Below, one piece after another: positions 1 to 64,000 of a stretch of 64,000 nucleotides of DNA; the stretch's first letter is position 1; every line of letters begins with the position of its first letter. This DNA comes from Chloroflexota bacterium. Its GTDB lineage: Bacteria; Chloroflexota; Anaerolineae; Aggregatilineales; Aggregatilineaceae. The stretch covers positions 62,001 through 126,000 of the forward strand of contig JAAYCM010000025.1 of the NCBI GenBank assembly GCA_012729765.1, written 5' to 3'. The notes under the pieces were generated by a model. The model was not told the origin of the DNA. It did no database searches and saw only the letters and a program-made list of their open reading frames with translations. The translations under genes were made by a program, and so were the position numbers.

Positions 1-677
1 AGCTCCGCGCCGATCAGCCAGTCGGATTCGGCGGCGGTCTGGTTTAGGGCGCGCTGCCGGGTCAGGATGCCGAACACGTCGCTGAACGACTCGTTGAGCG
101 CCCCCGGCTGATTCCAATACACCAGCCGCGCCTCATACTGCGTGACGCCGTGCGTCAACTCGTGCCCGATCACGTCCAGCGACAGTGTGAAGCGGTTGAA
201 GAGGCGCTCGGCGGGTGGCAGGTCTTCATCGCCGTCGCCATAGACCATCTGCTGCCCGTTCCAGAAGGCGTTGTCATAACTGGACTGGTAATGCACCGTC
301 GAGTCGAGCTGCAGCCCGCGCCCATCGATCGAATCGCGCCCGAAAATCTCGGAGAACAGGTCGTAGGTGTGGCCGGAGCCATCATAGGCCTCGTCCACCG
401 CAGGATCGCCGGTCGGGGGATCGCCTTCGCTGCGCACCAGCCGCCCTGGCAGGATGAACCCATGCTCGGCATCGTAGATCATGCGCCGCTTGCCAACCAC
501 ACGCGGCGCCAGCGCCAGCGGCGCGATCTCGGCCAGCACCTGACGCTGCCCCCGAAACTGTGCGGAGTTGGTCAGAGTGCGCATCGCCCATACCTGTTGG
601 GCCGGAGTTCCGTTAGCCTGAATCGACCGCAGCACATACGGCGGCACGATACATTCGATAGGATGTCTGGTGTGCAT
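1..677 (-). CDS. M4 (thermolysin-like) zinc metallopeptidase, C-terminus outside window
   Basis: Secreted-type zinc endopeptidase of family M4, incomplete because the gene runs off the low-coordinate edge. The translation shows the metal site HELTH at residues 172-176 and the third ligand in NESFSD (Glu196), the normal M4 spacing. The short N-terminus with a PPYVL motif near residue 12 resembles the brief propeptide of protealysin-type members rather than the roughly 200-residue thermolysin prosequence, and no signal peptide is visible. The ATG follows a purine-rich AAGGGAACGGG ribosome site. An 8-bp-arm palindrome lies 25 bp upstream and may be an operator. Family call is firm; substrate is unknown. 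Confidence 0.88.
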   Translation of the reverse strand, partial: MHTRHPIECIVPPYVLRSIQANGTPAQQVWAMRTLTNSAQFRGQRQVLAEIAPLALAPRVVGKRRMIYDAEHGFILPGRLVRSEGDPPTGDPAVDEAYDGSGHTYDLFSEIFGRDSIDGRGLQLDSTVHYQSSYDNAFWNGQQMVYGDGDEDLPPAERLFNRFTLSLDVIGHELTHGVTQYEARLVYWNQPGALNESFSDVFGILTRQRALNQTAAESDWLIGAE

Positions 678-701
678 TCCCGTTCCCTTCTCTCAAAACC
701 C

Positions 702-718
702 GGAGATGCAGCATCTCC
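702..718. promoter_or_regulatory. Palindrome upstream of the M4 peptidase
   Basis: Perfect inverted repeat GGAGATGC-A-GCATCTCC, 25 bp before the protease ATG and downstream of an AT-rich stretch (about 750-780) that could hold the promoter. Its position suits a repressor operator. The binding protein is unknown. Confidence 0.35.
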
Positions 719-823
719 CACTGACGATGTGTAAGACTGGCTAGTTCTTCGAAAGATAGGCTTATATATAGTGTACAACGAAAAACAGAGGGCGCGTGAA
801 AGGGGATCGGGGCGCAGCGTGAC

Positions 824-846
824 AGGGCGGACGTGATGCCCGCCCT
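824..846 (-). terminator. Hairpin downstream of acsA
   Basis: AGGGCGG and CCGCCCT arms (7 bp) with a 9-nt loop, 25 bp past the acsA stop. No T-tract follows, so it may be a weak or factor-assisted terminator or an mRNA 3' end stabiliser. Confidence 0.35.
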
Positions 847-870
847 TGTGTCTGCCTCAGGGTGGTGGAC

Positions 871-2769
<1,899 letters not shown>

Positions 2770-2815
2770 GTAGGTTGCTCCTTTGGTCTACCCTGAAGAA
2801 TCGCCTGGGGAACTC

Positions 2816-2844
2816 ATTGTATGATGATTCGGGCCTGGATTCAA
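2816..2844 (-). promoter_or_regulatory. Sigma-70-type promoter of acsA
   Basis: On the minus strand: TTGAAT, 17-bp spacer, TACAAT. The -10 ends 46 bp before the acsA ATG. Confidence 0.6.
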
Positions 2845-2933
2845 GCGCCCGGCGGGAAAGCCGGGCACTGTAACCGTGCAGCGGGTGGTAGAAAGCAGCG
2901 GGGCGAAGCCCTGTGCCCCGCCCCGTCTCTACC

Positions 2934-4301
2934 TCAGGTAAGCTGGCCGATTGTCTCATAAAACCGAACGGCGGTCTGCATCCCGCGATAGAAGCACTCC
3001 AAAGAGTATTTCTCATTCGGCGCGTGCAGGTTGTCGTCCGGCAGGCCGAAGCCCATCAGGATCACCGGCGCTTTGAGCACGTCCTGGAACGACGCCACAA
3101 TCGGGATCGATCCGCCCTCGCGCATGAAGACCGGCTGCGCCCCAAACCCGAACTCATACGCCTCGACGGCGGCGCGCATGAAAACTGAGTCGAGCGGCAC
3201 GACGACCGGCTTGCCGTGATGCAGGCCGCGCACCGTCACCTTGACCGTCTCCGGCGACAGTTCGGCCACATACTGCCGCACCAGTTCTTCGATCTCCCAG
3301 GGGTCCTGATCGGGCACCAGTCGGCAGGTAATTTTCGCCAGGCCGCGCGCCGGGATGATCGTCTTGCCGCCCTCGCCGGTCCAGCCGCCCACCAGCCCGT
3401 TGACTTCCAGCGTGGGCCGGATGCCGAGCCGCTCCTGCATCTCATACTCCGGTTCGCCCCAGGGCACTTCCAGGCCGGTTTCGCTGCGGAAGCGCTCCAT
3501 CGTGAACGGCGTTTTACCCAGCTCGGCGCGCTCGATCTCGTCCAGCGTGAGCACGCGATCATAGAAGCCGGGCACGGTCACATGGCCCTGCTCGTCGTGC
3601 ATCGCCGCCAGGATATTCACCAGCACGTGCAGCGGGTTGTCCACGATCCCGCCGTACATGCCGGAGTGCAGATCGTGCGATGGCCCGCGCACCTCGATCT
3701 CCAGCGACGTCAGCCCGCGCAGCCCGTAGACAATCGACGGGTTGTCCATGCCCTGCATGCTGGTGTCGGAGACGATCGCCACATCCGCCCGCAGCAGGTC
3801 GGCGTGCTCGTCGATGAACGGGTAGAGATTGGTCGAGCCGGATTCTTCCTCGCCCTCGATCAGGAACTTGACGTTGACCGGCATCTGCCCGCTGGCGAGC
3901 AGGCTTTGCACGGCCTTGATCTGGGTGAGAGTCTGACCCTTGTCGTCAGTCGAGCCGCGCGCATAGAGGTTGCCGTCGCGCACCACCGGCTCGAACGGGT
4001 CGCTGAGCCACTGGTTTTCCGGGTCATCGGCGGGCTGTACATCATAATGCCCGTAGATCAACACGGTCGGGGCGCCTGCTGCGCCCAGCCACTCAGCATA
4101 GACGATCGGGTTGCCGGCGGTTGGAAAGAGCCGCGTTTCCGTCATGCCGATCGCCATCAGGTGATCGCGCAGCCACTCGGCGGCGCGCTGCACATCGGGC
4201 TTGTGCTCGGACAGCGTGCTGATGCTCGGTATCCGCAGCAGGTCTTTCAATTCTTCGAGGAATTCCTCGCGGTGGGCTTCCAGGTAGTCGTAAGGATTCA
4301 T
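2934..4301 (-). CDS. M20-family dipeptidase/carboxypeptidase
   Basis: Di-zinc metallopeptidase of the M20 family (ArgE/DapE/CPG2/carnosinase group), 455 aa, probably a cytosolic dipeptidase. Motifs in order: GHYDVQP near residue 84 (first His ligand and supporting Asp), GSTDDKGQ near 117 (bridging Asp), EGEEESGS near 150 (catalytic base Glu and a ligand Glu), a lid/dimerisation domain about 190-310, and the C-terminal NLHAPNEK with the last His ligand near 427. The usual family length is 440-470. It is transcribed away from the GAF-SpoIIE gene from its own extended -10 promoter. Exact peptide specificity cannot be read from sequence. Confidence 0.9.
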   Translation of the reverse strand: MNPYDYLEAHREEFLEELKDLLRIPSISTLSEHKPDVQRAAEWLRDHLMAIGMTETRLFPTAGNPIVYAEWLGAAGAPTVLIYGHYDVQPADDPENQWLSDPFEPVVRDGNLYARGSTDDKGQTLTQIKAVQSLLASGQMPVNVKFLIEGEEESGSTNLYPFIDEHADLLRADVAIVSDTSMQGMDNPSIVYGLRGLTSLEIEVRGPSHDLHSGMYGGIVDNPLHVLVNILAAMHDEQGHVTVPGFYDRVLTLDEIERAELGKTPFTMERFRSETGLEVPWGEPEYEMQERLGIRPTLEVNGLVGGWTGEGGKTIIPARGLAKITCRLVPDQDPWEIEELVRQYVAELSPETVKVTVRGLHHGKPVVVPLDSVFMRAAVEAYEFGFGAQPVFMREGGSIPIVASFQDVLKAPVILMGFGLPDDNLHAPNEKYSLECFYRGMQTAVRFYETIGQLT

Positions 4302-4358
4302 ATGCTGCTCCTGAACGCAAAGGCTTCACAGGCGGCGGCGCACAGGTCGCCGCGCGCG

Positions 4359-4367
4359 ATTATAACA
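4359..4367 (-). promoter_or_regulatory. Extended -10 promoter of the M20 peptidase gene
   Basis: Minus strand TGTTATAAT, a TGn-extended perfect -10, about 58 bp before the ATG. There is no good -35. Confidence 0.45.
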
Positions 4368-4427
4368 ACGCCGGGCGGGTTTGCACGCGGCCCAAACTGC
4401 CGCCGCTAGGCAAAGCTCCGGCGGGGA

Positions 4428-4436
4428 TGATATAAT
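4428..4436 (+). promoter_or_regulatory. Extended -10 promoter of the GAF-SpoIIE gene
   Basis: TGATATAAT, a TGn-extended perfect -10, 32 bp before the ATG at 4469. It faces the divergent M20 promoter across about 60 bp. Confidence 0.5.
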
Positions 4437-4468
4437 GCGAGACACTGCGAACAGCAAAGGCGAAGCAT

Positions 4469-5758
4469 ATGACCAGCTCTACAGCAGAACTGCCCCTGCC
4501 CAACCGCGAACAACTGGCGACCCTTTACGAGATCACACGCTCGCTCAACTCCACCCTGGACCTGGACGAAGTCCTTGAAAATATCATGGACCGGGTGATC
4601 GAGGTCACGGGGGCGGAGCGCGGCTTTTTGATGCTGTGCGAGCCGGGCAAGGACGAGATGCTGTTCAAGGTCGCGCGCGGGCTGGATCGCAGCGACCTGG
4701 AGACGCCCGCCTTTCAGGTCAGCACGACGATTGTGCACGAGGTCGAGCGCACCCGTAAGCCGCTGCTGACCGACAATGCCCAGTTCGATCCCCGGTTTCA
4801 GCGCGGCGAGAGCATCATGGTGCTCGGCCTGCGCTCGATCCTGTGCGTGCCGATCCTGGTCAAGGACCGGCTGCTGGGGCTGGTCTACGTCGATAACCGC
4901 CTGCAGGCGGGCCTGTTCAACCGCGAGCACCTGGCACTGCTGACGGCATTCGCCGGACAGGCGGGCACCGCGATCGAGAATGCGCGGCTCTACCAGGTCG
5001 CGGTCGAGAAGGGCCGCATGGAAAAAGAGTTGCAAATGGCGCACGACATCCAGCGCGGGCTGCTGCCCAACACCCTGCCGACCCTGCCCGGCTATGAGAT
5101 CGCCGCCGACTGGCACTCGGCGCGCGAGGTCGCCGGGGATTTTTACGACTGCTTCGAACTGGACGAGAACCGGCTGGGGCTGGTGATCGCGGATGTCTCG
5201 GACAAGGGCGCGCCGGCTGCGATCTTTATGGCCGTCGCCCGCAGCCTGATTCGCGGCAACGCCCTGTCGGCGTCCAGCCCGGAAGAGACGCTGCGCCAGA
5301 CGAACAGCCTGATCCTGCACGATACACAGTCGGGCATGTTCGTCACGGTCTACTACGCGATTGTCCAGCCGGGCGGCGCGATCACCGGGGTGAACGCCGG
5401 GCACAACCGCCCGCTGCACTTCCACGCGGCGCAGGACACGCACGAATTCCTGCCGCGCGGCGGGCACCCGCTCGGCTGGTTTGCAGAACTGCCGGTACAG
5501 GCCGTGTCGATTCAGCTTGAGCCGGGCGATGTGCTAATCTTTTATACAGACGGGTTGACCGAAGCAGAGAATATTTACGGCGAACCCTATGGCGACGAGC
5601 GGCTGGTCGAGGTCGTGCGCGCGGCGGCACAGCTTCCGGCGGCGGACATCCTCAAGCATATCCTCAGCTCGGTTTCGGCCTTCATGGGCGCCGCCCCGCC
5701 CTTCGACGATACGACCCTCGTCGTGCTGCGCTATACCGGGACCGCCGGCTCTGCCTGA
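4469..5758 (+). CDS. GAF-domain PP2C/SpoIIE-type serine phosphatase
   Basis: Soluble RsbU-like regulator of 429 aa. A GAF sensor domain spans about 15-165 (starting SLNSTLDLDEVLENIMDRV). A helical linker with the conserved AHDIQRGLLP motif near 190-200 leads to a SpoIIE/PP2C catalytic domain up to about 425. Metal-binding features are visible in EVAGDFYDC, VIADVSDKG, NAGHNRP and the C-terminal FDDTTL. Such enzymes dephosphorylate anti-anti-sigma factors in partner-switching pathways. No RsbV or RsbW partner is encoded nearby, so the target is unknown. Downstream rluB follows by 93 bp and may be cotranscribed. Confidence 0.9.
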   Translation: MTSSTAELPLPNREQLATLYEITRSLNSTLDLDEVLENIMDRVIEVTGAERGFLMLCEPGKDEMLFKVARGLDRSDLETPAFQVSTTIVHEVERTRKPLLTDNAQFDPRFQRGESIMVLGLRSILCVPILVKDRLLGLVYVDNRLQAGLFNREHLALLTAFAGQAGTAIENARLYQVAVEKGRMEKELQMAHDIQRGLLPNTLPTLPGYEIAADWHSAREVAGDFYDCFELDENRLGLVIADVSDKGAPAAIFMAVARSLIRGNALSASSPEETLRQTNSLILHDTQSGMFVTVYYAIVQPGGAITGVNAGHNRPLHFHAAQDTHEFLPRGGHPLGWFAELPVQAVSIQLEPGDVLIFYTDGLTEAENIYGEPYGDERLVEVVRAAAQLPAADILKHILSSVSAFMGAAPPFDDTTLVVLRYTGTAGSA

Positions 5759-5851
5759 CGCGATTACGGCCCGCCGCTGCCAATTTGATCGCTTCCCGCG
5801 TACGCGAGCGAACGACTCGCGGGCGGGTCATGCTGCACATGGATAGGTTAG

Positions 5852-6577
5852 ATGGAAGAACGTCTGCAAAAATTGATATCTCAGGCCGGGATCGCCTCGC
5901 GGCGCGCTGCCGAAGGGCTGATCGAGCAGGGGCGCGTACGCGTCAACGGCCAGGTCGCCAAACTGGGCGATAAAGCCGATCTCGCGCGTGACGTGGTCAC
6001 GGTCGATGGCGAGCGGCTCAAGGCCGAGCCAGAATTCGCCTATTACCTGCTCTATAAGCCGCTCGGTGTGCTGTCATCCAACCGGCGTTTTCCCAACGAG
6101 AAGCGCCGCCTCGTCCGCGAGCTGATCCCGCACGAGGGCCACCTGTTCACCGTCGGGCGGCTGGATGCCGACAGCGAAGGGCTGATCCTGCTCACCAACG
6201 ACGGTGACCTGGCCAACCAGCTCATGCACCCGCGCTACCGGCACACCAAGACCTATCGCGTGCTGGTCGAGGGCACGCCTGCCCCGAGCACGCTCGACAC
6301 ATGGCGCAGCGGCGTTATGCTCGACGATCAGCGCACGGCCCCGGCACGCGTCCGCGTGCTGGAAGAGGGCAAGCACGATACCTGGCTGGAGATTGTCATG
6401 CGTGAGGGCCGCAAGCGCCAGATTCGCCGCGTGGCGGAACTGCTGGGCCACCCGGCGAAGCAGTTGATCCGCGTCAAAATCGATTTCCTGGACATTGGCC
6501 GGCTCAAGCCCGGCGAGTGGCGCAAACTTTCCGCCGCAGAAGTGCGCCGGTTGAAGCAAAAGCCATCTTCAAATTGA
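5852..6577 (+). CDS. rluB: Pseudouridine synthase, RsuA/RluB/E/F family
   Basis: Isomerises specific uridines in ribosomal RNA, most likely position 2605 of 23S rRNA if truly RluB. The 241-aa protein has an N-terminal S4 RNA-binding domain (about 3-50, LQKLISQAGIASRRAAEGLI) and a catalytic domain with the family motif GRLDADSEGLILLTNDG, Asp105 being the catalytic residue, plus the C-terminal MREGRKRQIRR segment near 190. Length fits RluB-like proteins of Gram-positives and Chloroflexota. A 164-bp foldable repeat begins 21 bp past its stop. RluB versus RsuA or RluE cannot be separated with certainty by eye. Confidence 0.9.
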   Translation: MEERLQKLISQAGIASRRAAEGLIEQGRVRVNGQVAKLGDKADLARDVVTVDGERLKAEPEFAYYLLYKPLGVLSSNRRFPNEKRRLVRELIPHEGHLFTVGRLDADSEGLILLTNDGDLANQLMHPRYRHTKTYRVLVEGTPAPSTLDTWRSGVMLDDQRTAPARVRVLEEGKHDTWLEIVMREGRKRQIRRVAELLGHPAKQLIRVKIDFLDIGRLKPGEWRKLSAAEVRRLKQKPSSN

Positions 6578-6597
6578 TCGCTGTCGGCTTAGAAGCT

Positions 6598-6761
6598 GTT
6601 ATGCACTTCCCCCCCCATCCCCCGGCCCCTTCCCCCACGCTGTCGCGGAGGGAAGGGGAGGACGGCGGCAGCTTTAAAGTCCTTCCCACCTTGTGGGGGA
6701 AGGACTTAGGATGGGGGGGGGAAGTACCGTTCGCCTCGTTCAGCGTTCCAAAGTGCATAAC
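6598..6761 (+). repeat. Foldable interspersed repeat, copy 1 (164 bp, perfect 11-bp terminal inverted repeat)
   Basis: Begins GTTATGCACTT and ends with its exact complement AAGTGCATAAC. Inside, CCCCCCATCC near the left pairs with GGATGGGGGG near the right. Two internal hairpins follow: CCCCTTCC with GGAAGGGG, and GTCCTTCCCAC with GTGGGGGAAGGAC (one bulge). Related copies lie at 12521-12684 and, reversed, at 52862-52980. No ORF is carried, so it is either a MITE-like element or a spread 3'-UTR structure. It separates rluB from plsC. Confidence 0.75.
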
Positions 6762-6781
6762 ACGCCCTTAAAAGGAGTCCC

Positions 6782-7522
6782 ATGAGCACATCGTCCGCCC
6801 CCGTTTATACGCACGCTCACGAGGTCGTCTATCACCAGGAGCGCTACGACAAGCGCCGCCGCAGGCTGCGCGATTACCTGCTGCGCCCGATCGGGCTGGG
6901 GCTGCTGGTCCGGGCCGAGGTGCACGGCGTGGAATATATCCCGGCCAGCGGCCCGCTGCTGATCATGATGAATCACATCGCCGGGATCGATCCCTTTGTC
7001 GTCGTGGCGGTGGTCCGCACGCGCACTATCGTACCGATGTCCAAGATCGAGAACTACGAGAACCCGATCACGGGCCTGATGGCGCGCACCTGGGGAGCGT
7101 TTCCGGTGCGCCGGGGCGAGATCGACCGGCAGGCGCTCGAAAGCACCTTGGCGCTGCTCGATCAGGGCCGGGCGGTGCTGATCGCGCCGGAAGGCACGCG
7201 CAAGCCCGCGCTCTCCGAAGCCAAAGGCGGCATTACGTATGTGGCGATCAAATCCGGCGCGACGATTTTGCCGGTTGGGCTGGACGGCGCCGACGGCTTC
7301 CCCGGCACGCTCAAACGGCTGCGCCGCACGCCGGTAACGGTGCGGTTTGGGCAGCCCTTCCGCCTGGAAGCTCCCCCACGCGGACGTGTCCCACGCGAGA
7401 TGCTGCACCAGATGACGCGCGAGGCGATGTGGCAGCTTGCGCTGCTGCTGCCGGAGCACCGGCGCGGCTTCTACGGCGATCTCGACCGGATGACGACCGA
7501 GCATATCACGTTTGTGGATTGA
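6782..7522 (+). CDS. plsC: 1-acyl-sn-glycerol-3-phosphate acyltransferase (PlsC family)
   Basis: Membrane-associated acyltransferase that makes phosphatidic acid from lysophosphatidate, in phospholipid synthesis. The 246-aa protein has the catalytic H-x4-D pair His65-Asp70 (NHIAGID), and the phosphate-binding EGTR motif at 137-140 followed by a KGG segment. The strong ribosome site AAAGGAG sits immediately after repeat copy 1, which therefore provides or replaces its upstream region. Family assignment is secure. The acyl acceptor could be another lysolipid. Confidence 0.87.
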   Translation: MSTSSAPVYTHAHEVVYHQERYDKRRRRLRDYLLRPIGLGLLVRAEVHGVEYIPASGPLLIMMNHIAGIDPFVVVAVVRTRTIVPMSKIENYENPITGLMARTWGAFPVRRGEIDRQALESTLALLDQGRAVLIAPEGTRKPALSEAKGGITYVAIKSGATILPVGLDGADGFPGTLKRLRRTPVTVRFGQPFRLEAPPRGRVPREMLHQMTREAMWQLALLLPEHRRGFYGDLDRMTTEHITFVD

Positions 7523-7548
7523 GCGGCGGCATTGGTCCTGCCTGGATA

Positions 7549-7577
7549 TTGGCCGGGACGCGCCTCGACACTATAAT
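7549..7577 (+). promoter_or_regulatory. Promoter of ilvE
   Basis: TTGGCC, 17-bp spacer, TATAAT. The -10 ends 55 bp before the ilvE ATG and lies just after the plsC stop. Confidence 0.6.
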
Positions 7578-7632
7578 GAGCGTGTGATCGTCCGCATGTC
7601 GCTGATCCGGCATCCGTGCAAGGAGTTGATCG

Positions 7633-8580
7633 ATGACTCAAGGCCCGTCGTACGCCTATTTTCAGGGAAAAATTGTTCCGATTGAAGAAGCGAAAGTCAG
7701 TGTGATGACGCACGCGCTCAATTATGGGACGGGCGCGTTCGGTGGCATCCGCGCCTATTGGAACGATCAGGCGGAAGAACTGTACATCTTCCGCCCGGTG
7801 GATCACTTCAGGCGCCTGCTCAGCTCAGGCAAGATGCTGCTGATGAACCTGCCCTACACCCCCGAAGCGCTGCGCGCTATTTTGATCGAGCTGCTGCGCA
7901 AAGAAAATTACCACACCGATGTTTATATCCGCCCGCTGATCTACAAGTCTTCGCCGCGTATTGGCGTGCGCCTGCACGATCTCGAAGATGACTTCACGAT
8001 GTTCGCGCAGCCCTTCGGCAGCTATATCGCGAACGAAGAAGGCTCGCGCGTTACGTTCTCGTCGTGGCGGCGCATCGACGACAACTCGATCCCGGCGCGC
8101 GGCAAGATCACCGGGGCCTATGCCAACTCCGCCTTCATCAAAACCGACGCCATGCTGTCCGGCTACGATGAAGCGCTGGTCCTCAACCAGGACGGGCATA
8201 TTGCCGAGGGCAGCGCCGAGAACTTCTTCATCGTGCGAGACGGCGTCGTGATCACCCCGCCGATCAGCGCCAATATCCTCGAAGGCATCACCCGCCGGAC
8301 GGTCATGGAGCTGATCGCCAACGAGCTGCAACTTCCGATCCAGGAGCGCGAGATCGACCGGACCGAGGTTTTCCTGGCGGACGAGGCGTTCTTCTGCGGG
8401 ACGGGCGTGCAGGTCGTCGCCATATCCGAGGTCGATCACCGCATGATCGGCGCAGGCACGATCGGCCCGGTCGTCAGCGAGCTACGCCGCCTTTACTTCG
8501 ACGTCGTGCGCGGCAAGATCGCCCGTTACTGCCACTGGAACCAGCCCGTCTACCGTGATGTAATCGAACCGGCGACATAG
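7633..8580 (+). CDS. ilvE: Branched-chain amino acid aminotransferase (class IV PLP)
   Basis: Catalyses the last, reversible step of Val, Leu and Ile synthesis with 2-oxoglutarate as partner; cytosolic. The 315-aa protein shows the class IV pattern: HALNYGTGAFGGIR at 27-40, the PLP Lys158 in RGKITGAYAN, GYDEAL near 180, AEGSAENFF near 195 and a C-terminal GTGVQV. Start is ATG, 49 nt after the likely transcription start. Its last 99 bp overlap, on the opposite strand, the 3' end of a membrane-protein gene. D-amino-acid transaminase is the main alternative but fits the motifs less well. Confidence 0.92.
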   Translation: MTQGPSYAYFQGKIVPIEEAKVSVMTHALNYGTGAFGGIRAYWNDQAEELYIFRPVDHFRRLLSSGKMLLMNLPYTPEALRAILIELLRKENYHTDVYIRPLIYKSSPRIGVRLHDLEDDFTMFAQPFGSYIANEEGSRVTFSSWRRIDDNSIPARGKITGAYANSAFIKTDAMLSGYDEALVLNQDGHIAEGSAENFFIVRDGVVITPPISANILEGITRRTVMELIANELQLPIQEREIDRTEVFLADEAFFCGTGVQVVAISEVDHRMIGAGTIGPVVSELRRLYFDVVRGKIARYCHWNQPVYRDVIEPAT

Positions 8581-9066
8581 ACTGCGACGCAGCACGAACA
8601 GCAGGCTCAGACCGTAGGGCAGCATCTCCAGATCGATGTAGAAGCCGATGTTGCCAGAGCCGACGTTCTGCTGTTCCATATACCACCGGATAAACATATA
8701 GGCTCCGCCCGACAGCCCGCCCAGAATCCCGATGGCGCGTGTCGAGCCGGAGTCTGTTTGTCCGGCGATCATCAGCGGCCCGACAAACATCCCGGCCCGG
8801 ATTAAGTAGGTGCCGATGAAAATCTTCTCGTGATAGTACACCGGATCGTAGCCGCCGGTATCGAGCATATAGCCGAAGCCATACACCTTGTCGATGATCG
8901 CCAGGACGATCACCAGGATGCACAGCGACGTTCCCAACGTCGAGCCTTCCGGCATGGTGAACAGCAGCACGACATTGAGCAGAATGATCCAGTAGAGGGC
9001 CAGGTCCCAATGCCATTCATCGGTCAGCCACAAGGCATTAATCATTTCCTGCAGATCGGTTGACAT
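8482..9066 (-). CDS. Hypothetical polytopic membrane protein
   Basis: A 194-aa protein with about five hydrophobic segments, near residues 20-38, 43-60, 82-100, 108-126 and 145-160, joined by short polar loops. The ATG has a GGAGAG ribosome site. I recognise no family. The last roughly 30 residues (after a basic LRRSLCRR stretch) are encoded antisense to the end of ilvE. They look like read-through into a neighbour rather than a folded domain, so the protein may once have stopped earlier. It has no operon partner. Confidence 0.65.
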   Translation of the reverse strand: MSTDLQEMINALWLTDEWHWDLALYWIILLNVVLLFTMPEGSTLGTSLCILVIVLAIIDKVYGFGYMLDTGGYDPVYYHEKIFIGTYLIRAGMFVGPLMIAGQTDSGSTRAIGILGGLSGGAYMFIRWYMEQQNVGSGNIGFYIDLEMLPYGLSLLFVLRRSLCRRFDYITVDGLVPVAVTGDLAAHDVEVKAA

Positions 9067-9221
9067 ACTTCTCTCCGGGTTCGTTCGCCAACACGTGAAC
9101 GCCGGGCGGGGCGGCGGTCGCCATACGCCGGCATACTGCGTTGATCCTTCCTCAACCGTTCACAAATTGTACTCGATTTTGCCTGCGAGGAGAAGCGCGA
9201 CAAAAGGCGTGAGGGCCGATC

Positions 9222-9968
9222 TCAGCGCAGCGGCGGCAGCCACTCGACCGGCTCAACCTTCAGCGCGGTAAGCTGCCGGCCCAGATCGTAGGGCGGGCGC
9301 AGAATCAGGCTGCTGACGGGCGTATCGCGGGTCAGCTCGTCTGGCCCCACGTCGAAGCGCGCGATCACGCCCTGCTCCGGATAGAACAGCAGCGTGCTGC
9401 CGACGAACACGAGCGCCAGATTGCCCTCAGAGACTCCGGCGGCGGCGGGCGGGCCGTAATGGTCGAGCACGGTATCGAGCGTGCCATAGTAGACCAGCTC
9501 GGCTTCCTGCGCCTCGCGCACGCCGATGGTCACCAGCAGGATGCAGCCGCTTTCTTCAAAGCGAAAACGCGTGGGGCGTCCGCCGCGATAGACCGGCTGG
9601 CCAAACGACGCCTCAAGCTGCGGGATGCTGGTCTGCCCAAACTCAATCGCCTCGACATTCTCCAGCGGGAACACCTGGGTACAGTCCTGGCCGGGCGTGG
9701 CCGGGATATCGGGAACGCTGGTGGGGAAGTTCAGCGGCGAGGTCACAAGCGGGGTGCGCGCAGCGGTTCCCGGTGTGAGCGAGGCAAACGCGCCCGGCGT
9801 GGCGGTCGCACGACCCGGCAGCAGACTGCCTGGGGACGGAGTCCCGGCCAGGACCAGCGGTTGGGCCGCCGCGCGCGATTCCGGCCAGGCCGTCGCCGCG
9901 CCGAGCACCAGTCCCAGCGCGATCACGCCCAGGACAGCGATCAGTGAGAGCCGGTTGATAGGCTTCAT
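9222..9968 (-). CDS. Hypothetical secreted or membrane-anchored protein
   Basis: A 248-aa protein with an N-terminal signal or anchor helix (about 8-27) followed by a Thr/Pro/Ser/Ala-rich linker (about 35-95), typical of exported Chloroflexota proteins. A soluble domain with regular beta-type alternation follows (about 95-248), containing one cysteine near the linker and one in the domain that could form a disulphide. No catalytic motif is recognised. It is transcribed away from tRNA-Lys and alone. Function is unknown. Confidence 0.65.
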   Translation of the reverse strand: MKPINRLSLIAVLGVIALGLVLGAATAWPESRAAAQPLVLAGTPSPGSLLPGRATATPGAFASLTPGTAARTPLVTSPLNFPTSVPDIPATPGQDCTQVFPLENVEAIEFGQTSIPQLEASFGQPVYRGGRPTRFRFEESGCILLVTIGVREAQEAELVYYGTLDTVLDHYGPPAAAGVSEGNLALVFVGSTLLFYPEQGVIARFDVGPDELTRDTPVSSLILRPPYDLGRQLTALKVEPVEWLPPLR

Positions 9969-10075
9969 AGTGGCGTCACTCGCTCCCGATCATCTCTTGT
10001 CTTGATCTTAACCGATCAGCGGCCTTGGGCGAAACAAAAAACACCCGCCGCCTGGCGAGTGTTTGTCATACGCTG

Positions 10076-10151
10076 TGGTGACCCTGAGAGGACTCGAACC
10101 TCTAACCAATTGATTAAGAGTCAACTGCTCTGCCAATTGAGCTACAGGGCC
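10076..10151 (-). tRNA. tRNA-Lys (anticodon CTT)
   Basis: Complete 76-nt cloverleaf on the minus strand with encoded CCA. The acceptor GGCCCTG pairs with CAGGGTC (one G-U), the D arm carries AGCTCAATTGGCAGAGC, the anticodon loop is CTCTTAA with anticodon CTT, and the T arm contains GGTTCGAGTCC. It decodes AAG. Confidence 0.96.
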
Positions 10152-10185
10152 AGGGGGAACGCTATGTGTGTTCCGCGCGACATTG

Positions 10186-10214
10186 AATCTACCATAATCT
10201 GCGGCGTTGGTCAA
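10186..10214 (-). promoter_or_regulatory. Promoter of tRNA-Lys
   Basis: Minus strand TTGACC, 17-bp spacer, TAGATT, ending 34 bp before the mature tRNA 5' end. Confidence 0.6.
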
Positions 10215-10249
10215 CGGTGAGTCATAAGACTCCCGCCATACTTTCTGGC

Positions 10250-10278
10250 TGGTCACACCGGCGGGGATGCGCTATAAA
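10250..10278 (+). promoter_or_regulatory. Probable promoter of the propeller protein gene
   Basis: TGGTCA, 17-bp spacer, TATAAA, about 40 bp before the ATG at 10318. Confidence 0.45.
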
Positions 10279-10317
10279 CAGGAAGGCTGAGCGGCAAGAC
10301 AGAGAGAGGACTGGCGA

Positions 10318-11445
10318 ATGGCGATCTTCCGTCTGTGCGTGGCCCTGGCACTCCTCGGCGGTCTGATCCAGGCGTTCTGGCCGGGCGTGACTGCCGCCCA
10401 GGAGACTCCCCCCAACGAGATTCTGTTCATTTCGGAGCGCGACGGCGAGCCGGCGATCTTCATCATGAATGCCGATGGATCGGGCGTGCGCCGGCTGTCG
10501 CCATTCGGGCTGCCCGCGCACGCGCCGGTGTGGTCCCCCGACCGGCAGAAGATCGCGTTCGTAGGGATCGCGCGGGGCAACGGGCCGGAGATTTATGTGA
10601 TGAACGCCGACGGCACGATCCCGGTCCGGCTCACCGAAAACAATATCGAAGAGGATGCCCCGGCCTGGTCGCCGGACGGGCGCTATATCGCGTTTACGAC
10701 CACGCGCGACGGCAACAAAGAGATCTACATCATGGGCGCGAACGGCTCCGACCCGCGCAACCTGACCAACCACCCCGGCCAGGACGATAATCCGGCCTGG
10801 TCCCCGGCAGGCACCGCCATCGCCTTCACGTCGGACCGCACCGGCACGCAGAATCTCTACCTGATGGACGTGGACGGGGGAAATGTGCGCCGCCTGACGC
10901 AAAACGAGGACGACATCGAAACCGAGCCGGCCTGGTCGCCCGATGGCAGCCGGCTGGCATTTGTGCTGCTGAGGCGGGACGGTGGCGGCATCTACACCAT
11001 GAGCGCCGATGGCTCCGACCGCCAGCCGGTCGCAAGGACCAATTCCTTCGATGCCACGCCCGCCTGGTCGGGAGATGGTGCGCAGCTGGCGTTCGTCTCC
11101 TACCGTGACGCCGACTACGAGATTTACAGCGTCAGTCTCGACGGCAGCACCGCCCCGGCCAACCTGACCGCCAGCCCCGGCCTGGACGCAGCCCCGCACT
11201 GGAGTCCGGTCGAGCGCGCGTTCTGCATCGTCACGGCCAGGGGCGGGATCAATCTGCGCGGCGGCCCCGGCACGGATAATCCGGTCGTGGGCGGGATGGC
11301 GCTCGGCCAGACGGCGCAGGCCACCGGCCAGACCACCGGCGCAGACGGCTTCACCTGGTACCGCCTGTTGGATGGGGCCTGGGCGCGCGAGGACGTGGTC
11401 ACAGCCGCGCCCGACTGCGCCAGCCTGCCGGAAGTCGCAGACTAG
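10318..11445 (+). CDS. Exported TolB-like beta-propeller protein with C-terminal SH3-like domain
   Basis: The 375-aa protein starts with a signal peptide (about 1-28, likely ending AAQ). At least six tandem PD40/WD40-like repeats follow across about 33-300. Each has the pattern I(Y/F)xMNADGS, then RLT, then PAWSPDG, as in TolB propellers. The C-terminus (about 300-372) has CIVTARGGINLRGGPG, the start of a bacterial SH3 (SH3_3) fold often used for cell-wall binding. It is probably an extracytoplasmic binding scaffold. No Tol/Pal partners are nearby, so a TolB role is not implied. Confidence 0.85.
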   Translation: MAIFRLCVALALLGGLIQAFWPGVTAAQETPPNEILFISERDGEPAIFIMNADGSGVRRLSPFGLPAHAPVWSPDRQKIAFVGIARGNGPEIYVMNADGTIPVRLTENNIEEDAPAWSPDGRYIAFTTTRDGNKEIYIMGANGSDPRNLTNHPGQDDNPAWSPAGTAIAFTSDRTGTQNLYLMDVDGGNVRRLTQNEDDIETEPAWSPDGSRLAFVLLRRDGGGIYTMSADGSDRQPVARTNSFDATPAWSGDGAQLAFVSYRDADYEIYSVSLDGSTAPANLTASPGLDAAPHWSPVERAFCIVTARGGINLRGGPGTDNPVVGGMALGQTAQATGQTTGADGFTWYRLLDGAWAREDVVTAAPDCASLPEVAD

Positions 11446-11609
11446 CATCCCGACGGGAAACGGGGCGGCACCTTCAAACAGCCTTAACGCAGCCCGCCGC
11501 CGGTGATAAAATAGGGAACTTCTCGTCTCGTTGGATCGTATAGTGGAGTACTAAACGCTGTCCTTCTGACCACCCGGCGCGGCGCAGTCCTCGCCGGTGG
11601 CCGATAGGT

Positions 11610-12515
11610 GTGAGACCTATGCTAGCCTTCTATCGCAAATATGCCTTGCCGATCCAGCTCGTGCTGCTCATCGGGATTGTGGTTGCCCTGGCCGCGAATG
11701 GCATCTACCCGTCCACCAAGCTCGGCTTCGCGCTGGTGGTGCTGTGGGGTGTGCTGAATGCGCGCGTCCGGGCATTCGTGATCGATTTCGCGCCGTTCAT
11801 CGTGCTGCTGCTGAGCTACAGCGCCCTGCGCAGCTTTGCCGATAACCTCAGCTCGTCCGAGATTCATATCCGCGACATGATCGCGTGGGAGAAAAGCCTG
11901 TTCGGCGGCACACTGCCGGGCTACTTTCTGCAAAAGCACCTGATCGGCGGGACGCTGACGCCGGTGCTCGACGTGCTGACCAACTCGCTCTACCTGTCGC
12001 ACTTCATCACCCCCGTGATCGCGGCGGGGCTGCTCTGGCGGCGCAAGGTGTCGGATTACTGGGCCTTCGCGCTGGGGCTAGTCGCGCTGTCGTATGCCGG
12101 GTTCCTGACCTATATCCTGTTCCCAGCAGCGCCGCCCTGGTGGGCCACCCAACACGGCTACCTGGACGCCACGCCGATCACGCTCAGCCAGTTCGTCGTA
12201 TCCGGCGAGACGGTCAGCGCCGCCGCCAACCCGGTCGCGGCCATGCCCTCGCTGCACGCCGCCTATCCGACCTATATCGCGCTGGTGTGCCTGCTCGTGT
12301 GGGGCAAACGGGCGCTGCCGGCCGTGCTGCTGCCGCTGGGCGTGATCTTCTCGACAGTCTATCTCGGCCACCACTACGTGATCGACGCTATCGCCGGGGC
12401 GGGCTATGCGGCCTTCTTCACCTTTACGGTGTTCCTGTGGGCCAGACGCCGCGCGCTGGTTTTCGACTGGTTCGGCAAGCGCAAGGCGTCCTCGCAGGCG
12501 CCGCACGGCATCTAG
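11610..12515 (+). CDS. PAP2-superfamily membrane phosphatase/transferase
   Basis: A 301-aa polytopic protein with several transmembrane helices and the PAP2 active-site blocks AAMPSLHAAYP (near 212) and LGHHYVIDAIAG (near 252). The first PAP2 block, KxxxxxxRP, is not evident. The pattern resembles inositol-phosphorylceramide-synthase-like and other bacterial PAP2_3 proteins acting on lipid phosphates at the outer membrane face. The start is taken as GTG; an ATG three codons later (11619) is equally possible. Copy 2 of the foldable repeat starts 5 bp beyond its stop. Substrate is unknown. Confidence 0.82.
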   Translation: MRPMLAFYRKYALPIQLVLLIGIVVALAANGIYPSTKLGFALVVLWGVLNARVRAFVIDFAPFIVLLLSYSALRSFADNLSSSEIHIRDMIAWEKSLFGGTLPGYFLQKHLIGGTLTPVLDVLTNSLYLSHFITPVIAAGLLWRRKVSDYWAFALGLVALSYAGFLTYILFPAAPPWWATQHGYLDATPITLSQFVVSGETVSAAANPVAAMPSLHAAYPTYIALVCLLVWGKRALPAVLLPLGVIFSTVYLGHHYVIDAIAGAGYAAFFTFTVFLWARRRALVFDWFGKRKASSQAPHGI

Positions 12516-12520
12516 AGGCA

Positions 12521-12684
12521 GTTATGCATTTTTACCCCCCATCCCCCGGCCCCTTCCCCCGCGTTTCACGGAGGGAAGGGGAGAACAGCGGCATCTCCGA
12601 AGTCCTTCCCACCTTGTGGGGGAAGGATTTAGGATGGGGGGATAGGTGTGGCTTCGCCTCATGCAGCGTTCCACAGTGCATAAC
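12521..12684 (+). repeat. Foldable interspersed repeat, copy 2 (164 bp)
   Basis: Same length and layout as copy 1: GTTATGCA at the left end and TGCATAAC at the right, the CCCCCCATCC/GGATGGGGGG pair, and two internal hairpins. Similarity to copy 1 extends several bases outside both ends. It lies immediately after the PAP2 stop, in the same orientation to that gene as copies 1 and 3 are to theirs. Confidence 0.75.
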
Positions 12685-12774
12685 ATGCGCTCGTGTAGTT
12701 CCTTTTCTGCGTCAGGTTCCGGGCGAGCCTGGCGCAGTTTTTATTATTTTTCGCGCACCTCGAAAGGACTTACC

Positions 12775-13806
12775 ATGACTCTGGATTCGGCCTGGGAGCG
12801 GTTTCTGGTCGCGGCGCGCGGCGGCACGCCCGACCGTGTGCCGGTGGCCCTGATCGTGGACAGCCCATGGCTGCCGGGCTATGCCGGGATGAATATGCTT
12901 GATTTCTTCCTCTATCCTGATCGCTGGCTGGCTGCCTATCTCGACATTATCGCACGCTTTCCTGAGGTAGTATGGGTGCCCGGCTTCTGGGTGGAATATG
13001 GCATGGCGAACGAGCCGAGCGCGTTCGGCGCGCCAATCCTGTGGCGGCACGATGCCCCGCCCGCGATGCGCCATCTGGCGCTGCCGCCGGAGCAGTGGGC
13101 CGATCTGCCACATCCTGATCCCGAAACCGACGGGCTGATGCCACTCGTGCTGCGCCGCCTGGAGAACCTGGAGCACGGCGGTGGGCTGCCGGAGCCGCAC
13201 CGGATTCGCATGGTCGCGGCGCGTGGGCCGCTGGCGCTGGCGACGCATGTGCTGGGCACGACCGAATTCCTGGAAGCGACCGCCGCCGAGCCGGAAGCCG
13301 TTGCCGCCGCGCTCGATATTTTCACCGACACCGTGATCGCTTTCCTGCGCGCGCAGCTTGATCGCCTGCGCGAGCCGGTCGGCATCCTGATGCTGGACGA
13401 CATCCCAGGGTTGCTCTCGCCGCGCGCCTTCAACCGCGTGGCCCTGCCCTATCTCCAGCGCATCTTCGACGCGTTCGACGGCCTGCTGCGCCTCTACCAC
13501 AACGATACGCCATGCGCGCACCTGCTGCCGCACCTGGGCCAGCTTCACTGCGAAGTGCTCAATTTCAGTCACGAGATGCCGATCGGCGAGGTCAAGGCGG
13601 CGTTGGGGCCGCGCATCGCGCTGATGGGCAACGTCCCGCCGCTGAGCCTGATGGTGCGCGGCACGCCGCACGAAGTCGAGGAAGCGGCGCGCGCCTGTAT
13701 CGCCGAAGGCGGGCCGGATGGGTTGATCCTGTCGGCGGGTGGCGGAGTTTCGCCCGGCACCCCGGCGGAGCACATCGACGCGCTGGTTCGCGCCGCGCAG
13801 GGCTAA
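12775..13806 (+). CDS. Uroporphyrinogen decarboxylase-family (URO-D/MtaA/CmuA-like) protein
   Basis: A 343-aa protein of the URO-D superfamily, a TIM barrel that includes HemE and the corrinoid methyltransferases MtaA and CmuA. Visible features are an N-terminal PDRVPVALIVDSPWL segment, a C-terminal GNVPPLSLMVRGTP followed by EEAARACIAEGG, and GLILSAGGGVSPGTPAEHIDAL. The last matches the conserved barrel end of the superfamily. The HemE arginine-rich N-terminal pattern is missing, so a methyltransferase-like or catabolic role is likelier than heme synthesis. ATG 12775 has an AAAGGAC ribosome site. The open frame extends upstream only into repeat copy 2. Confidence 0.82.
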   Translation: MTLDSAWERFLVAARGGTPDRVPVALIVDSPWLPGYAGMNMLDFFLYPDRWLAAYLDIIARFPEVVWVPGFWVEYGMANEPSAFGAPILWRHDAPPAMRHLALPPEQWADLPHPDPETDGLMPLVLRRLENLEHGGGLPEPHRIRMVAARGPLALATHVLGTTEFLEATAAEPEAVAAALDIFTDTVIAFLRAQLDRLREPVGILMLDDIPGLLSPRAFNRVALPYLQRIFDAFDGLLRLYHNDTPCAHLLPHLGQLHCEVLNFSHEMPIGEVKAALGPRIALMGNVPPLSLMVRGTPHEVEEAARACIAEGGPDGLILSAGGGVSPGTPAEHIDALVRAAQG

Positions 13807-13840
13807 CCGCAGCGGGTGTCGCGGGGATTACCGGGGTGTA

Positions 13841-14401
13841 TCAGTCTGAGGAATGCCCCGGCTGGCTCCAGAGATCGCCGTAGCGGACGATGATTCCGTC
13901 GTCGTCCACGATCAGCATGCCCGCGTAGTCTATCGATGGCGCGGCGTAGTCGTAGCGCCGGGCGTCGATCCGCGTGTAACGCTGCGGCAGCGTGCCGAGG
14001 GACAGATCGGGCGGCTGGACCCAGACACAGTTCACGGTGCGCGTCGCGCCGATTTGCAGATTGTGCTGGCGCAACGGCAGGGTGTTGGTCGAGGGTGTGA
14101 TGCTCAGGTCGATGTCGGTCAAGCCGACGGCCCAGGGCAGCGGCGCACCGTCCTGGTACCAGTTCAGCGCATCGTCAACCGTCAGGATCAGCCGCTTTTC
14201 GCCATCGGACCGCCGCTGCTGAAGCTCAGCCCGGCGCGTGATCCAGTCCGCGTCACACTCGATACGGTACACGAGCTGAGTCGGCTGATCGTCGAGCAGC
14301 AGGTTGATCGTGCCCTGGAGCCGGTAGCCGCCGGCCTGTTCGGTCAGGGTGAAGTATTCGGTACTGTGCAGGTCGGGCAGGGTCCACAGAACGGTTTTCA
14401 T
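13841..14401 (-). CDS. Putative glycolipid-binding (DUF1089-type) protein
   Basis: A 186-aa, beta-rich cytosolic protein resembling the putative glycolipid-binding family (DUF1089). Recalled family hallmarks are present: a CDADWITRRAEL strand, an STNTLPLRQHNLQIG core near 118, WVQPPDLSLGTLPQRY near 142, and a terminal LIVDDDGIIVRYGDLW. It is the last gene after the ugp/HAD operon with a 39-bp gap and probably shares that transcript. Biochemical function of the family is not established to my knowledge. Confidence 0.72.
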   Translation of the reverse strand: MKTVLWTLPDLHSTEYFTLTEQAGGYRLQGTINLLLDDQPTQLVYRIECDADWITRRAELQQRRSDGEKRLILTVDDALNWYQDGAPLPWAVGLTDIDLSITPSTNTLPLRQHNLQIGATRTVNCVWVQPPDLSLGTLPQRYTRIDARRYDYAAPSIDYAGMLIVDDDGIIVRYGDLWSQPGHSSD

Positions 14402-14440
14402 GATGCGCCGCCTTGTCCCGGTCTGCGCAGGCGGTACCCC

Positions 14441-15244
14441 TTACGTGAGTGAGCGATCGTTCAGGGCCGCCGCCAGCCCGGCCAGGTTGTCGAACACGTA
14501 GTCGGGCCGGTAGGGGCTGGCTGCCAGGTCGTCCGGGCCGGTTTCGCCGCTGAGGACGAGCACGGTATGGATCGGGGCAGCCTGGCCCAGCGCGATATCG
14601 GTATAGAGCCGGTCGCCCACCATGCACAACGCCTCGACCGGCAGATTCAGCCGCGCCGCCGCCATGTCGAGAATCGCGCGGTTGGGCTTGCCGATCACCA
14701 CGTCTGCCCGCCGCCCGGTCGAAGCCTCGACAAAAGCCATGATCGCGCCAATGTCGGGGATATAGCCCCCGGCCACCGGGCAGTTGAAGTCGGGATGGGT
14801 GGCGATATACGGCAGACCGGCGCGCACCAGGTCACACAGGCGCGTCAGCTTGGCATAATCGATCGTCATGTCGAAGCCGAGCACGACCCAGGCGGGATCG
14901 TCCAGCGTCAGGACGAAGCCCGCCTCGCGGAAAACCTGTTCCAGGTCCGGCGTGCCAAACACGGCCACCGGCGATCCCGGCGCGGCCTGGGTCTGCAAAT
15001 ACTGCACCGTCGCGTCGCCCGACGTGAACACCTGCTCCGGCGTCACTTCGACCCCCAGCCCGGCCAGCTTGTGCACATAGGCCGCGCGGTTTTTGGACGA
15101 ATTGTTCGACAGGAACAGGACTGGCATCCCGGCAGCCGCCGCGCAGTCCAGAAACTCAGTCGCGCCGGGCAGCAAATGATCGCTGAGATAGAACGTGCCG
15201 TCCATGTCGAGCAGGAAGGCCCGGATACGGTCGGACAGGCGCAT
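14441..15244 (-). CDS. HAD-IIA (NagD-like) sugar/glycerol-phosphate phosphatase
   Basis: A 267-aa cytosolic phosphatase of HAD subfamily IIA. Motif I is LLDMDGTFYL with nucleophile Asp13 and acid Asp15, motif II is FLSNNSSKNR near 48, and the acidic motif IV is MVGDRLYTDIALG near 210. A capping domain lies between. The ATG is 2 bp after the ugpE stop, implying translational coupling. Linkage to a glycerol-3-phosphate-type transporter suggests it dephosphorylates the imported glycerol phosphate or a related small phosphate, but p-nitrophenylphosphatase-like generality is possible. The open frame extends upstream through ugpE and is not coding there. Confidence 0.9.
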   Translation of the reverse strand: MRLSDRIRAFLLDMDGTFYLSDHLLPGATEFLDCAAAAGMPVLFLSNNSSKNRAAYVHKLAGLGVEVTPEQVFTSGDATVQYLQTQAAPGSPVAVFGTPDLEQVFREAGFVLTLDDPAWVVLGFDMTIDYAKLTRLCDLVRAGLPYIATHPDFNCPVAGGYIPDIGAIMAFVEASTGRRADVVIGKPNRAILDMAAARLNLPVEALCMVGDRLYTDIALGQAAPIHTVLVLSGETGPDDLAASPYRPDYVFDNLAGLAAALNDRSLT

Positions 15245-15246
15245 CG

Positions 15247-16113
15247 CTACAGGTCTTCGGTCGCGCCGGTGAGGCCCGTCATCAGGCTGCGCTGGAGCGT
15301 CAGCAGCACCACCAGCGGCGGGATGATCACCATCATCGATCCGGCCATCACCACCCCCCACTCGATCACGGCGTCGCTGGCGACAAGCTGCTTGATCCCG
15401 ATCTGCACCTGGCGCGTGCTGTCGGAGTTCGCCACCAGCAGCGGCCAGAGGTACTGGTTCCACATGTACACGAACTCGATCAGGAACAGCGCGCCAATGT
15501 TCGTGCGCGACACCGGGATCAGGATGCTGACCAGGAAGCGGAACGGCCCCGCCCCATCGACGCGCGCCGCATCGGCCAGATCGGTCGGCACGGTGCGGAA
15601 GAACTGCTGGAACAACAGCAGGCCCGTCGCGCTGGCGAAGAACGGGATCGTCAGGCCCCAGAAGGTATCGACCCAGCCGAACTCGGTCAGCAGCTCGTAG
15701 GTCGGCACGATACGCACCGGCAGCGGCAGCAGGTGGGTCAGCATGACCAGCGCCATGATCAGCCCGCCGAAGCGCACCCGGAAGTAGATCAGCGCAAAGG
15801 CCCCCAGCAGGCTGAGGATGATCTTGCCAATCGCCACTGCCAGCGCCACGATCAGCGTGTTGCGCATCAGCAGGCCCATTTTGGCACTGTCCCACGCCCG
15901 CTGCACGTTATCCAGCAGGGCCGGGCCGGGGCGCAGACTGCCCAGCGCGCCAGACTGCGTGCTGAGGATGATGGCGTAGATCAGCGGAAACGTGACCAGG
16001 AGCACGGCGGTCAGCATGATGGCGTGCATCACAATCGGATAAAGCCGGTGCCGCAGCTCGCCTTCGCGCAGCCCGGTACGGGTGGTTGTCGTCGAAGCAG
16101 TTACAGCGCTCAT
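15247..16113 (-). CDS. ugpE: ABC transporter permease, UgpE-like (MalG family)
   Basis: Inner-membrane permease of the CUT1 carbohydrate uptake family, 288 aa, six predicted helices. The EAA loop for coupling to the ATPase is visible as AARVDGAGPFRFLVSILIP. The ATG overlaps the ugpA stop (ATGA), a standard permease-pair arrangement. Identification as UgpE rather than a generic sugar permease rests on the adjacent UgpB-like binding protein. No ATPase (UgpC) gene is in the operon, so a shared MsmK/UgpC-type ATPase encoded elsewhere must energise it. Confidence 0.88.
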   Translation of the reverse strand: MSAVTASTTTTRTGLREGELRHRLYPIVMHAIMLTAVLLVTFPLIYAIILSTQSGALGSLRPGPALLDNVQRAWDSAKMGLLMRNTLIVALAVAIGKIILSLLGAFALIYFRVRFGGLIMALVMLTHLLPLPVRIVPTYELLTEFGWVDTFWGLTIPFFASATGLLLFQQFFRTVPTDLADAARVDGAGPFRFLVSILIPVSRTNIGALFLIEFVYMWNQYLWPLLVANSDSTRQVQIGIKQLVASDAVIEWGVVMAGSMMVIIPPLVVLLTLQRSLMTGLTGATEDL

Positions 16114-16991
16114 TGGTAAAACGTCCTGCGGCTGATGAAACGATATTGGATAATAGTCAGGGTGGCGACCATCAGCAGCAGCACGATCGACTGGGCTGAG
16201 GCCAGCCCGATCCGGCTGGAGCTGCGGAAGCCATCGAGATAGAGGCGATAGATCAGGAGATCGGTCGCGCGACCGGGGCCGCCCTGGGTAGTGATGTCGA
16301 TCAGGCCAAAGGTTTCGAAGCTGGCATACAGCGTATTCATGATGACCAGAAACAGGATGGTGGGCCGCAGCAGTGGCAGCACCATCCGCCGGAAGCGCAG
16401 CCACGCCCCGGCCCCGTCAATGGCCGCCGCTTCGAGCACATCACGCGGGATATTCTTCAGCCCGGCCAGGAAGAACAAAATATCATAGCCCAGAATCTTC
16501 CAGGTGGCCGCCATGGCGACGAACAACAGCGCGTCGGTGTTGCTGCGCCGCCAGTTGAACGCGATCCCGAAAGACTCCAGCACTTCGGTCAGCACACCGA
16601 TCGCCGGGTCGGTCAGCAGCGCCCAGATCACGCCCGCGATGGCCGGCGAGAGGGCATAGGTCCAGATCAGCAGCGTGCGATAGACGCCAAAGCCGCGAAT
16701 CGGCTGGCTGGCCCCGACGGCCAACGCCAGGCTGATGACCAGGGCCGAGACGACGACGGTCAGCGTAAACAGCCCGGTGACCTGGAGCGAGTTGAGATAG
16801 GCATCCGACTCAAACAGCCGCTGGAAGTTCTCCATCCCCACATAGACCTTGACATCGCGCACGCGATTGACCAGGTACAGGCTCAGATCGACGCTTTGCA
16901 CGGCAGGGTAGAGGAAGAAAATCAGTACCAGCAGGATGCTGGGAGCCAGCAGCAGATAGGGCAAGATCCGATTAGGAAAAACAATGTTCAA
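16110..16991 (-). CDS. ugpA: ABC transporter permease, UgpA-like (MalF family)
   Basis: A 293-aa inner-membrane permease of the CUT1 family with about six helices beginning at residue 12. The EAA motif reads EAAAIDGAGAWLRFRRMVLP near 195. It starts at TTG (minus strand) with an AGAGGG ribosome site 8 nt away. It is the second gene of the ugpB-A-E set, 112 bp after ugpB, overlapping ugpE by 4 bp. Substrate by association: sn-glycerol-3-phosphate or a glycerophosphodiester. Confidence 0.88.
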   Translation of the reverse strand: MNIVFPNRILPYLLLAPSILLVLIFFLYPAVQSVDLSLYLVNRVRDVKVYVGMENFQRLFESDAYLNSLQVTGLFTLTVVVSALVISLALAVGASQPIRGFGVYRTLLIWTYALSPAIAGVIWALLTDPAIGVLTEVLESFGIAFNWRRSNTDALLFVAMAATWKILGYDILFFLAGLKNIPRDVLEAAAIDGAGAWLRFRRMVLPLLRPTILFLVIMNTLYASFETFGLIDITTQGGPGRATDLLIYRLYLDGFRSSSRIGLASAQSIVLLLMVATLTIIQYRFISRRTFYQ

Positions 16992-17103
16992 TGTAAAGAC
17001 CCTCTATATACAAAATTACGCTAGCACGGGCAGGACACCCGCGCTAGCCATAAATTAGAGCATGAGCAGGGCGGCCGCGCAAGGACCGCCCCTGAATTTT
17101 TCA

Positions 17104-18429
17104 CTAACCGGCCAGGGCCGCGTAGTCCTCCAACACCTGGTTGGACTCTTCGACCGCCGCGTCGAGCGCTTCCTGCGGATCGACGCCGTTCACCACGGCA
17201 TCTTCAATCGCCGCGCCGACGATATCGCGGATGATCACGAAGTCACCGAGCAGCACCCCGCGCGAGGCAACCGTGTCGTTGCCGGCCAGAATCTGGTCGA
17301 AGGCGGTGCGGAAGTTCGGATTCTCGTCGAACCAGCCTTCTTCTTCCAGCGCGTCAACTGCGGCATTGGTGGCCGGGAAGTAGCCGGTTTCCTTGTGCCA
17401 GAACACCGACTGATCGGTCTGCGAGAGGAACTGGTAGAAGCGCCAGACCGCGTCGTACTCTTCTTCCGTCTGGCCTGCCATCGTCCACAGGCAGCCGCCG
17501 CCAACGACGTTGTTGCCGGTGCGCTCATAGCCGTCCAGCGCGGGCAGGAAGGCGGTGCCCAGCTCGAACTCGACCGCGTTCTCGATCCCGCCCAGGCTGG
17601 ATGTGCTCTGGGCCAGCATGGCGAACTCGCCCGCGATGAATGGGTCGTTGGCCGAATACTCGCGCCCACCGTAGAACAGCAGGCCCTCGTCGGCCCAGCG
17701 CTGCCACTCGGTCAGCACCTGCACGCCGAACTCGCTGTTGAAGTAGATCTCAGACGCCAGCCCGGTGCGGCCACCGTCGGCATCCGCCAGCAGTTGGTCG
17801 TGCATGCCAAACATCTGCTCCAGAATCCAGGCCGGCCAGCCGAAGGAGATCGCGTAGGGTGCCGCGCCCGAATCAACGATCTGGCGGCCCATCTCGAACA
17901 CTTCAGAGAAGGTCTGCGGGGGCTGCTCTGGATCAAGCCCGGCGGCTTCGAACAGGTCTTTGTTGTAGTAGAGCATGGCCGTCGAGCTGTTGAAGGGCAT
18001 GCAGCGCAGCTCGTCGTCGATGGCGTAGTAGTTCAGGATTGGCCGCACGAACTGGCTCTGATCCAGCTCGCCACCGCTGACTTCCATCACCGGCACGATC
18101 GCGCCTGAGTCGAGCATGGTGCGCGTCCCGACTTCATACACCTGGACGATGTCCGGCGCTTCGCCCGCGCTGTAGGCCGCCAGGGCCTTGGTCAGCGTCT
18201 CGGCATAGCTGCCGCTGAACTCCGCCACGACGTTGATATCCGGATTGGCGGCGTTGAACTCGTCCACCTGGGCCTGGACCACTTCACCCCGGCTGCCGCT
18301 CATGGCATGCCAGAAGTTGATTGTGACCGGCTCGTCCTGGGCGGTCACGCTGAGGCTGGGCGCGGCCAGCGACAGTGCGACAACGACCAGGAGCGCAGTA
18401 ACCAGCATTCTCCGAACGACTTTCGACAT
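17104..18429 (-). CDS. ugpB: Glycerol-3-phosphate-type ABC solute-binding protein, UgpB-like
   Basis: A 441-aa extracytoplasmic binding protein with an N-terminal signal (basic MSKVVRR, hydrophobic to about 28). It shares with enterobacterial UgpB a string of distinctive segments: NFWHAMSG near 38, QVYEVGTRTMLDSGAIVPV near 97, PFNSSTAMLYYNKD near 145, AGLDPEQPPQTF near 162, and WHKETGYFPATNAAVD near 345. This supports glycerol-3-phosphate or glycerophosphodiester binding more strongly than a generic sugar. It heads the ugp operon, with its own promoter 133 bp upstream and an isolated terminator before that. Confidence 0.88.
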   Translation of the reverse strand: MSKVVRRMLVTALLVVVALSLAAPSLSVTAQDEPVTINFWHAMSGSRGEVVQAQVDEFNAANPDINVVAEFSGSYAETLTKALAAYSAGEAPDIVQVYEVGTRTMLDSGAIVPVMEVSGGELDQSQFVRPILNYYAIDDELRCMPFNSSTAMLYYNKDLFEAAGLDPEQPPQTFSEVFEMGRQIVDSGAAPYAISFGWPAWILEQMFGMHDQLLADADGGRTGLASEIYFNSEFGVQVLTEWQRWADEGLLFYGGREYSANDPFIAGEFAMLAQSTSSLGGIENAVEFELGTAFLPALDGYERTGNNVVGGGCLWTMAGQTEEEYDAVWRFYQFLSQTDQSVFWHKETGYFPATNAAVDALEEEGWFDENPNFRTAFDQILAGNDTVASRGVLLGDFVIIRDIVGAAIEDAVVNGVDPQEALDAAVEESNQVLEDYAALAG

Positions 18430-18486
18430 CTGATCTTCTCCTTATTAAAGAACATAGAGCCAGACAAGGGGAGTCATCAGTTTTGC

Positions 18487-18513
18487 GATCGTACTTCCTC
18501 CTTGTGATCGTAC
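18487..18513. promoter_or_regulatory. Direct repeats in the ugpB leader
   Basis: Two copies of GATCGTAC, starting 19 bp apart, lie about 50-75 bp downstream of the predicted ugpB transcription start. A regulator binding on one helix face here could act as a roadblock. A purine-rich ACAAGGAGGAAG is between them on the transcribed strand. Confidence 0.3.
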
Positions 18514-18561
18514 AAAAAATCAGGCGATTCTCCCACGCGATAAGGATTTAACTTACAGGGC

Positions 18562-18590
18562 ATTGTATTAGAAACGCAGGCGGCGCACAA
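18562..18590 (-). promoter_or_regulatory. Promoter of the ugp operon
   Basis: Minus strand TTGTGC, 17-bp spacer, TACAAT, giving a 5' UTR of about 125 nt before ugpB. Confidence 0.6.
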
Positions 18591-18649
18591 CTTTTGCCCT
18601 GATTGTTTCTGTTTGCAGCACGATGACAGACAAATGCCACAAAAAAACT

Positions 18650-18675
18650 AGGGCGAAGCCGCGCGGCTCCGCCCT
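18650..18675 (-). terminator. Intrinsic terminator after the fucose-isomerase-like gene
   Basis: Nearly perfect 26-nt hairpin (AGGGCG...CGCCCT with inner AGCCG/CGGCT) followed on the minus strand by AGTTTTTTT. It insulates the ugp operon from upstream transcription. Confidence 0.8.
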
Positions 18676-18705
18676 GATAGTTGCTACACCGCGCAGCGTG
18701 CGGCG

Positions 18706-20127
18706 CTAGCCTTCGTGATGGTACACATCCCAGCCGAAGTATGTCTCGAACGCTTCGGCCAGCACTGCCGCCGAATGCGAGGCGTTCATCGCGGCGTGAT
18801 GCTCGAAGCCGTTCTTGCAGATGTAGTGCATCAGCTTTTGCAGCTCCGGCACCTCGACCACCGCGCGGCTGCCAAACGTGTCGAGCGGATCGTCCACGAA
18901 CATCCCGTCGCCCATATAGGTGCGGATCGTGCCGTGCCGGTCGTCGGTCGTGACGCGGGCAAAGCTGAACGGTCCGGCGGGCGTGCGGCCTGCCACCGTG
19001 CCATAGGTGTTCTCGACACCGAGCGTGGAGCCGAGGATCGGCGCGTTGGACATCTCGATCTCAGGGATGAAGCTGCTGGCCCAGTTGCCGCAGTGGAACA
19101 GCACGCACTTGTTGGGATCGTCGGCGTAGTTGTTGTTCCAGTCCACCAGCGCGCTCGGCTGCCCGGACGCAAGCTGGAGCGCGTGCATCGACACTGCCCC
19201 GGTGATGTCCACCTCGCACGCGCTGGGCATCAGGCTCTCGCTCATCATGCTCATCACGGTGCACACATTGACGCCGTAATTCTGCTGGAGCGAGGTCCAG
19301 CACTGGAGCGCCGAGGCGTCCAGGTCATTGACACTCATCCAGTCCTCGATTATGACGGCGAGCTTGGCCTGCTTGACGACCGACTGCGGCGGCACATCCC
19401 CGATGCGCACATACGCCTGGATCGCGGCGAGCTTCTCGCGCACGCGGCCATCGTCATCTGCCAGACGCGCGGCGTTACCCAGCACCTCAGACAGATCGAG
19501 CGTGGTCACGCTGATGCCGTTGGCTTGCAGCAGCTTTTCGCTGTAGCGCGTGGTGTTGAAGTTGCCGGGCCGCGCGCCGATTGCGCCCAACCGGGCGTTG
19601 CGCAGCCCCTTGACCACGCGGCAGATGCCCATGAAGCGCTGGAGATCGCGCTTGAAGGACTCATCGGTCGGGCGGATGGTGTGGCGCGTCGTCAGCGTGA
19701 AGGGGAAGCCGTACTGCACCAGGTTGTTGCAGACCGAAATCTTGCCGCAATAAGCATCGCGGCGGCGCTCGACGTTGAGCTGATCGAGATCGTCGGGATA
19801 GGCCTGGACCAGGATCGGCACGTCCAGCCCGGAGAGCTTGATCGTGTCGGCCACGCCGCGTTCGTCGCCGAAGTTGGGCAGGCAGACCAGCACGCCGTCG
19901 ATCTCCTCTCGGTGCCGCCGGAACAGATCGGCACAGGCTTTGGCGTGTGCCCAGGTTTCGACCGCGCCGAGCTTGGCCGCCTGCTCGTCCAGAATGATGG
20001 GGCGGATATCGAACTCCTGGAGCACGGCCAGCACGTCCTGGCGGCCCTCGGTGATCAGGCGGTCGGGGAAGAAATCGCGGTTGCCGATAATGACGCCGAG
20101 CGTGAACTGTTTGCCATTTTTGAACAT
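18706..20127 (-). CDS. L-fucose/L-arabinose isomerase-family protein
   Basis: A 473-aa protein with the fold of FucI/AraA ketol isomerases. It has an N-terminal Rossmann-type region ([18 protein letters not shown] near 85) and C-terminal segments [17 protein letters not shown] near 275, [16 protein letters not shown] near 318 and [11 protein letters not shown] near 355. These carry the candidate metal-binding Glu, Asp and His. A role in interconverting an aldose and ketose, possibly a deoxy- or sulfo-sugar, is inferred. ATG 20127 is chosen over an upstream GTG because AAAGGA sits six bases before it. A GDSL hydrolase gene is 56 bp upstream on the same strand. Confidence 0.82.
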
Positions 20128-20183
20128 CTCAAATCCTTTCACGGTAGAACCACTAATTTGAATTGTTACCGGCGCTGCCGGTG

Positions 20184-20816
20184 CTATTCCAACAAGTCGC
20201 GGACCGCCTGCGCGACGCGCTGCCCCAGTGCCAGGTGCGCCTCGGCATCAAGGTGCAGGCCGTCGAGCGGGCTGGCGCGCAGAAATTCGGTCGTATCCAG
20301 GAAGGCGCAGCCGTGCTCCTGCGCGATGGCCGCGTAGTGCCGGCTGAGGTGGGGCGCTTTCTGCTTCGCCCCCTCGAAGCTGACGGCAAATCGTTCGCTG
20401 AACTGCTCACCAACCGGCGGCGGGACGAGCAGCAGCACGCGCGGCGCTTCGCCATCATAGCCGCTGGCGCTGGCCTGGATCAGCCGGACGAGCACCCCGG
20501 CCCCCGCCGCGATGTCTTGTGGGGTGAACGAAAAGCGATATTTGAGATCATTGGTGCCCAGCATCAGCACCACCAGATCGAGGGGCCGGTGCGATTCCAG
20601 GCAGGGCCGCAGGTACGTCTTGCCGTTTTTGTGATCGTCAAGCGGATCGTCCAGAACGGTTGTCCGCCCGCCCAGCCCCTCTTCGATCACGCGGTAGCCG
20701 TCGCCCAGCTCGCGCTGCAACACGCCGGGCCAGCGCACCGGCCAGGAAAAACGCGGCCCGCCGGCGGGGTCTGCGCCCCACGTATTCGAGTCGCCGTAGC
20801 ATAAGATGTTTTTCAT
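20184..20816 (-). CDS. SGNH/GDSL-family hydrolase
   Basis: A 210-aa esterase/acylhydrolase of the SGNH fold: block I YGDSNTWG with nucleophile Ser10, block [11 protein letters not shown] near 87, and block [11 protein letters not shown] near 190 with the Asp/His pair. No signal peptide, so probably intracellular. It resembles TesA/arylesterase-like and carbohydrate-deacetylase members. Being cotranscribed with an isomerase-family gene hints at deacylation of a sugar derivative before isomerisation, which is inference only. Confidence 0.88.
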
Positions 20817-20926
20817 TTTCGTTTATCTCAGTTCGCCAGGCATCTGCCGAAAACCGCCGCTGATCGTAGTCCATGTTCGGGCAGTTCGCCAGTGATGAAA
20901 GTCAGCGCGCGCCCGCCGAAGGTCCC

Positions 20927-20955
20927 TTGCGCGCCCCCGTCCACTTCCCTACAAT
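20927..20955 (+). promoter_or_regulatory. Promoter of the DUF3267/endonuclease-fold operon
   Basis: TTGCGC, 17-bp spacer, TACAAT, ending 87 bp before the ATG at 21043. Confidence 0.55.
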
Positions 20956-21042
20956 CTAAGCACCAGCGTGCGCGGGCACGCCCTGCCGGGCGCTGGACCT
21001 CGATCATCAGGCAGCGGGTGTGCGCACCCTGTGGAGTCCGGC

Positions 21043-21660
21043 ATGTCCAACCCATCTCGCCAGCCGATCCGGGTGCTTCCGGTGAACTACTACCAGGCCC
21101 ACTATCTCGATCTCAACCAGCGCGGCGTGATGGTGTGGCTCAACCTGCTGTCGATCATCCCGCTGGCGATTGTCGGGCTGCTGACCTTTGGCGCGCTGCT
21201 GGTCTATCACGAGGAGCTGGGCGCGCCGCTGGTCATCGACGCGCTGCCGGAACGGCTGCCGGGCATCGCCGGGTTTGCGCTGGTGCTGCTGGTCCTGCCC
21301 CTGCACGAGTGGATTCACGGGCTGATGATCCGGCGCGTCGGGCACCGGCCCCGCTACGGCGTCCGGCTGCTGGTGCTGTTCGCCACCGCAGACGGCGCGT
21401 TCTTCCGGCGCGATGAATTTCTGGGGGTGGCGCTCGCCCCGCTGGCCGTGATCAGCGTGATCGGGCTGGCGATCATGGTCTTTCTGCCGGGCGCGCTGGC
21501 CTACTGGATCGCGCTGGCGGTGGCGCTCAATGCTGGCGGGGCGATTGGCGATATCTGGATGGCGCTGGTCGTGCTGCGCTTCACGCCCGCCTCACTGATC
21601 CAGGACGAAGAAGCCGGGATGCGGATTTTTGTCCCGCACAGCCAGCAGGTGCAGCCATGA
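21043..21660 (+). CDS. DUF3267-type putative membrane zinc metalloprotease
   Basis: A 205-aa membrane protein with about four hydrophobic segments. A HEWIHG motif (HExxH class) sits between helices 2 and 3, matching the DUF3267 family of putative intramembrane proteases. The C-terminal segment NAGGAIGDIWMALVVLRF near 165 carries an Asp in the GDIWM context typical of the family's third ligand. ATG 21043 has a GGAG site 7 nt away. The frame is open for 25 further upstream codons without support. It overlaps the next gene by four bases. Confidence 0.78.
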   Translation: MSNPSRQPIRVLPVNYYQAHYLDLNQRGVMVWLNLLSIIPLAIVGLLTFGALLVYHEELGAPLVIDALPERLPGIAGFALVLLVLPLHEWIHGLMIRRVGHRPRYGVRLLVLFATADGAFFRRDEFLGVALAPLAVISVIGLAIMVFLPGALAYWIALAVALNAGGAIGDIWMALVVLRFTPASLIQDEEAGMRIFVPHSQQVQP

Positions 21661-22418
21661 AACTGATGACGCTCAATCTGCGCCACGACGCGAACCGCTG
21701 GCCGGAGCGCGCCGGGCTGATCGTCGAAGAGCTGATGCGCGAGCAGCCGGACGTGATCGCGCTGCAAGAGGTCGCGCTGTCCATCGAGCAGGCGCATTTC
21801 ATCGCGCGGCAGTTGGCGCTGTGCCTGCCCGGCCAGCAGTACAGTGTGCTGGTCGAGCCGAAGCGCGGCCTGCTGCCAAAAGAAGGGATCGCGTTCCTCT
21901 CGCGGCTGCAAGTGGTGGAGCACGCCCGGATCGACCTGCCAGAAGGCAAGCGGGTCGCCCAGTATATGCGCGTCGAGCAGGACGGCCAGCCCTACGACAT
22001 CGTGAATCTGCACCTGCACCACCGCCCGCACGACAACGAGTCGGTTCGCCTGCCGCAGATTCAGCACGTGCTTGGCTGGATGTACACGGGCCGCCAGCCC
22101 ATGCTGCGGCGCTGGATCGTGGCCGGAGATTTCAACGCCGCGCCGGGCAGCGCCACGATCGCGTCGCTGCGCAAACACCTGGAGTCGGCCTATGCCGCCG
22201 TGCATGGGCGCGAGCCGGAGTACACCGCTCCAACCCCGCTGCGCACCGAGGAATACGGTGAGGCGTGGGTCAGCACGATCGATTACATCTTCTTCGATCC
22301 GGCAGCGCTGCGCGTCGAGACGGCGCGGCTGGCCTTCAACCAGCCAGACCCCGACGACGAAACGCTCTACCCGTCCGACCACTTTGGGCTGGTGGCCGAA
22401 TTCGCGCCGCCCGGCTGA
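21657..22418 (+). CDS. Endonuclease/exonuclease/phosphatase-family enzyme
   Basis: A 253-aa protein with the DNase-I-like fold. MKLMTLNLRHD at the start (Asn metal contact), QPDVIALQEV near 32 (metal Glu), NLHLHHRPHDNES near 118, VAGDFNAAPGS near 157 and the C-terminal YPSDHFGLVAEF (catalytic Asp-His) are all in order. Substrate could be a nucleic acid, phospholipid or inositol phosphate. The ATGA overlap with the protease gene shows cotranslation. No signal peptide is present. It ends 9 bp from the convergent epimerase gene. Confidence 0.88.
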   Translation: MKLMTLNLRHDANRWPERAGLIVEELMREQPDVIALQEVALSIEQAHFIARQLALCLPGQQYSVLVEPKRGLLPKEGIAFLSRLQVVEHARIDLPEGKRVAQYMRVEQDGQPYDIVNLHLHHRPHDNESVRLPQIQHVLGWMYTGRQPMLRRWIVAGDFNAAPGSATIASLRKHLESAYAAVHGREPEYTAPTPLRTEEYGEAWVSTIDYIFFDPAALRVETARLAFNQPDPDDETLYPSDHFGLVAEFAPPG

Positions 22419-22427
22419 GCCTGTGTG

Positions 22428-23408
22428 CTAGCGCCCCGCGTCGGGACGCGCCTGGAAGTACGCGATGATCTGGTCGATGGTGGTTTCCAGCGGCGTGGCC
22501 GGCTCCCAGCCGATGACGCGCTTGATCTTGCTCACATCCGGCACACGGCGGTGCATGTCCTCGAACCCGACCTCATACGCTTCTTCGTAGGGGATCAGCA
22601 CGATCTCGGATGTGCTGCCGGTGCGCGCTTTGACCGTTTGCGCCAGCTCGTAGATCGAGACTTCGTGGTTGTTGCCGATGTTGAACACCTCGCCGTCACA
22701 GTCGGCGCTGCTGCCCAGGCGGCTGATCGCGTCTACCACGTCGTGCACGTTGGCGAAGCAGCGCGACTGCTGCCCATCGCCGTAAACCTGGATCGGCTCG
22801 TTGGCCAGCGCCCAGCGCACGAAACGCGGCACGACCATCCCATAAGTGCCAACCTGGCGCGGCCCGACCGTGTTAAACAGCCGGACGATTGTCACCGGCA
22901 GCCCGACCGCCTTGTGATAGGCCAATGCCAGGAACTCGTCCAGCTCTTTCGAGGCGGCATAGCTCCAGCGGCTCCTGGTGGTCGGCCCCAGGATACGGTC
23001 GTCATCTTCGCTGAAGGGGACCTTGACGCCCTTGCCGTAAACCTCCGAGGTCGAGGCGATCAGCACCTTTTTGCGGTAGCGGCGCGCCGCTTGCAGCACG
23101 ATCTCCGTCCCGCCGACATTGATCTCCAGCGTGTCGATCGGGCTGTGAACAATCGCAAACACGCCGACCGCCGCCGCCAGGTGGTAGATGATGTCACATT
23201 CGCTCACCAGCCGGTCCATAACCGCCGCGTGGCGGATGTCCTCGATTGCGTAGCGAAAATTGGGCAGACCGGCCAGATGCTCAATATTCTCGAAGCGCCC
23301 GGTCGAAAGATTGTCGATGATCGTAACCTGAGCGCCCTGGGCCAGCAGCTTCTCGGCCAGATGGCTGCCGATGAAACCCGCTCCGCCCGTAATGAGTGCG
23401 TGAACCAC
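22428..23408 (-). CDS. NAD-dependent nucleotide-sugar epimerase/dehydratase
   Basis: A 326-aa extended short-chain dehydrogenase. The NAD-binding TGGAGFIGSH is at 7-16, the catalytic triad comprises a Ser-Thr in ASTSEVYG near 120 and the Y-x3-K pair SYAASKE near 150, and NTVGPRQ near 180 is a substrate-loop motif of UDP-sugar enzymes. Likely a UDP-glucose 4-epimerase or UDP-glucuronate decarboxylase relative making cell-envelope sugars. It starts at GTG with an AAAGGAAGG site, and a TTGGCC-17-TATAAT promoter lies 46 bp upstream. Exact sugar is not determinable by eye. Confidence 0.88.
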   Translation of the reverse strand: MVHALITGGAGFIGSHLAEKLLAQGAQVTIIDNLSTGRFENIEHLAGLPNFRYAIEDIRHAAVMDRLVSECDIIYHLAAAVGVFAIVHSPIDTLEINVGGTEIVLQAARRYRKKVLIASTSEVYGKGVKVPFSEDDDRILGPTTRSRWSYAASKELDEFLALAYHKAVGLPVTIVRLFNTVGPRQVGTYGMVVPRFVRWALANEPIQVYGDGQQSRCFANVHDVVDAISRLGSSADCDGEVFNIGNNHEVSIYELAQTVKARTGSTSEIVLIPYEEAYEVGFEDMHRRVPDVSKIKRVIGWEPATPLETTIDQIIAYFQARPDAGR

Positions 23409-23453
23409 GAGGGACCTTCCTTTGTAGGGTTGACGCCTGAATCAAACGCGCGG

Positions 23454-23482
23454 ATTATACCGGGCGGGCCGGCAGCGGCCAA
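23454..23482 (-). promoter_or_regulatory. Promoter of the epimerase gene
   Basis: Minus strand TTGGCC, 17-bp spacer, perfect TATAAT. Confidence 0.6.
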
Positions 23483-23533
23483 CTGCGCCCGGCCTACTGC
23501 CGGCTGACAGCCAGCCTGGCCCGCCCTGCCGCG

Positions 23534-24226
23534 CTACTTCTGCTCGCCTTCGGGACTGCCCCCTTTGCCCGGCGGATTAAGCCACGTCAGGAAGGCGTCT
23601 TCCGAGCGCGTCTGCATATAGACGCGGCCCGGCCCGGTGAGATCGACCACCAGCCCCTCGCCGCTGAACAGAGTCGAGCGCGGCCCACCGATGAGGCGCA
23701 CGTTGAAGCCCATCCCCTCGGTGAAGGACACCAGGTGCCCGGAATCGACCGTGTAGCGCTGGCCCGCTTCCAGATCGATCGGGTGGATCGCGCCATAGCT
23801 GGAAAGGATGAGCAGGCCCGATCCGCGCGCGCGCAGCATGATCAGCCCCTCGGACGCGAAAAACGTGCGCGCCCCGCTCCACGTCGCGTCGATGTCGATA
23901 TCCATCGACGAGGCAACATACGAGCCGCTCTGCACCAGCAGCGAATCCTCGTGCATGGGTAGGATCATCATGTCGCCGGGCAGTACCGGCGCGATATTGA
24001 TCTGCCCGCCCAGCTCCGGAGCCTGGAACACGTTGAGGAAGAAGCTCTCGCCGCCGAACAGCGAGCGCTGCAAGCTGCGAAACAGGCCGCCTTCCATGCG
24101 TGTCTGGAGCTGCATCCCATCTGTCATGCCCACCATCGAGCCGGCTTCCACACGGATTTCCTCGAAGGGCGCGAGGTTGACAATCGCCATCGAATAGGCC
24201 GGGCGATATAAGATCTCGACTTGCAT
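23534..24226 (-). CDS. AIM24/TIGR00266-family protein
   Basis: A 230-aa all-beta protein of the AIM24 family (conserved from bacteria to mitochondria, molecular role unclear). Family features: an early EIRVEAGSMVGMTDGM segment near 24, GGLFRSLQRSLFGGESFFLNVF near 46, LPGDMMILPM near 84, YVASSMDIDIDATW near 103, GHLVSFTEGMGFNV near 168 and GEGLVVDLTGPGRVYMQTR near 190. No signal or membrane segment. A strong AAGGAG ribosome site precedes the ATG. Monocistronic. Confidence 0.88.
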   Translation of the reverse strand: MQVEILYRPAYSMAIVNLAPFEEIRVEAGSMVGMTDGMQLQTRMEGGLFRSLQRSLFGGESFFLNVFQAPELGGQINIAPVLPGDMMILPMHEDSLLVQSGSYVASSMDIDIDATWSGARTFFASEGLIMLRARGSGLLILSSYGAIHPIDLEAGQRYTVDSGHLVSFTEGMGFNVRLIGGPRSTLFSGEGLVVDLTGPGRVYMQTRSEDAFLTWLNPPGKGGSPEGEQK

Positions 24227-24732
24227 CGGCTACTTTCTCCTTATTTAGCGGCGTGCTGGCCTGGGCTGTCGGCCACTGCCAGACCCCACCCAATGTTCCT
24301 CTTTACAGCGCTCTTGCAACAAGTATATAATACTCCCGTCAACACAGTACCAACGACCCCACCACCGCCGCCGTTTTCAGCGCAGTTCACTCACCCCGAC
24401 CGCTTGATTCACAGGGGCGCCATACCGCCCACTTGCAGGAGTGCGATCTCGTGATCTGAGCACGTGCCCGCCTATTCAAGCTGTCTGGCAGCCTGCCCAA
24501 AGCGCTGCCGAGTCCCGTGCCGAGTCCATTTTCTGGCCCTGTTTTCCGGGTGTCAAAAGCCGTCTATCTGGCCCTCATATCCGGCTGAGAACCCCTATAT
24601 CTGGGGGTGACGCAGGCCGCCATGTTTCGCTAGATTTGTCTATGACAGATTTTGTAAGGATAGAACAACTGTGCTATCCTTACCCTATCGCTGGTGACAA
24701 GTCCATGAGCCTGGCAAGGAGACCTGAGCACC
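24227..24732. other. 506-bp non-coding interval
   Basis: No credible ORF on either strand. It contains an AT-rich TATATAATA stretch near 24325-24335 with TTTACA 18 bp upstream, a possible plus-strand promoter, and a strong inverted repeat at 24654-24683. I see no further recognisable feature. Confidence 0.5.
24654..24683. promoter_or_regulatory. 10-bp-arm inverted repeat before the 143-aa gene
   Basis: GTAAGGATAG and its exact complement CTATCCTTAC separated by 10 nt, 49 bp upstream of the next ATG. There is no T-tract, so an operator or a 5'-UTR hairpin is more likely than a terminator. Confidence 0.5.
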
Positions 24733-25164
24733 ATGCAACGCCACATGCTACTGATTTGCCACTCCGCCGACGGTCATTTCGCAGATGGGAACCGTGAAGC
24801 GGTGAAGCGCGTTCTGGAGCAGACAACCTGTACCTTCAAGCACCGCGAGCCGGGCAGCGCGTGGTATACGATCATGTGCCCGGATGGCGGCCTGATCGAG
24901 CTAAACGCGCCCGGCCTTGAGGGCAACCGCCCCTTTCACCGCATGGAAGTGATCGTCTACTGTGAGACGTGGACGCGCGGCACGCTCAACCTGCTGATGG
25001 ATCTGATGCGCGCCGGCGGTTTTGGTCTGCTGGACAGCCTCGATACCGCGCAGGTCATCGTGGCAGACTTGCAGCAGGTGATCTACTTCCCCTGGCTGCC
25101 GGAGCCGCCGCTGTTCGTCCGCAGCTCGCGCGACCTGGGGCAGACCCTCGGCCTGGCAAGCTGA
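24733..25164 (+). CDS. Hypothetical protein, 143 aa
   Basis: Small soluble protein that I cannot place in a family. It has four cysteines near residues 9, 32, 48 and 77, a central strand-turn region GSAWYTIMCPDGGLIELNAPG, then an amphipathic helix LNLLMDLMRAGGFGLLD and a C-terminal beta-like part. The ATG follows an AAGGAGACCTGAGCACC ribosome site. Preceded by a perfect 10-bp inverted repeat, so its expression may be regulated. No operon partner. Confidence 0.6.
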   Translation: MQRHMLLICHSADGHFADGNREAVKRVLEQTTCTFKHREPGSAWYTIMCPDGGLIELNAPGLEGNRPFHRMEVIVYCETWTRGTLNLLMDLMRAGGFGLLDSLDTAQVIVADLQQVIYFPWLPEPPLFVRSSRDLGQTLGLAS

Positions 25165-25258
25165 CCGGCACGCCGCCGGAGGTCCCACCCTTCGCCGGAC
25201 TATCGTTGAGAAGAACACATCCCGCGCGCTCCTGATTAAATTTGACTCGATAATAGCA

Positions 25259-25288
25259 AACGGCGGATCGGATAACCGGTCCGCCGTT
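25259..25288 (-). terminator. Hairpin terminator after rny
   Basis: AACGGCGGA paired with TCCGCCGTT (9 bp) plus inner CGG/CCG on a TTAT loop, about 30 bp beyond the rny stop. The following U-tract is weak (TTTGCTATTAT). Confidence 0.6.
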
Positions 25289-25318
25289 AAGTTTGCTGTG
25301 TGATGGCTGGCCGCGCAG

Positions 25319-26851
25319 CTACTTGGCGTAGTCTACCGCGCGAGTTTCGCGGATAATCGTCACCTTGATCTGGCCGGGATACTGCATCGTTTCTTCGATA
25401 CGCTTGGAGATATCGCGTGCCAGCCGCATCGCGGCCAGGTCGTCGATCTCTTCCGGCTTGACCATGATCCGCACTTCGCGCCCGGCCTGGAGCGCGTAAC
25501 TCTGCTCCACACCCTCGAACTCGCGCGCCAGGTCTTCGAGCGCCTTGACGCGCCGGATGTAGGTGTCCAGGCTTTCGCGCCGGGCGCCCGGTCGCGCGCC
25601 GGAGATCGCGTCGGCGGCTTCGATGATCATCGCCTCGACCGACTCCTGCTCGACCTCGTGGTGATGGCTGGCGATGGCGTTGACCACCTTCGGTGGCAGC
25701 CCATAGCGGCGCGCAAAGTCCGCCCCGATGGAGGCGTGCGTGCCTTCGATCTCGTGATCGACCGCCTTGCCGATGTCGTGCAGCAGCCCGCCGGCCTTGG
25801 CAATCGCCACGTCGGCCCCCAGCTCCGCCGCGATCATCCCGGCGATGTGTGCCGTCTCGATCGCGTGCGCGTGCTGGTTCTGGCCGTAGCTGGTGCGGAA
25901 CTTGAGCCGCCCCAGCAGTTTGAGGATTTCATTGTTCAGGCCGGGCACGCCTGCCTCATAGGCGGCGCGCTCGCCCTCTTCACGGATCACGCGCTCGACT
26001 TCCTTGCGCGAGTCGCTGACCAGCTTCTCGATCCGCGCCGGGTGGATGCGGCCATCCAGCACCAACTTGGACATGGCGCGCTTGGCGACCTCGCGCCGGA
26101 CCGGGTCGAAGCTCGAAATCGTGATGGCTTCGGGCGTGTCATCCACCACCACATCGACGCCCGTCGCCTGCTCGAAGGCGCGGATATTACGCCCGTTGCG
26201 GCCAATCACGCGGCCCTTCATCTCGTCCGACGGCAGGTTGACCACGCTCACCGCGATCTCGTTGATGTGGTCGGATGCGATGCGCTGGATCGCCAGGGCG
26301 ATGATGTCACGCGCGCGGTTTTCCGCCTCGACCTTGGCCTCTTCTTCCACTTCGCGGATGCGGCGGGCCATGTCTTGACGGGTCTCGGTTTCCACCATCG
26401 TCAGCAGCTCTTCGCGGGCCTGGTCGCGGGTCATCTCGGCCACACTCTCCAGCACCGCGCGCTGCTCCTCATACATGATCTGGATATCATTCTGCCGCTT
26501 GTCGAGCTTGCTCTGGCGCTTGTTGAGGTTCTGCTCGCGCAGTTCCAGGCGCTCGTAGCGGGTATCAAGGTCTTCGCGGCGCTTTTGCAAGCGGTCGCTT
26601 TCACGGTCTATCTCAATGCGTCGCTTCTTGGCGTTTTCTTCGGCATCTTGCTGGATACGCAGCGCGGCGTCTTTGGCCTCGACTTCGATCTGCCGGGCCT
26701 TGTTTTGCGCTTCGTTCACGACGCGCGCAGCTTCTTCCTCTGCCTGGCGCTGCCGGTTGGTGCCCTTCATGTTCTGATAGGCATACAGCACGGCTGCACC
26801 CAACCCAACGCCAATCGCGAGCCCTCCTATCAGGGCTAGCACGATTTCCAT
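25319..26851 (-). CDS. rny: Ribonuclease Y
   Basis: Membrane-anchored endoribonuclease that initiates mRNA decay. The 510-aa protein has the full architecture: an N-terminal transmembrane helix (about 3-22), a long Lys/Glu/Gln-rich coiled coil (about 25-195), a KH RNA-binding domain with [17 protein letters not shown] near 217, and an HD hydrolase domain with [10 protein letters not shown] near 333, [12 protein letters not shown] near 355 and ASHHHEVE near 393. Length is typical (about 510-520). It starts 6 bp after the recX stop, so recX and rny form one transcript. Confidence 0.96.
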
Positions 26852-26857
26852 GGGGCC

Positions 26858-27535
26858 TTACTCCTCATCGGTATTGGTTGTCGTATCATCGGTTGCAAAA
26901 TACTCAGGGTCTTCATCTTCCAGTTCACGGATCGTTTGTTCAATGACTTCGCGCGCCAGGCTGTAGTCAAAGCCGCGCCGCGTCAGGAACGCGCCCAACT
27001 TCTGGTAGAAGTCAGCGCGACTCAGTCCGCGCCAGCGGCGCGCCTTTTCCTGGGCTGCCCGGTAGGCCGAGTCGTGACTATCGACCTCGGCCAGCACCTC
27101 ATCGATCAGGCCCGACGGAATGCCCTTCTGGCGCAGCTCGTAGGCCAGGGCGCGCGGCCCGCGTGGGTTGAAGCGCTCACGGTTCTCGACCCAGTATTCG
27201 ACGAACGCCCGGTCATCGACATAACCGAGATGTTCCAACCGGGCGAGTGCCTCGTCCACGACGGGCGGAGCAATCGCTTTTGATTCCAGGTGACGGCGGA
27301 TCTCCGTCGTGCTGTAGGGGCGGCGGGCCAGCAGCCGGACCGCGCGATCGAACGCCCGCGCGATTTCATCGATCGCACGCAGGGCTGCGATCTCCTCGTC
27401 GGAGAGCACCTGCCCTTTGTGCAGCCGCGCCGCCTCGTCCAGCGGCAGCCCGAACGCGTACTCGCCGTCCAGATAGATGCTGGCGCGGTCGGCGTTGCGC
27501 TGCTGCACTTCGATCGCGGTAATCGTCCCACCCAC
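26858..27535 (-). CDS. recX: RecX family regulator of RecA
   Basis: A 225-aa protein of the RecX family, which binds RecA filaments and modulates recombinase activity. The tandem three-helix repeats show in LLARRPYSTTEIRRHLESK near 68, LEHLGYVDDRAFVEYWVENR near 98 and RGPRALAYELRQKGI near 124, then FYQKLGAFLTRRGFDYSLAREVIE near 180. An acidic tail ends the protein. Starts at GTG. Family assignment is supported by recA lying upstream on the same strand. Separated from recA by a roughly 600-bp structured interval ending in a terminator 23 bp before its start. Confidence 0.9.
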   Translation of the reverse strand: MGGTITAIEVQQRNADRASIYLDGEYAFGLPLDEAARLHKGQVLSDEEIAALRAIDEIARAFDRAVRLLARRPYSTTEIRRHLESKAIAPPVVDEALARLEHLGYVDDRAFVEYWVENRERFNPRGPRALAYELRQKGIPSGLIDEVLAEVDSHDSAYRAAQEKARRWRGLSRADFYQKLGAFLTRRGFDYSLAREVIEQTIRELEDEDPEYFATDDTTTNTDEE

Positions 27536-27551
27536 GCGTGATGGCCCTCAT

Positions 27552-28055
27552 AAACAAGACAGCCGTCGACCAACATGGCCACGGCTGTCCGTAGATGCTT
27601 GACTGGAACTCGCAGGAAGTGTCCTGCTGAACTAACGTGAAGGCGCGTGATCTCGCCTGAACAAACGTCACGCCTCAAGCGCGCGTGACTGCCCTAAGCC
27701 TCTGAATCACTTCATGATGCCCAGCAACAGGTCAGCACAACGCGTCCCTTCGTTCATCATCTTCAGCTTACACCTGCCTACCTTGACCGATCGAACATAC
27801 AAAACCTGGCAAGCTGCCCAGGGGTACATCACTCAATCGGTCGGCGGCCTGGGAGGGCTTCGCCGGCACACCGGTTACGCTTTTTGCGGCTGAAACTTCC
27901 TGCCGCGCTCCTCCCCCCAGCCTTTCAGGTTAGCCCACACAGTGTGTGAGGATACTAACTCACAACTAACACCCGCCAGATTAACGGATGGACATCAGGT
28001 AAGCCCTGGTCGAGTTCCACAATGACAGTCGTGGCACGTTTCTTAAGCGTACTCC
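27552..28055 (-). ncRNA. Candidate structured non-coding RNA between recA and recX
   Basis: No ORF, but a dense set of complementary pairs on the minus strand. In transcript order: a domain closed by GTTAG/CTAAC (27970-27929) containing a TTGTGAG hairpin; a domain closed by GGCTGGG/CCCAGGCC (27922-27846) with two inner hairpins, one capped by a TGTG loop; a domain closed by GACCGAT/ATCGGTC (27842-27785) with an inner CCTGG/CCAGG stem; hairpins GTCACGC/GCGTGAC (27689-27667) and GCAGGA/TCCTGC (27627-27612); then an intrinsic terminator. A promoter at 28062-28090 would start it near 28055. It shows no RNase P, tmRNA, SRP or 6S signature. A long recA 3' UTR is the alternative. Confidence 0.55.
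27558..27589 (-). terminator. Intrinsic terminator before recX
   Basis: GACAGCCGT/ACGGCTGTC (9 bp) extended by GGCC/GGTC, followed on the minus strand by TTGTTTAT. It ends the candidate RNA 23 bp before the recX GTG. Confidence 0.7.
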
Positions 28056-28061
28056 ATTCCT

Positions 28062-28090
28062 ATTATGCCTGTTCCCATCCGATAACACAA
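28062..28090 (-). promoter_or_regulatory. Promoter downstream of recA, candidate RNA promoter
   Basis: Minus strand TTGTGT, 17-bp spacer, CATAAT, 66 bp past the recA stop. It points into the structured interval and, with read-through, recX. Confidence 0.45.
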
Positions 28091-28155
28091 GCATCACTCG
28101 ACAGGAATTTGCAGATTTTTTGCGGACTTTTGCAACTATTGGCGAGCAGCGCCGC

Positions 28156-29187
28156 TTATTCCGCCGTTTCGCCCTCGGCTTCATAGGGCGGCAGGGCGGG
28201 CAGGCCGTACTCCTCGCGGATGATATTCTCGATCGTGTCGGCCAGCGCCGGGTGCTCGCGCAGATATTGCTTGGCATTCTCGCGCCCCTGCCCGATCATC
28301 TCGTCCTGATATCGGAAGAACGCGCCGCGCTTGTCGATCACGCCCAGGCTGGATGCGATATCGAGAATATCACCGACCTTGCTGATGCCCTCGTTGAACA
28401 TGATGTCAAATTCGGCTTCGCGGAACGGCGGCGCGACCTTGTTTTTGGTCACACGCACGCGCGTACGGTTGCCGACCGTCTCGCCGCCGGCCTTGATCGC
28501 CTGGATGCGGCGGATGTCGAGCCGCACGCTGGCATAGAACTTGAGCGCGCGTCCGCCGCTCGTGGTTTCGGGATTGCCGAACATCACGCCGATCTTCTCG
28601 CGGAGCTGGTTGGTGAAGATCATGGCCGTGTTCGACTGCTTGATCGCGCCGGAGAGCTTGCGCAGGGCCTGGCTCATCAGGCGGGCCTGCAACCCGACAT
28701 GGGTATCGCCCATCTCGCCTTCGATCTCGGCACGGGGCACTAGCGCGGCCACGCTGTCCAGCACGACGACATCCAGCGCGCCGCTGCGCACCAATGCTTC
28801 GCTGATCTCCAGCGCCTGCTCGGCAGTGTCGGGCTGGGAGATATAGAGGTTGTTCACGTCCACGCCGATCCGGGCTGCATAGGCAGGATCGAGCGCGTGC
28901 TCTATATCGATAAACGCGCAAATGCCACCGCGCCGCTGGGCCTCGGCAATGGTATGCAGGCAGATCGTGGTCTTGCCGGAGCTTTCCGGCCCATAGATTT
29001 CAGTCACGCGCCCTCGCGGAATCCCGCCCACGCCAATCGCAATATCGACGGCCAGCGACCCGGTCGGAATCGCGTCAACATGCAGGTGCGTGGTATCACC
29101 CAACCGCACAATGGCCCCATCGCCAAAACGCTTGGTCAGGTCGGCAAGAGCCGCTTCCAATGCCTTATCCCGGCCCTTATCGCTCAT
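28156..29187 (-). CDS. recA: Recombinase RecA
   Basis: Cytosolic DNA recombinase and SOS co-protease, 343 aa. The Walker [10 protein letters not shown] is near 65, [10 protein letters not shown] near 93 contains the catalytic Glu, [21 protein letters not shown] near 140 is Walker B with loop L1, and [20 protein letters not shown] near 193 is loop L2. Length is typical. ATG 29187 begins the conserved protein; the frame is open for 85 upstream codons without similarity and is rejected. No convincing LexA box was found in the 200 bp upstream. Lies divergent from tRNA-Gln. Confidence 0.97.
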
Positions 29188-29355
29188 TGCTTTCAATACC
29201 CTCTGTGGTGGTCTAACTGGGAAGTTGGTTCCGCCGAGTCTACAACGCCTGGGGCTTCTCCGCCACCCTTCGACCTTAAAACTCCTGCCCCGTGAGCGGT
29301 GCCTGGCCCACGTCTGCCCTGCGCCTGTCCGCCGCCCCGCGTGGGAAGGCCGGCC

Positions 29356-29384
29356 TTGTTGGGCCTGGGGCGTTATGCTATAAT
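29356..29384 (+). promoter_or_regulatory. Promoter of tRNA-Gln
   Basis: TTGTTG, 17-bp spacer, perfect TATAAT; the predicted start is only a few bases before the mature tRNA. Confidence 0.7.
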
Positions 29385-29395
29385 GCGAGGCGCAG

Positions 29396-29469
29396 TGGGG
29401 AGTCGCCAAGTGGCCTAAGGCAGCGGCCTTTGGAGCCGCCACACGCAGGTTCGAATCCTGCCTCCCCAG
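29396..29469 (+). tRNA. tRNA-Gln (anticodon TTG)
   Basis: A 74-nt cloverleaf. The acceptor TGGGGAG/CTCCCCA has the U1-A72 pair characteristic of bacterial tRNA-Gln and discriminator G73. The anticodon stem GCGGC/GCCGC carries loop CTTTGGA (anticodon TTG), and the T arm contains GGTTCGAATCC. CCA is not encoded, unlike in tRNA-Lys, so a CCA-adding enzyme is needed. Confidence 0.95.
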
Positions 29470-29548
29470 CAGATGCGATCGGACGGTTTGCCGGTCGCTT
29501 TTTAATTTCGGTTGGATGATCTGGCCGCTGGGGATGTTCTGAGCCTGC

Positions 29549-29577
29549 TTGACAAGGATTTTTCACTGTGCTACAGT
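29549..29577 (+). promoter_or_regulatory. Promoter of the Roadblock-signalling cluster
   Basis: Consensus TTGACA, 17-bp spacer, TACAGT, about 100 bp before the roadblock gene. Confidence 0.65.
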
Positions 29578-29683
29578 ACGGCTCACAAGCGGATTTTCCC
29601 GCTTGCCTCTGTGCCAAACTTAAGGTTGAATCCTCAAAGAATTAAGACACGAGGCTTATTTCCAAGACATCAGGAGAGGCACG

Positions 29684-30055
29684 TTGGCTAAATCACGCAA
29701 TGACCAGTTGGCAGAACGCTTGCGCGATTTGCAGGTTAGCTCGCCCGATGTAGAAGCCGCCGCGATCGTCAGCGTCGATGGCCTGAGCATGGCATCATCC
29801 CTGCCCGGCAATATCGAGGAAGATCGCGTATCGGCCATGTCGGCGGCCATGCTGTCGCTGGGCGAGCGGATTGCGAGCGAGTTGGGGCGCGGGAACCTGG
29901 AACAGGTGTATGTTAAAGGCGAGCACGGGTTTGTGATCTTGAGCGCGGTCGGCGAAGAAGCCGTCTTGACGGTGTTGGCGCGCGAGCAAGCCAAGCTGGG
30001 CCTGATCTTCCTGGACATGTCGCGCGCTGTCAAAGAACTGGAAAAACTCGTCTAG
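29684..30055 (+). CDS. Roadblock/LC7-domain protein
   Basis: A 123-aa single-domain Roadblock/LC7 (MglB-like) protein. The fold's hallmarks are SPDVEAAAIVSVDGLSMASSLP near 20-42, RVSAMSAAMLSLGERIASELG near 48-68 and the strands YVKGEHGFVILSAVG near 76. Such proteins dimerise and act as partners or GAPs of small GTPases, or as scaffolds in signalling. No MglA-like GTPase is in the window. TTG start with an AGGAGAGG site. Its intrinsic terminator separates it from the response regulator behind it, though read-through is possible. Confidence 0.88.
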   Translation: MAKSRNDQLAERLRDLQVSSPDVEAAAIVSVDGLSMASSLPGNIEEDRVSAMSAAMLSLGERIASELGRGNLEQVYVKGEHGFVILSAVGEEAVLTVLAREQAKLGLIFLDMSRAVKELEKLV

Positions 30056-30113
30056 AGCGCTCGCTGCCAGCGGCTTGGGAAGCTAGCGGTCCAACCTGCA
30101 CCTTTCTGGCTCT

Positions 30114-30132
30114 CACGTGGCTGCCCCACGTG
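30114..30132 (+). terminator. Intrinsic terminator after the Roadblock gene
   Basis: CACGTGG/CCACGTG stem with a short loop, then GGGTTTTGTTTTTT. Confidence 0.8.
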
Positions 30133-30207
30133 GGGTTTTGTTTTTTGCACCGCGCATCACCCGGACCGCTGCTGGCACCAGACTAACCCTGCCACAAGGG
30201 GGTAATC

Positions 30208-31077
30208 GTGGCTGACAAGTCGCAGATTCTAATCGTAGAAGACGACCTCGATCTGGCCGAAATGCTCAATGCCTATTTTCGCGTGCAGGGCTACGAGGTC
30301 CAGACGGCGGCCTGGGGCGAAGACGCCGTGCGCATCACGCAGGAAGTCCGGCCCGATCTGGTGGTGCTGGATATCCGCCTGCCGGATATCGACGGCTACG
30401 AAGTCTGCCGCCGCCTGCGCTCGCACCGCCGCACGCAGGACGTGCCGATCATCTTCCTGACCGAGAAACGAGACCGTGTAGACAAGCTGCTGGGGCTGGA
30501 GCTTGGCGTCGTAGACTACATCACCAAGCCGTTCGATATTCAGGAGCTTCGTCTGCGCGTCCGCAACACGCTCCGCCGTGCCGATCAGGTTTCCGTCAGC
30601 AATCCGGTCACGGGCCTGGCCGAAGGGCTGTTCGTGGACGAGCGCCTGATCACCCTGCTCACCGACGATACGCCCTGGTGCGTGCTGCTGATGTCGATTG
30701 TGGGGCTGGAAAATTTCCGTGAGATGTACGGTTTTGTCGCGTCCGATGACGTGCTGCGCGCGGTCAGCCTGATGATGAGCAACGCCGTGCGCGATCTGGG
30801 CAGCGGCGACGACTTTATCGGCCACCTGGCCCCGCACGATTTCGTCATCGTGACCGATAGCGAGCACTGCACCGCCATCCGCGAGCGGATCGAGACGCGG
30901 CTCAGCCAGTCGATGGAATATTTTTACCCGCTCAAGGACCGCGACAAGGCGCGGCAAGCGATGGAAGAGAACCGCCTACGGCTGGCGATCGGTGAAGTCC
31001 GGCAGACTGCCGGCCCGTTCAACGATCTTGAGCCGCTCAAAGAGGCGATACTGAAGTCCACCGGCCTCGAAGCCTGA
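30208..31077 (+). CDS. Response regulator with degenerate GGDEF-like output domain
   Basis: A 289-aa protein. An N-terminal receiver (about 6-125) has acidic pair EDD near 11, phospho-acceptor Asp in VVLDIRLPD near 57, conserved Thr in FLTEK and Lys in TKPFD. The C-terminal part (about 130-285) has the outline of a GGDEF domain (PVTGLAEGLFVDERL, then DDVLRAVSLMMSNAVRDLG), but the catalytic GGDEF loop is replaced by LAPHDF. It should therefore not make cyclic-di-GMP and may instead bind nucleotide or protein. GTG start after an AAGGGGG site. It belongs to a signalling gene run with the two following genes. Confidence 0.82.
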   Translation: MADKSQILIVEDDLDLAEMLNAYFRVQGYEVQTAAWGEDAVRITQEVRPDLVVLDIRLPDIDGYEVCRRLRSHRRTQDVPIIFLTEKRDRVDKLLGLELGVVDYITKPFDIQELRLRVRNTLRRADQVSVSNPVTGLAEGLFVDERLITLLTDDTPWCVLLMSIVGLENFREMYGFVASDDVLRAVSLMMSNAVRDLGSGDDFIGHLAPHDFVIVTDSEHCTAIRERIETRLSQSMEYFYPLKDRDKARQAMEENRLRLAIGEVRQTAGPFNDLEPLKEAILKSTGLEA

Positions 31078-31244
31078 GCCGGTAGGGGTGGGAACAAGAA
31101 ATCTGCATCGGGGCGCGCTGCGCCTCGCTTTTTTGCCATTCCGGACGAATTCCTAGAAAATTGATTTAACATTAAGGTATAATACAGGATGTTGCCGCGC
31201 ACGCCGTGTTTGTGCCGCTGCACCCTGTCAGGAGAATTTTCCTT
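31078..31244. promoter_or_regulatory. Intergenic region with a strong -10 element
   Basis: A perfect TATAAT at 31178-31183 in an AT-rich context sits about 60 bp before the next ATG. No good -35 is present at 17 bp. Probably an additional promoter for the downstream receiver-GAF gene. Confidence 0.35.
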
Positions 31245-32438
31245 ATGTCCCAGCAGCCCGATACGATCCTGATCGTGGATGACGACCCCGAAACCCGCAT
31301 GCTTCTGAGCGAGCAGGTGTTGGCTTCTGGCAATTTTCGCGTGATCGAAGCCGAGGACGGCCCAGCCGGTCTGGCCCATCTGCGCGACGACCAGCCCGAC
31401 CTGATCCTTATGAATCTGCACCTGCCCGGCCTTTCCGGGCGGGACGTGCTGGTCGGGCTGAAGGCACAGGGCTATCGCGGCCCGCTCATTCTGATGGCCG
31501 AGGCTGGCAGCGAGCGCCATATCGTCGAGGCGTTCCGGCTGGGCGCGACCGACTATATCGCCAAGCCGCTGCGCGAGCCGGAAGCGCTGGCCGCCGTCGA
31601 GCGCGGGCTGGGCGAAGTGCGCCTGCGCCGCCAGCGGGGGGAGCTGACCGCCCAACTCCAGGAAGCCAACCAGCAGCTTGAAGCGCGCATCCGCGAGCTG
31701 ACCACGCTCTACGACATCGGGCAGTCGGTCGCTGCCCTGCGCGAGTTGGAGAGCCTGTTCGAGCGCGTGTTGGAAAGCGTGCTGACCGTCACGGAAGCCG
31801 ATCACGCCCTGCTGCTGCTCCAGGACAACGAGACGGGCAAGCTCGTGCTGCGCGCCGGCAAGAATATGCATCTCGCCCTGCTGGACCGGCTGGGCGAGCC
31901 GGTTGAGGATGATCTGGCCGCGATGGTCATGTCGTCGGGCGAGCCGATGACGCTGGCCGGTGAGAGCCTGCGCCGCTTCAAGCTCTCGCGTGATGTGCAC
32001 GCCGTCGCCTATGCGCCGCTGGCGGTCCGCAACACGGCCATCGGTGTACTGGTGGCTGGTAATCATGTCAAGCAAACCGGGTTCAATGCCAATCACGGGC
32101 GGCTGCTCAAGGCATTGGCCGACTATGCCGCGATCGCGATTGTCAACGCGCAGTTGTTTCGGATGCTGGAAGATCGTGCCCGCGCGATGGAGAACGCGTA
32201 CCGCGAATTGCAGACCCGCGACGCCGAGCGTGGGCGTCAGCTTCAGGATGTGCTGGGCCGCCTGGCCCGCCCTCTGAGCGCGGTTCAGGCCGAGCTGGGG
32301 CGGCTCGCGCAGGGCAGCGATGGACCGCTTCCCCCGGCTGCCGGGCAAAAGCTGAGCACCCTGAGCCAGCACTTGCAGCAGATGGTGGCTCAATTAGCCG
32401 CGCTGGCCCAACGCCAGTCCGGCCCCCCGGAGCGGTAG
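31245..32438 (+). CDS. Receiver-GAF signalling protein
   Basis: A 397-aa soluble protein. The receiver domain (about 5-122) has DDDPE near 12 for Mg binding and an unusual acceptor region: DLILMNLHLPG has Asn where the phosphorylated Asp normally sits, so phosphorylation is doubtful. Lys is retained in AKPLREP. A coiled coil (about 125-165) and a GAF domain (about 165-315) follow, then a C-terminal helical segment (about 320-390) resembling the dimerisation part of a kinase without an ATPase domain. The ATG has GGAG ten bases upstream. Likely partner of the histidine kinase encoded next. Confidence 0.8.
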   Translation: MSQQPDTILIVDDDPETRMLLSEQVLASGNFRVIEAEDGPAGLAHLRDDQPDLILMNLHLPGLSGRDVLVGLKAQGYRGPLILMAEAGSERHIVEAFRLGATDYIAKPLREPEALAAVERGLGEVRLRRQRGELTAQLQEANQQLEARIRELTTLYDIGQSVAALRELESLFERVLESVLTVTEADHALLLLQDNETGKLVLRAGKNMHLALLDRLGEPVEDDLAAMVMSSGEPMTLAGESLRRFKLSRDVHAVAYAPLAVRNTAIGVLVAGNHVKQTGFNANHGRLLKALADYAAIAIVNAQLFRMLEDRARAMENAYRELQTRDAERGRQLQDVLGRLARPLSAVQAELGRLAQGSDGPLPPAAGQKLSTLSQHLQQMVAQLAALAQRQSGPPER

Positions 32439-32487
32439 GGCGTCGCGCCGTTCCAGTCCATCATGCAGGGCTTTGTGGAGTAGAGGG

Positions 32488-34428
32488 TTGACTGGCGAAC
32501 GTATTTTACTTGTAGAAGATGGAGCAGAGATTCGGCATTTTTTGGCCGATATGGTGCTGCCATCCGCCGGATATGATGTATTGACTGCCGCGAACGGGCG
32601 CGAGGGCCTGATCCTGGCGAATGATCTCCGCCCCGACCTGATTATTGCGGATCACCGCATGCCCGAGCTGAGCGGGCTGGAAATGCTGGCCGCGCTGCGG
32701 ACGCAGGGCCTCGATATTCCCTTCATTCTGATGACCGCCGAAGGCTCTGAGGCGCTGGCCGTCGAGGCGCTGCGCCTGGGGGTCAGGGATTATCTGATCA
32801 AGCCCTTCGATCCCGACGACCTGCTGCAAACCCTGGAGCGTGTGCTGCGCGAGCACTGGACACGGCAGATCACGCAAAATCTCCCGGCCCGCCTGCTGGA
32901 TACCAACGTCCAGTTGGAGCAGCGCCTGCGCGAGCTGGATACCCTGTTCCAGACCAGCAAGCGGATCACCAGCCTGCTCGACCTGGAACCGGTGCTCGAT
33001 CAGATCGTGAAGTCAGCGGTGCTGCTAACCGGCGCGGACCAGGGCAACCTGATGCTGGTCGATCCGGCAACCGGCGGGCTGTACCTCTATGCTTCGACCG
33101 ACGCCATCACACCCCGCCAGCCCGTATCGGACCGACTGGCGCAGCAGGTGGTCGAGACGCGCAAAGCCTTGATCTTTGCCGGGGACGACCTGCTGAAGAT
33201 CAAGACGCACCATCTGGCGCGTGATGTGGTTTACCTGCCGCTGCTGCTCCAGGACGAGGTGCTGGGCGTGCTCGGCGTAACCAGCTATCAGACCAGCGGC
33301 AAGATCGAGCAGCATCGCGTGCAGCTGCTCGGCGTGCTGGCCGACTTCGCCGCGATCGCGCTCGACAATGCCCGCCTCTACACCGCCACCCAGCACGAGC
33401 GCGACACACTCGACACGATTCTGCGCGATGCCGAAGATATCATCCTGGCGGTGGACGCTGACAATCGGCTCATCTTCTGTAACCCGGCGGCCAGCGCGGC
33501 GTTTGGCCTGGGCACGGATACGGCCTGCGGGCAGCCTATTGGTGACGTGGTTGAGCACCCGGAACTGCTGGACCTGTTTGATCAGGCGGGCAAACACAAG
33601 AGCAGCCGCAGCGGCGAGATCACGCTCGACGGCGGCAGCCGCACGCTCAACGCCCACCTGACCGTGATCGAGCGGGTCGGCAAGGTGGCCGTGATGCAGG
33701 ACATCACCCATCTCAAGGAACTGGACCGGATCAAGAGCGAGTTCGTCACCACCGTGTCGCACGATCTCCGCTCGCCACTGACCGCGATCCTGGCCTATGT
33801 GGAGCTGATCACACGCAGCGGGCCGCTGAACGAGCAGCAGCAGGAGTATGTGCGCCAGATTCATGTCAGTGTGCGCTCCATCACCGGGCTGATCTCCGAC
33901 CTGCTCGAACTGGGCAAGATCGAGGCCGGGTTCGACCAGAGCCGCGAGCTGACCCGGCTGGAGCCGATCATCCAGCAGGCGATAGACGGCCAGCGCCCAC
34001 AGCTTCAGAAGAAGGCGATCGATCTGCGCGTCTCGGTTGCCGAACATCTGCCGCCGCTGCTCGGCAACCCGCTGCGGATACGGCAAATGGTCAACAACCT
34101 GCTCGAAAACGCGATCAAGTACACGCCCGAACACGGCAAGGTCCGCGTGTCGCTCGAAGCCGACGCGGAATTCCTGGTGCTGCGCGTGTTCGACACCGGG
34201 ATTGGCATCCCCAAGCAGGACCAGCCGTACATCTTCGACAAGTTCTACCGCACCGAGCAGGCCATCAGCGACTTTGCTGGGACCGGACTGGGGCTGTCGA
34301 TTGTCAAGGGGATTGTGGACCAGCACAGCGGTCGCATCTGGGTCGAGAGCCAGGTCGGCAAGGGCAGCGTCTTCACCGTGATGCTGCCGAGCTACAATCA
34401 CGCCTCAGAGCGCAGCGCCGCCCGCTGA
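32488..34428 (+). CDS. Hybrid soluble histidine kinase (REC-GAF-PAS-HisKA-HATPase)
   Basis: A 646-aa sensor kinase without transmembrane segments. Order: receiver (about 5-120, LLVEDGAEI, acceptor Asp in LIIADHRMPE, Lys in LIKPFD), linker, GAF (about 155-295), PAS (about 305-405), HisKA with H-box TTVSHDLRSPLTA near 430, and HATPase with N-box NNLLENAIKYTPEHG near 545, G1 DTGIGIPK and G2 GTGLGLSIVKGIV. The N-terminal receiver implies control of the kinase by upstream phosphorylation. TTG 32488 is preferred because GGAG lies 7 nt before it; a TTG five codons earlier is possible. Confidence 0.88.
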   Translation: MTGERILLVEDGAEIRHFLADMVLPSAGYDVLTAANGREGLILANDLRPDLIIADHRMPELSGLEMLAALRTQGLDIPFILMTAEGSEALAVEALRLGVRDYLIKPFDPDDLLQTLERVLREHWTRQITQNLPARLLDTNVQLEQRLRELDTLFQTSKRITSLLDLEPVLDQIVKSAVLLTGADQGNLMLVDPATGGLYLYASTDAITPRQPVSDRLAQQVVETRKALIFAGDDLLKIKTHHLARDVVYLPLLLQDEVLGVLGVTSYQTSGKIEQHRVQLLGVLADFAAIALDNARLYTATQHERDTLDTILRDAEDIILAVDADNRLIFCNPAASAAFGLGTDTACGQPIGDVVEHPELLDLFDQAGKHKSSRSGEITLDGGSRTLNAHLTVIERVGKVAVMQDITHLKELDRIKSEFVTTVSHDLRSPLTAILAYVELITRSGPLNEQQQEYVRQIHVSVRSITGLISDLLELGKIEAGFDQSRELTRLEPIIQQAIDGQRPQLQKKAIDLRVSVAEHLPPLLGNPLRIRQMVNNLLENAIKYTPEHGKVRVSLEADAEFLVLRVFDTGIGIPKQDQPYIFDKFYRTEQAISDFAGTGLGLSIVKGIVDQHSGRIWVESQVGKGSVFTVMLPSYNHASERSAAR

Positions 34429-34466
34429 AACGCCGCGCCCGCTTTATCTACTCTATAAGAAAAAAT

Positions 34467-34490
34467 GAGGCCGCCCCAGGGGACGGCCTC
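34467..34490. terminator. Bidirectional intrinsic terminator
   Basis: A 10-bp stem GAGGCCG.CCCC/GGGG.CGGCCTC flanked by an A-run on the left and GTGTGTTTT on the right. It serves both the kinase gene and the convergent binding-protein gene. Confidence 0.8.
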
Positions 34491-34519
34491 GTGTGTTTTA
34501 AGCGGGTGCCGGGTCCGGT

Positions 34520-35908
34520 TTACTCGGTCGGCTGGAAGGATTCCTGAATCTCGTTGGCGGTGTTGGTCAGCTCGGTGAGCGCCGTCTCAACGTCGCCACC
34601 ACCGGCCAGCAGATTGTCAAACGTCGCTTCCGCTTCGTCGCGGATCACGTCGTAGCTGGCAAGCTGCGGCTCGACCATGGTTTCGCCCTGGATCAGGTTC
34701 CACGCGTCTTCGTACTGCGGGAAGTCTTCGAACAGGGTCCCCATGTTCTCGGCGGTCGAGAAACGAACCGGGTAGTAATTGCTCACCTCGGCCCACTTGG
34801 CCTGCTGCTCGGACTCGGTCATCCAGCGGACGAACAGCCACGCGGCCAGCTGGCCTTCGGGGGTGGTGCGCGGGATGCTCACGCTCGCGCCGTAGACGTT
34901 CGCCACAGGCGTGCCATCGTACGGAATGAAGCCCACGTGCCACTCGAACGGCTCGGCGAAGGCTTCTTCGATGCCCGAACGGATGAAGGGCAGGCCCGAG
35001 GTCGAGCCGGTGTAGAACAGCGCGCGGCCCGCCGTGAAGTTGTTCTGGTCGCCAAACTGCTCGGCGATCAGCCCGGCGCACCCATCGTTGTAGAGGTCCA
35101 CCATGGTCTGCATGAACTCGATGGTTTCGGGGCTGTTGTAGACAAACTGGCCGTTTTCATAGACTTCACCGCCCAGCGCAAAGGTCGCGGCGGCGATGAA
35201 CGAGGCGTCGGTGCGGACGGTGTAGCCGATGGTGTCTTCACCCTCATAACCACTCCAGCCCTGCTCGGTGAAGGCGCAGGCCATCTCGCGGAATTCTTCC
35301 CACGAGGTGGGCGGGCCGTCGAAGCCGAGTTCTTCCAGCGCGGTCTGATTGTAGTAGAGCGCCTCAGACGAGCGGTTGGGCGGGAAGCCGATGCGCGCTG
35401 TGCCATCGGGGGTGTAGTCCTGGTTGTAGAAGCCGGGGATGAAGTCCGCGATCTCGGCTTCGTTCAGGCCCCACTGCGGGTCAAGCACATACTCGTCCAG
35501 GTCATCCACCAGGCCGTTCGCCAGATGGTAGGCGGCGGCGTTGTTCTGGTAGGCAACCACGAGGTTGGGCACATCGCCCGTCGGGATGCCGGCAATCATC
35601 TTGTTGTAGATATCGCCATAGCTGCCCTGGTTGGATGCTTCCATCGTGATGCCCCAGGGATTGTTGGTGTTGAATTCATCAATAATCTGGGTCAGAAATT
35701 CTTCACGGCCACCGGTGTGATTGTGCCACCAGGTGATCGTCTGGCCGCTGGGATCAACGCCTGCCAGCGGGCCTTCGGCTGCCGGCTCGGTGGGCAGATC
35801 AAACGTGCGGACAAAGCCGCTGTCATCCTGAGCGGCAGTCTTGCCAAGCACGGGCAGGGCCAACGCCGCCACCAGCACCAGGGTAATCACGATACCCCAT
35901 TTACGCAT
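34520..35908 (-). CDS. Orphan ABC solute-binding protein (carbohydrate type)
   Basis: A 462-aa extracellular solute-binding protein of the bacterial SBP family 1 type. It has a signal peptide (MRKWG then hydrophobic to about 22, ending near GKTAAQ). Features shared with sugar or glycerol-phosphate binders are TITWWHNHTGGREEF near 57, PNRSSEALYYNQTALEELGF near 178, and a hinge-rich C-terminal lobe. Strong AAGGAGG ribosome site. No permease or ATPase gene adjoins it, so it must use permeases encoded elsewhere. It is distinct in sequence from the UgpB-like protein in this window. Ligand unknown. Confidence 0.87.
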   Translation of the reverse strand: MRKWGIVITLVLVAALALPVLGKTAAQDDSGFVRTFDLPTEPAAEGPLAGVDPSGQTITWWHNHTGGREEFLTQIIDEFNTNNPWGITMEASNQGSYGDIYNKMIAGIPTGDVPNLVVAYQNNAAAYHLANGLVDDLDEYVLDPQWGLNEAEIADFIPGFYNQDYTPDGTARIGFPPNRSSEALYYNQTALEELGFDGPPTSWEEFREMACAFTEQGWSGYEGEDTIGYTVRTDASFIAAATFALGGEVYENGQFVYNSPETIEFMQTMVDLYNDGCAGLIAEQFGDQNNFTAGRALFYTGSTSGLPFIRSGIEEAFAEPFEWHVGFIPYDGTPVANVYGASVSIPRTTPEGQLAAWLFVRWMTESEQQAKWAEVSNYYPVRFSTAENMGTLFEDFPQYEDAWNLIQGETMVEPQLASYDVIRDEAEATFDNLLAGGGDVETALTELTNTANEIQESFQPTE

Positions 35909-36211
35909 TTGTGCCTCCTTAAGATTGGAAACTGTTATGGATGTGGAAAAACGTGCAAACGCCCAAGTTGAGACTCTACATTAGCTGGGTGAAGAAAACC
36001 ACAACGGAAGGTAAAGTACAGCGAAAGTCCAGGTTAAATAATATTATGGATGAGCCACCTCCCACTTGTGCCAGCCGCTCACAGCGTGTAGGTAACTTAC
36101 TATCGAGAGTCTATACCGGATCGCCTTGTTCGACAAGAAACCGTCGCCAGAGTGTGCCGCGTGTGGTATGCTAGCGGCCAGCGAAAAACCCAGTGTGAGG
36201 AGAAAGAGTCT
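35909..36211. other. 303-bp divergent intergenic region
   Basis: Separates the binding-protein gene (minus) from the 110-aa gene (plus). It contains AT-rich TAAATAATATTATGG near 36035-36050, a CTTGT-TCG-ACAAG palindrome near 36124-36136, and a TGG-extended TATGCT near 36167 that could drive the plus-strand gene. No ORF. Confidence 0.4.
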
Positions 36212-36544
36212 GTGGGCTTCCTGAAAAGACTGTTTGGGGGCCGGAGCGACGGCGAGGACAAAGACGGCCTCTACTATTACATTCGCTCGAATACCAGCGG
36301 CGAGGTGATCCGGCTGCGGCTGCACCGCTATAACGACCTCTCGCCAGCCGACGATTACGAGAGCTATCACGTCCATAAGACCATCGTCGGCGAACGGGGC
36401 TTTGATCGCATCGAGGCCGACTTCTTCTTCGACAAGCGCCGCAACCTGGTCAATGTCGAGCTTCAGGGCGGCACGCTGGTCGAGCGCGAAGACTACGACG
36501 CCTATCTGGCCCAACGGCAGACACCGACCGAGTCCGGCAGCTAG
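36212..36544 (+). CDS. Hypothetical protein, 110 aa
   Basis: Small soluble protein, not recognised. After a short basic amphipathic start (VGFLKRLFGGR) it is mostly beta: DGLYYYIRSNTSGEVIRLRLHR near 18-40, then a DDYESYHVHKTIVG segment and DRIEADFFFDKRRNLVNVELQGGTLV near 63-88. GTG 36212 is chosen for its GAGGAG site; the frame is open 20 codons further upstream. It may be translationally grouped with the HAD gene 41 bp downstream. Confidence 0.65.
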   Translation: MGFLKRLFGGRSDGEDKDGLYYYIRSNTSGEVIRLRLHRYNDLSPADDYESYHVHKTIVGERGFDRIEADFFFDKRRNLVNVELQGGTLVEREDYDAYLAQRQTPTESGS

Positions 36545-36585
36545 ACCCGCGCCTGTTTGAGCCGCATCGCAAGGAATAAGACGCC

Positions 36586-37770
36586 GTGAGCACCACGCGC
36601 CAACCTTCGCGCACGCTGATCCTCTTCGACGTGGACGGCGTGCTTGTGCATCCAGTCGGCTACAAAAAAGCGCTGCACGACACGCTCGATTATTTCGCGG
36701 CCCAGATGGGACTGGGCGGCCTGGGCCTGGACGATCATGAGATCGGCGTGTTCGAGGCGTGCGGCATTACGAACGAGTGGGATTCGGGCGCGCTGTGCCT
36801 CAGCACGATTCTGCTGGCGGCGCTCAGTGAGCGTCCCGACCTGCGCCGCGCCACCCTGGACGAGACACTGGCCGCCGTGCGCGCCGCCGGGCTGCGGATC
36901 GCCCGGCCCGACTTCACCACCCTGGCGCGCGAGATCGTGCAGCGCAACACCGACCACCAGGTTCCCGCCGCGCTAGGCCTGACCCTGCTGGCCGACCGCA
37001 CCGACGCCGCCAACCTGCCGCTGCTCTCGGCCCTGCTGGGAGATGTGTATTCGCTGGAAACGCCCACCACGCGCGTTTTTCAGACGCATACGCTCGGCAG
37101 TGAGCATTTCGCCGCCGCCTATGGGCAGCCCGCCCCACTGGAGCGCGAGAGCTATCTGAAGACTCACGACATTCCGCTGCTCGACGCCGCTCACCGCGAT
37201 CACCTGCTCCAGTGGGCCGCTCAGCCGGGGCACGGCGCGGTGATCTTCACGGCCCGCCCCAGCCTGCCACCTGCCGATCTGCCGGACGAAAGCGGCAGCG
37301 GCTATGCTCCCGAAGCTGAGCTGGCCGCCGAGCTGGTCGGGCTGCACGGGCGGCTGCCGTTGATCGCATCGGGGCGGGTCGGCTGGCTGGCCCAGCGCAA
37401 CCGGCGCGTCGTCGCAGACTATGTCAAACCCTCGCCGGTCCAGGCACTCGCCGCGATCGGAGCCGCCGCTTCCGGCGTCGAGAGCGCGGCCCTCGAAGCT
37501 GCCGCCGATCTGTATGAGCGCGATATCCTGTCCGGCCCGCTGGCGGCATTAGCTGGCGGCTTCACGCGCGTGATCGTCTTCGAGGATGCGGTGCCGGGCA
37601 TCCGGGCGGTGCAGTTGGCCGTTGAGCGGCTGCGCGCCGCCGGGCTGTCGATCGCGTTCGAGGGGATCGGCGTCTCGTCCCACACCGATAAGCGCGCGGC
37701 GCTGGCCGAGATCGCCGTGCATGTCGTGGACGATGTCAACACCGGGCTGGATCTGATCCTCACCGCGTAA
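36586..37770 (+). CDS. HAD-superfamily hydrolase-like protein
   Basis: A 394-aa protein. It opens with HAD motif I ILFDVDGVLVHP (nucleophile Asp near 15, acid Asp near 17). A large, atypical cap region spans about 30-210. Motif II is likely VIFTARPSLPP near 222. The C-terminal VIVFEDAVPGIRAVQLAVERL near 330 carries the acidic motif IV with GIRA. The insert of about 200 residues makes it much longer than standard phosphoglycolate-phosphatase-like HADs. GTG start with an AAGGA site. Substrate unknown. Confidence 0.78.
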   Translation: MSTTRQPSRTLILFDVDGVLVHPVGYKKALHDTLDYFAAQMGLGGLGLDDHEIGVFEACGITNEWDSGALCLSTILLAALSERPDLRRATLDETLAAVRAAGLRIARPDFTTLAREIVQRNTDHQVPAALGLTLLADRTDAANLPLLSALLGDVYSLETPTTRVFQTHTLGSEHFAAAYGQPAPLERESYLKTHDIPLLDAAHRDHLLQWAAQPGHGAVIFTARPSLPPADLPDESGSGYAPEAELAAELVGLHGRLPLIASGRVGWLAQRNRRVVADYVKPSPVQALAAIGAAASGVESAALEAAADLYERDILSGPLAALAGGFTRVIVFEDAVPGIRAVQLAVERLRAAGLSIAFEGIGVSSHTDKRAALAEIAVHVVDDVNTGLDLILTA

Positions 37771-37795
37771 CATTCACCGCGCAAACAACGCGAAA

Positions 37796-37828
37796 TGCTG
37801 CGGTATGGGGCTGGCCCACGCCGCAGCA
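37796..37828. terminator. Hairpin between convergent genes
   Basis: TGCTGCGG/CCGCAGCA (8 bp) with an inner TGGG/CCCA stem, located 26 bp after the HAD stop. No clear T-tract. Confidence 0.45.
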
Positions 37829-37901
37829 CTCCGATCAGTTGCTCACAAACTGCGCCAGGAGAACGCCGCTGGGGGTTCTGCGGGCGCTGTCGATTGGGTG
37901 G

Positions 37902-38495
37902 TTAGGCGCCCTGGCCCGGCGTAGCCGCGGGGGTGCCGTCGGGGGTCGCGTCGGGCGTCGTATCCGGGGTGGTGTCAGGGGTCGTGTCCGGCGTGCTGGT
38001 AGCGGTGTCAGTACCCGTGCCCAGGCCGGTCCCCGTCTGGCCGGTCACGCCGCCGGTCGCCAGCGGATTCACCCACAGGTAGGGCGAAGCGAACCAGGTC
38101 TGCCCGGCAAACATCGCCGCATTCGGAATCTGACGGCCACCCGGCTCCGTGTACAGGGCCGTCGAGCACGAGAGCGAGATCAGGACATCCTGGCGGCGGC
38201 TGAAGTCAACGCCGGTGGCCTGATCCGCCTGGGCAGCCTGAGCCTGGCTGATGCTCTCGCTGCGGGTGTCCTGCCAGGTAATGGTTGCCAGGGCCGGCAG
38301 GCCGTTCACGCACTCCGCCGGGATATAGACCGGCGCGCCGACATTGGTGACACGAACCTCAACCCAACGCTGGTTCGGGCCGAACTGGCCGCCGTCCTGC
38401 GCCCACACCGAAGGTGCTATGGCGAGCAGCGCCGCCGCGATCATCACAACCGCAAGCCCAGCAGCGGTCACTGTCAGGGGACGATTTTTCAGCAT
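37902..38495 (-). CDS. Secreted hypothetical protein with TPDT repeat tail
   Basis: A 197-aa protein with a signal peptide (MLKNRPLTV, hydrophobic to about 28, cleavage near VWAQ). The soluble beta-rich domain spans about 35-140, with cysteines near 62 and 104 that could pair. A C-terminal low-complexity tail (about 150-197) contains tandem TPDT units degenerating to TPDA and TPDG. Such tails act as flexible spacers or glycosylated stalks in Chloroflexota surface proteins. No family recognised. Good GGGAGAG ribosome site. Confidence 0.65.
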   Translation of the reverse strand: MLKNRPLTVTAAGLAVVMIAAALLAIAPSVWAQDGGQFGPNQRWVEVRVTNVGAPVYIPAECVNGLPALATITWQDTRSESISQAQAAQADQATGVDFSRRQDVLISLSCSTALYTEPGGRQIPNAAMFAGQTWFASPYLWVNPLATGGVTGQTGTGLGTGTDTATSTPDTTPDTTPDTTPDATPDGTPAATPGQGA

Positions 38496-38777
38496 ATCAC
38501 AACTCTCCCTTGTTTCATTATCTGTACTTAAGCCAACAGTAAGGATGCTACTCGAAGGTCCCCAAAGCCAAACCGCCCAGGTGGCCTATTTTGGCATGGA
38601 CTCTTTGGCCCTACTTTGGTAGGCTACATGGCTTATGCCGCGCAACGGCACGACCGGGTTGGCGTACTGGGGGATGTGGCATAGTTGTAAAAAATCCGAT
38701 AAGAAGCTGCCAGCAGCCTGCCAGACCCGTATAATCTGTGGGTCCGGGCGCTGAACAGCGCTGAGCAAGGAAGCATC
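38496..38777. other. Divergent intergenic region before the DedA gene
   Basis: Holds a perfect -10 TATAAT at 38731-38736, 41 bp before the DedA ATG, with a poor -35. No ORF and no further structure that I can identify. Confidence 0.4.
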
Positions 38778-39467
38778 ATGGCCGAACTACTCGACTTCAT
38801 CCGCACAACGATTGAGCAGATTATCGAAGCGCTGGGCTATCCGGGCATCGCCCTGGTGATGCTCATCGAGAACATCTTCCCGCCCATCCCGTCCGAGGTC
38901 GTCATGCCCTTCGCCGGATTCCTGGTGGCCGATACCGGGCACCTGAGCTTCGTCGGGATTGTGATCGCCGGGACGCTTGGCTCGGTGTTGGGCGCAATCC
39001 TGTTGTACTGGATCGGGGCCTGGGCGGATGAAATCGTCGTGCGGCGCTTCGTGCGGCGCTTTGGGCGCTATTTTTTGCTGGACGAGGGCGATCTGGATCG
39101 CGCGCTGGGCCTTTTCGCGCGCCATGGTGAGATCATCGTGTTCGTGGGCCGGGTGATCCCGGTCGTGCGCAGCGTGATTTCTATCCCGGCGGGGATGCAG
39201 CGCATGTCGTTCGGGCGCTTCCTGGTGTTTACGGTGCTTGGCTCAACGGTCTGGACGACCGCGCTCAGCTATGCGGGCTACATTCTGGGCGAAAACTGGG
39301 AACATGTGCTGGAATTCGTGGACAGGTACCAGTTCGTGACGCTGATCGTCATCGGAATCGCGGTAGTCGTGTTCGTCGCACTGCGCCTGCGCAGCCGCCT
39401 GACCGGCAGCGAAACCGGCAGCCTCTTCCGCAGCCCGAAGAAGGGCAGTGCGAGCGAGTGGGAATAG
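38778..39467 (+). CDS. DedA-family membrane protein
   Basis: A 229-aa integral membrane protein of the DedA/SNARE-associated (VTT) family, linked to lipid-carrier flipping and envelope homeostasis. Characteristic pieces are ENIFPPIPSEVVMPFAGFL near 33, GTLGSVLGAILLYWIG near 65, and FVGRVIPVVRSVISIPAGMQRMSFGRF near 120, including the conserved G-R-x-x-P-x-x-R core. Four to five transmembrane helices. AAGGAAG ribosome site. Followed by an intrinsic terminator shared with convergent hisE. Confidence 0.92.
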   Translation: MAELLDFIRTTIEQIIEALGYPGIALVMLIENIFPPIPSEVVMPFAGFLVADTGHLSFVGIVIAGTLGSVLGAILLYWIGAWADEIVVRRFVRRFGRYFLLDEGDLDRALGLFARHGEIIVFVGRVIPVVRSVISIPAGMQRMSFGRFLVFTVLGSTVWTTALSYAGYILGENWEHVLEFVDRYQFVTLIVIGIAVVVFVALRLRSRLTGSETGSLFRSPKKGSASEWE

Positions 39468-39488
39468 GATCGGAACCGGTATTGTCCC

Positions 39489-39511
39489 GGCGCAGGAATC
39501 ACACCTGCGCC
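39489..39511. terminator. Intrinsic terminator between DedA gene and hisE
   Basis: GGCGCAGG/CCTGCGCC stem (8 bp), 7-nt loop. It is followed by GTTTTGATT on the plus strand and lies 8 bp beyond the hisE stop on the other strand. Confidence 0.7.
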
Positions 39512-39519
39512 GTTTTGAT

Positions 39520-39807
39520 TCAGGATGGCCGGTGGCGGCGCTCCAGCTCGGCGGCGACGTCCTGGGGAGACAGGCCGCGCTGGGCGAGCAGCACCAGGCA
39601 GTGATAAGTCAGGTCGGCCAGCTCGGAGATCACGCGCTCGTCGCCCTGCCCCTTGACCGCCAGGATCACCTCGACCGCCTCTTCGCCAATCTTCTTGATG
39701 ATCTCGTCCTCGCCCAAGTCCAGCAGCCGGTTGGTATATGATTCCGGCTGGGGATGGGCCTTGCGATCCTCGATCACGGCAAACAGCCGCGCCAGTGTGT
39801 CAGTCAC
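39520..39807 (-). CDS. hisE: Phosphoribosyl-ATP pyrophosphatase
   Basis: Second step of histidine synthesis, hydrolysing phosphoribosyl-ATP to phosphoribosyl-AMP. The 95-aa protein matches the small all-alpha HisE with its Glu/Asp-rich metal site: [15 protein letters not shown] near 38 and [20 protein letters not shown] near 58. A separate HisE, not fused to HisI. It is the last gene of the operon, its GTG start overlapping the hisI end by 8 bp. Confidence 0.95.
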
Positions 39808-40144
39808 CGATCTCCTCCAACTCGCGAAAGAAACAGCTCACCGCGCCGGTATGGCAGGCCGGGCCAGCCGGGCGCACCTTGACCAGCAGCGTATCGCCGT
39901 CGCAGTCGGCCCAGATGCCGGTGACGGTCTGCGTGTTGCCGCTGGTCGCGCCCTTGTGCCACAACTCGCCCCGGCTGCGGCTCCAGAAATGTGTCTCGCC
40001 GGTGGCACGCGTCCGGCGCAGGGATTCGGCGTTCATCCAGGCCACCATCAGCACCAGCCCCCTCTCGGCGTCCTGCACCACCGCCGGGATCAGCCCGTCG
40101 GCGTTCCACTTCAGGCGCGCGATGATTGTCTCAAGCGCGTCCAT
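39800..40144 (-). CDS. hisI: Phosphoribosyl-AMP cyclohydrolase
   Basis: Third step of histidine synthesis, opening the purine ring of phosphoribosyl-AMP. The 114-aa zinc enzyme shows [16 protein letters not shown] near 29, [22 protein letters not shown] near 51, the metal-binding DCDGDTLL near 84, and the Zn-ligand cysteines in [12 protein letters not shown] near 97. Overlaps hisF by 14 bp and hisE by 8 bp. Confidence 0.95.
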
Positions 40145-40910
40145 CGTCGGCCCCCGCCAGCCGGACCGGCACCCCGCAGCCGTGCAGGTAGCTTTTCACC
40201 TGCCCGACGCTGAGCTGCTTGTAGTGGAACAGGCTGGCCGCCAGCGCCGCATCGGCTCCGCCCGCCACCAGCGCATCGCGGAAGTGCTCCAGCGCCCCGG
40301 CCCCGCCCGACGCGATCACCGGGATGCTGACCGCGTCGCTAACCGCGCGCGTGAGCGGAATCTCATAGCCGTCGCGCGTTCCGTCGCGGTCCATGCTGGT
40401 CAGCAGAATCTCGCCCGCGCCGCGCCGCTCGACCTCGCGCGCCCACTCGATCGCATCGATCCCGGTCGGGGTGCGCCCACCGCTGACGTACACCTCATAG
40501 TTCGCGCCGTTCCAGCGCGCATCGATGGCGACGACGATGCACTGCGAGCCGAAGCGCTCCGCACCCTCGCCGATCACATCGGGATTGCGCACCGCCGCGC
40601 TGTTGACCGCGATCTTGTCGGCCCCGGCCAGCAGCGTCGCGCGCATATCCTCGACCGTGCGCAGGCCGCCGCCCACGCAGAACGGGATGAAGATCGCATC
40701 GGCGACGCGCCGCACCACGTCGAGCATCGTCTCGCGGCCCTCATACGTGGCGGTGATGTCGAGAAAGACCAGCTCGTCCGCACCCTCACGGTCGTAGATC
40801 GCGGCCTGCTCGACCGGATCGCCCGCGTCACGCAGGTTCACAAAATTGATGCCCTTGACGACGCGCCCCTCGTGCACGTCCAGGCAGGGGATAATCCGTT
40901 TGGCCAGCAT
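40131..40910 (-). CDS. hisF: Imidazole glycerol phosphate synthase, cyclase subunit
   Basis: TIM-barrel subunit that, with HisH, turns PRFAR plus ammonia into imidazole glycerol phosphate and AICAR. The 259-aa length and the catalytic Asp11 ([14 protein letters not shown]) and Asp130 (VVAIDARW) are exactly in canonical positions. The phosphate-binding loops are [11 protein letters not shown] near 75 and [14 protein letters not shown] near 200. AAGGAG ribosome site. Follows the phosphoribosyltransferase gene by 9 bp. Confidence 0.97.
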
Positions 40911-40919
40911 AGTATCTCC

Positions 40920-41426
40920 TTATTCCTCGCGCCGCAGTACCAAACAGCGATAGCGCGCGAACAGCGGACGCGTGTGCTCGTTAACATCGGCGTGGATGGC
41001 GACTAGTGCCGCGACCTGCGCGCCCTGGCGCTCGATCAGCGCGGCGGCGGCCTGCATCTGCGCGCCCGTCTCGATCCACTCATCGACCAGCAACACGCGC
41101 GTGCCATGCCGGATCATGTCGTGCCGGATTTCCAACTGCTTGGCCTGGTTCGAATAGTCGGTGAACGTGACCCGGTCCGCGTCAACCGGCAGCTTGCCGC
41201 CCTTGCGAATGGTAACCAGTCCTACGCCGCAGCGCAGTGCCAGCCCTGTGCCCAGAATGAAGCCCAGCGCGTCGATGGCCGCCACCACGTCGAACGGCAC
41301 ATCTGCGACCAGGGCCGCCAGGTCATCGAGCAGCGCGGAAAACGCCGCAAAGTCGGCAAACAAGGGTGTGACATCGTCGCGCGGCCCCGGCGTGTCAGAG
41401 TCGATCCGGTTAAGGTAATCGTTCAT
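40920..41426 (-). CDS. Adenine phosphoribosyltransferase-like enzyme inside the his operon
   Basis: A 168-aa type I phosphoribosyltransferase. The PRPP-binding loop is VLLVDEWIETGAQM near 110, and the N-terminal hood resembles adenine phosphoribosyltransferase (FDVVAAIDALGFILGTGLA near 45 and a VTIRKGGKLP segment near 72). The second PRPP acidic residue pair reads DE rather than the usual DD. Start ATG 41426 is preferred over a GTG 14 codons upstream because AGGGG precedes it and homologues begin here. Its place in the his operon is notable, as histidine synthesis consumes PRPP and ATP. Confidence 0.82.
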   Translation of the reverse strand: MNDYLNRIDSDTPGPRDDVTPLFADFAAFSALLDDLAALVADVPFDVVAAIDALGFILGTGLALRCGVGLVTIRKGGKLPVDADRVTFTDYSNQAKQLEIRHDMIRHGTRVLLVDEWIETGAQMQAAAALIERQGAQVAALVAIHADVNEHTRPLFARYRCLVLRREE

Positions 41427-41486
41427 TATCCCCTGCCGCTGCACCCACGCATCCGCTAGCGTGATCACGCCCGCGAGACGGCCCCT

Positions 41487-41786
41487 TCAATCGCCAATGA
41501 AACTGAATACGCGCCACAGCACCATCACAAAGAATACCAGGCTGGCGATCACGTCCACCGCCAGGCCGGACAGCGCGAACCGCACCACAACGATCAGCAC
41601 GCCTGCCGCCACAAACACCTTGCCGATGCGCGCCTCGCGGGCCTGCCATTCGGGCCGCTTGAGCGGAGTCGCACCGCGCCCTTTGGCCGCCCGCACATAC
41701 ATGCTGCGCAGCCATTCCGGCGTCTCCAGGAAGATCAGCCCGGCAGCGATCAGCACGACGCCATACCAGATCACGTCCAGCAGCAT
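41487..41786 (-). CDS. Small membrane protein within the his operon
   Basis: A 99-aa protein with an N-terminal hydrophobic helix (about 5-20), a basic middle (EWLRSMYVRAAKGRGATPLKRP), and two C-terminal helices (about 50-68 and 75-95), so probably three membrane segments. No family recognised. Lies 12 bp after hisA and 60 bp before the phosphoribosyltransferase gene on the same transcript. Confidence 0.65.
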   Translation of the reverse strand: MLLDVIWYGVVLIAAGLIFLETPEWLRSMYVRAAKGRGATPLKRPEWQAREARIGKVFVAAGVLIVVVRFALSGLAVDVIASLVFFVMVLWRVFSFIGD

Positions 41787-41798
41787 GTGGATTCTCCG

Positions 41799-42524
41799 CT
41801 ATGGGCGCGCCGACGCCACCCGGATCGCATCTTGCAGGCTCAGCTTGCCTTCATACAGCGCCTTGCCGATCACCACGCCCGCGATCCCGCCGACCTGCCA
41901 CAGCGCGATGATGTCGTCCAGCGACGCCACCCCGCCCGACGCGATCACGTCCAGGCCGGTTTCGCGCGCGAGTTTGGCCGTCGCGCCGACATTCACACCG
42001 GAGAGATCGCCGTCGCGGCTCACGTCGGTATACAGGGCATGGCGCACGCCATCCGCCGCCAGCCGCCTGCCGAGATTGACGGGCGTCCACAGGCTGGTTT
42101 TCTGCCAGCCGTGCGTGGCGACCCAACCATCTTTCGCGTCGAGCGCTACCGCGACCGCGTCCGCGCCCCAGCGCCGGATCGCCTGCCCGGCCAGCGACGG
42201 ATCGCGCACGACCGGCGTGCCCAGGATCACGCGCCCGGCCCCGGCATCAATCGCCCGCTGCGCGTCATCCAGCGAGCGCAGCCCGCCGCCGAACTGGACC
42301 GGCAGCCCCAGCGCCGCGATCTGTTTCAGCGTATCCACCGCCAGCGCCGCCTCGCCCAGCGCGCCGTCGAGATTGATCACGTGCAGCCATTCTGCCCCGG
42401 CGGCCTGCCAGCGCTCGGCCACCGCGACCGGATCGTCGCCGTGCACCGTCTCCTGATTGGGATCGCCGTGCAGCAGCCGGACCACGCGCCCCTGCCGAAT
42501 GTCGATTGCCGGATAGACGATCAT
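41799..42524 (-). CDS. hisA: ProFAR isomerase
   Basis: TIM-barrel enzyme of the fourth histidine step (ProFAR to PRFAR). The 241-aa protein has catalytic Asp8 (YPAIDIRQGRVVRL) and the second catalytic Asp in ALYTDVSRDGDLSG near 168. The phosphate loops are VQFGGGLRSLDDAQ near 76 and VIASGGVASLDDI near 195. Its ATG overlaps the hisH stop. Confidence 0.96.
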   Translation of the reverse strand: MIVYPAIDIRQGRVVRLLHGDPNQETVHGDDPVAVAERWQAAGAEWLHVINLDGALGEAALAVDTLKQIAALGLPVQFGGGLRSLDDAQRAIDAGAGRVILGTPVVRDPSLAGQAIRRWGADAVAVALDAKDGWVATHGWQKTSLWTPVNLGRRLAADGVRHALYTDVSRDGDLSGVNVGATAKLARETGLDVIASGGVASLDDIIALWQVGGIAGVVIGKALYEGKLSLQDAIRVASARP

Positions 42525-43129
42525 GCACTCATCTCCACGAAGTTCTTCAGGATTTGCAGCCCGACCGACTGGCTTTTTTCCGGGTGAGGCTGGATGCCGT
42601 AGATCGTGCCGCGCGCGACGACGGAAGCGTATTCGATCCCGTAGTCGGTCAGTGCCAGCACATCCGCCGGATCGCCCGCCTCGACATAATACGAGTGCAC
42701 AAAGTAGGCATACGCCCCGTCCGCGACTCCGGCCAGCAGCGGATGTGACTGCCGGACCTGAAGCTGGTTCCAGCCGGTGTGCGGCACTTTCAGGCCGTTG
42801 GCGGCGAAGCGCGTCACGCGGCCCGGCAGCAGCCCCAGCCCGGTATGCTGGCCCATCTCGTCGCTGGCCTCGAAAAGGTACTGCATCCCCAGGCAGATGC
42901 CGATCAGCGGCACGCCTGCCGCGGCACGCTCCTTGAGCGGCTGCTCGAAGCCCGCCGCCCGCAGCGCCCTCATGCCTGCGCCGAACGCGCCGACGCCCGG
43001 CAGCACGATCTTCTCCGCCCCGGCGAGATCGTCCGGCGTGCTGGCCGTGACCACATCCGCGCCCAGATGCACGAGCGCGTTCCGCACACTGCGCAGATTG
43101 CCTGCCCCGTAGTCTACGATTGCGATCAT
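42521..43129 (-). CDS. hisH: Imidazole glycerol phosphate synthase, glutamine amidotransferase subunit
   Basis: Class I glutaminase that feeds ammonia to HisF. The 202-aa protein shows nucleophile Cys79 in GICLGMQYLFE, the oxyanion region LPGVGAFGAGM near 43, and the His-Glu of the triad in IQPHPEKSQ near 180. Four bp after the phosphatase gene and overlapping hisA. Confidence 0.96.
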   Translation of the reverse strand: MIAIVDYGAGNLRSVRNALVHLGADVVTASTPDDLAGAEKIVLPGVGAFGAGMRALRAAGFEQPLKERAAAGVPLIGICLGMQYLFEASDEMGQHTGLGLLPGRVTRFAANGLKVPHTGWNQLQVRQSHPLLAGVADGAYAYFVHSYYVEAGDPADVLALTDYGIEYASVVARGTIYGIQPHPEKSQSVGLQILKNFVEMSA

Positions 43130-43133
43130 GTGC

Positions 43134-43622
43134 TCATTTGGCCTCCCGCCAGTTATAAACCATCAACCGCTGTTCGACCGTTTCCGGCGAGCCGCTGCGC
43201 AGCCGCTCTAATTTCTGTAGGGCCGCGTCGCCGCTCAGGCCATGCCGCACAAAGTAACACCCCACTACCGTCCCGGTGCGCCCGATCCCGCCCCAGCAGT
43301 GAACGTAGACCACATGCCCGCCGCTCAGCGCCGCGTCGATCGTGTCCAGGATGTCGCGCATCCCCTCGACCGCCGGCACATACATATCGCGGATCGAGCG
43401 CCGCTGGTAGTGCGCGCCTTCGGGCAGCAGCGGCTCATACGATTCGCGCTCGCCGGGCTGCGTCAGGTCTACAAAGAACGTTATCCCGGCTTCGAGCAGG
43501 CGCGCCAGCCGCTCCTGCGTTTTCTCCCGGTCCCACGTGCCAGGATACGGCCCGGCCAGCAGCTTGCCTTCGACTGCCCAATATGCACCAGGGATCACCG
43601 GGTGTTCGGGTTCATCACTCAC
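43134..43622 (-). CDS. Dual-specificity/tyrosine phosphatase-like protein in the his operon
   Basis: A 162-aa cysteine phosphatase of the DSP/PTP superfamily. The P-loop VHCWGGIGRTGT has nucleophile Cys109 and Arg115. A possible general acid Asp lies in VDLTQPGE near 52. A C-terminal NWREAK ends the protein. The compact form resembles bacterial cyclin-dependent-kinase-inhibitor-3-like phosphatases. GTG start, 27 bp after the ADP-ribosylglycohydrolase gene and 4 bp before hisH, so transcribed with histidine genes. Substrate could be protein tyrosine, a sugar phosphate or a nucleotide. Confidence 0.85.
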   Translation of the reverse strand: MSDEPEHPVIPGAYWAVEGKLLAGPYPGTWDREKTQERLARLLEAGITFFVDLTQPGERESYEPLLPEGAHYQRRSIRDMYVPAVEGMRDILDTIDAALSGGHVVYVHCWGGIGRTGTVVGCYFVRHGLSGDAALQKLERLRSGSPETVEQRLMVYNWREAK

Positions 43623-43649
43623 TAACCATGCTCCTGTTCACGCCCCCAC

Positions 43650-44627
43650 TTATTCATCATGGCGGCCCTCGTCCAGAGCGATCAGCCGGTCGGCCAGCGC
43701 TATGAAATCGTCCACCCGCCAGATTTTATGGCTCATCAGCGGCCATTCCCCACACAGCGCCGCCATCCAGCGCGGCGGAATCGCATCGATCCCATAGGCC
43801 GCCCCGGCCAGCGCGCCCACCACCGCCCCGGCGGTATCGGCGTCGTTGCCCAGGTTGACTACGTGCACCAGTGCTTCTTCGAACGAGTGCGTGCTGAGCA
43901 AGCCCCACACGGCGCTTTCGAGCGTGTGGCGCACCCAGCCGGTATTCGCCAGCTCGTCGCGCCCCCGGTCAGCCGATCCCTGGATCATCTCCCAGAACGA
44001 CTCGGGCATCTTGACCAGCGCCGCCGCGTTCAGGACAGCGTGCTCCGGTGAGTGTCCGTGCAGCAGATGGTAGATCACGGCGTTGACGAACGCGCACGCC
44101 GTCAGGCAGTCGGGATGCGCGTGGGTGACGCGGCTCTGCTTCCAGCTATCGACCAGCAGATCATCGAGGCGGCTCTGCTGGGCCAGCGCGACCGGCCAGG
44201 TGCGCATCAGCGAGCCGTTACCGGCGGCATCGGGGCGCTCCTGCTGGACGGCGTCCACCGCTTCGTCCCAGAACTCGCCCCGCGCCATACGCGCCAGCAC
44301 GCTGCGGGTGTGCAGCCCGATGTCGCTTGGCGCAGCGCGGAACCACGCGACAAAGCGGTAGGCGAGATCGCTCGCATCGAGCGGGGTCTGCTCCAGCAGT
44401 GAGTCGGCCAGTGCCAGCGCCATTTCGGTATCGTCGGTGAAGGTGCCCGCCGGGAGCCGCCCCGCGATCATCTCGCGGACCAGATCATCGGGTGGGCGCG
44501 GCGGCTTGAACTCCAGCGGCATTCCCAATGCATCGCCCACCGCCGCCCCGACCGCACAGCCGCGCGCGCGATCCTGAAGCGTCAGATCCGTGTCGGGCTG
44601 CCGGCGCCCGGTGCCGTTGCCGCTCAT
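43650..44627 (-). CDS. ADP-ribosylglycohydrolase-family protein in the his operon
   Basis: A 325-aa all-alpha dinuclear-metal enzyme of the ADP-ribosylglycohydrolase (DraG/ARH) family, which removes ADP-ribose from proteins or hydrolyses related N-glycosides. Metal ligands are visible in [17 protein letters not shown] near 58 and the C-terminal [22 protein letters not shown] near 250. An early [18 protein letters not shown] near 28 is also typical. ATG overlaps the hisB stop by four bases, so it is translationally coupled. A role in the histidine pathway is not known to me. Confidence 0.9.
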
Positions 44628-45220
44628 CCGGTCAGCGTCCCTTTGGTGCTGGCAACGTCGCTGCGACGCGCGTCGAAGGCAACCGCCGCGCTGAGCGCCC
44701 GCCCCAGCGCCTTGAACAACGCCTCGGCCTTGTGGTGATCGTCGCGCCCGTAGAGCACGTGGGCGTGCAGATTCATGCGCCCGTGTACGGCAATCGTTTC
44801 GAGCACGTGCGCCACCAGCGACGTGGGCAGTATACCAATTGCCGGGGCGGTGAAATCAGCCTCGATCACGGCGTAGGGCCGCCCGCTCAGGTCGATCACC
44901 ACCCGTGCCAGCGCCTCGTCCATCGGGACATAGGCCCAGCCCATGCGCGTAATCCCCTTGCGGTCGCCCAGCGCCTCGTCCAACGCACGCCCCAGGCAGA
45001 TCGCCACGTCCTCGGCGGTGTGGTGCGCGTCGATATGCAGATCGCCGCTGGCGTGCACAGTCAGATCGAACAGCCCGTGTACCGCGACGTGATGCAGCAT
45101 ATGGTCGAAGAACCCCACGCCCGTCTCAATCACCGCCGCCCCGCCGCCGTCCAGGTTCAGCGACAGTTCAACATCTGTCTCGTTGGTGTGCCGCGTTACC
45201 GTCGCGACTCGTTTGATCAC
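44624..45220 (-). CDS. hisB: Imidazoleglycerol-phosphate dehydratase
   Basis: Mn-dependent dehydratase, sixth step. The 198-aa monofunctional enzyme has the diagnostic His/Glu metal clusters [14 protein letters not shown] near 35, [18 protein letters not shown] near 60, and [25 protein letters not shown] near 160. No fused histidinol phosphatase domain. GTG start. Its end overlaps the following ADP-ribosylglycohydrolase gene. Confidence 0.96.
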
Positions 45221-45238
45221 GATTTCGCCCGTCTCCTC

Positions 45239-46363
45239 TCACACCTGATGATCGGCCAACACCTTGCGCAGCGCCGCGAGCAGCGCGTCGGTCTGCTGCG
45301 GCGTCCCGGCACTGATGCGGATATGATCTCGCAGACCGGGCTTGTTATAGTACCGCACCAGGACGCCCTCTGCCTCTAACGCGGTGCGCAGATCGGCGGC
45401 GGCCAACCCTTCGACGCGGCACAACACAAAGTTGCTCCGGCTGGGATAGGGCTGCAGGAAGGGAAAAGCCGCCAGCTCGCGTTCCAGGCGCTCCCGCTCG
45501 CTTATGATGCGCTGCACGTTGGCTTGCAGCGCGGGCAGATCTTGCAGCGAGGCCCGCGCCGCCGCATCCGCCGCCACGTTGAGATTATAAGGCTGCTTGA
45601 TTTTCCACAAATGGGCCATCAGGTCGAGCGGGAAGATACCGTAACCGGCGCGCAGCCCGGCCAGCCCGGCCCATTTGCTGAAGGTGCGCAGTACGATCAG
45701 GTTGGGCGTGTGCGGCACGCGCACGGCAAAACTGGCCGTCCCGCTGAACTCGGCATACGCCTCGTCCAGCACGACTACTAACGGCAGCGCCAGCAGCCGG
45801 TCCAGCACGTCGGGCGCGATCAACCCGCCGTCGGGGTTGTTGGGCGAGCATAGGAACAGCAGCCGGGCGTCGTGCTCGTGCGCTGCCGCTTCGATGGCGG
45901 GCACGTCCAGCGAAAAGTCGGCGCGGCGCGGCACCGCGATCATCTGCGCGCCGACCAGCGCCGCGTCGAACTCGTACATGCCGAAGGTGGGCGGGCAGTT
46001 GATCACCCCGTCGCCGGGCGCGATGAACAGCCGCAGGATCAGGTCGATCAGCTCGTCCGCCCCGGCCCCGACCAGGATATGCCCGGCGCTCACGCCGACA
46101 TAGTCTTGCAGCAGCGCGCGCAGTTTGCGCGATTCCGGGTCGGGGTAGATGTTCACCACGCCGCGCAGGTCCGCCAGCGCCGCCAGCGCGCCCGCCGAGG
46201 GGCCGTAGGGGTTCTCGTTGGCGTCCAGCTTGACGATCTCGTTTATGGGGCGGCCCAGGCGCTCGCTGAACACTTCCAGCGAGGCGGTGGGGGTATAGTG
46301 CTCCATCGCCGCGATATCGGGGCGGATACGCACTTTTTCGCGGGTTTGCTGTATCTCGGTCAT
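45239..46363 (-). CDS. hisC: Histidinol-phosphate aminotransferase
   Basis: PLP class II aminotransferase for the seventh step. The 374-aa protein shows LDANENPYGPS near 43, CSPNNPDGGLI near 178, VLDEAYAEFSG near 203 (PLP-contact Asp and Tyr), the PLP-linked Lys in RTFSKWAGLAGLRAGYG near 233, and the C-terminal VRYYNKPGLRDHIRISAGT with the carboxylate-binding Arg. A roughly 20-residue N-terminal extension is present. Confidence 0.95.
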   Translation of the reverse strand: MTEIQQTREKVRIRPDIAAMEHYTPTASLEVFSERLGRPINEIVKLDANENPYGPSAGALAALADLRGVVNIYPDPESRKLRALLQDYVGVSAGHILVGAGADELIDLILRLFIAPGDGVINCPPTFGMYEFDAALVGAQMIAVPRRADFSLDVPAIEAAAHEHDARLLFLCSPNNPDGGLIAPDVLDRLLALPLVVVLDEAYAEFSGTASFAVRVPHTPNLIVLRTFSKWAGLAGLRAGYGIFPLDLMAHLWKIKQPYNLNVAADAAARASLQDLPALQANVQRIISERERLERELAAFPFLQPYPSRSNFVLCRVEGLAAADLRTALEAEGVLVRYYNKPGLRDHIRISAGTPQQTDALLAALRKVLADHQV

Positions 46364-46396
46364 GCTGTCCTCTCCCTCACACGGGCCGCGCCCGCG

Positions 46397-47746
46397 CTAA
46401 CCTCGCCCAATACGCGCTTCGGCGGCGGCGGCGTGCGCGGTCAGGGCCTCGGCGCGCGCCAGGACTGCCGCCGCGCGGCTCAGCTCAGACACGGCAGCCG
46501 GGTCCAGCCCGATCAGACTGGTGATCTTCACGAAGTCGAGCACGTTCAGCGGCGAGGCAAAGCGCGCCGTCCCGCCGGTCGGCATGACGTGGCTCGGCCC
46601 GGCCACGTAGTCGCCCAGCACCTCGAACGATCCTTCGCCCAGGAAGATGCCGCCCGCGTTGCGCACCGCGCCGATCCAGCGCCAGGGATCATCCACCAGC
46701 AGGCACAGATGCTCGGCGGCATATTCGTTCGCCACCTCAAACGCCTGCGGCAGATCGCGCACGATCATGGCCCCGCTGCGGCTGCGCATCGACTGCGCGA
46801 TGATCTCAGCGCGGCTGAGGTCTTCCATCCGGCGTGCGACTTCTGCCGACACTGCCTCGGCCAGCGCCCGGCTGGGCGTCACCAGCAGCGCCGAGGCCAC
46901 CACGTCGTGCTCGGCCTGGGCCAGCAAATCCGCCGCCGCCAGGCCCGGATCGGCGCTCCCATCCGCGATGACCATCGTCTCGGTCGGCCCTGGCAGGCCG
47001 TCGATCCCCACGTCGCCGAAAACCTGCTGCTTGGCGAGCGTCACGAACAGGTTGCCCGGCCCGACGATCTTCGCCACGCGCGGCACAGTCTCGGTGCCAT
47101 AGGCCAGCGCCGCGATCGCCTGCGCCCCGCCGACGCGGATCACCTTGCGGAGGCCGCACACCGCCGCCGCCGCGAGGATCACCGGGGGCACCTGGCCCGT
47201 GCCGCGACCGGGCGGCGTCACCAGCACGATCTGCTCGACACCGGCCACCTGCGCCGGGATGACACTCATCAGCAGCGAAGACGGCAGCGGCGCGGTCCCG
47301 CCCGCAACATACACCCCGACCGAATCCATAGGCCGGACCAACTGCCCCAGCGAGCCTTCCGCTCCGGCATCGATCCAGCCGGTGACGGGCTGCTTACGGT
47401 GGAAGGCTTCGATCCGCCGGGCGGCCAGACGCAGCGCGTCGGCCACGTCCGCCGGAATCTGATCGAGCGCCGCGTCGATCTCGGCTTCGGGCACGGCCAG
47501 ATCGTCCAGGTCCGCCCCGTCGATACGCCGGTTCCAGTCGTACAGCGCGGCGTCGCCCTGCTCGCGCACACTGCGGATGATGCGCGTCACCGCCTCGGCG
47601 GGCATGATCCGCTCCCCGAACAGCTTCTCCAGACTGTCCATGATCCAGGCCGGGACCTCAACCTCGTTCAGCGAGCGGCGCTTGAGCACCGTTGCGCGGG
47701 CCTCGTCCAGATCGTCGAAAATCGGTAGAATCGTGTCGCTGCTCAT
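46397..47746 (-). CDS. hisD: Histidinol dehydrogenase
   Basis: NAD- and Zn-dependent enzyme of the last two steps (histidinol to histidine). The 449-aa length is typical. Motifs: [21 protein letters not shown] near 145, [19 protein letters not shown] near 175, [29 protein letters not shown] near 262 (Zn and catalytic His/Glu), [13 protein letters not shown] near 358, and [20 protein letters not shown] near 395. ATG overlaps the hisG stop by four bases. Confidence 0.96.
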
Positions 47747-48756
47747 CCCTGGTTTGACTCCTCGGTGTTCAGCTCGGCTAACAGCCGCTGGTAGCGCTCT
47801 GGCAGTTCCTCAAAAATATACGTCACCGGCGTGACGACCACGCCGCTCCCCCCGATGGCGCGTATCTGGCGGATCGCGTCATACAGCTTGTGATGCGAGA
47901 CGACCAGGTTGATCGCCCACCAGTGCGAGCGGATCTCGCGCGTCATCATCGGCGCGAAGGTTGGCCCCTGCAGCCCGCCCAGGTCCGGCTGGCTGTAGAT
48001 GCGCTGGCGCAGATCGTCGGCGTGCTCGCCGCGAATATTGGCGAAGATCATATACTGGCCCCGCGCGCGCATATGCGCTTCGACGAATTCGAGCATCTGC
48101 CGGGTGACGGCCAGCACGTCGGGCCGGGATTCCAGCGCCGCCCGGCTGCCGATCAAAATCGCCTGCGAGTTGAGGATGGTTCCCCCATCCAGCGGTCGCA
48201 GGCGATTCTCGCGCAGCGTGGTGCCGGTGCTGGTGATATCGGCGATGAAGTCGGCATAGCCGATGGTCGGGGCCGATTCCAGCGCGCCGTCGGAACTGAC
48301 GATGCGCACATTCGCGACGCCCGCATCGCGCAGGAAGCGTTCGACCGAGGCCGTATACTTGGTCGCGACGCGCAGCGGTTGGAGCGCCGTCCGGCGCGCG
48401 AGATCGGGCACGGTGCGCACATCGTCCCAGTCGTCGGGCACGGCCACCACCAGCGAACACTCGCCATAGCCCAGCCCCTCGTGGATCACGATCACGGCTT
48501 CGGGGCGGTCGTGGAGCGTCTCGGCCAGCGCGTCATAGCCGGTGATGCCGAGATCGACATCGCCCGCCGCCACGCTGATCGGGATATCGCGCGCCCGCTG
48601 GAACAGCACCAGCACGCCCGGCAGCTCCGGGATGGTGGCGCTGTACTGGCGCGGATTGGTCTTGTTGACACGCAGCCCGCATCCGGCCAGGAAGCCGAGC
48701 GTCTCGTCTTCCATGCGGCCCTTGCTCGGCAGCGCGATGCGCACCTGTTCTTGCAT
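47743..48756 (-). CDS. hisG: ATP phosphoribosyltransferase, long form
   Basis: Committed, feedback-regulated first step (PRPP plus ATP). The 337-aa protein belongs to the long HisG class: catalytic domains [17 protein letters not shown] near 6 and [18 protein letters not shown] near 56, the PRPP loop [15 protein letters not shown] near 175, and a C-terminal ACT-like regulatory domain (about 235-330) that normally binds histidine, making HisZ unnecessary. ATG with an AGGAG site; the upstream open frame runs into the attenuator. It is the first structural gene after the leader and terminator. Confidence 0.95.
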
Positions 48757-48805
48757 GATCACTCTCCTGGGCGGCACAGCGCCCGGCCCTGCTGTAGAAA
48801 CCAAA

Positions 48806-48833
48806 AACGCCCCCCGGCAGACCGAGGGGCGTT
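48806..48833 (-). terminator. Attenuator terminator of the his operon
   Basis: AACGCCCC/GGGGCGTT (8 bp) extended by TCGG/CCGG on a TCTG loop, followed by a T-run on the minus strand. Located between the leader ORF and hisG. A second AACGCCCC inside the leader ORF (48905-48898) can compete for the terminator 3' arm. Confidence 0.88.
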
Positions 48834-48869
48834 AGAATGCACAAAAACGGTTTAGTCGCTCAGGCGCAC

Positions 48870-48947
48870 CTACACTCCACCACCGGGCCGGAAGCCAGGG
48901 GCGTTCTCGTGATGATGGTGAGCGTGGGTGTGCGTTCCTGATAGCAT
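48870..48947 (-). CDS. hisL: His-rich leader peptide of the histidine operon
   Basis: A 25-codon ORF starting ATG and ending TAG. It encodes His at positions 6, 8 and 10-13, six of eight codons in a row being His apart from Thr7 and Ala9. It lies between a consensus promoter and the intrinsic terminator before hisG. The predicted transcription start coincides with the ATG (seven bases from the -10), so the leader mRNA is probably leaderless and lacks a ribosome site. The His-codon segment ACGCTCACC can pair with the GGTGGAGTGT segment at the end of the ORF, as expected of a 1:2 stem. Ribosome stalling at His codons when charged tRNA-His is scarce would free that segment and prevent termination. 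Confidence 0.88.
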   Translation of the reverse strand: MLSGTHTHAHHHHENAPGFRPGGGV

Positions 48948-48954
48948 GCCGTCC

Positions 48955-48983
48955 AGTATAACGAGCGCGATCGCGGCTGTCAA
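48955..48983 (-). promoter_or_regulatory. Consensus promoter of the his operon
   Basis: Minus strand perfect TTGACA, 17-bp spacer, TATACT. Only seven bases separate the -10 from the hisL ATG. Confidence 0.8.
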
Positions 48984-49093
48984 TGCGACACTTTACACAA
49001 ACGCGCGCGGCACGCTGGCCCGGAAAAGGATAAAATGGGCGTGTTGCGAGCAAGCCGTTGGGCGATGTGGCTGCATGGACGGAGAGTGAAGGC

Positions 49094-49999
49094 TTGAAAC
49101 CAGCATTGATTGTGCACGGCGGCGCGTGGAAGATCGCGCCTGAGACGCACGCCGCTCACCTGCGTGGGACGCGCGCCGCCGCCGAAGCGGGCTGGAACAT
49201 CCTGGGCGCGGGCGGCTCCGCGCTGGACGCCGTCGAGATGGCGGTGAGCGTGATGGAAGACGATCCCACCTTCGACGCGGGCGTGGGCAGCGTGCTCAAC
49301 TGCGTGGGCGATATCGAGCTGGACGCGATCATCATGGACGGGCGCACGCTGGCGCTGGGCGCGGTCGCGGCGGTGCGCAACATCCCCAACCCGGTCCGGC
49401 TGGCGCGGGTGATCATGGAAGACACCTACCATACGCTCCTGGTGGGCGACGGTGCGCGCCGTTTCGCCGAGCAGAAAGGGATGCGGCTCTGCGCCCAGGC
49501 CGAGCTGACCGTCCCGCGCGAGGTCGAGCGCTACCGCCGCCTGCAAGAAATCCCCAACTACCACCCCGCCGACGAGTTCACCCCCAACCCGATGGACACG
49601 GTCGGCGCGGTCGCTATCGACGCCAGCGGCAACGTCGCGGCGGCCACCTCAACCGGCGGCGTGCACTTCAAGCTGCCGGGCCGTGTGGGCGATTCGCCGC
49701 TGGTTGGGTCGGGCGCGTATGCCGACAACGAAACCGGCGCGGCTTCGACCACCGGGCACGGCGAAAATATCATGCGCGTGGTGCTCTCCAAAACCGCGAC
49801 CGATGCCCTGGCGCACGGGATGGACGTCCAGGCCGCCGCCGATTACGCGATCGCGTACCTGCACCGGCGCGTGGGCGGCTATGGCGGGATCATCGTCGTG
49901 GATCGCGCGGGCAACACCGCCTTCGCCTACAACACGCCGCATATGGCGGTCGCGTGGACTGATGCGCAGGGCGCGATTCATGCCCAGATCATGCGGTGA
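49094..49999 (+). CDS. Isoaspartyl peptidase/L-asparaginase (Ntn hydrolase)
   Basis: A 301-aa plant-type asparaginase/isoaspartyl dipeptidase that self-cleaves at a catalytic threonine. It opens IVHGGAWKI, has NAEXG-like ALDAVEMAVSVMEDDPTFDAGVGSVLN near 44, the cleavage site MDTVGAVAID with nucleophile Thr169, then SNVAAATSTGG-type GNVAAATSTGG near 178 and GRVGDSPLVGSGAYAD near 196. Function: hydrolysis of beta-aspartyl dipeptides and asparagine. TTG 49094 is chosen for its GGAGAGTGAAGG upstream; a TTG 12 codons earlier is possible. Divergent from the his operon. Confidence 0.9.
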   Translation: MKPALIVHGGAWKIAPETHAAHLRGTRAAAEAGWNILGAGGSALDAVEMAVSVMEDDPTFDAGVGSVLNCVGDIELDAIIMDGRTLALGAVAAVRNIPNPVRLARVIMEDTYHTLLVGDGARRFAEQKGMRLCAQAELTVPREVERYRRLQEIPNYHPADEFTPNPMDTVGAVAIDASGNVAAATSTGGVHFKLPGRVGDSPLVGSGAYADNETGAASTTGHGENIMRVVLSKTATDALAHGMDVQAAADYAIAYLHRRVGGYGGIIVVDRAGNTAFAYNTPHMAVAWTDAQGAIHAQIMR

Positions 50000-50008
50000 G
50001 GCACAGCG

Positions 50009-50875
50009 ATGACACGCCGAATGTTATTCTCAATCATTCTCAGTTTGCTGGCGCTGGCCCTGCCGGGCTGCGGCTTGCTGGAAGACCCGCCGCCGACCGT
50101 GACGCCGATCATCGTCACCGCCACCGACCCGGTCCCGATCGTGCCGATCGTCGCCACCGAGACGCCGGGACCGACCGCCGTCGTCGCTGTGACCGATGTC
50201 AGCCTGCTGCCGACGCAAGGCCCGCGCACGGAGACCCCGACGCCGCACGCGCCGGCCACCAACACGCCGACCTTCACCCCAACCGCAACCGATACGCCGG
50301 TCACGCCGGGTGCAGCGGCCTTCGCGCCGGTGGGCAGCGTGCCCGGCACGGCCCAGGCCGCCGCCGAAGGCGGAGTCAGCGCCCCGACCGGCTGCGCCGG
50401 GATGCCGCAGGGCGCGTTCGCCGCCGCCTATCAGGGCGACAGCACGATCCAGGCGGCGCTGGGCTGCGCGCTGGCCGGGGGAACGGGGGCCGTTGGCAGC
50501 GCCTACCAGCCCTTCCAGAACGGGATGATGATCTGGCTGGCGTCGCTGGGCACGCAGCCCCAGCCGGTGATCTATGTGCTCTACAACAACGGCACCTACC
50601 AGCGCTTCAACGATACGTTTGTGGAAGGCGTCGATCCGGCCAGCAGTGGGGCCGCGCCGCCCGGTGGCCTGCTGGAGCCGGTGCGCGGCTTTGGTAAGGT
50701 GTGGCGCAGCAATCCCGGCGTGCGGGATGGTCTGGGTTGGGCGACGGCGGGCGAGTCGGCGGATTCGGCCCAGGTGCAGATGTTCGAGCGCGGCGAAATG
50801 CTGAGCAGCTCCGCCGCCGGGCAGGTGTATATCCTGGTCACGGGCGCGCCGGGCACCTGGACTGCGCGCCGCTGA
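50009..50875 (+). CDS. Putative lipoprotein with Thr/Pro-rich linker
   Basis: A 288-aa protein with a lipoprotein signal: basic start MTRRM, hydrophobic core, lipobox LPGC near 20, so probably lipid-anchored by Lgt (also in this window). A long Thr/Pro linker (about 28-95) with TPT-type units precedes a soluble C-terminal domain (about 105-288). That domain has repeated GxA/QPF motifs such as YQPFQNGMMIW near 172 and RFNDTFVEGVDP near 200, and resembles LGFP-like wall-associated modules. No catalytic residues recognised. ATG with GAGG seven bases upstream, 9 bp after the peptidase gene. Confidence 0.75.
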   Translation: MTRRMLFSIILSLLALALPGCGLLEDPPPTVTPIIVTATDPVPIVPIVATETPGPTAVVAVTDVSLLPTQGPRTETPTPHAPATNTPTFTPTATDTPVTPGAAAFAPVGSVPGTAQAAAEGGVSAPTGCAGMPQGAFAAAYQGDSTIQAALGCALAGGTGAVGSAYQPFQNGMMIWLASLGTQPQPVIYVLYNNGTYQRFNDTFVEGVDPASSGAAPPGGLLEPVRGFGKVWRSNPGVRDGLGWATAGESADSAQVQMFERGEMLSSSAAGQVYILVTGAPGTWTARR

Positions 50876-50878
50876 CGG

Positions 50879-52861
50879 CTACCCGTCCAGCGGAATATCC
50901 CAGCCCTGCGCCAGGTAGGCTCCCTGCGCGTCCAGCACTTCGACCGTGTCCGGTTCGCCATCGGCCAGCGTATACATCCCTACGCGCAGCGTCACGGCTT
51001 CGGGCGGCAGGACCAGATCGACCCACAGGTAGAGCGTATCCCCGGCGCGCCAATACTGCCCCGCCCAGCTAAAGCGGTCGTGCTGGGCGAGACGCTGCCC
51101 GCCCGCATCCAGGGCGTGCACCGTCACCTGTGGCGTCACCGCGACCGGGCCGCCCAGTTCCCAGCGCAGCAGCACGCCATCCGCCCGCACGGCATAACCG
51201 GTCAGGTGCGCGTCGTTGGCAAAGCGCACCGGCTCGATCGCGCTCACGTCCGCCCACGCGCCCGGCACGGCCTCGCGCAGCACCAGCGGCGCTTCACCGG
51301 GCCGCAGCGCGAACACGTCCAGCGCCCCGGCCTGGCAGTCCGATCCTGTGCACAGCCGGAGATCGGGCACGGGCGCGATCAGCAGCAGCGCGTCACCTGC
51401 CGGGATCACGGCGGTCTGTGTCCCGTTGGCGAAGCGCACCGACGGCAGCGGGTCGAGCAGCACGCCCCACACCGCCGGGACCTCGTCCACCGGCGCGACC
51501 TCGCCCACGCTGACCACAATCACATCCGCCGGATCGCGTGCCAGCAGCGCCGCGCGCGCCTCAAGGAGGTAATGCAGCGGTGTCCCGAAGCCGCCCGGCG
51601 TGGCGTGCGCGTCCACGAAGCGCAGAAGCTGCACGACCAGCCCGACTTGCAGCCCGGCGATCACGATCAGCCCCGCCGCCCCGACCGCGCGCAGCCCGCG
51701 CCCGGATCGTGCCCACAGCGCCGCGCCGCCCGCGCCCAGCGCCAGATAGGCTGCTGGCATCAGCGGGATCATGTAGTGTGGCGCGACCTCGACCCATTCC
51801 CAGGTATAGGCCAGCACAGGCACGATCAGCCACGCCACCAGCACCAGATCGGGTGACGTGCGCGCCCGGCCCCGGCGCAGCGCCCGGCCCGCCAGCCAGA
51901 CCGCCGCCGCTGCCACCCCCACCGGGATCAGGTCGAGCAGCGGGTAGACATCCGGCACGGTGTCGAGATAGCGCTCGAACTGCTGCGGCCCGGCCAGGGC
52001 GTGAATCTCCGTTCCGGCGATCGTCAGGCGCGCGTGATCGAGTGCGGTCGTGCTGATTGCGCGGGTGCGCTCCCCGCCGGAATCCAGCCCGGTGCGCAGC
52101 GTATCGAGCGTGAGCAGATCGGCGCGCCACGCCCCCACCAGCGCCGGAACCAGCGTCAGCGCGGCCAGCAGCAGCCCGATCGCCGTGTGCCGCCATGGGA
52201 GCCGCCGCGCCCACAGCGCCAGCATGATCACGCTGAGCGGGACGAGCACAAACGCCCCGTAATGAATCTGTACCGCCAGCGCCAGCAGCGGCCAGTGAAG
52301 CCAGTGCGCCCAGGTCCGGCGCTCGCCAAAGGCCAGCAGTCCCGTGAACACGACCGCCACGACAAACGGCGGCAGCAAATCCTGCGCCCAGATTTTGCGC
52401 GAGTAGATTACCGCCCAGGGGCCGACCGCGTAGAGCAGCGCCGCCAGCACCGCCACGACCGGGCCATAGTAGCGCCGCGCCAGCCGCCACGTCAGCGCCA
52501 CCGCGATCACGTTCAGCGCGCCGACGAACAGCGTGGCCGGGATCGGGCTGCTGCCCAGGGTGTAGGGGATCGCCATCAGGTAGACATTGATCGGGGGGTT
52601 GGGCACGCCGACCGACGAGGCGATGCCCAGCAGCGGCAGATCGCGCCCCTGGGCCAGGTCCAGCGCGAGCTGCGAGAGGTTGGCCTCGTCGCGCTTGAAT
52701 TCGGTAATGCCGGGTGCGCCAAGCCGCAGCGCCGCTGCCAGCAGCAGAATCGCGACCAGCAGCGGGCGCTCCCACCGTTGGCGCGGCATGACAACCGGAT
52801 GAATCACAGGGAAATCGTCCTTGGGTTGGGTGGCGGAAGAGGTAGCCGGGCGAGAAGACAC
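50879..52861 (-). CDS. GT39/PMT-like membrane glycosyltransferase
   Basis: A 660-aa polytopic membrane protein of the GT-C superfamily, with 10-12 hydrophobic helices to about residue 420. It has the conserved first-loop acidic motif FKRDEANLSQLALDLAQG near 52 and a large extracytoplasmic C-terminal domain (about 430-660). Such enzymes move sugars from polyprenyl-phosphate donors to lipids or proteins outside the membrane. The GTG start abuts repeat copy 3. A second GTG 18 codons later has an AAGGA site and may be the true start. Specific acceptor unknown. Confidence 0.8.
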   Translation of the reverse strand: MSSRPATSSATQPKDDFPVIHPVVMPRQRWERPLLVAILLLAAALRLGAPGITEFKRDEANLSQLALDLAQGRDLPLLGIASSVGVPNPPINVYLMAIPYTLGSSPIPATLFVGALNVIAVALTWRLARRYYGPVVAVLAALLYAVGPWAVIYSRKIWAQDLLPPFVVAVVFTGLLAFGERRTWAHWLHWPLLALAVQIHYGAFVLVPLSVIMLALWARRLPWRHTAIGLLLAALTLVPALVGAWRADLLTLDTLRTGLDSGGERTRAISTTALDHARLTIAGTEIHALAGPQQFERYLDTVPDVYPLLDLIPVGVAAAAVWLAGRALRRGRARTSPDLVLVAWLIVPVLAYTWEWVEVAPHYMIPLMPAAYLALGAGGAALWARSGRGLRAVGAAGLIVIAGLQVGLVVQLLRFVDAHATPGGFGTPLHYLLEARAALLARDPADVIVVSVGEVAPVDEVPAVWGVLLDPLPSVRFANGTQTAVIPAGDALLLIAPVPDLRLCTGSDCQAGALDVFALRPGEAPLVLREAVPGAWADVSAIEPVRFANDAHLTGYAVRADGVLLRWELGGPVAVTPQVTVHALDAGGQRLAQHDRFSWAGQYWRAGDTLYLWVDLVLPPEAVTLRVGMYTLADGEPDTVEVLDAQGAYLAQGWDIPLDG

Positions 52862-52980
52862 CTGCCCCCCTCCCTAAATCCCTCCCCCACAAGGAGAGCG
52901 GGACTTGAAAGCCGCAGCTTTGCACCCCTTCCCTCCGTGAAACGTGGGGGAAGGGGCCGGGGGATGGGGGGCATAAGCCG
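52862..52980 (-). repeat. Foldable interspersed repeat, copy 3 (about 119 bp, diverged)
   Basis: Read on the minus strand it matches copies 1 and 2: TTATGCCCCCCATCC, CCCCTTCCCCC, a GAGGGAAGGGG arm, then CCTTGTGGGGGAGGGATTTAGG. The right terminal repeat is missing. Directly follows the stop of the PHP-AlbA gene on the same strand and supplies the region before the glycosyltransferase gene. Confidence 0.7.
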
Positions 52981-54738
52981 CTAGTCTTCCAAATCTTCCT
53001 CGGCGGCGAACGCCTGCCAGGGGCCGTGCATCCCGTCGAAGGTGACGCCATAGTAGACGCGCAGCGAGCCGTCATCACGCTGGACGAGATCGTAACGCAT
53101 CGCCCCGCCGCGCTTGTAGCGCTTCAGCAGCCCGACGTCGCCGTGCCACTCGACCAGATCGGGATGGACCGGGTTCGACTCCTTCTCGGTGATGGCGTAG
53201 TGCCACAGGCGGCGCGCCGAGGAGCGCGTCACGTTCTTGACCACGTTGCCGTTGCGCAGGTCGCGCATCATGTGATATTTAACGCCCTTGCGCTGCTCCG
53301 TCTCCAGAATCTCGACACCGGTGCGCGGCGCGTCGATCTTGTTCGGCGCGGCCTGCGGGGCCTCGATCGGGGGCGCGGGCTGGGTGCCATCCGGCTCCGG
53401 CACGTCGTCCGGCACCGGCACGGGCGCGGTTTTGCCCATGCCGAGCATCACCAACTGGACGATCTCGTCGCGCACGGCCAGGCTGGTTTCGGCCTCGTCG
53501 CGGACATAAATCTTGTTGTCGTCGATGGCGTAGGGGGGATCGTCGCCGCGCGGCACCTGAAGGCGGATAACGGTCTTGCCCATTGTCTCCAGCGCATCGA
53601 TATCGACTTCGAGCGGCGGCGTGATCTTCTGCTCGATCTCGGTGTGCAGCGCCTCAACCGACTCGCTGACGCTGCGCACGCCAATGGGTGGCTCGCTCTT
53701 CTTGGCGCTTACCCCGACATAAATCGTGCCGCCGTTGGTGTTGGCAAAGGCGCATACGTCCGCGATCACGCTGAAGAGCCGCCCGCCGCGCCGTGTCAGA
53801 TTCTCGTGGAAGGCCTGCACGATGCTCGGTCCTTCTTCGCGCGCCGCCTGGACATGATCGTAGGGATCGTGGCTGGCGCGATAGGGGCGGCTGCGGGCGA
53901 AGTCTGTGCTCTGGAACATGCTCAGCAGCGCCTGAAACGAGCGCTCCGGCAGCAGCACCTCGGTAATCCGGTCGCCCACGCCCAGGTTTTTGGCGTTGCG
54001 CGGATCGATCAGCAGGCGGTGCGCATCGGACCCCTGGATCACGCGCATCCGGCGCGGGTATTCGGGCTTGGTGCCGTCGAAGAAGCGCGCCGTGCTCTTG
54101 CGCCCCTTGCGATCCAGATCGGTCACTTCGAGCGCGTGCAGGTAGGGGTCCTGGGTATAGGCGATCTTCGTCTGCCCGCCGAAATCGAAGCCGCGCATCG
54201 CCACGCCATGACTCGAATTGGCATGCGCCGCGAACACGATCCCGCCCGACTGGTTGATCACACGGTAGGCGGTCAGCACATCGGATGACGCCCCGACATT
54301 CGACGTGCCCTGATCGAGCACTTCGGGCGGAATGTTCAGGCTGAGCAGAATGTGTTCGAGCTGGCGGACCGGCGTTTGGGGAGAAAAAATGCCGATGATG
54401 TGGAAGCCAAAGGTCGCCGTAAACTCGAAGCCCGGCAGCACCAGAATCTTGCTGAGCAGCCGCCGGTATTCGGCCAGATTGCGCTTCTCATCGCCCTGAA
54501 TCCGGCCCAGGCGCTCCAGATATTCCAGCTTGGCGATCTCGTCCATCATCGCCCGATAGCCGGACACCGTGTTGTGATCGGTAAAGGCGACGATATCCAG
54601 GCCCCGGTGCTCGGCCTGGCGCAGGATATCGAGATAGGTTACACCCGGCTCCTGATAATCGTTGGAGCCAGGGGTGTGCAGATGCAGGTCCATGCGGAAC
54701 CACTGCATCTTAGCAGAACGTCGTGATTTTGTTGACAC
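52981..54738 (-). CDS. PHP phosphoesterase fused to an AlbA_2/Schlafen-like domain
   Basis: A 585-aa soluble protein. The N-terminal PHP domain (about 12-260) has metal-binding DLHLHTPGS (His19, His21), FTDHNTVSG (Asp54, His55), [17 protein letters not shown] near 110 and a late IQGSDAHRL near 235. This is followed by an AlbA_2-type divergent nucleic-acid-binding module (about 300-425, [26 protein letters not shown] and [15 protein letters not shown]). A C-terminal helical/beta region of unknown type (about 470-585) ends in an acidic tail. The combination suggests a nucleic-acid or nucleotide phosphoesterase. GTG start with GAGAGGG. Confidence 0.82.
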
Positions 54739-54800
54739 TAGGCCCTCTCTCAGTCATGACTCAAAACTCAATACCGCGTATTGACTTTGAGGAGGCCGCG

Positions 54801-55154
54801 TTACCCAATCAGGCTGTAAAATAGATCGGCTAGCTTGCTAGGCTCAAAGGGCTTCGCCAGAAATGTGTTCGCCCCGGCTTTCAGCGCAGCTTCTTCAACA
54901 TTCAGGCCCGATGCCATCACAATAGGTGTGCTCGCAAAGACCGGGTCGGCCCGAAGCCGGACGATCAAATCGACCCCTTCCATGTCCGCGAGATGATAAT
55001 CGACCAGAAACAGGTCGGGCTTGGCATCATGAGCCATCGCGTACGCTGTGTGCCCACGAGGCGCATTCACCACCACAAAGCCATCCATCTCCAACAATGT
55101 CTGGAGCAGCTTCACGGTCGTGCGATCGTCGTCTACAATCATAATCTTGGGCAA
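54801..55154 (-). CDS. Single-domain response regulator
   Basis: A 117-aa CheY-like receiver with no output domain: acidic pocket VDDDR near 8, acceptor Asp in [10 protein letters not shown] near 51, conserved Ser/Thr in IVMASGL near 79, and Lys in LAKPFEP near 101. TTG start. Positioned between the PHP-AlbA gene and lon without a kinase gene, so it likely takes phosphate from a distant kinase or acts as a phospho-sink. Confidence 0.88.
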
Positions 55155-55222
55155 AGCAGCCTTCCTTCAGTGTTGCGAGCGGATGCACTGCCGCCGGAAA
55201 ACATGGGTGGAGCTGGCGAGTC

Positions 55223-57859
<2,637 letters not shown>

Positions 57860-57869
57860 GATTATCTTC

Positions 57870-58364
57870 TTAGAGTGTTGAATTGTCGCTGGACTCATCG
57901 ACCGATTCGTCGGTCGATTGTTCGGCTTCAAGATTCACGTTGACGATGTGAATCTTCTGTTTCTGCACAAAGGGCAGTTCGATACGCAGGAAGCCGTCAC
58001 GATAGCTGGCGGAGACTTCATCCCGTTTGACGGCGCGCGGCAGGTTGACCTCGGTGCGAAACTCGCCGAAACGGATCTCCATCTGGTGATAGGCACAGTC
58101 GGGGGCCGCCTTGAGATGGCGCACACCGCTGATAATAAGCTGCTGCCCCTGGAGCGTGACCGAGAAATCCTGGTCGCGCATTCCGGCGATCTCCACCAGG
58201 ACGATCAGGCGGTCGGCCCGCTCATAGACATCGGTTGGGGGCTGCCACACGCTGGGGCGGCGGACCACGATCCAGCGGCGCACCGCGCCGCCCGGCCCGA
58301 CATCCAGGCCCACGTCGAACTCAGAACGTGGCAATCTACGCTTTGGAAAATTTTGATCAGACAT
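57870..58364 (-). CDS. Hsp20/alpha-crystallin small heat-shock protein
   Basis: A 164-aa holdase chaperone. The alpha-crystallin domain (about 45-140) includes [42 protein letters not shown] and the conserved C-terminal strand [12 protein letters not shown] in place of the usual A-x-x-x-x-G-L motif. The arginine-rich N-terminus and Ser/Asp-rich tail are variable, and the I-x-I anchoring motif reads IHIVNV. ATG with a GGGGTGAGC site. Cotranscribed with lon, so holding and degradation of misfolded proteins are linked. No CIRCE operator was found upstream. Confidence 0.9.
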
Positions 58365-58677
58365 GCTCACCCCAAAAAAACACCGGGCAAATCGGTACGA
58401 TTAAGCGCGCTGCGCCCGCTACGGTTGATCTTATCACACCACCAGAACGCGCTCAATAAGAGGCTCGATAGAATGTTGAAACCGGAAGGATAAGGGCAGC
58501 CGGTAGGAATCCCGGCTGCCGCGTCTACCCTGGTTTTAGCAAAGCGCCGACGGCACGGCGAATATTTGGGCGGCAGTTTGCCGCTGCTGCGCACATCGTG
58601 TATGCTTGTCACTTAGATGCATATGAGCACGTCGGCAGGGCAGGACCCTGGCGCGCCAGTCCTGGAGTCAACAAACG
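58365..58677. other. Divergent intergenic region, hsp20 and cNMP-binding gene
   Basis: Contains the hsp20-lon promoter (58428-58456) and a perfect 9-bp hairpin GGCAGCCGG/CCGGCTGCC (58495-58520) between the two genes. No ORF. No CIRCE or sigma-32-like element recognised. Confidence 0.5.
58428..58456 (-). promoter_or_regulatory. Promoter of the hsp20-lon operon
   Basis: Minus strand TTGAGC, 17-bp spacer, TAAGAT, about 64 bp before the hsp20 ATG. It looks like a housekeeping promoter. Confidence 0.55.
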
Positions 58678-59133
58678 ATGTCACTCCTTGAGCTTCTTCG
58701 CACATCCGGCGTTTTCTATGGGCTGACCGACGCCCAGCTTGAGCGCGTGATCGGCATCAGCCAGGAAGAAATCTACGACGATGAGACGGTCGTCTTTCAG
58801 CAGGGCGCGGAAGGCGATCAGCTCTACATCATCAGCGCGGGCCAGGTCGAGGTGCTGGTCCGCAAGCGCCCGCACGAGCCGGCCCAGACGCAGGTCTACC
58901 TGGGGCGCGGGCAGGTCTTTGGCGAAATGGCGCTGCTCGACTACGGCCTGCGCTCCGCCACCATCCGCGCCAGCCGCGATCACACCGTGCTGCACACCAT
59001 CAGCCGCGACGCCTTCAACGACCTGTGCAGCAGTGACACCGCCATCGGTTATATTGTCATGCGCAACCTGGCGCTGGACTTGTCGTTCAAGCTGCGCCAC
59101 CGCAACCTGGACCTGGGGCCGGGCGGCGGCTAA
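58678..59133 (+). CDS. Cyclic nucleotide-binding-domain protein
   Basis: A 151-aa protein that is essentially one cNMP-binding beta-barrel (about 10-135): VVFQQGAEGDQLYIISAGQVEVL near 39, and the phosphate-binding cassette VFGEMALLDYGLRSATIRA near 80, where the Arg and Glu contacts to cAMP or cGMP are preserved. There is no helix-turn-helix, so it is not a CRP-type activator but a sensor module acting on a partner. Good GGAG start. The 78-aa gene follows after 25 bp. Confidence 0.9.
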   Translation: MSLLELLRTSGVFYGLTDAQLERVIGISQEEIYDDETVVFQQGAEGDQLYIISAGQVEVLVRKRPHEPAQTQVYLGRGQVFGEMALLDYGLRSATIRASRDHTVLHTISRDAFNDLCSSDTAIGYIVMRNLALDLSFKLRHRNLDLGPGGG

Positions 59134-59158
59134 CTACCGGGCGAAGGAATGGGATTCG

Positions 59159-59395
59159 ATGATGACCTATAAGGTAAGTTACGTCGTTCTGGGGGGCGAA
59201 CATCCGGGCGCGATCGTGAACGAGTTCGAGCGCCCCGAAGTCGGGGGAAGGATCGAGATCGGCAAGTCGGTCTTCGAGATCATCGAGGTCTACGAAGTGA
59301 TGCCGCCGCGCGGTGAATTCGCATTTCTGCATGCCACCGTCCGCCCGGTGCGGGCGACCGAGAGCACGCCCGAAGCGGGACAGGCGTCGCGCTGA
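59159..59395 (+). CDS. Small conserved-looking protein, 78 aa
   Basis: Small soluble protein with a strand-rich core (TYKVSYVVLGGEHPG, VGGRIEIGKSVFEIIEVYEVM, AFLHATVRPV) and no catalytic motif or membrane segment. Not recognised. Starts at one of two adjacent ATGs after AAGGAATGGGATTCG. The open frame extends far upstream only as a shadow of the cNMP-binding gene. Its tight position behind that gene suggests cotranscription and possibly a shared role. Confidence 0.65.
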   Translation: MMTYKVSYVVLGGEHPGAIVNEFERPEVGGRIEIGKSVFEIIEVYEVMPPRGEFAFLHATVRPVRATESTPEAGQASR

Positions 59396-59410
59396 GGCCG
59401 GCGGCCCGGC

Positions 59411-60169
59411 TTATAGCTCGTATTCCTTCAAATCCTCGGCCAGCGCCACCGGGCCGGTGAAGGTCGTTTGCGCCTCGTCCACCAACCGGTGCGGATCGGA
59501 ATCCCCCACACGATAGTGAATCAGCTCAAGCTGCTGGACTCCGGCGGCGGCGGCTGTCTGACCGGCCTGGGCCGCGCTGGAATGTCCCGCGCTCCCGCCG
59601 GCGGCTTCGTGCAGCAGCAGATTGGCCCCGCACGCCAACTGCACGATATCCGGCGTTGGCTCGGTGTCGCCGGAATAGGCGACGATCCGCCCCGACGTCT
59701 TGACCTCGATCCGCAGGCCGATGGTGGGGATGAAGTGCCTGGTCGGCCAGGATGTGATGCGGAAATCTTCGTTCTCTAGCACGGGCTGGGCCGGCTGCTC
59801 GGCGACCGGATGGAAAACAACCGGGAAGAAGTCCGGCCAGGTGTCCCACAGGAAACTCTGCATCATGCGCTCGACACGGCACACGCAGTGATGCAGGCCG
59901 TAGACATTAAGGGTGCGCTGGTGGTGCAGCAGCCACATCTGCATCAGCAGGATCGGCACGCCCGCCACGTGATCGGGGTGGAAGTGTGTCAGGATCATAT
60001 CGGTCAGCGCGCCGGGATGCACCGCGCAGCGCCGGAGCTTGACCAGCGGGTTCGAGCCGCAGTCCACCAGGATATTGCTGCCGTAATCGCCTTGCAGCAA
60101 AAAGTGAGTGTTGTCGTGCTCGGCATCCGAAACCGCCGCCGCCGAGCCAAAGATCACGAGACGGGCCAT
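59411..60169 (-). CDS. Metallo-beta-lactamase-fold hydrolase (RNase Z-like)
   Basis: A 252-aa MBL-fold protein. The metal motif THFHPDHVAG spans His62, His64, Asp66 and His67, as in RNase Z and arylsulfatase-like members. Later metal ligands are a His in TRHFIPTIGL near 152, the bridging Asp in AYSGDTEPTPD near 172, and HEAAGGSAGHSS near 193. The N-terminal LVIFGSAAAVSDAEHDNTHFLL is typical of that subgroup. Two ATGs fit; the second has AGGA eight bases before it. The longer open frame upstream overlaps the SpoIIM-permease gene and is not coding. Confidence 0.85.
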   Translation of the reverse strand: MARLVIFGSAAAVSDAEHDNTHFLLQGDYGSNILVDCGSNPLVKLRRCAVHPGALTDMILTHFHPDHVAGVPILLMQMWLLHHQRTLNVYGLHHCVCRVERMMQSFLWDTWPDFFPVVFHPVAEQPAQPVLENEDFRITSWPTRHFIPTIGLRIEVKTSGRIVAYSGDTEPTPDIVQLACGANLLLHEAAGGSAGHSSAAQAGQTAAAAGVQQLELIHYRVGDSDPHRLVDEAQTTFTGPVALAEDLKEYEL

Positions 60170-60222
60170 CGCACACATCCTGCCAATGAGCGCGCACCGG
60201 GCGCCGCTGAGAACGAGGCGCG

Positions 60223-61728
60223 CTAGAGCGTCAGAATTAACTCGACCACGCGCGGCGTGACGACCACTTCCAGAATCCCGGCCACGAGGATCAGCGGTGT
60301 CACCACGCCCACCCCGATCTTGACGGTGTCGCCCAGGGCGCGCAGCCACGCCTCGCCCACCGTCAGACCGTCCGGCGGGCGCGTCACGACGCTGCCCAGG
60401 CGCAGCGCCGCTGCCCCGGCCAGCACGATCGCCGGAATCTCGACGATGCCATGCGGGATCACGGCCATGAAGAACGGCAGCGGGCTGAGGTTCGAGGCTG
60501 CCACCAGCGCCAGGATGAAGCCCAGCACGGCGAACGGGATCATCGTCACTACCAGGCTCATCACGCCGAAGGTGAAGATCGCCAGCAGCGTCGCCAGGAT
60601 CAGCGCGCGCAGGTTTTGCACGACGGCCAACACGATCAGGCCCGGTCGGCTTTGGCCCAGCTCGAACCACGATTGCAGGTTTTCGAGCAGCGTGGCGTCG
60701 TTGGCCTCGAACTGATCGAGCGGCACATCCCAGCTTCCGGCGATGATCCAGCCCGCGATGAACGCCGCCACCAGGCCGATCAGCACCACGCCCATCCCCT
60801 GCCGCAGCCGCCGCACCGCCGGGAACACGCTCAACTGGTACCACCGCTTCAGCGTCCAGGACTCACCGACCGGCCCGCGCACCTGATCCCAGAAGGTGCG
60901 CCACGCCCAGCGCAGACTGATATGATCGAGCGAGCGGCCCAACAGCTCTTCGCGGTTGAAGATACGCGCGCCCATGCGGATTAGCAGCACGACCGTCACC
61001 AGCAGGCCCAGCACAATATACCACAGCAGGTAGCGCTGGTGCGGCTGGACCATGATCACGCTTTCGAGCATGACCAGCATCGACACCGGGATGATGATGA
61101 AGCTGGAGAGCAGGTTCGCGGCGCGCGTCGAGGTGGTCTGGCTGGAGACGACGACCGCTCCCGTGACCATCACCAACGCCTGCACGGTCGTCAGGCACAC
61201 GATCTGCACGATCAGCATCAGCGGTGGACGCCACTGCTGCGCACCGAACACCAGCCCGCTGATGTAAATCGTCAGCCCGGTATAGCTCGCCATCAGCGGC
61301 GGCAGCATCGCGGCGAACGCCTTACCCAGATACAGCTCGGTATTGGTCAGCGGGGTAGAGAGCAGCGGCTCCAGGCTGAGGCGCTCCTTCTCGCCCACGA
61401 ACGTTTCGAGCGCGATCACCAGTGAGATCGACACCGGGAAGAAGCCGACGATCATCGGCATCAGCGGCAGCAGCGAGGGCAGCAGCGGCTCGGCCCCGTT
61501 CTTCTCGAAGAAGCCGATAAACAGCCGCGTCATGGCGTTCGCCAGCAGCGGGAAGATCAGCGTCAGCAAAAAGATCGGAACCATGATACGCCAGTCGCGC
61601 AGGCTGTCGCGCACTTCGCGGCGCGTCACGATCAGGGCGTTGCCCAGCGTGTATGCGATCCGTGCCCGGACTCCCGGACGGGCAGCCACTGCCGGGGGCA
61701 GGTTAGCGGGCTTGCTGAGAGTTGCCAT
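60223..61728 (-). CDS. ABC-2 permease fused to a SpoIIM (stage II sporulation protein M) domain
   Basis: A 501-aa membrane protein with two parts. Residues about 1-250 form an ABC-2 type export permease of about six helices, with the EKERLSLEPLLSTPLTNTEL coupling segment near 113. Residues about 290-500 match the SpoIIM/DUF95 family, shown by VIPHGIVEIPAIVLAGAAALRLG near 415 and surrounding helices. It pairs with the ATPase gene, overlapping by 26 bp. SpoIIM is usually a separate protein, and this organism shows no spore genes here, so a non-sporulation export role is inferred. Confidence 0.85.
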   Translation of the reverse strand: MATLSKPANLPPAVAARPGVRARIAYTLGNALIVTRREVRDSLRDWRIMVPIFLLTLIFPLLANAMTRLFIGFFEKNGAEPLLPSLLPLMPMIVGFFPVSISLVIALETFVGEKERLSLEPLLSTPLTNTELYLGKAFAAMLPPLMASYTGLTIYISGLVFGAQQWRPPLMLIVQIVCLTTVQALVMVTGAVVVSSQTTSTRAANLLSSFIIIPVSMLVMLESVIMVQPHQRYLLWYIVLGLLVTVVLLIRMGARIFNREELLGRSLDHISLRWAWRTFWDQVRGPVGESWTLKRWYQLSVFPAVRRLRQGMGVVLIGLVAAFIAGWIIAGSWDVPLDQFEANDATLLENLQSWFELGQSRPGLIVLAVVQNLRALILATLLAIFTFGVMSLVVTMIPFAVLGFILALVAASNLSPLPFFMAVIPHGIVEIPAIVLAGAAALRLGSVVTRPPDGLTVGEAWLRALGDTVKIGVGVVTPLILVAGILEVVVTPRVVELILTL

Positions 61729-62656
61729 CTTGTTCGTGCCCCTCGTCTTCTTCCACGATCTGGAGATAAATCTCTTCGAGCGTTTGCGAGACTTCGCTGA
61801 GCGTGACGACGTCCAGCCCCAGCCCGGCCAGCCGCCGGATCACCTGGGGATTGTCGCGCTCCGGCTGCGGCGTGCGGAAGCGCAGCCAGCGCTCGCCCTG
61901 CTCGACCACCTCGACCATCTGGCCGATCTCGGCGCTGGCCCCGTTGAGCTGCTGCGCGAGGTGCAGCTCCATCAGCGGCGCGCCAACGAAACGCTGCGAC
62001 AGCTCGCGGAATGTGCCGTTGGCGATGATGCGCCCCTTGCGGATCACGGCGATCCGGTCGGCCAACGCCTGCGCTTCGGTCAGGTTGTGCGTGGTCAGCA
62101 CAATCGTCCGCTCCTCGCGCTGCAAAGCCCGGATCGACTCGCGCACCAGCCGCGCGCTCTGCGGGTCCATCGCGGATGTCGGCTCGTCGAGCAGCAGCAC
62201 GGACGGATCGTGCAGCATGGCCCGCACCAGCGCCAGCTTTTGCTTCATGCCCTTCGAATACTCGCCCAGCCGCCGGTCGTAGGCGTCGCCCAGGCCGAAG
62301 TGTTCCATCAACTGGCGCGGGCGGTTCAGGCGTTCTTCAGTGGGCAGGTGGTAGACGCGCGCGAAGAAGTCGAGATACTCGATCCCCTTCATACGCTCAT
62401 ACAGCCCGTGCTGCTCGGTGAGCACGCCGACCATCGCGCGGACCTGCGCCGGCTGCTGCACCACGTCATAGCCGGCCACGCGCGCCCAGCCGGACGTCGG
62501 CTGCAAGATCGAAGTCAGCATGCGAACAGTGGTGGTTTTCCCGGCCCCATTCGGCCCCAGGATGGCGAAGATCGTACCCGGCTCAACCGTGAGGGTGATA
62601 CGGTCCACCGCCAGGAACGCGCCGAACCGCTTGGTCAACTCATAGGTTTCAATCAT
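61703..62656 (-). CDS. ABC transporter ATP-binding protein (ABC-2 exporter type)
   Basis: A 317-aa ATPase partner of the downstream fused permease. Walker A GPNGAGKTTT is at 34-43, the Q-loop is near 83, the signature YSKGMKQKLALVRAML near 135, Walker B VLLLDEPTSAMDP near 158 and the H-loop TTHNLTEAQ near 191. The C-terminal roughly 90 residues are an extra regulatory-type domain (QRFVGAPLMELHLAQQL onward) found in DrrA/CcmA-like exporters. ATG with an own TTGGAG-17-TACAAT promoter. Overlaps the permease start by 26 bp. Confidence 0.93.
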   Translation of the reverse strand: MIETYELTKRFGAFLAVDRITLTVEPGTIFAILGPNGAGKTTTVRMLTSILQPTSGWARVAGYDVVQQPAQVRAMVGVLTEQHGLYERMKGIEYLDFFARVYHLPTEERLNRPRQLMEHFGLGDAYDRRLGEYSKGMKQKLALVRAMLHDPSVLLLDEPTSAMDPQSARLVRESIRALQREERTIVLTTHNLTEAQALADRIAVIRKGRIIANGTFRELSQRFVGAPLMELHLAQQLNGASAEIGQMVEVVEQGERWLRFRTPQPERDNPQVIRRLAGLGLDVVTLSEVSQTLEEIYLQIVEEDEGHEQDGNSQQAR

Positions 62657-62705
62657 CCACTACGCCGCTTTCTACTCTGCTACCGGCTAACATCCCACCC
62701 ATTTC

Positions 62706-62734
62706 ATTGTATGCTCGGCCTGGGCGTGCTCCAA
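62706..62734 (-). promoter_or_regulatory. Promoter of the ABC-SpoIIM operon
   Basis: Minus strand TTGGAG, 17-bp spacer, TACAAT, 49 bp before the ATPase ATG. Confidence 0.55.
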
Positions 62735-62783
62735 GGGCCGATCTCATGAATTATTTCTGAAAAAGTGCACCTGGCGCGCAAAA

Positions 62784-62808
62784 GCCCGCCACAGGGCTGT
62801 GTGCGGGC
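62784..62808 (-). terminator. Intrinsic terminator after lgt
   Basis: GCCCGC/GCGGGC with an inner CACAG/CTGTG stem, followed by TTTT on the minus strand. A second, perfect palindrome GGGTAGGGC/GCCCTACCC lies at about 62869-62888. Confidence 0.65.
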
Positions 62809-62948
62809 CAGATTCACACGTTTATCAACTGCCTGCCAGGGTAGGGCGATGCTTGCCTCGCCCGTCGGGTAGGGCTTGCCCTACCCCTACGGCACGACAT
62901 GGTCGCCTTCCACTGACATGTCCCCAACTGAGCAGCACATGACAGCCT

Positions 62949-63845
62949 CTACCGCTGCGACGCGCGCCGGGGCTTCTCGGATGTTTGCTGGCCGGGGCGC
63001 AGCCGCGTCCGGATCGCGTCGCGGTGACGGTAGATCAGCAGCGCGGCGGCCAACACCGCCACCAGCCCGCTGAACACCTGCGAGACGTTCACCCCACCGG
63101 CCATCGCCACCTCGAGCCGCAGAAACTCCAGGAAAAAGCGCGCGGTCGGGTAGGCCACCAGGTACATCAGCAGAAAATCGCCCTTCTTCAGCCGGTCGCG
63201 GAAGTTGAGCCAGAGATAGAGCAGCACGCCCAGCGTCAGCAGGTTCCACAGCGACTCGTAGAGAAACAGCGGGTGAAAGTGCGTATACTCGGCGTACTCC
63301 AGCGGCGGATTCTCGATACGCAGCCCCCAGGGCAGATCGGTCGGCCCGCCGTACAGCTCCTCGTTGACGTAGTTGGCCCAGCGCCCGATCGCCTGCCCCA
63401 ACAGCACCACCACCGCGCCGATGTCCAGCCACGAGAGCAGGTCAAGCCGGTTGCGCCGCACGTAGATCAGAATGCCCAGTATCCCGCCGATCACCGCCCC
63501 GAAGATCGACAGCCCACCGTTCCACACGATCAGCGGCCCATCGTGCAGATCGAAGAAGTTCTCCAGATACCAGGCCGTATCGCGCCCCGCCTCGACCGAG
63601 GAGATCGACGGGAACAGCACATGCCAGGCCCGCGCGAAGATCACGCCCAGCACCACAACCCACATCAGGCCGTTCCAGACATGATCGGAGTCTTTGTCGT
63701 CGCGGCGCGCCATCCACGCGGCCAGGGCTGCCGCCGCGATGATGCCCAGTACGATGATCAACCCATAGAAATGCAGGGTCGGATTGATGGTGATCCCCAG
63801 GATTTCGAAGGGGCCGATCTCGACCCCGCGCCGGTCCCAGTTCAT
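62949..63845 (-). CDS. lgt: Prolipoprotein diacylglyceryl transferase
   Basis: Polytopic membrane enzyme (298 aa, about seven helices) that attaches diacylglycerol from phosphatidylglycerol to the lipobox cysteine of prolipoproteins. Family marks: LHFYGLIIVLG near 23, WNGGLSIFGAVIGG near 108, the signature GRWANYVNEELYG near 152 with the conserved Arg, Asn and Glu, and a C-terminal YPTARFFLEFLRLE near 232. The E. coli His103 position is Phe here, as in many Gram-positive forms. ATG overlaps the upstream stop. Likely anchors the lipoprotein encoded at 50.0 kb. Confidence 0.95.
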   Translation of the reverse strand: MNWDRRGVEIGPFEILGITINPTLHFYGLIIVLGIIAAAALAAWMARRDDKDSDHVWNGLMWVVVLGVIFARAWHVLFPSISSVEAGRDTAWYLENFFDLHDGPLIVWNGGLSIFGAVIGGILGILIYVRRNRLDLLSWLDIGAVVVLLGQAIGRWANYVNEELYGGPTDLPWGLRIENPPLEYAEYTHFHPLFLYESLWNLLTLGVLLYLWLNFRDRLKKGDFLLMYLVAYPTARFFLEFLRLEVAMAGGVNVSQVFSGLVAVLAAALLIYRHRDAIRTRLRPGQQTSEKPRRASQR

Positions 63846-64000
63846 GGTGATACGCCCCTTTCGCGCTCATTCAGCGCCCGGTGAACATACCAGATGCGTT
63901 GAAACGTCGTGATGTGGGTGCCGATTGCCAGAATCCAGACGCCGATCTCGACGTAGCCGGTGAGCAGCATCAGCAGAATGGTGATCGTGCGTTCCATGCG
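63842..64000 (-). CDS. CDP-alcohol phosphatidyltransferase, C-terminal fragment
   Basis: The last 52 codons of a gene continuing past the window end. The residues RMERTITILLMLLTG and GTHITTFQRIWYVHRAL match the final transmembrane helices and the H-(I/L)-T-x-x-Q-R-I ending of CDP-alcohol phosphatidyltransferases (PgsA/PIS-type phospholipid synthases). The TGA stop overlaps the lgt ATG, so a phospholipid synthase and the phosphatidylglycerol-consuming Lgt are translationally linked. Exact alcohol substrate is unknown because the catalytic motif lies outside the window. Confidence 0.72.
   Translation of the reverse strand, partial: RMERTITILLMLLTGYVEIGVWILAIGTHITTFQRIWYVHRALNERERGVSP

Follow-up and report, generated by a model that had tools for sequence, protein, structure and literature searches.

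A conserved structured RNA, probably a leader, upstream of recX-rny (RNase Y) with features of a transcription attenuator in a Chloroflexota bacterium and its relatives

Introduction

In many bacteria, bulk mRNA decay begins with RNase Y, and to our knowledge little is known about how its amount is set outside Bacillus subtilis. In B. subtilis, RNase Y limits its own synthesis by cutting its 164-nt rny leader and the early ORF; control there works through cleavage and decay of the mRNA in its 5' UTR and early ORF, and the words "terminator" and "attenuation" are absent from the wording of the paper (PMC10303841). The locus described here is alike in having a leader before rny, and the autoregulation in B. 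subtilis supports feedback here. It differs in that its leader is longer, precedes recX-rny rather than rny alone, and carries a predicted terminator/antiterminator switch. In E. coli, RNase E exerts feedback through the rne 5' UTR (PMC10989929; cited in PMC10303841). That system shares with the present locus a structured leader of the gene for a decay-initiating endonuclease, whereas it is described as acting in cis via stem-loops of the 5' UTR, and both its sequence and its phylum are unrelated. As far as we know, no attenuator forms part of the description of the rne 5' UTR.

Three further groups of systems invite comparison. In T-box, riboswitch and protein-controlled attenuators, two exclusive folds decide on termination before the first gene, as is proposed here; in contrast to these, the present leader has no Rfam match and its antiterminator strand lies far 5', about 200-550 nt away. 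Large RNAs such as OLE, GOLLD and ROOL are likewise structured RNAs of several hundred nucleotides with closed ends, but the present leader is linked to rny, matches no Rfam family and has a terminator as part of its closing helix. Finally, in the recA-recX co-transcription of E. coli and mycobacteria, recX lies next to recA and is regulated relative to it; in E. coli, recX is reportedly transcribed together with recA (Pages 2003, cited in PMC2605550). The leader described here differs in having its own promoter and in persisting without recA.

Results

The window is a stretch of 64,000 nucleotides from a Chloroflexota bacterium, in which recX (26858-27535, minus strand, with ortholog matches) is followed by rny, the gene for RNase Y (25319-26851, minus strand, found by tblastn). 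Two tRNA genes were also present in the window, one at 29396-29469, which lies upstream of recA and on the other strand, and one at 10079-10151. Between the recX start (27535) and the recA end (28156) is a gap of 620 bp, for which the original prediction had proposed a large RNA without an ORF, either a stand-alone novel ncRNA or a 3'-UTR/leader controlling recX by termination. No credible ORF was found in the gap, and it appears from the comparison below that the gap encodes a real and conserved structured RNA of about 500 nt on the minus strand, from about 28055 to 27550.

The promoter TTGTGT-17-CATAAT of the original prediction was confirmed at its site, with the -35 element at 28085-28090 and the -10 element, of the extended type, at 28062-28067 on the minus strand, separated by a 17-nt spacer; transcription would start at about 28055. 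An extended -10 (TG-N-GCATAATA) together with a TTGT -35 was found in 18/18 genomes of the family and is widespread in the order, the -10 element reading GCATAATA or GGATAATA in all 18 and in most of the order. A generic sigma-70 scan did not call this leader promoter. The 5' ends of the family leaders share a pattern of GCTTGT..TGTGCATAATATA followed by CCACGGTTG, GGAACTCG and a CCATC/GATGG hairpin, and their far ends have CGAGTTCC (in most) and then ACAGCCGTGG..ACGGCTGTTTTT.

The strong intrinsic terminator proposed just before recX also held up. This putative attenuator (27550-27589, minus strand) consists of the arms GACAGCCGT (27589-27581) and ACGGCTGTC (27566-27558) followed by a T-rich tract, and ends about 21 nt short of the recX start. 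In 17/18 family genomes the terminator ends 15-26 nt 5' of recX, the exception (L028) being a locus where the scan chose another hairpin as the terminator. Because of this short distance, there is little space for a separate recX promoter. Judged by sequence, the terminator thus immediately precedes the first gene without a separate promoter between the two, as in an attenuator.

The gene recX was found in all 18 family genomes, which represent 12 genera. A covariance model of the leader's 5' part, built from the family (R1), found the leader once per genome in 18/18, always before recX, and gave a weak match in one more genome of the order, again immediately 5' of recX. Over 396 genomes of the class, R1 gave nothing convincing beyond the family members, which is not evidence of absence because the leader sequence diverges. 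Direct DNA searches in relatives returned only fragments, and recX synteny was used instead, for which the 1 kb before recX was taken from another 60 order genomes. Many of these share the promoter type and have, just before recX, a terminator whose arm sequence is the same. With up to 2 differences allowed, a terminator with a 5' arm like CAGCCGTGG occurred in 18/18 genomes of the family and 42/60 of the others in the order, compared with 1/60 in a control stretch and a mean of 0.4 in shuffles. The automatic search for leaders missed some of those of family f2. Diverged versions of the leader lie before recX-rny across most of the order. In the class outside the order, a terminator bearing GCYGTGGC (up to 2 differences) was found before recX-rny in 28/38 members, compared with 3.9 in shuffles (maximum 8) and a single one in a control stretch.

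At 21 loci from other classes of the phylum there was no such leader; these classes have either a recA-recX gap that is short or an rny gene but no recX. Three loci from another class (L247-L249, in genomes of 1.4-1.5 Mb) carry a terminator GGCTGAGGC..GTCTCGGCTTT with a similar arm between recA and recX, but the gap is short and leaves no space for a large leader. A pattern search on viral contigs gave a single match, inside a gene, which we judged to be due to chance.

Since recA is the next gene upstream in the window, the element could be the 3' UTR or terminator of recA, where partial read-through out of recA would set how much recX is made relative to recA; recX is, after all, reported to be co-transcribed with recA in E. 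coli. The gene recA is upstream in 6/18 family genomes (the window and 5 others). In 11/18, however, recA was not found in the preceding 1.4 kb while the leader and its promoter are retained (in the remaining 1/18 the contig ends too soon). The leader is therefore not tied to recA, and we consider the recA 3'-UTR reading very improbable. Of the two readings in the original prediction, the second, a 3'-UTR/leader controlling recX by termination, was close. As for recA itself, the genome of the window has a second RecA-like gene (G000:C71:35906-36916) that is 72% identical to the RecA of the window, and family genomes typically have two RecA matches.

The gene that accompanies the leader most constantly is rny. 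It follows recX at every family locus, and recX and rny were adjacent in 40/40 genomes tested from the order. In two genomes of family f7 (G056 and G152), recX is located elsewhere with neither rny nor the leader beside it, and the leader lies directly before rny; in eight more f7 genomes no recX was found, and the leader again lies directly before rny. Because in f7 the leader stays before rny where recX is gone or separated, it tracks rny rather than recA or recX, which is what would be expected across genomes of an autoregulatory RNase Y leader. At two f45 loci (L227 and L228, in G221 and G190) no recX was found and rny follows recA directly; a simple hairpin lies between the two genes, and there is no leader of the recX-rny kind.

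The leader has a long-range helix, P1, in which a 5' strand CCACGACTG (28026-28034, minus strand; family consensus CCACGGTTG) pairs with CAGCCGTGG (27579-27587, minus strand), a stretch that is nearly invariant in 18/18 family genomes and overlaps the 5' arm of the terminator. The 5' strand (CCACGG-), a candidate antiterminator strand, is thus complementary to the terminator 5' arm (-CCGUGG) across about 450 nt. Since the 3' strand of P1 is the terminator's own 5' arm, P1 and the terminator exclude each other by sequence.

As a test for selection on P1, the terminator arm of each genome was paired with its own 5' zone and with the zones of other genomes. Across 66 genomes, pairing within the own genome gave -19.9 kcal/mol compared with -17.1 kcal/mol for permuted pairs (z -8.6, 0/20000 permutations). 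The result was also obtained outside the family (z -7.6) and in f2 alone (z -5.3), while within the family the test was weak (z -2.2, 320/20000) because P1 barely varies there. Four control pairings of neighbouring stretches gave z values from +0.4 to -2.5, and outside the order a test of the same type gave z -3.9 (control -1.0). The P1 5' strand was taken as the best match in its zone, which biases pair counts towards pairing; the permutation test applies the same choice to the own and the permuted sides. Compensatory variants of P1 include UCAUGGUUGUUCAUUGC/GCAAUGAACAACCGUGG (17 bp) in L117, AUCACGG/CCGUGAU in L084, CUACGG/CCGUAG in L091 and CAACGGUUG/CAGCCGUUG in L223 of f7. The P1 arms of f7 were set by hand, and P1 was not seen in two f7 leaders, L218 and L220. 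P1 is thus a covarying helix that excludes the terminator, as an attenuator would require, and covariation, a check suggested by the original prediction, was found for P3 and P4 as well (see below).

Folding predictions suggest an order of events along the transcript. Early in transcription, the CCACG of the 5' strand is predicted to be paired locally (0.97 in the leader of the window; median 0.80 of 40 leaders). In the window, its partner is GTGG (P0; 28017-28020, minus strand), which pairs with CCAC and is a candidate anti-antiterminator. In most of the family this local partner follows the 5' strand (CCACGG..CUGUGG); in f2 it precedes the strand (GUGGU..ACCAC), and a local partner recurs in other families. 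Among 40 leaders with a clear 5' strand, P1 is predicted to form before the terminator 3' arm is made with a median probability of 0.89, and in the full-length transcript the terminator is predicted to dominate (median 0.94). The window's own leader follows the same folding order with a weaker P1 (0.67, one mismatch). Because the terminator wins at equilibrium in most full transcripts, antitermination would have to be kinetic or aided.

Other helices are conserved within the leader. P2 joins GGAACTCG (28011-28018, minus strand) with CGAGTTCC (27605-27612, minus strand), the latter being kept before the terminator in most family genomes; 90.8% of its cells are paired in 15 family leaders, and f2 uses GAACG/CGTTC instead. 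Two hairpins, P3 (CATCCG..CGGGTG, 27970-27990, minus strand) and P4 (CCTCACAC..GTGTGGGC, 27933-27951, minus strand), show covariation. Pairs of P3 changed on both sides number 4 in family f1 and 3 in f2, and 4/6 pairs of P4 changed on both sides in the family; P3 and P4 together have 8 such pairs in the family compared with 2.4 in shuffles. The middle domain (27613-27932, minus strand) contains further predicted hairpins. It is present in all family members and poorly alignable, being variable in length and sequence and very variable between genera, with no consensus structure.

Folding of the single sequence was modest relative to shuffles (z -2.25 for the leader strand) and proves little, since the opposite strand was as extreme (z -2.98); it is the comparative evidence that bears the claim. 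These modest scores, alike on both strands, would suit a spacer in which the terminator is an ordinary one and the hairpins arose by chance. We find such a spacer hardly credible, because the promoter, the ends and the terminator are conserved in sequence in 12 genera, P1, P3 and P4 covary, and the motif-bearing terminator occurs in the order far above its frequency in shuffles.

The switch could also have another input, namely a small molecule or an ion recognised by the middle domain, which would make the leader an orphan riboswitch that RNase Y does not operate. Consistent with this, the leader has an aptamer-like domain closed by a terminator-exclusive helix, as in many riboswitches, and P3 and P4 are conserved. 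Aptamer cores of riboswitches are strongly conserved, whereas here conservation is seen only in P3, P4 and their neighbours and the middle domain varies widely between genera. Control of an RNase gene, moreover, suggests feedback. We regard a riboswitch as unlikely, though the strongest of the competing readings.

A search of Rfam 15, also suggested by the original prediction, found no family at or above the gathering threshold over the leader stretch, with scores at chance level for E values up to 10. The leader is likewise not taken for a T-box riboswitch, as there is no Rfam match and the downstream genes are unrelated to aminoacylation. RNase P RNA and tmRNA were rejected as identities of the leader since both genes were found elsewhere in the same genome, in line with the lack of their hallmarks noted earlier. 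The tmRNA model also scores above its cut-off at another, shorter stretch of the genome (G000:C8:49247-49372; 126 nt compared with 385 nt for the main match), which may be a tRNA or a fragment. Among the 104 candidate RNAs of PMC2864571, there is no mention of recX, recA or RNase Y, the separate list of 224 candidates being outside this comparison.

The first reading of the original prediction, a novel stand-alone ncRNA, would hold that the RNA acts in trans, like OLE or 6S RNA, is merely located before recX-rny, and has P1 as the helix that closes the mature RNA. Such an RNA would account for the strong promoter and terminator of its own, for the closed 5' and 3' ends, the large size and the several helices, and for a full transcript that is predicted to be mostly in the terminator state. 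Against it, the leader is almost always 5' of recX-rny or rny, with a single copy in each family genome, and remains with rny after recX is lost or moved. Control in cis also fits the position of the terminator, right next to the recX ribosome site, and the fact that P1 is built with the terminator arm rather than with a stem of its own. A trans-acting RNA is therefore improbable, more so than a riboswitch.

Discussion

We propose that the recX-rny mRNA begins with this element as its 5' leader and that the leader acts as a transcription attenuator, a reading to which we assign a probability of about 0.72. The comparison between genomes shows conservation of the promoter, P1, P2, P3, P4 and the terminator, covariation of P1, mutual exclusion of P1 and the terminator by sequence, and linkage to rny and not to recA. 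Beyond the original prediction, it indicates that the element is not a feature of recA, that its constant partner is rny, that it has two exclusive states, and that it occurs across the order, with a related terminator across much of the class.

In the proposed mechanism, RNA polymerase would initiate near 28055, and the local hairpin P0 would first hold the 5' strand (CCACG..). About 450 nt later, P2 (GGAACUCG/CGAGUUCC) would join the ends, and the 5' strand would then pair with CAGCCGUGG to form P1. With P1 formed, transcription would read through into recX-rny; with P1 lost or undone, it would terminate 21 nt 5' of recX. We infer the existence of these transcripts, antitermination by P1 in cells and the direction of control.

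Our leading, still tentative proposal for the input of the switch is feedback by RNase Y. If RNase Y cut the leader between its 5' strand and P2, the antiterminator would be gone and the terminator would win. That the nuclease ends transcription by cutting its own leader at this place is somewhat more doubtful than feedback as such. It is more speculative again, and on balance unlikely, that RNase Y gauges its own free level by cutting the nascent leader, as a nuclease-operated attenuator kept across much of the class. We know of no other system in which an RNase exerts feedback through nuclease-operated transcription attenuation.

Regardless of its input, the leader would add an RNA family that Rfam lacks, and a single mRNA would join a modulator of RecA (RecX) with the main decay nuclease (RNase Y). 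As an order-wide leader with a two-state switch that appears legible from sequence, it may offer a direct target for the study of RNase Y control.

Follow-up and report, generated by a model that had tools for sequence, protein, structure and literature searches.

Among the closest described counterparts of the leader analyzed here is the his leader of E. coli, which encodes an 18-aa peptide with seven consecutive His residues (PMC3896937). Enterobacterial hisL (E. coli / Salmonella) shares with the present locus a short ORF containing a run of His codons, competing RNA pairings, and a terminator ahead of the first his gene, but differs from it in that the leader described here has a leaderless start and matches no Rfam family. 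The enterobacterial his attenuator also uses a longer series of stems, whereas four pairing strands are found here in a trp-like 1:2 / 2:3 / 3:4 layout. The original prediction of enterobacterial-type attenuation logic was right in kind, but the antiterminator pairing that it proposed and the role that it gave to a AACGCCCC duplicate are unsupported (see below). Covariance-model searches at the gathering threshold returned no Rfam family at this locus or at six related loci, and at E <= 5 the sole matches were to an unrelated sRNA model and, on the opposite strand, to a ribosomal-protein leader. No covariance-model match was obtained to the proteobacterial His leader as a sequence family, and none to T-box at the gathering or the relaxed threshold. 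The leader would work like a his attenuator and is a member of no Rfam sequence family.

Other examples come from Firmicutes, in which His leader-peptide attenuators were proposed in the Bacillus cereus group, Eubacteriales and Erysipelotrichales; their short ORFs carry three to five His codons, with a terminator and antiterminator before the his operon, but they belong to a different phylum, and the available portion of that report does not mention leaderless starts (PMC9413887). In bacilli, His leaders precede hisS/hisZ paralogs, and in 2010 leader-peptide systems were known only from Proteobacteria, Actinobacteria and, by the finding of that same paper, Firmicutes (PMC2965389). Leaderless leader peptides have been described in Actinobacteria. 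The leuL, trpL, ilvL, thrL and metL leader peptides of Streptomyces lividans are leaderless by mapped starts, and some are followed by a terminator (PMC8079986); unlike the present case, they are actinobacterial, precede different target genes, and include no reported His leader. Leaderless polycysteine short ORFs were listed as candidates in mycobacteria (PMC4633059) and are described in a review as cysteine attenuators (Canestrari et al. 2020, cited in PMC9031893). These resemble the present leader as leaderless, amino-acid-responsive attenuators with a run of one codon, but the amino acid is cysteine and, according to that review, it is the translation of downstream genes that is regulated, whereas an intrinsic terminator is present here (PMC9031893).

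In the four Chloroflexi genomes where a computational survey detected leaderless genes, these amount to about 5% (PMC3160421). No report of leader-peptide attenuation in Chloroflexota was found in the open literature searched; a 2010 survey of attenuation by Lopatovskaya and colleagues could contain one. The combination of His attenuation with a leaderless leader, and its spread through Anaerolineae, look new, and would extend ribosome-stalling His attenuation to Chloroflexota and join it to leaderless initiation. The earlier description of a leaderless attenuator as uncommon is fair outside Actinobacteria, but leaderless leader peptides were already known within that phylum.

The locus lies in the window (the whole stretch of 64,000 nucleotides that was analyzed), which belongs to an assembly of 4.75 Mb in 154 contigs. 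Among named records, the nearest relatives of its HisG come from MAGs that carry the labels Anaerolineae, Anaerolineales, Ardenticatenia and Chloroflexi, in agreement with the Chloroflexota host guessed from the letters alone. The operon is arranged in the order hisG-hisD-hisC-hisB, followed by an ADP-ribosylglycohydrolase gene:

47746..48756, minus strand: hisG (ATP phosphoribosyltransferase), first gene of the operon; TIGR00070 and PF01634/PF08029 above cut-off
46397..47746, minus strand: hisD; TIGR00069 above cut-off
45239..46363, minus strand: hisC; TIGR01141 above cut-off
44624..45220, minus strand: hisB; NF002116 above cut-off, PF00475

The ADP-ribosylglycohydrolase gene (window 43650-44627) has a 4-nt overlap with the end of hisB and is therefore probably a member of the his operon. 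The ATG of hisG, at 48756, has its own SD sequence, AGGAGAG, at 48768-48762. Upstream of hisG lie a promoter and a His-rich ORF:

48978..48983, minus strand: -35 hexamer TTGACA, from sequence and promoter scan
48955..48960, minus strand: -10 hexamer TATACT, after a 17-nt spacer and 7 nt from the leader ATG
48870..48947, minus strand: leader ORF (hisL), MLSGTHTHAHHHHENAPGFRPGGGV plus stop, from sequence and from conserved His-rich leaders in relatives

Direct reading of the sequence bears out the 25-codon ORF, which runs from an ATG at 48947 to a TAG at 48872-48870 and carries six His codons at positions 6, 8, 10, 11, 12 and 13. The TTGACA-17-TATACT promoter stands as first described, except that it is not perfect, since it matches 11 of 12 consensus positions. 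It was the single promoter-like site that a promoter scan returned between 48700 and 49100, where 0.1 are expected in shuffled sequence, and a divergent asparaginase gene starts near 49058 on the plus strand, so that the leader promoter must sit within a short intergenic gap. No Shine-Dalgarno site was seen before the leader ATG. Judged from the promoter, the predicted transcription start is 48947 or a position no more than 1-2 nt from it, at or next to the leader ATG.

Folding of the leader RNA predicts a three-strand switch, in which the end of the ORF pairs either with the His codons or, upon stalling, with the 5' arm of the terminator. The elements involved are as follows:

48909..48932, minus strand: strand 1, the His-codon segment (codons 6-13, six His), which pairs with the end of the ORF when no ribosome is present
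48864..48890, minus strand: strand 2, the ORF end and stop region, CGGCCCGGUGGUGGAGUGUAGGUGCGC, which pairs with strand 1 or strand 3
48818..48842, minus strand: strand 3, the antiterminator partner GUGCAUUCUAACGCCCCUCGGUCUG, comprising the terminator 5' arm (48833-48822) and loop, from the stalled-ribosome fold
48806..48833, minus strand: intrinsic terminator hairpin of 12 bp with a loop of 4 and a T-run, -23.1 kcal/mol

Both sequence reading and scanning recovered the 12-bp terminator with its T-run ahead of hisG that had been noted before. In the full, ribosome-free leader fold (-64.5 kcal/mol, z = -3.25), the His codons are paired with the ORF end, as had been proposed, and the terminator is formed. 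When a ribosome occupies His codon 12 or 13 and the 3' arm of the terminator has yet to be transcribed, CGGCCCGGUGGUGGAGUGUAGGUGCGC pairs with GUGCAUUCUAACGCCCCUCGGUCUG, which leaves 11 of the 12 bases in the 5' arm of the terminator paired upstream (-26.4 kcal/mol); with the ribosome at the stop codon, the terminator forms. Two details of the original prediction were not upheld. The AGGTGCG motif, placed just past the stop, overlaps the stop codon instead, and the pairing that folding yields is longer than the proposed one between AGGTGCG and the terminator arm: AGGUGCGC binds GUGCAUUCU, which immediately precedes the arm, and the arm itself is paired with CCGGUGGUGGAGUGU. Likewise, the AACGCCCC duplicate, put forward as an extra competing pair, is present in only 2 of 13 aligned family members and is thus probably incidental.

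We place a probability of about 0.9 on control of the hisGDCB operon by a ribosome-stalling transcription attenuator that operates on a leaderless mRNA. Transcription would begin at or beside the A of the leader ATG, a position inferred from the promoter, and such a start would allow a ribosome to engage the AUG at the 5' end with no need for a Shine-Dalgarno site. With ample His-tRNA, the translating ribosome would pass the six His codons, reach the stop and cover strand 2, whereupon the terminator would form and transcription would end before hisG. With scarce His-tRNA, it would stall on the His codons and cover strand 1, freeing strand 2 (CCGGUGGUGGAGUGUAGGUGCGC) for pairing with GUGCAUUCUAACGCCCCUCGG, a stretch that includes the 5' arm of the terminator; RNA polymerase would then continue into hisG. 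If no ribosome loaded, the His codons would pair with strand 2 and the terminator would form, a default-off state.

The competing pairings were compared with dinucleotide-shuffled controls across 25 leaders. Upstream pairing involves a fraction of the terminator 5' arm that amounts to 0.30 in the ribosome-free state, 0.61 in the stalled state and 0.24 with the ribosome at the stop, against 0.44, 0.40 and 0.30, respectively, in shuffled leaders. The stalled-minus-free difference is 0.317 (-0.04 +- 0.05 in shuffles) and the stalled-minus-stop difference 0.377 (0.104 +- 0.048), and neither is reached in any of 100 shuffled sets. Over the set, the folds give an antiterminator with the ribosome on the His codons, but not with it absent or at the stop. 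Pairing of the His codons with downstream sequence is likewise elevated (0.65 vs. 0.39 +- 0.03 in shuffles; 0/100). The strength of the stall effect lies in the 25-leader set, whereas it is weak for the window leader alone, for which, with the ribosome at a mid-run His codon, it falls short of significance (38% of shuffles reach the same level of pairing).

Among relatives, compensating pairs of several types occur in the terminator stems. Within the family, 91% of the antiterminator is paired, compared with 30-50% for slid versions, and it shows no double changes there, its columns being nearly invariant, which accounts for the lack of covariation. In a comparison of 14 leaders from different lineages, ORF ends fit their own terminator arms slightly better than those of other leaders, a modest effect (p about 0.02), and the corresponding cross-lineage matching of His run and strand 2 is not significant (p about 0.12).

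For a comparison of leaders across species, hisG loci were gathered from 60 relatives and a named collection, and the DNA upstream of hisG was read. Related loci were defined by HisG identity of at least 50% and informative upstream DNA, with duplicate records and one locus at a contig edge excluded; a leader was scored where a short ORF held three or more His within nine codons and a terminator came after it. By this measure, a His-rich short ORF and terminator precede hisG in 28 of the 31 related loci; the positives include two leaders with three His each (L029 and L030), and the other three loci (L036-L038) are without a His-rich leader. The 20 hisG loci that are more distant within the order (43-47% identity, or matched only in part) show no such leader before hisG. 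The His cluster is the sole constant feature of the leader peptides, which range from 16 to 32 aa and vary at all non-His residues. Among 29 hisG leaders, a set that includes the one in the window, 20 have a distance of exactly 7 nt from the -10 hexamer to the ATG, four 9 nt, one 10 nt and one 13 nt; L029 (31 nt, with AGGAAG ahead of a GTG start) and L030 (26 nt) lie further away. This spacing and its two exceptions suggest that the leaderless architecture is a conserved trait, with a leadered version at the edge of the group. Together, the 28 of 31 loci with a His-rich leader and the nearly fixed distance carry the observation beyond chance.

In two of the loci (L021 and L023), the base 7 nt past the -10 hexamer upstream of hisG begins ATT or ATC, and an ATG follows 3 or 6 nt further; these could represent either a non-ATG leaderless start or a very short 5'-UTR.

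A scan that used no gene information was also run over 396 genomes of the class with a pattern consisting of a promoter, 6-10 nt, an ATG and three consecutive His codons. It matched 22 genomes, against 0 for a reversed-pattern control, and a frame check placed an in-frame His-run leader in 19 of them; in the other three, the matches were to ordinary genes or fell out of frame. The leader is followed by hisG in the genome of the window, four genomes of family f8 and one of f9; hisH in two of f2; hisD in one of f12; hisS in one; and hisZ in one genome and eight of family f113. Profile searches confirmed nine of the downstream proteins (both hisH, the hisD, the hisS, one hisG and four of nine hisZ), and the others were identified by sequence likeness. 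In the two f2 genomes, the leader is absent before hisG and present before hisH. One design before hisG, hisH, hisD, hisZ and hisS amounts to repeated placement within one pathway.

The f12 genome (G220; L092, L242) has two His-rich short ORFs in one his operon, a leaderless-type leader with terminator before hisD and a second His-rich ORF further down, before hisG.

Several of these results bear on other explanations of the locus. It could be an ordinary attenuator with a normal 5'-UTR, transcribed from further upstream, in which the position of the ATG near the promoter is coincidental. Leadered versions do exist, as L029 and L030 illustrate, the former with its Shine-Dalgarno-like AGGAAG; at the locus itself, however, there is only one promoter-like site in the gap to the divergent gene and no Shine-Dalgarno site before the ATG, and the 7-nt spacing of most leaders recurs, nearly fixed, in the class-wide blind scan, which together make this explanation quite unlikely.

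Still less probable is that the short ORF encodes a functional His-rich micropeptide followed by a plain upstream terminator. Runs of the HTHAHHHH type could bind metals, and a metal binder would be one such function, but variation in peptide length and in every residue other than His, RNA pairings tuned to ribosome position, and the occurrence of in-frame blind matches solely before histidine biosynthesis, hisZ or hisS genes all speak against it. We give equally little credence to control of the terminator by another sensor (a T-box, a protein or a small-molecule riboswitch) with an incidental ORF: terminator hairpins precede many regulated operons, but no Rfam family is matched at the gathering threshold at this locus or at six related ones, none of relevance at the relaxed threshold, and His codons are the one feature that stays constant. 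The ribosome-stalling reading is supported by conservation, the gene-blind scan and three-state folding against shuffles, and the leader is a real and conserved element, very probably a functional leaderless His attenuator.

In classical attenuators, the ribosome loads on an internal site during a polymerase pause. A 5'-terminal AUG would permit loading once the RNA end emerges, and these elements could therefore be used to examine how leaderless initiation stays coordinated with transcription. The arrangement also provides a genome-mining rule for uncultured phyla, namely promoter, 7 nt, ATG, codon run and terminator.

Scanning of the window's own genome for leaderless ATGs uncovered two further leader ORFs, before the tRNA synthetase genes metG and proS, whose identities come from profile matches of N-terminal pieces:

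G000:C153:8085-8123, outside the window: metG leader ORF MNEHSSWHDVWNVMMRMRRLPWSEPLRRWRSARA (L154 / L167), leaderless, 34 codons
G000:C57:54521-54558, outside the window: proS leader ORF MITQTVIPTPSSVHTSATCPGWSAG (L157 / L204), leaderless, 25 codons

The metG leader has a Met cluster (VMMRMR) and a terminator. Its relatives (L168-L196 in part) keep the promoter, a 6-9 nt spacing and the Met cluster, and metG leaders share a conserved long-range GCTTGCCGTGG : CCACGGCAAGC pairing. It is a candidate Met-responsive element. The three-state test was unsupportive for metG leaders (stalled 0.39 vs. free 0.52), several of whose terminator boundaries are probably too wide. The proS leader contains Pro codons (IPTPSS), a conserved CCTAGCAGCGTCCATAG motif and a terminator, and is kept in most of the family (L205-L218). 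With matching-codon ORFs before hisG, hisH, hisD, hisZ, hisS, metG and proS, it is somewhat probable that Anaerolineae use leaderless leader-peptide attenuation generally; if so, it would be a first for a leaderless regulon of this type beyond Actinobacteria, and its Met and Pro elements would rest on conserved RNA folds of their own. In the same genome, a pattern search for Trp leaders gave one match, equal to its control, and a loose leaderless pattern returned mostly ordinary genes. An ORF of 55 codons in leaderless position (L163; G000:C105:19641-19680), in which no codon cluster was seen, precedes a weak hairpin and a gltB-like gene.
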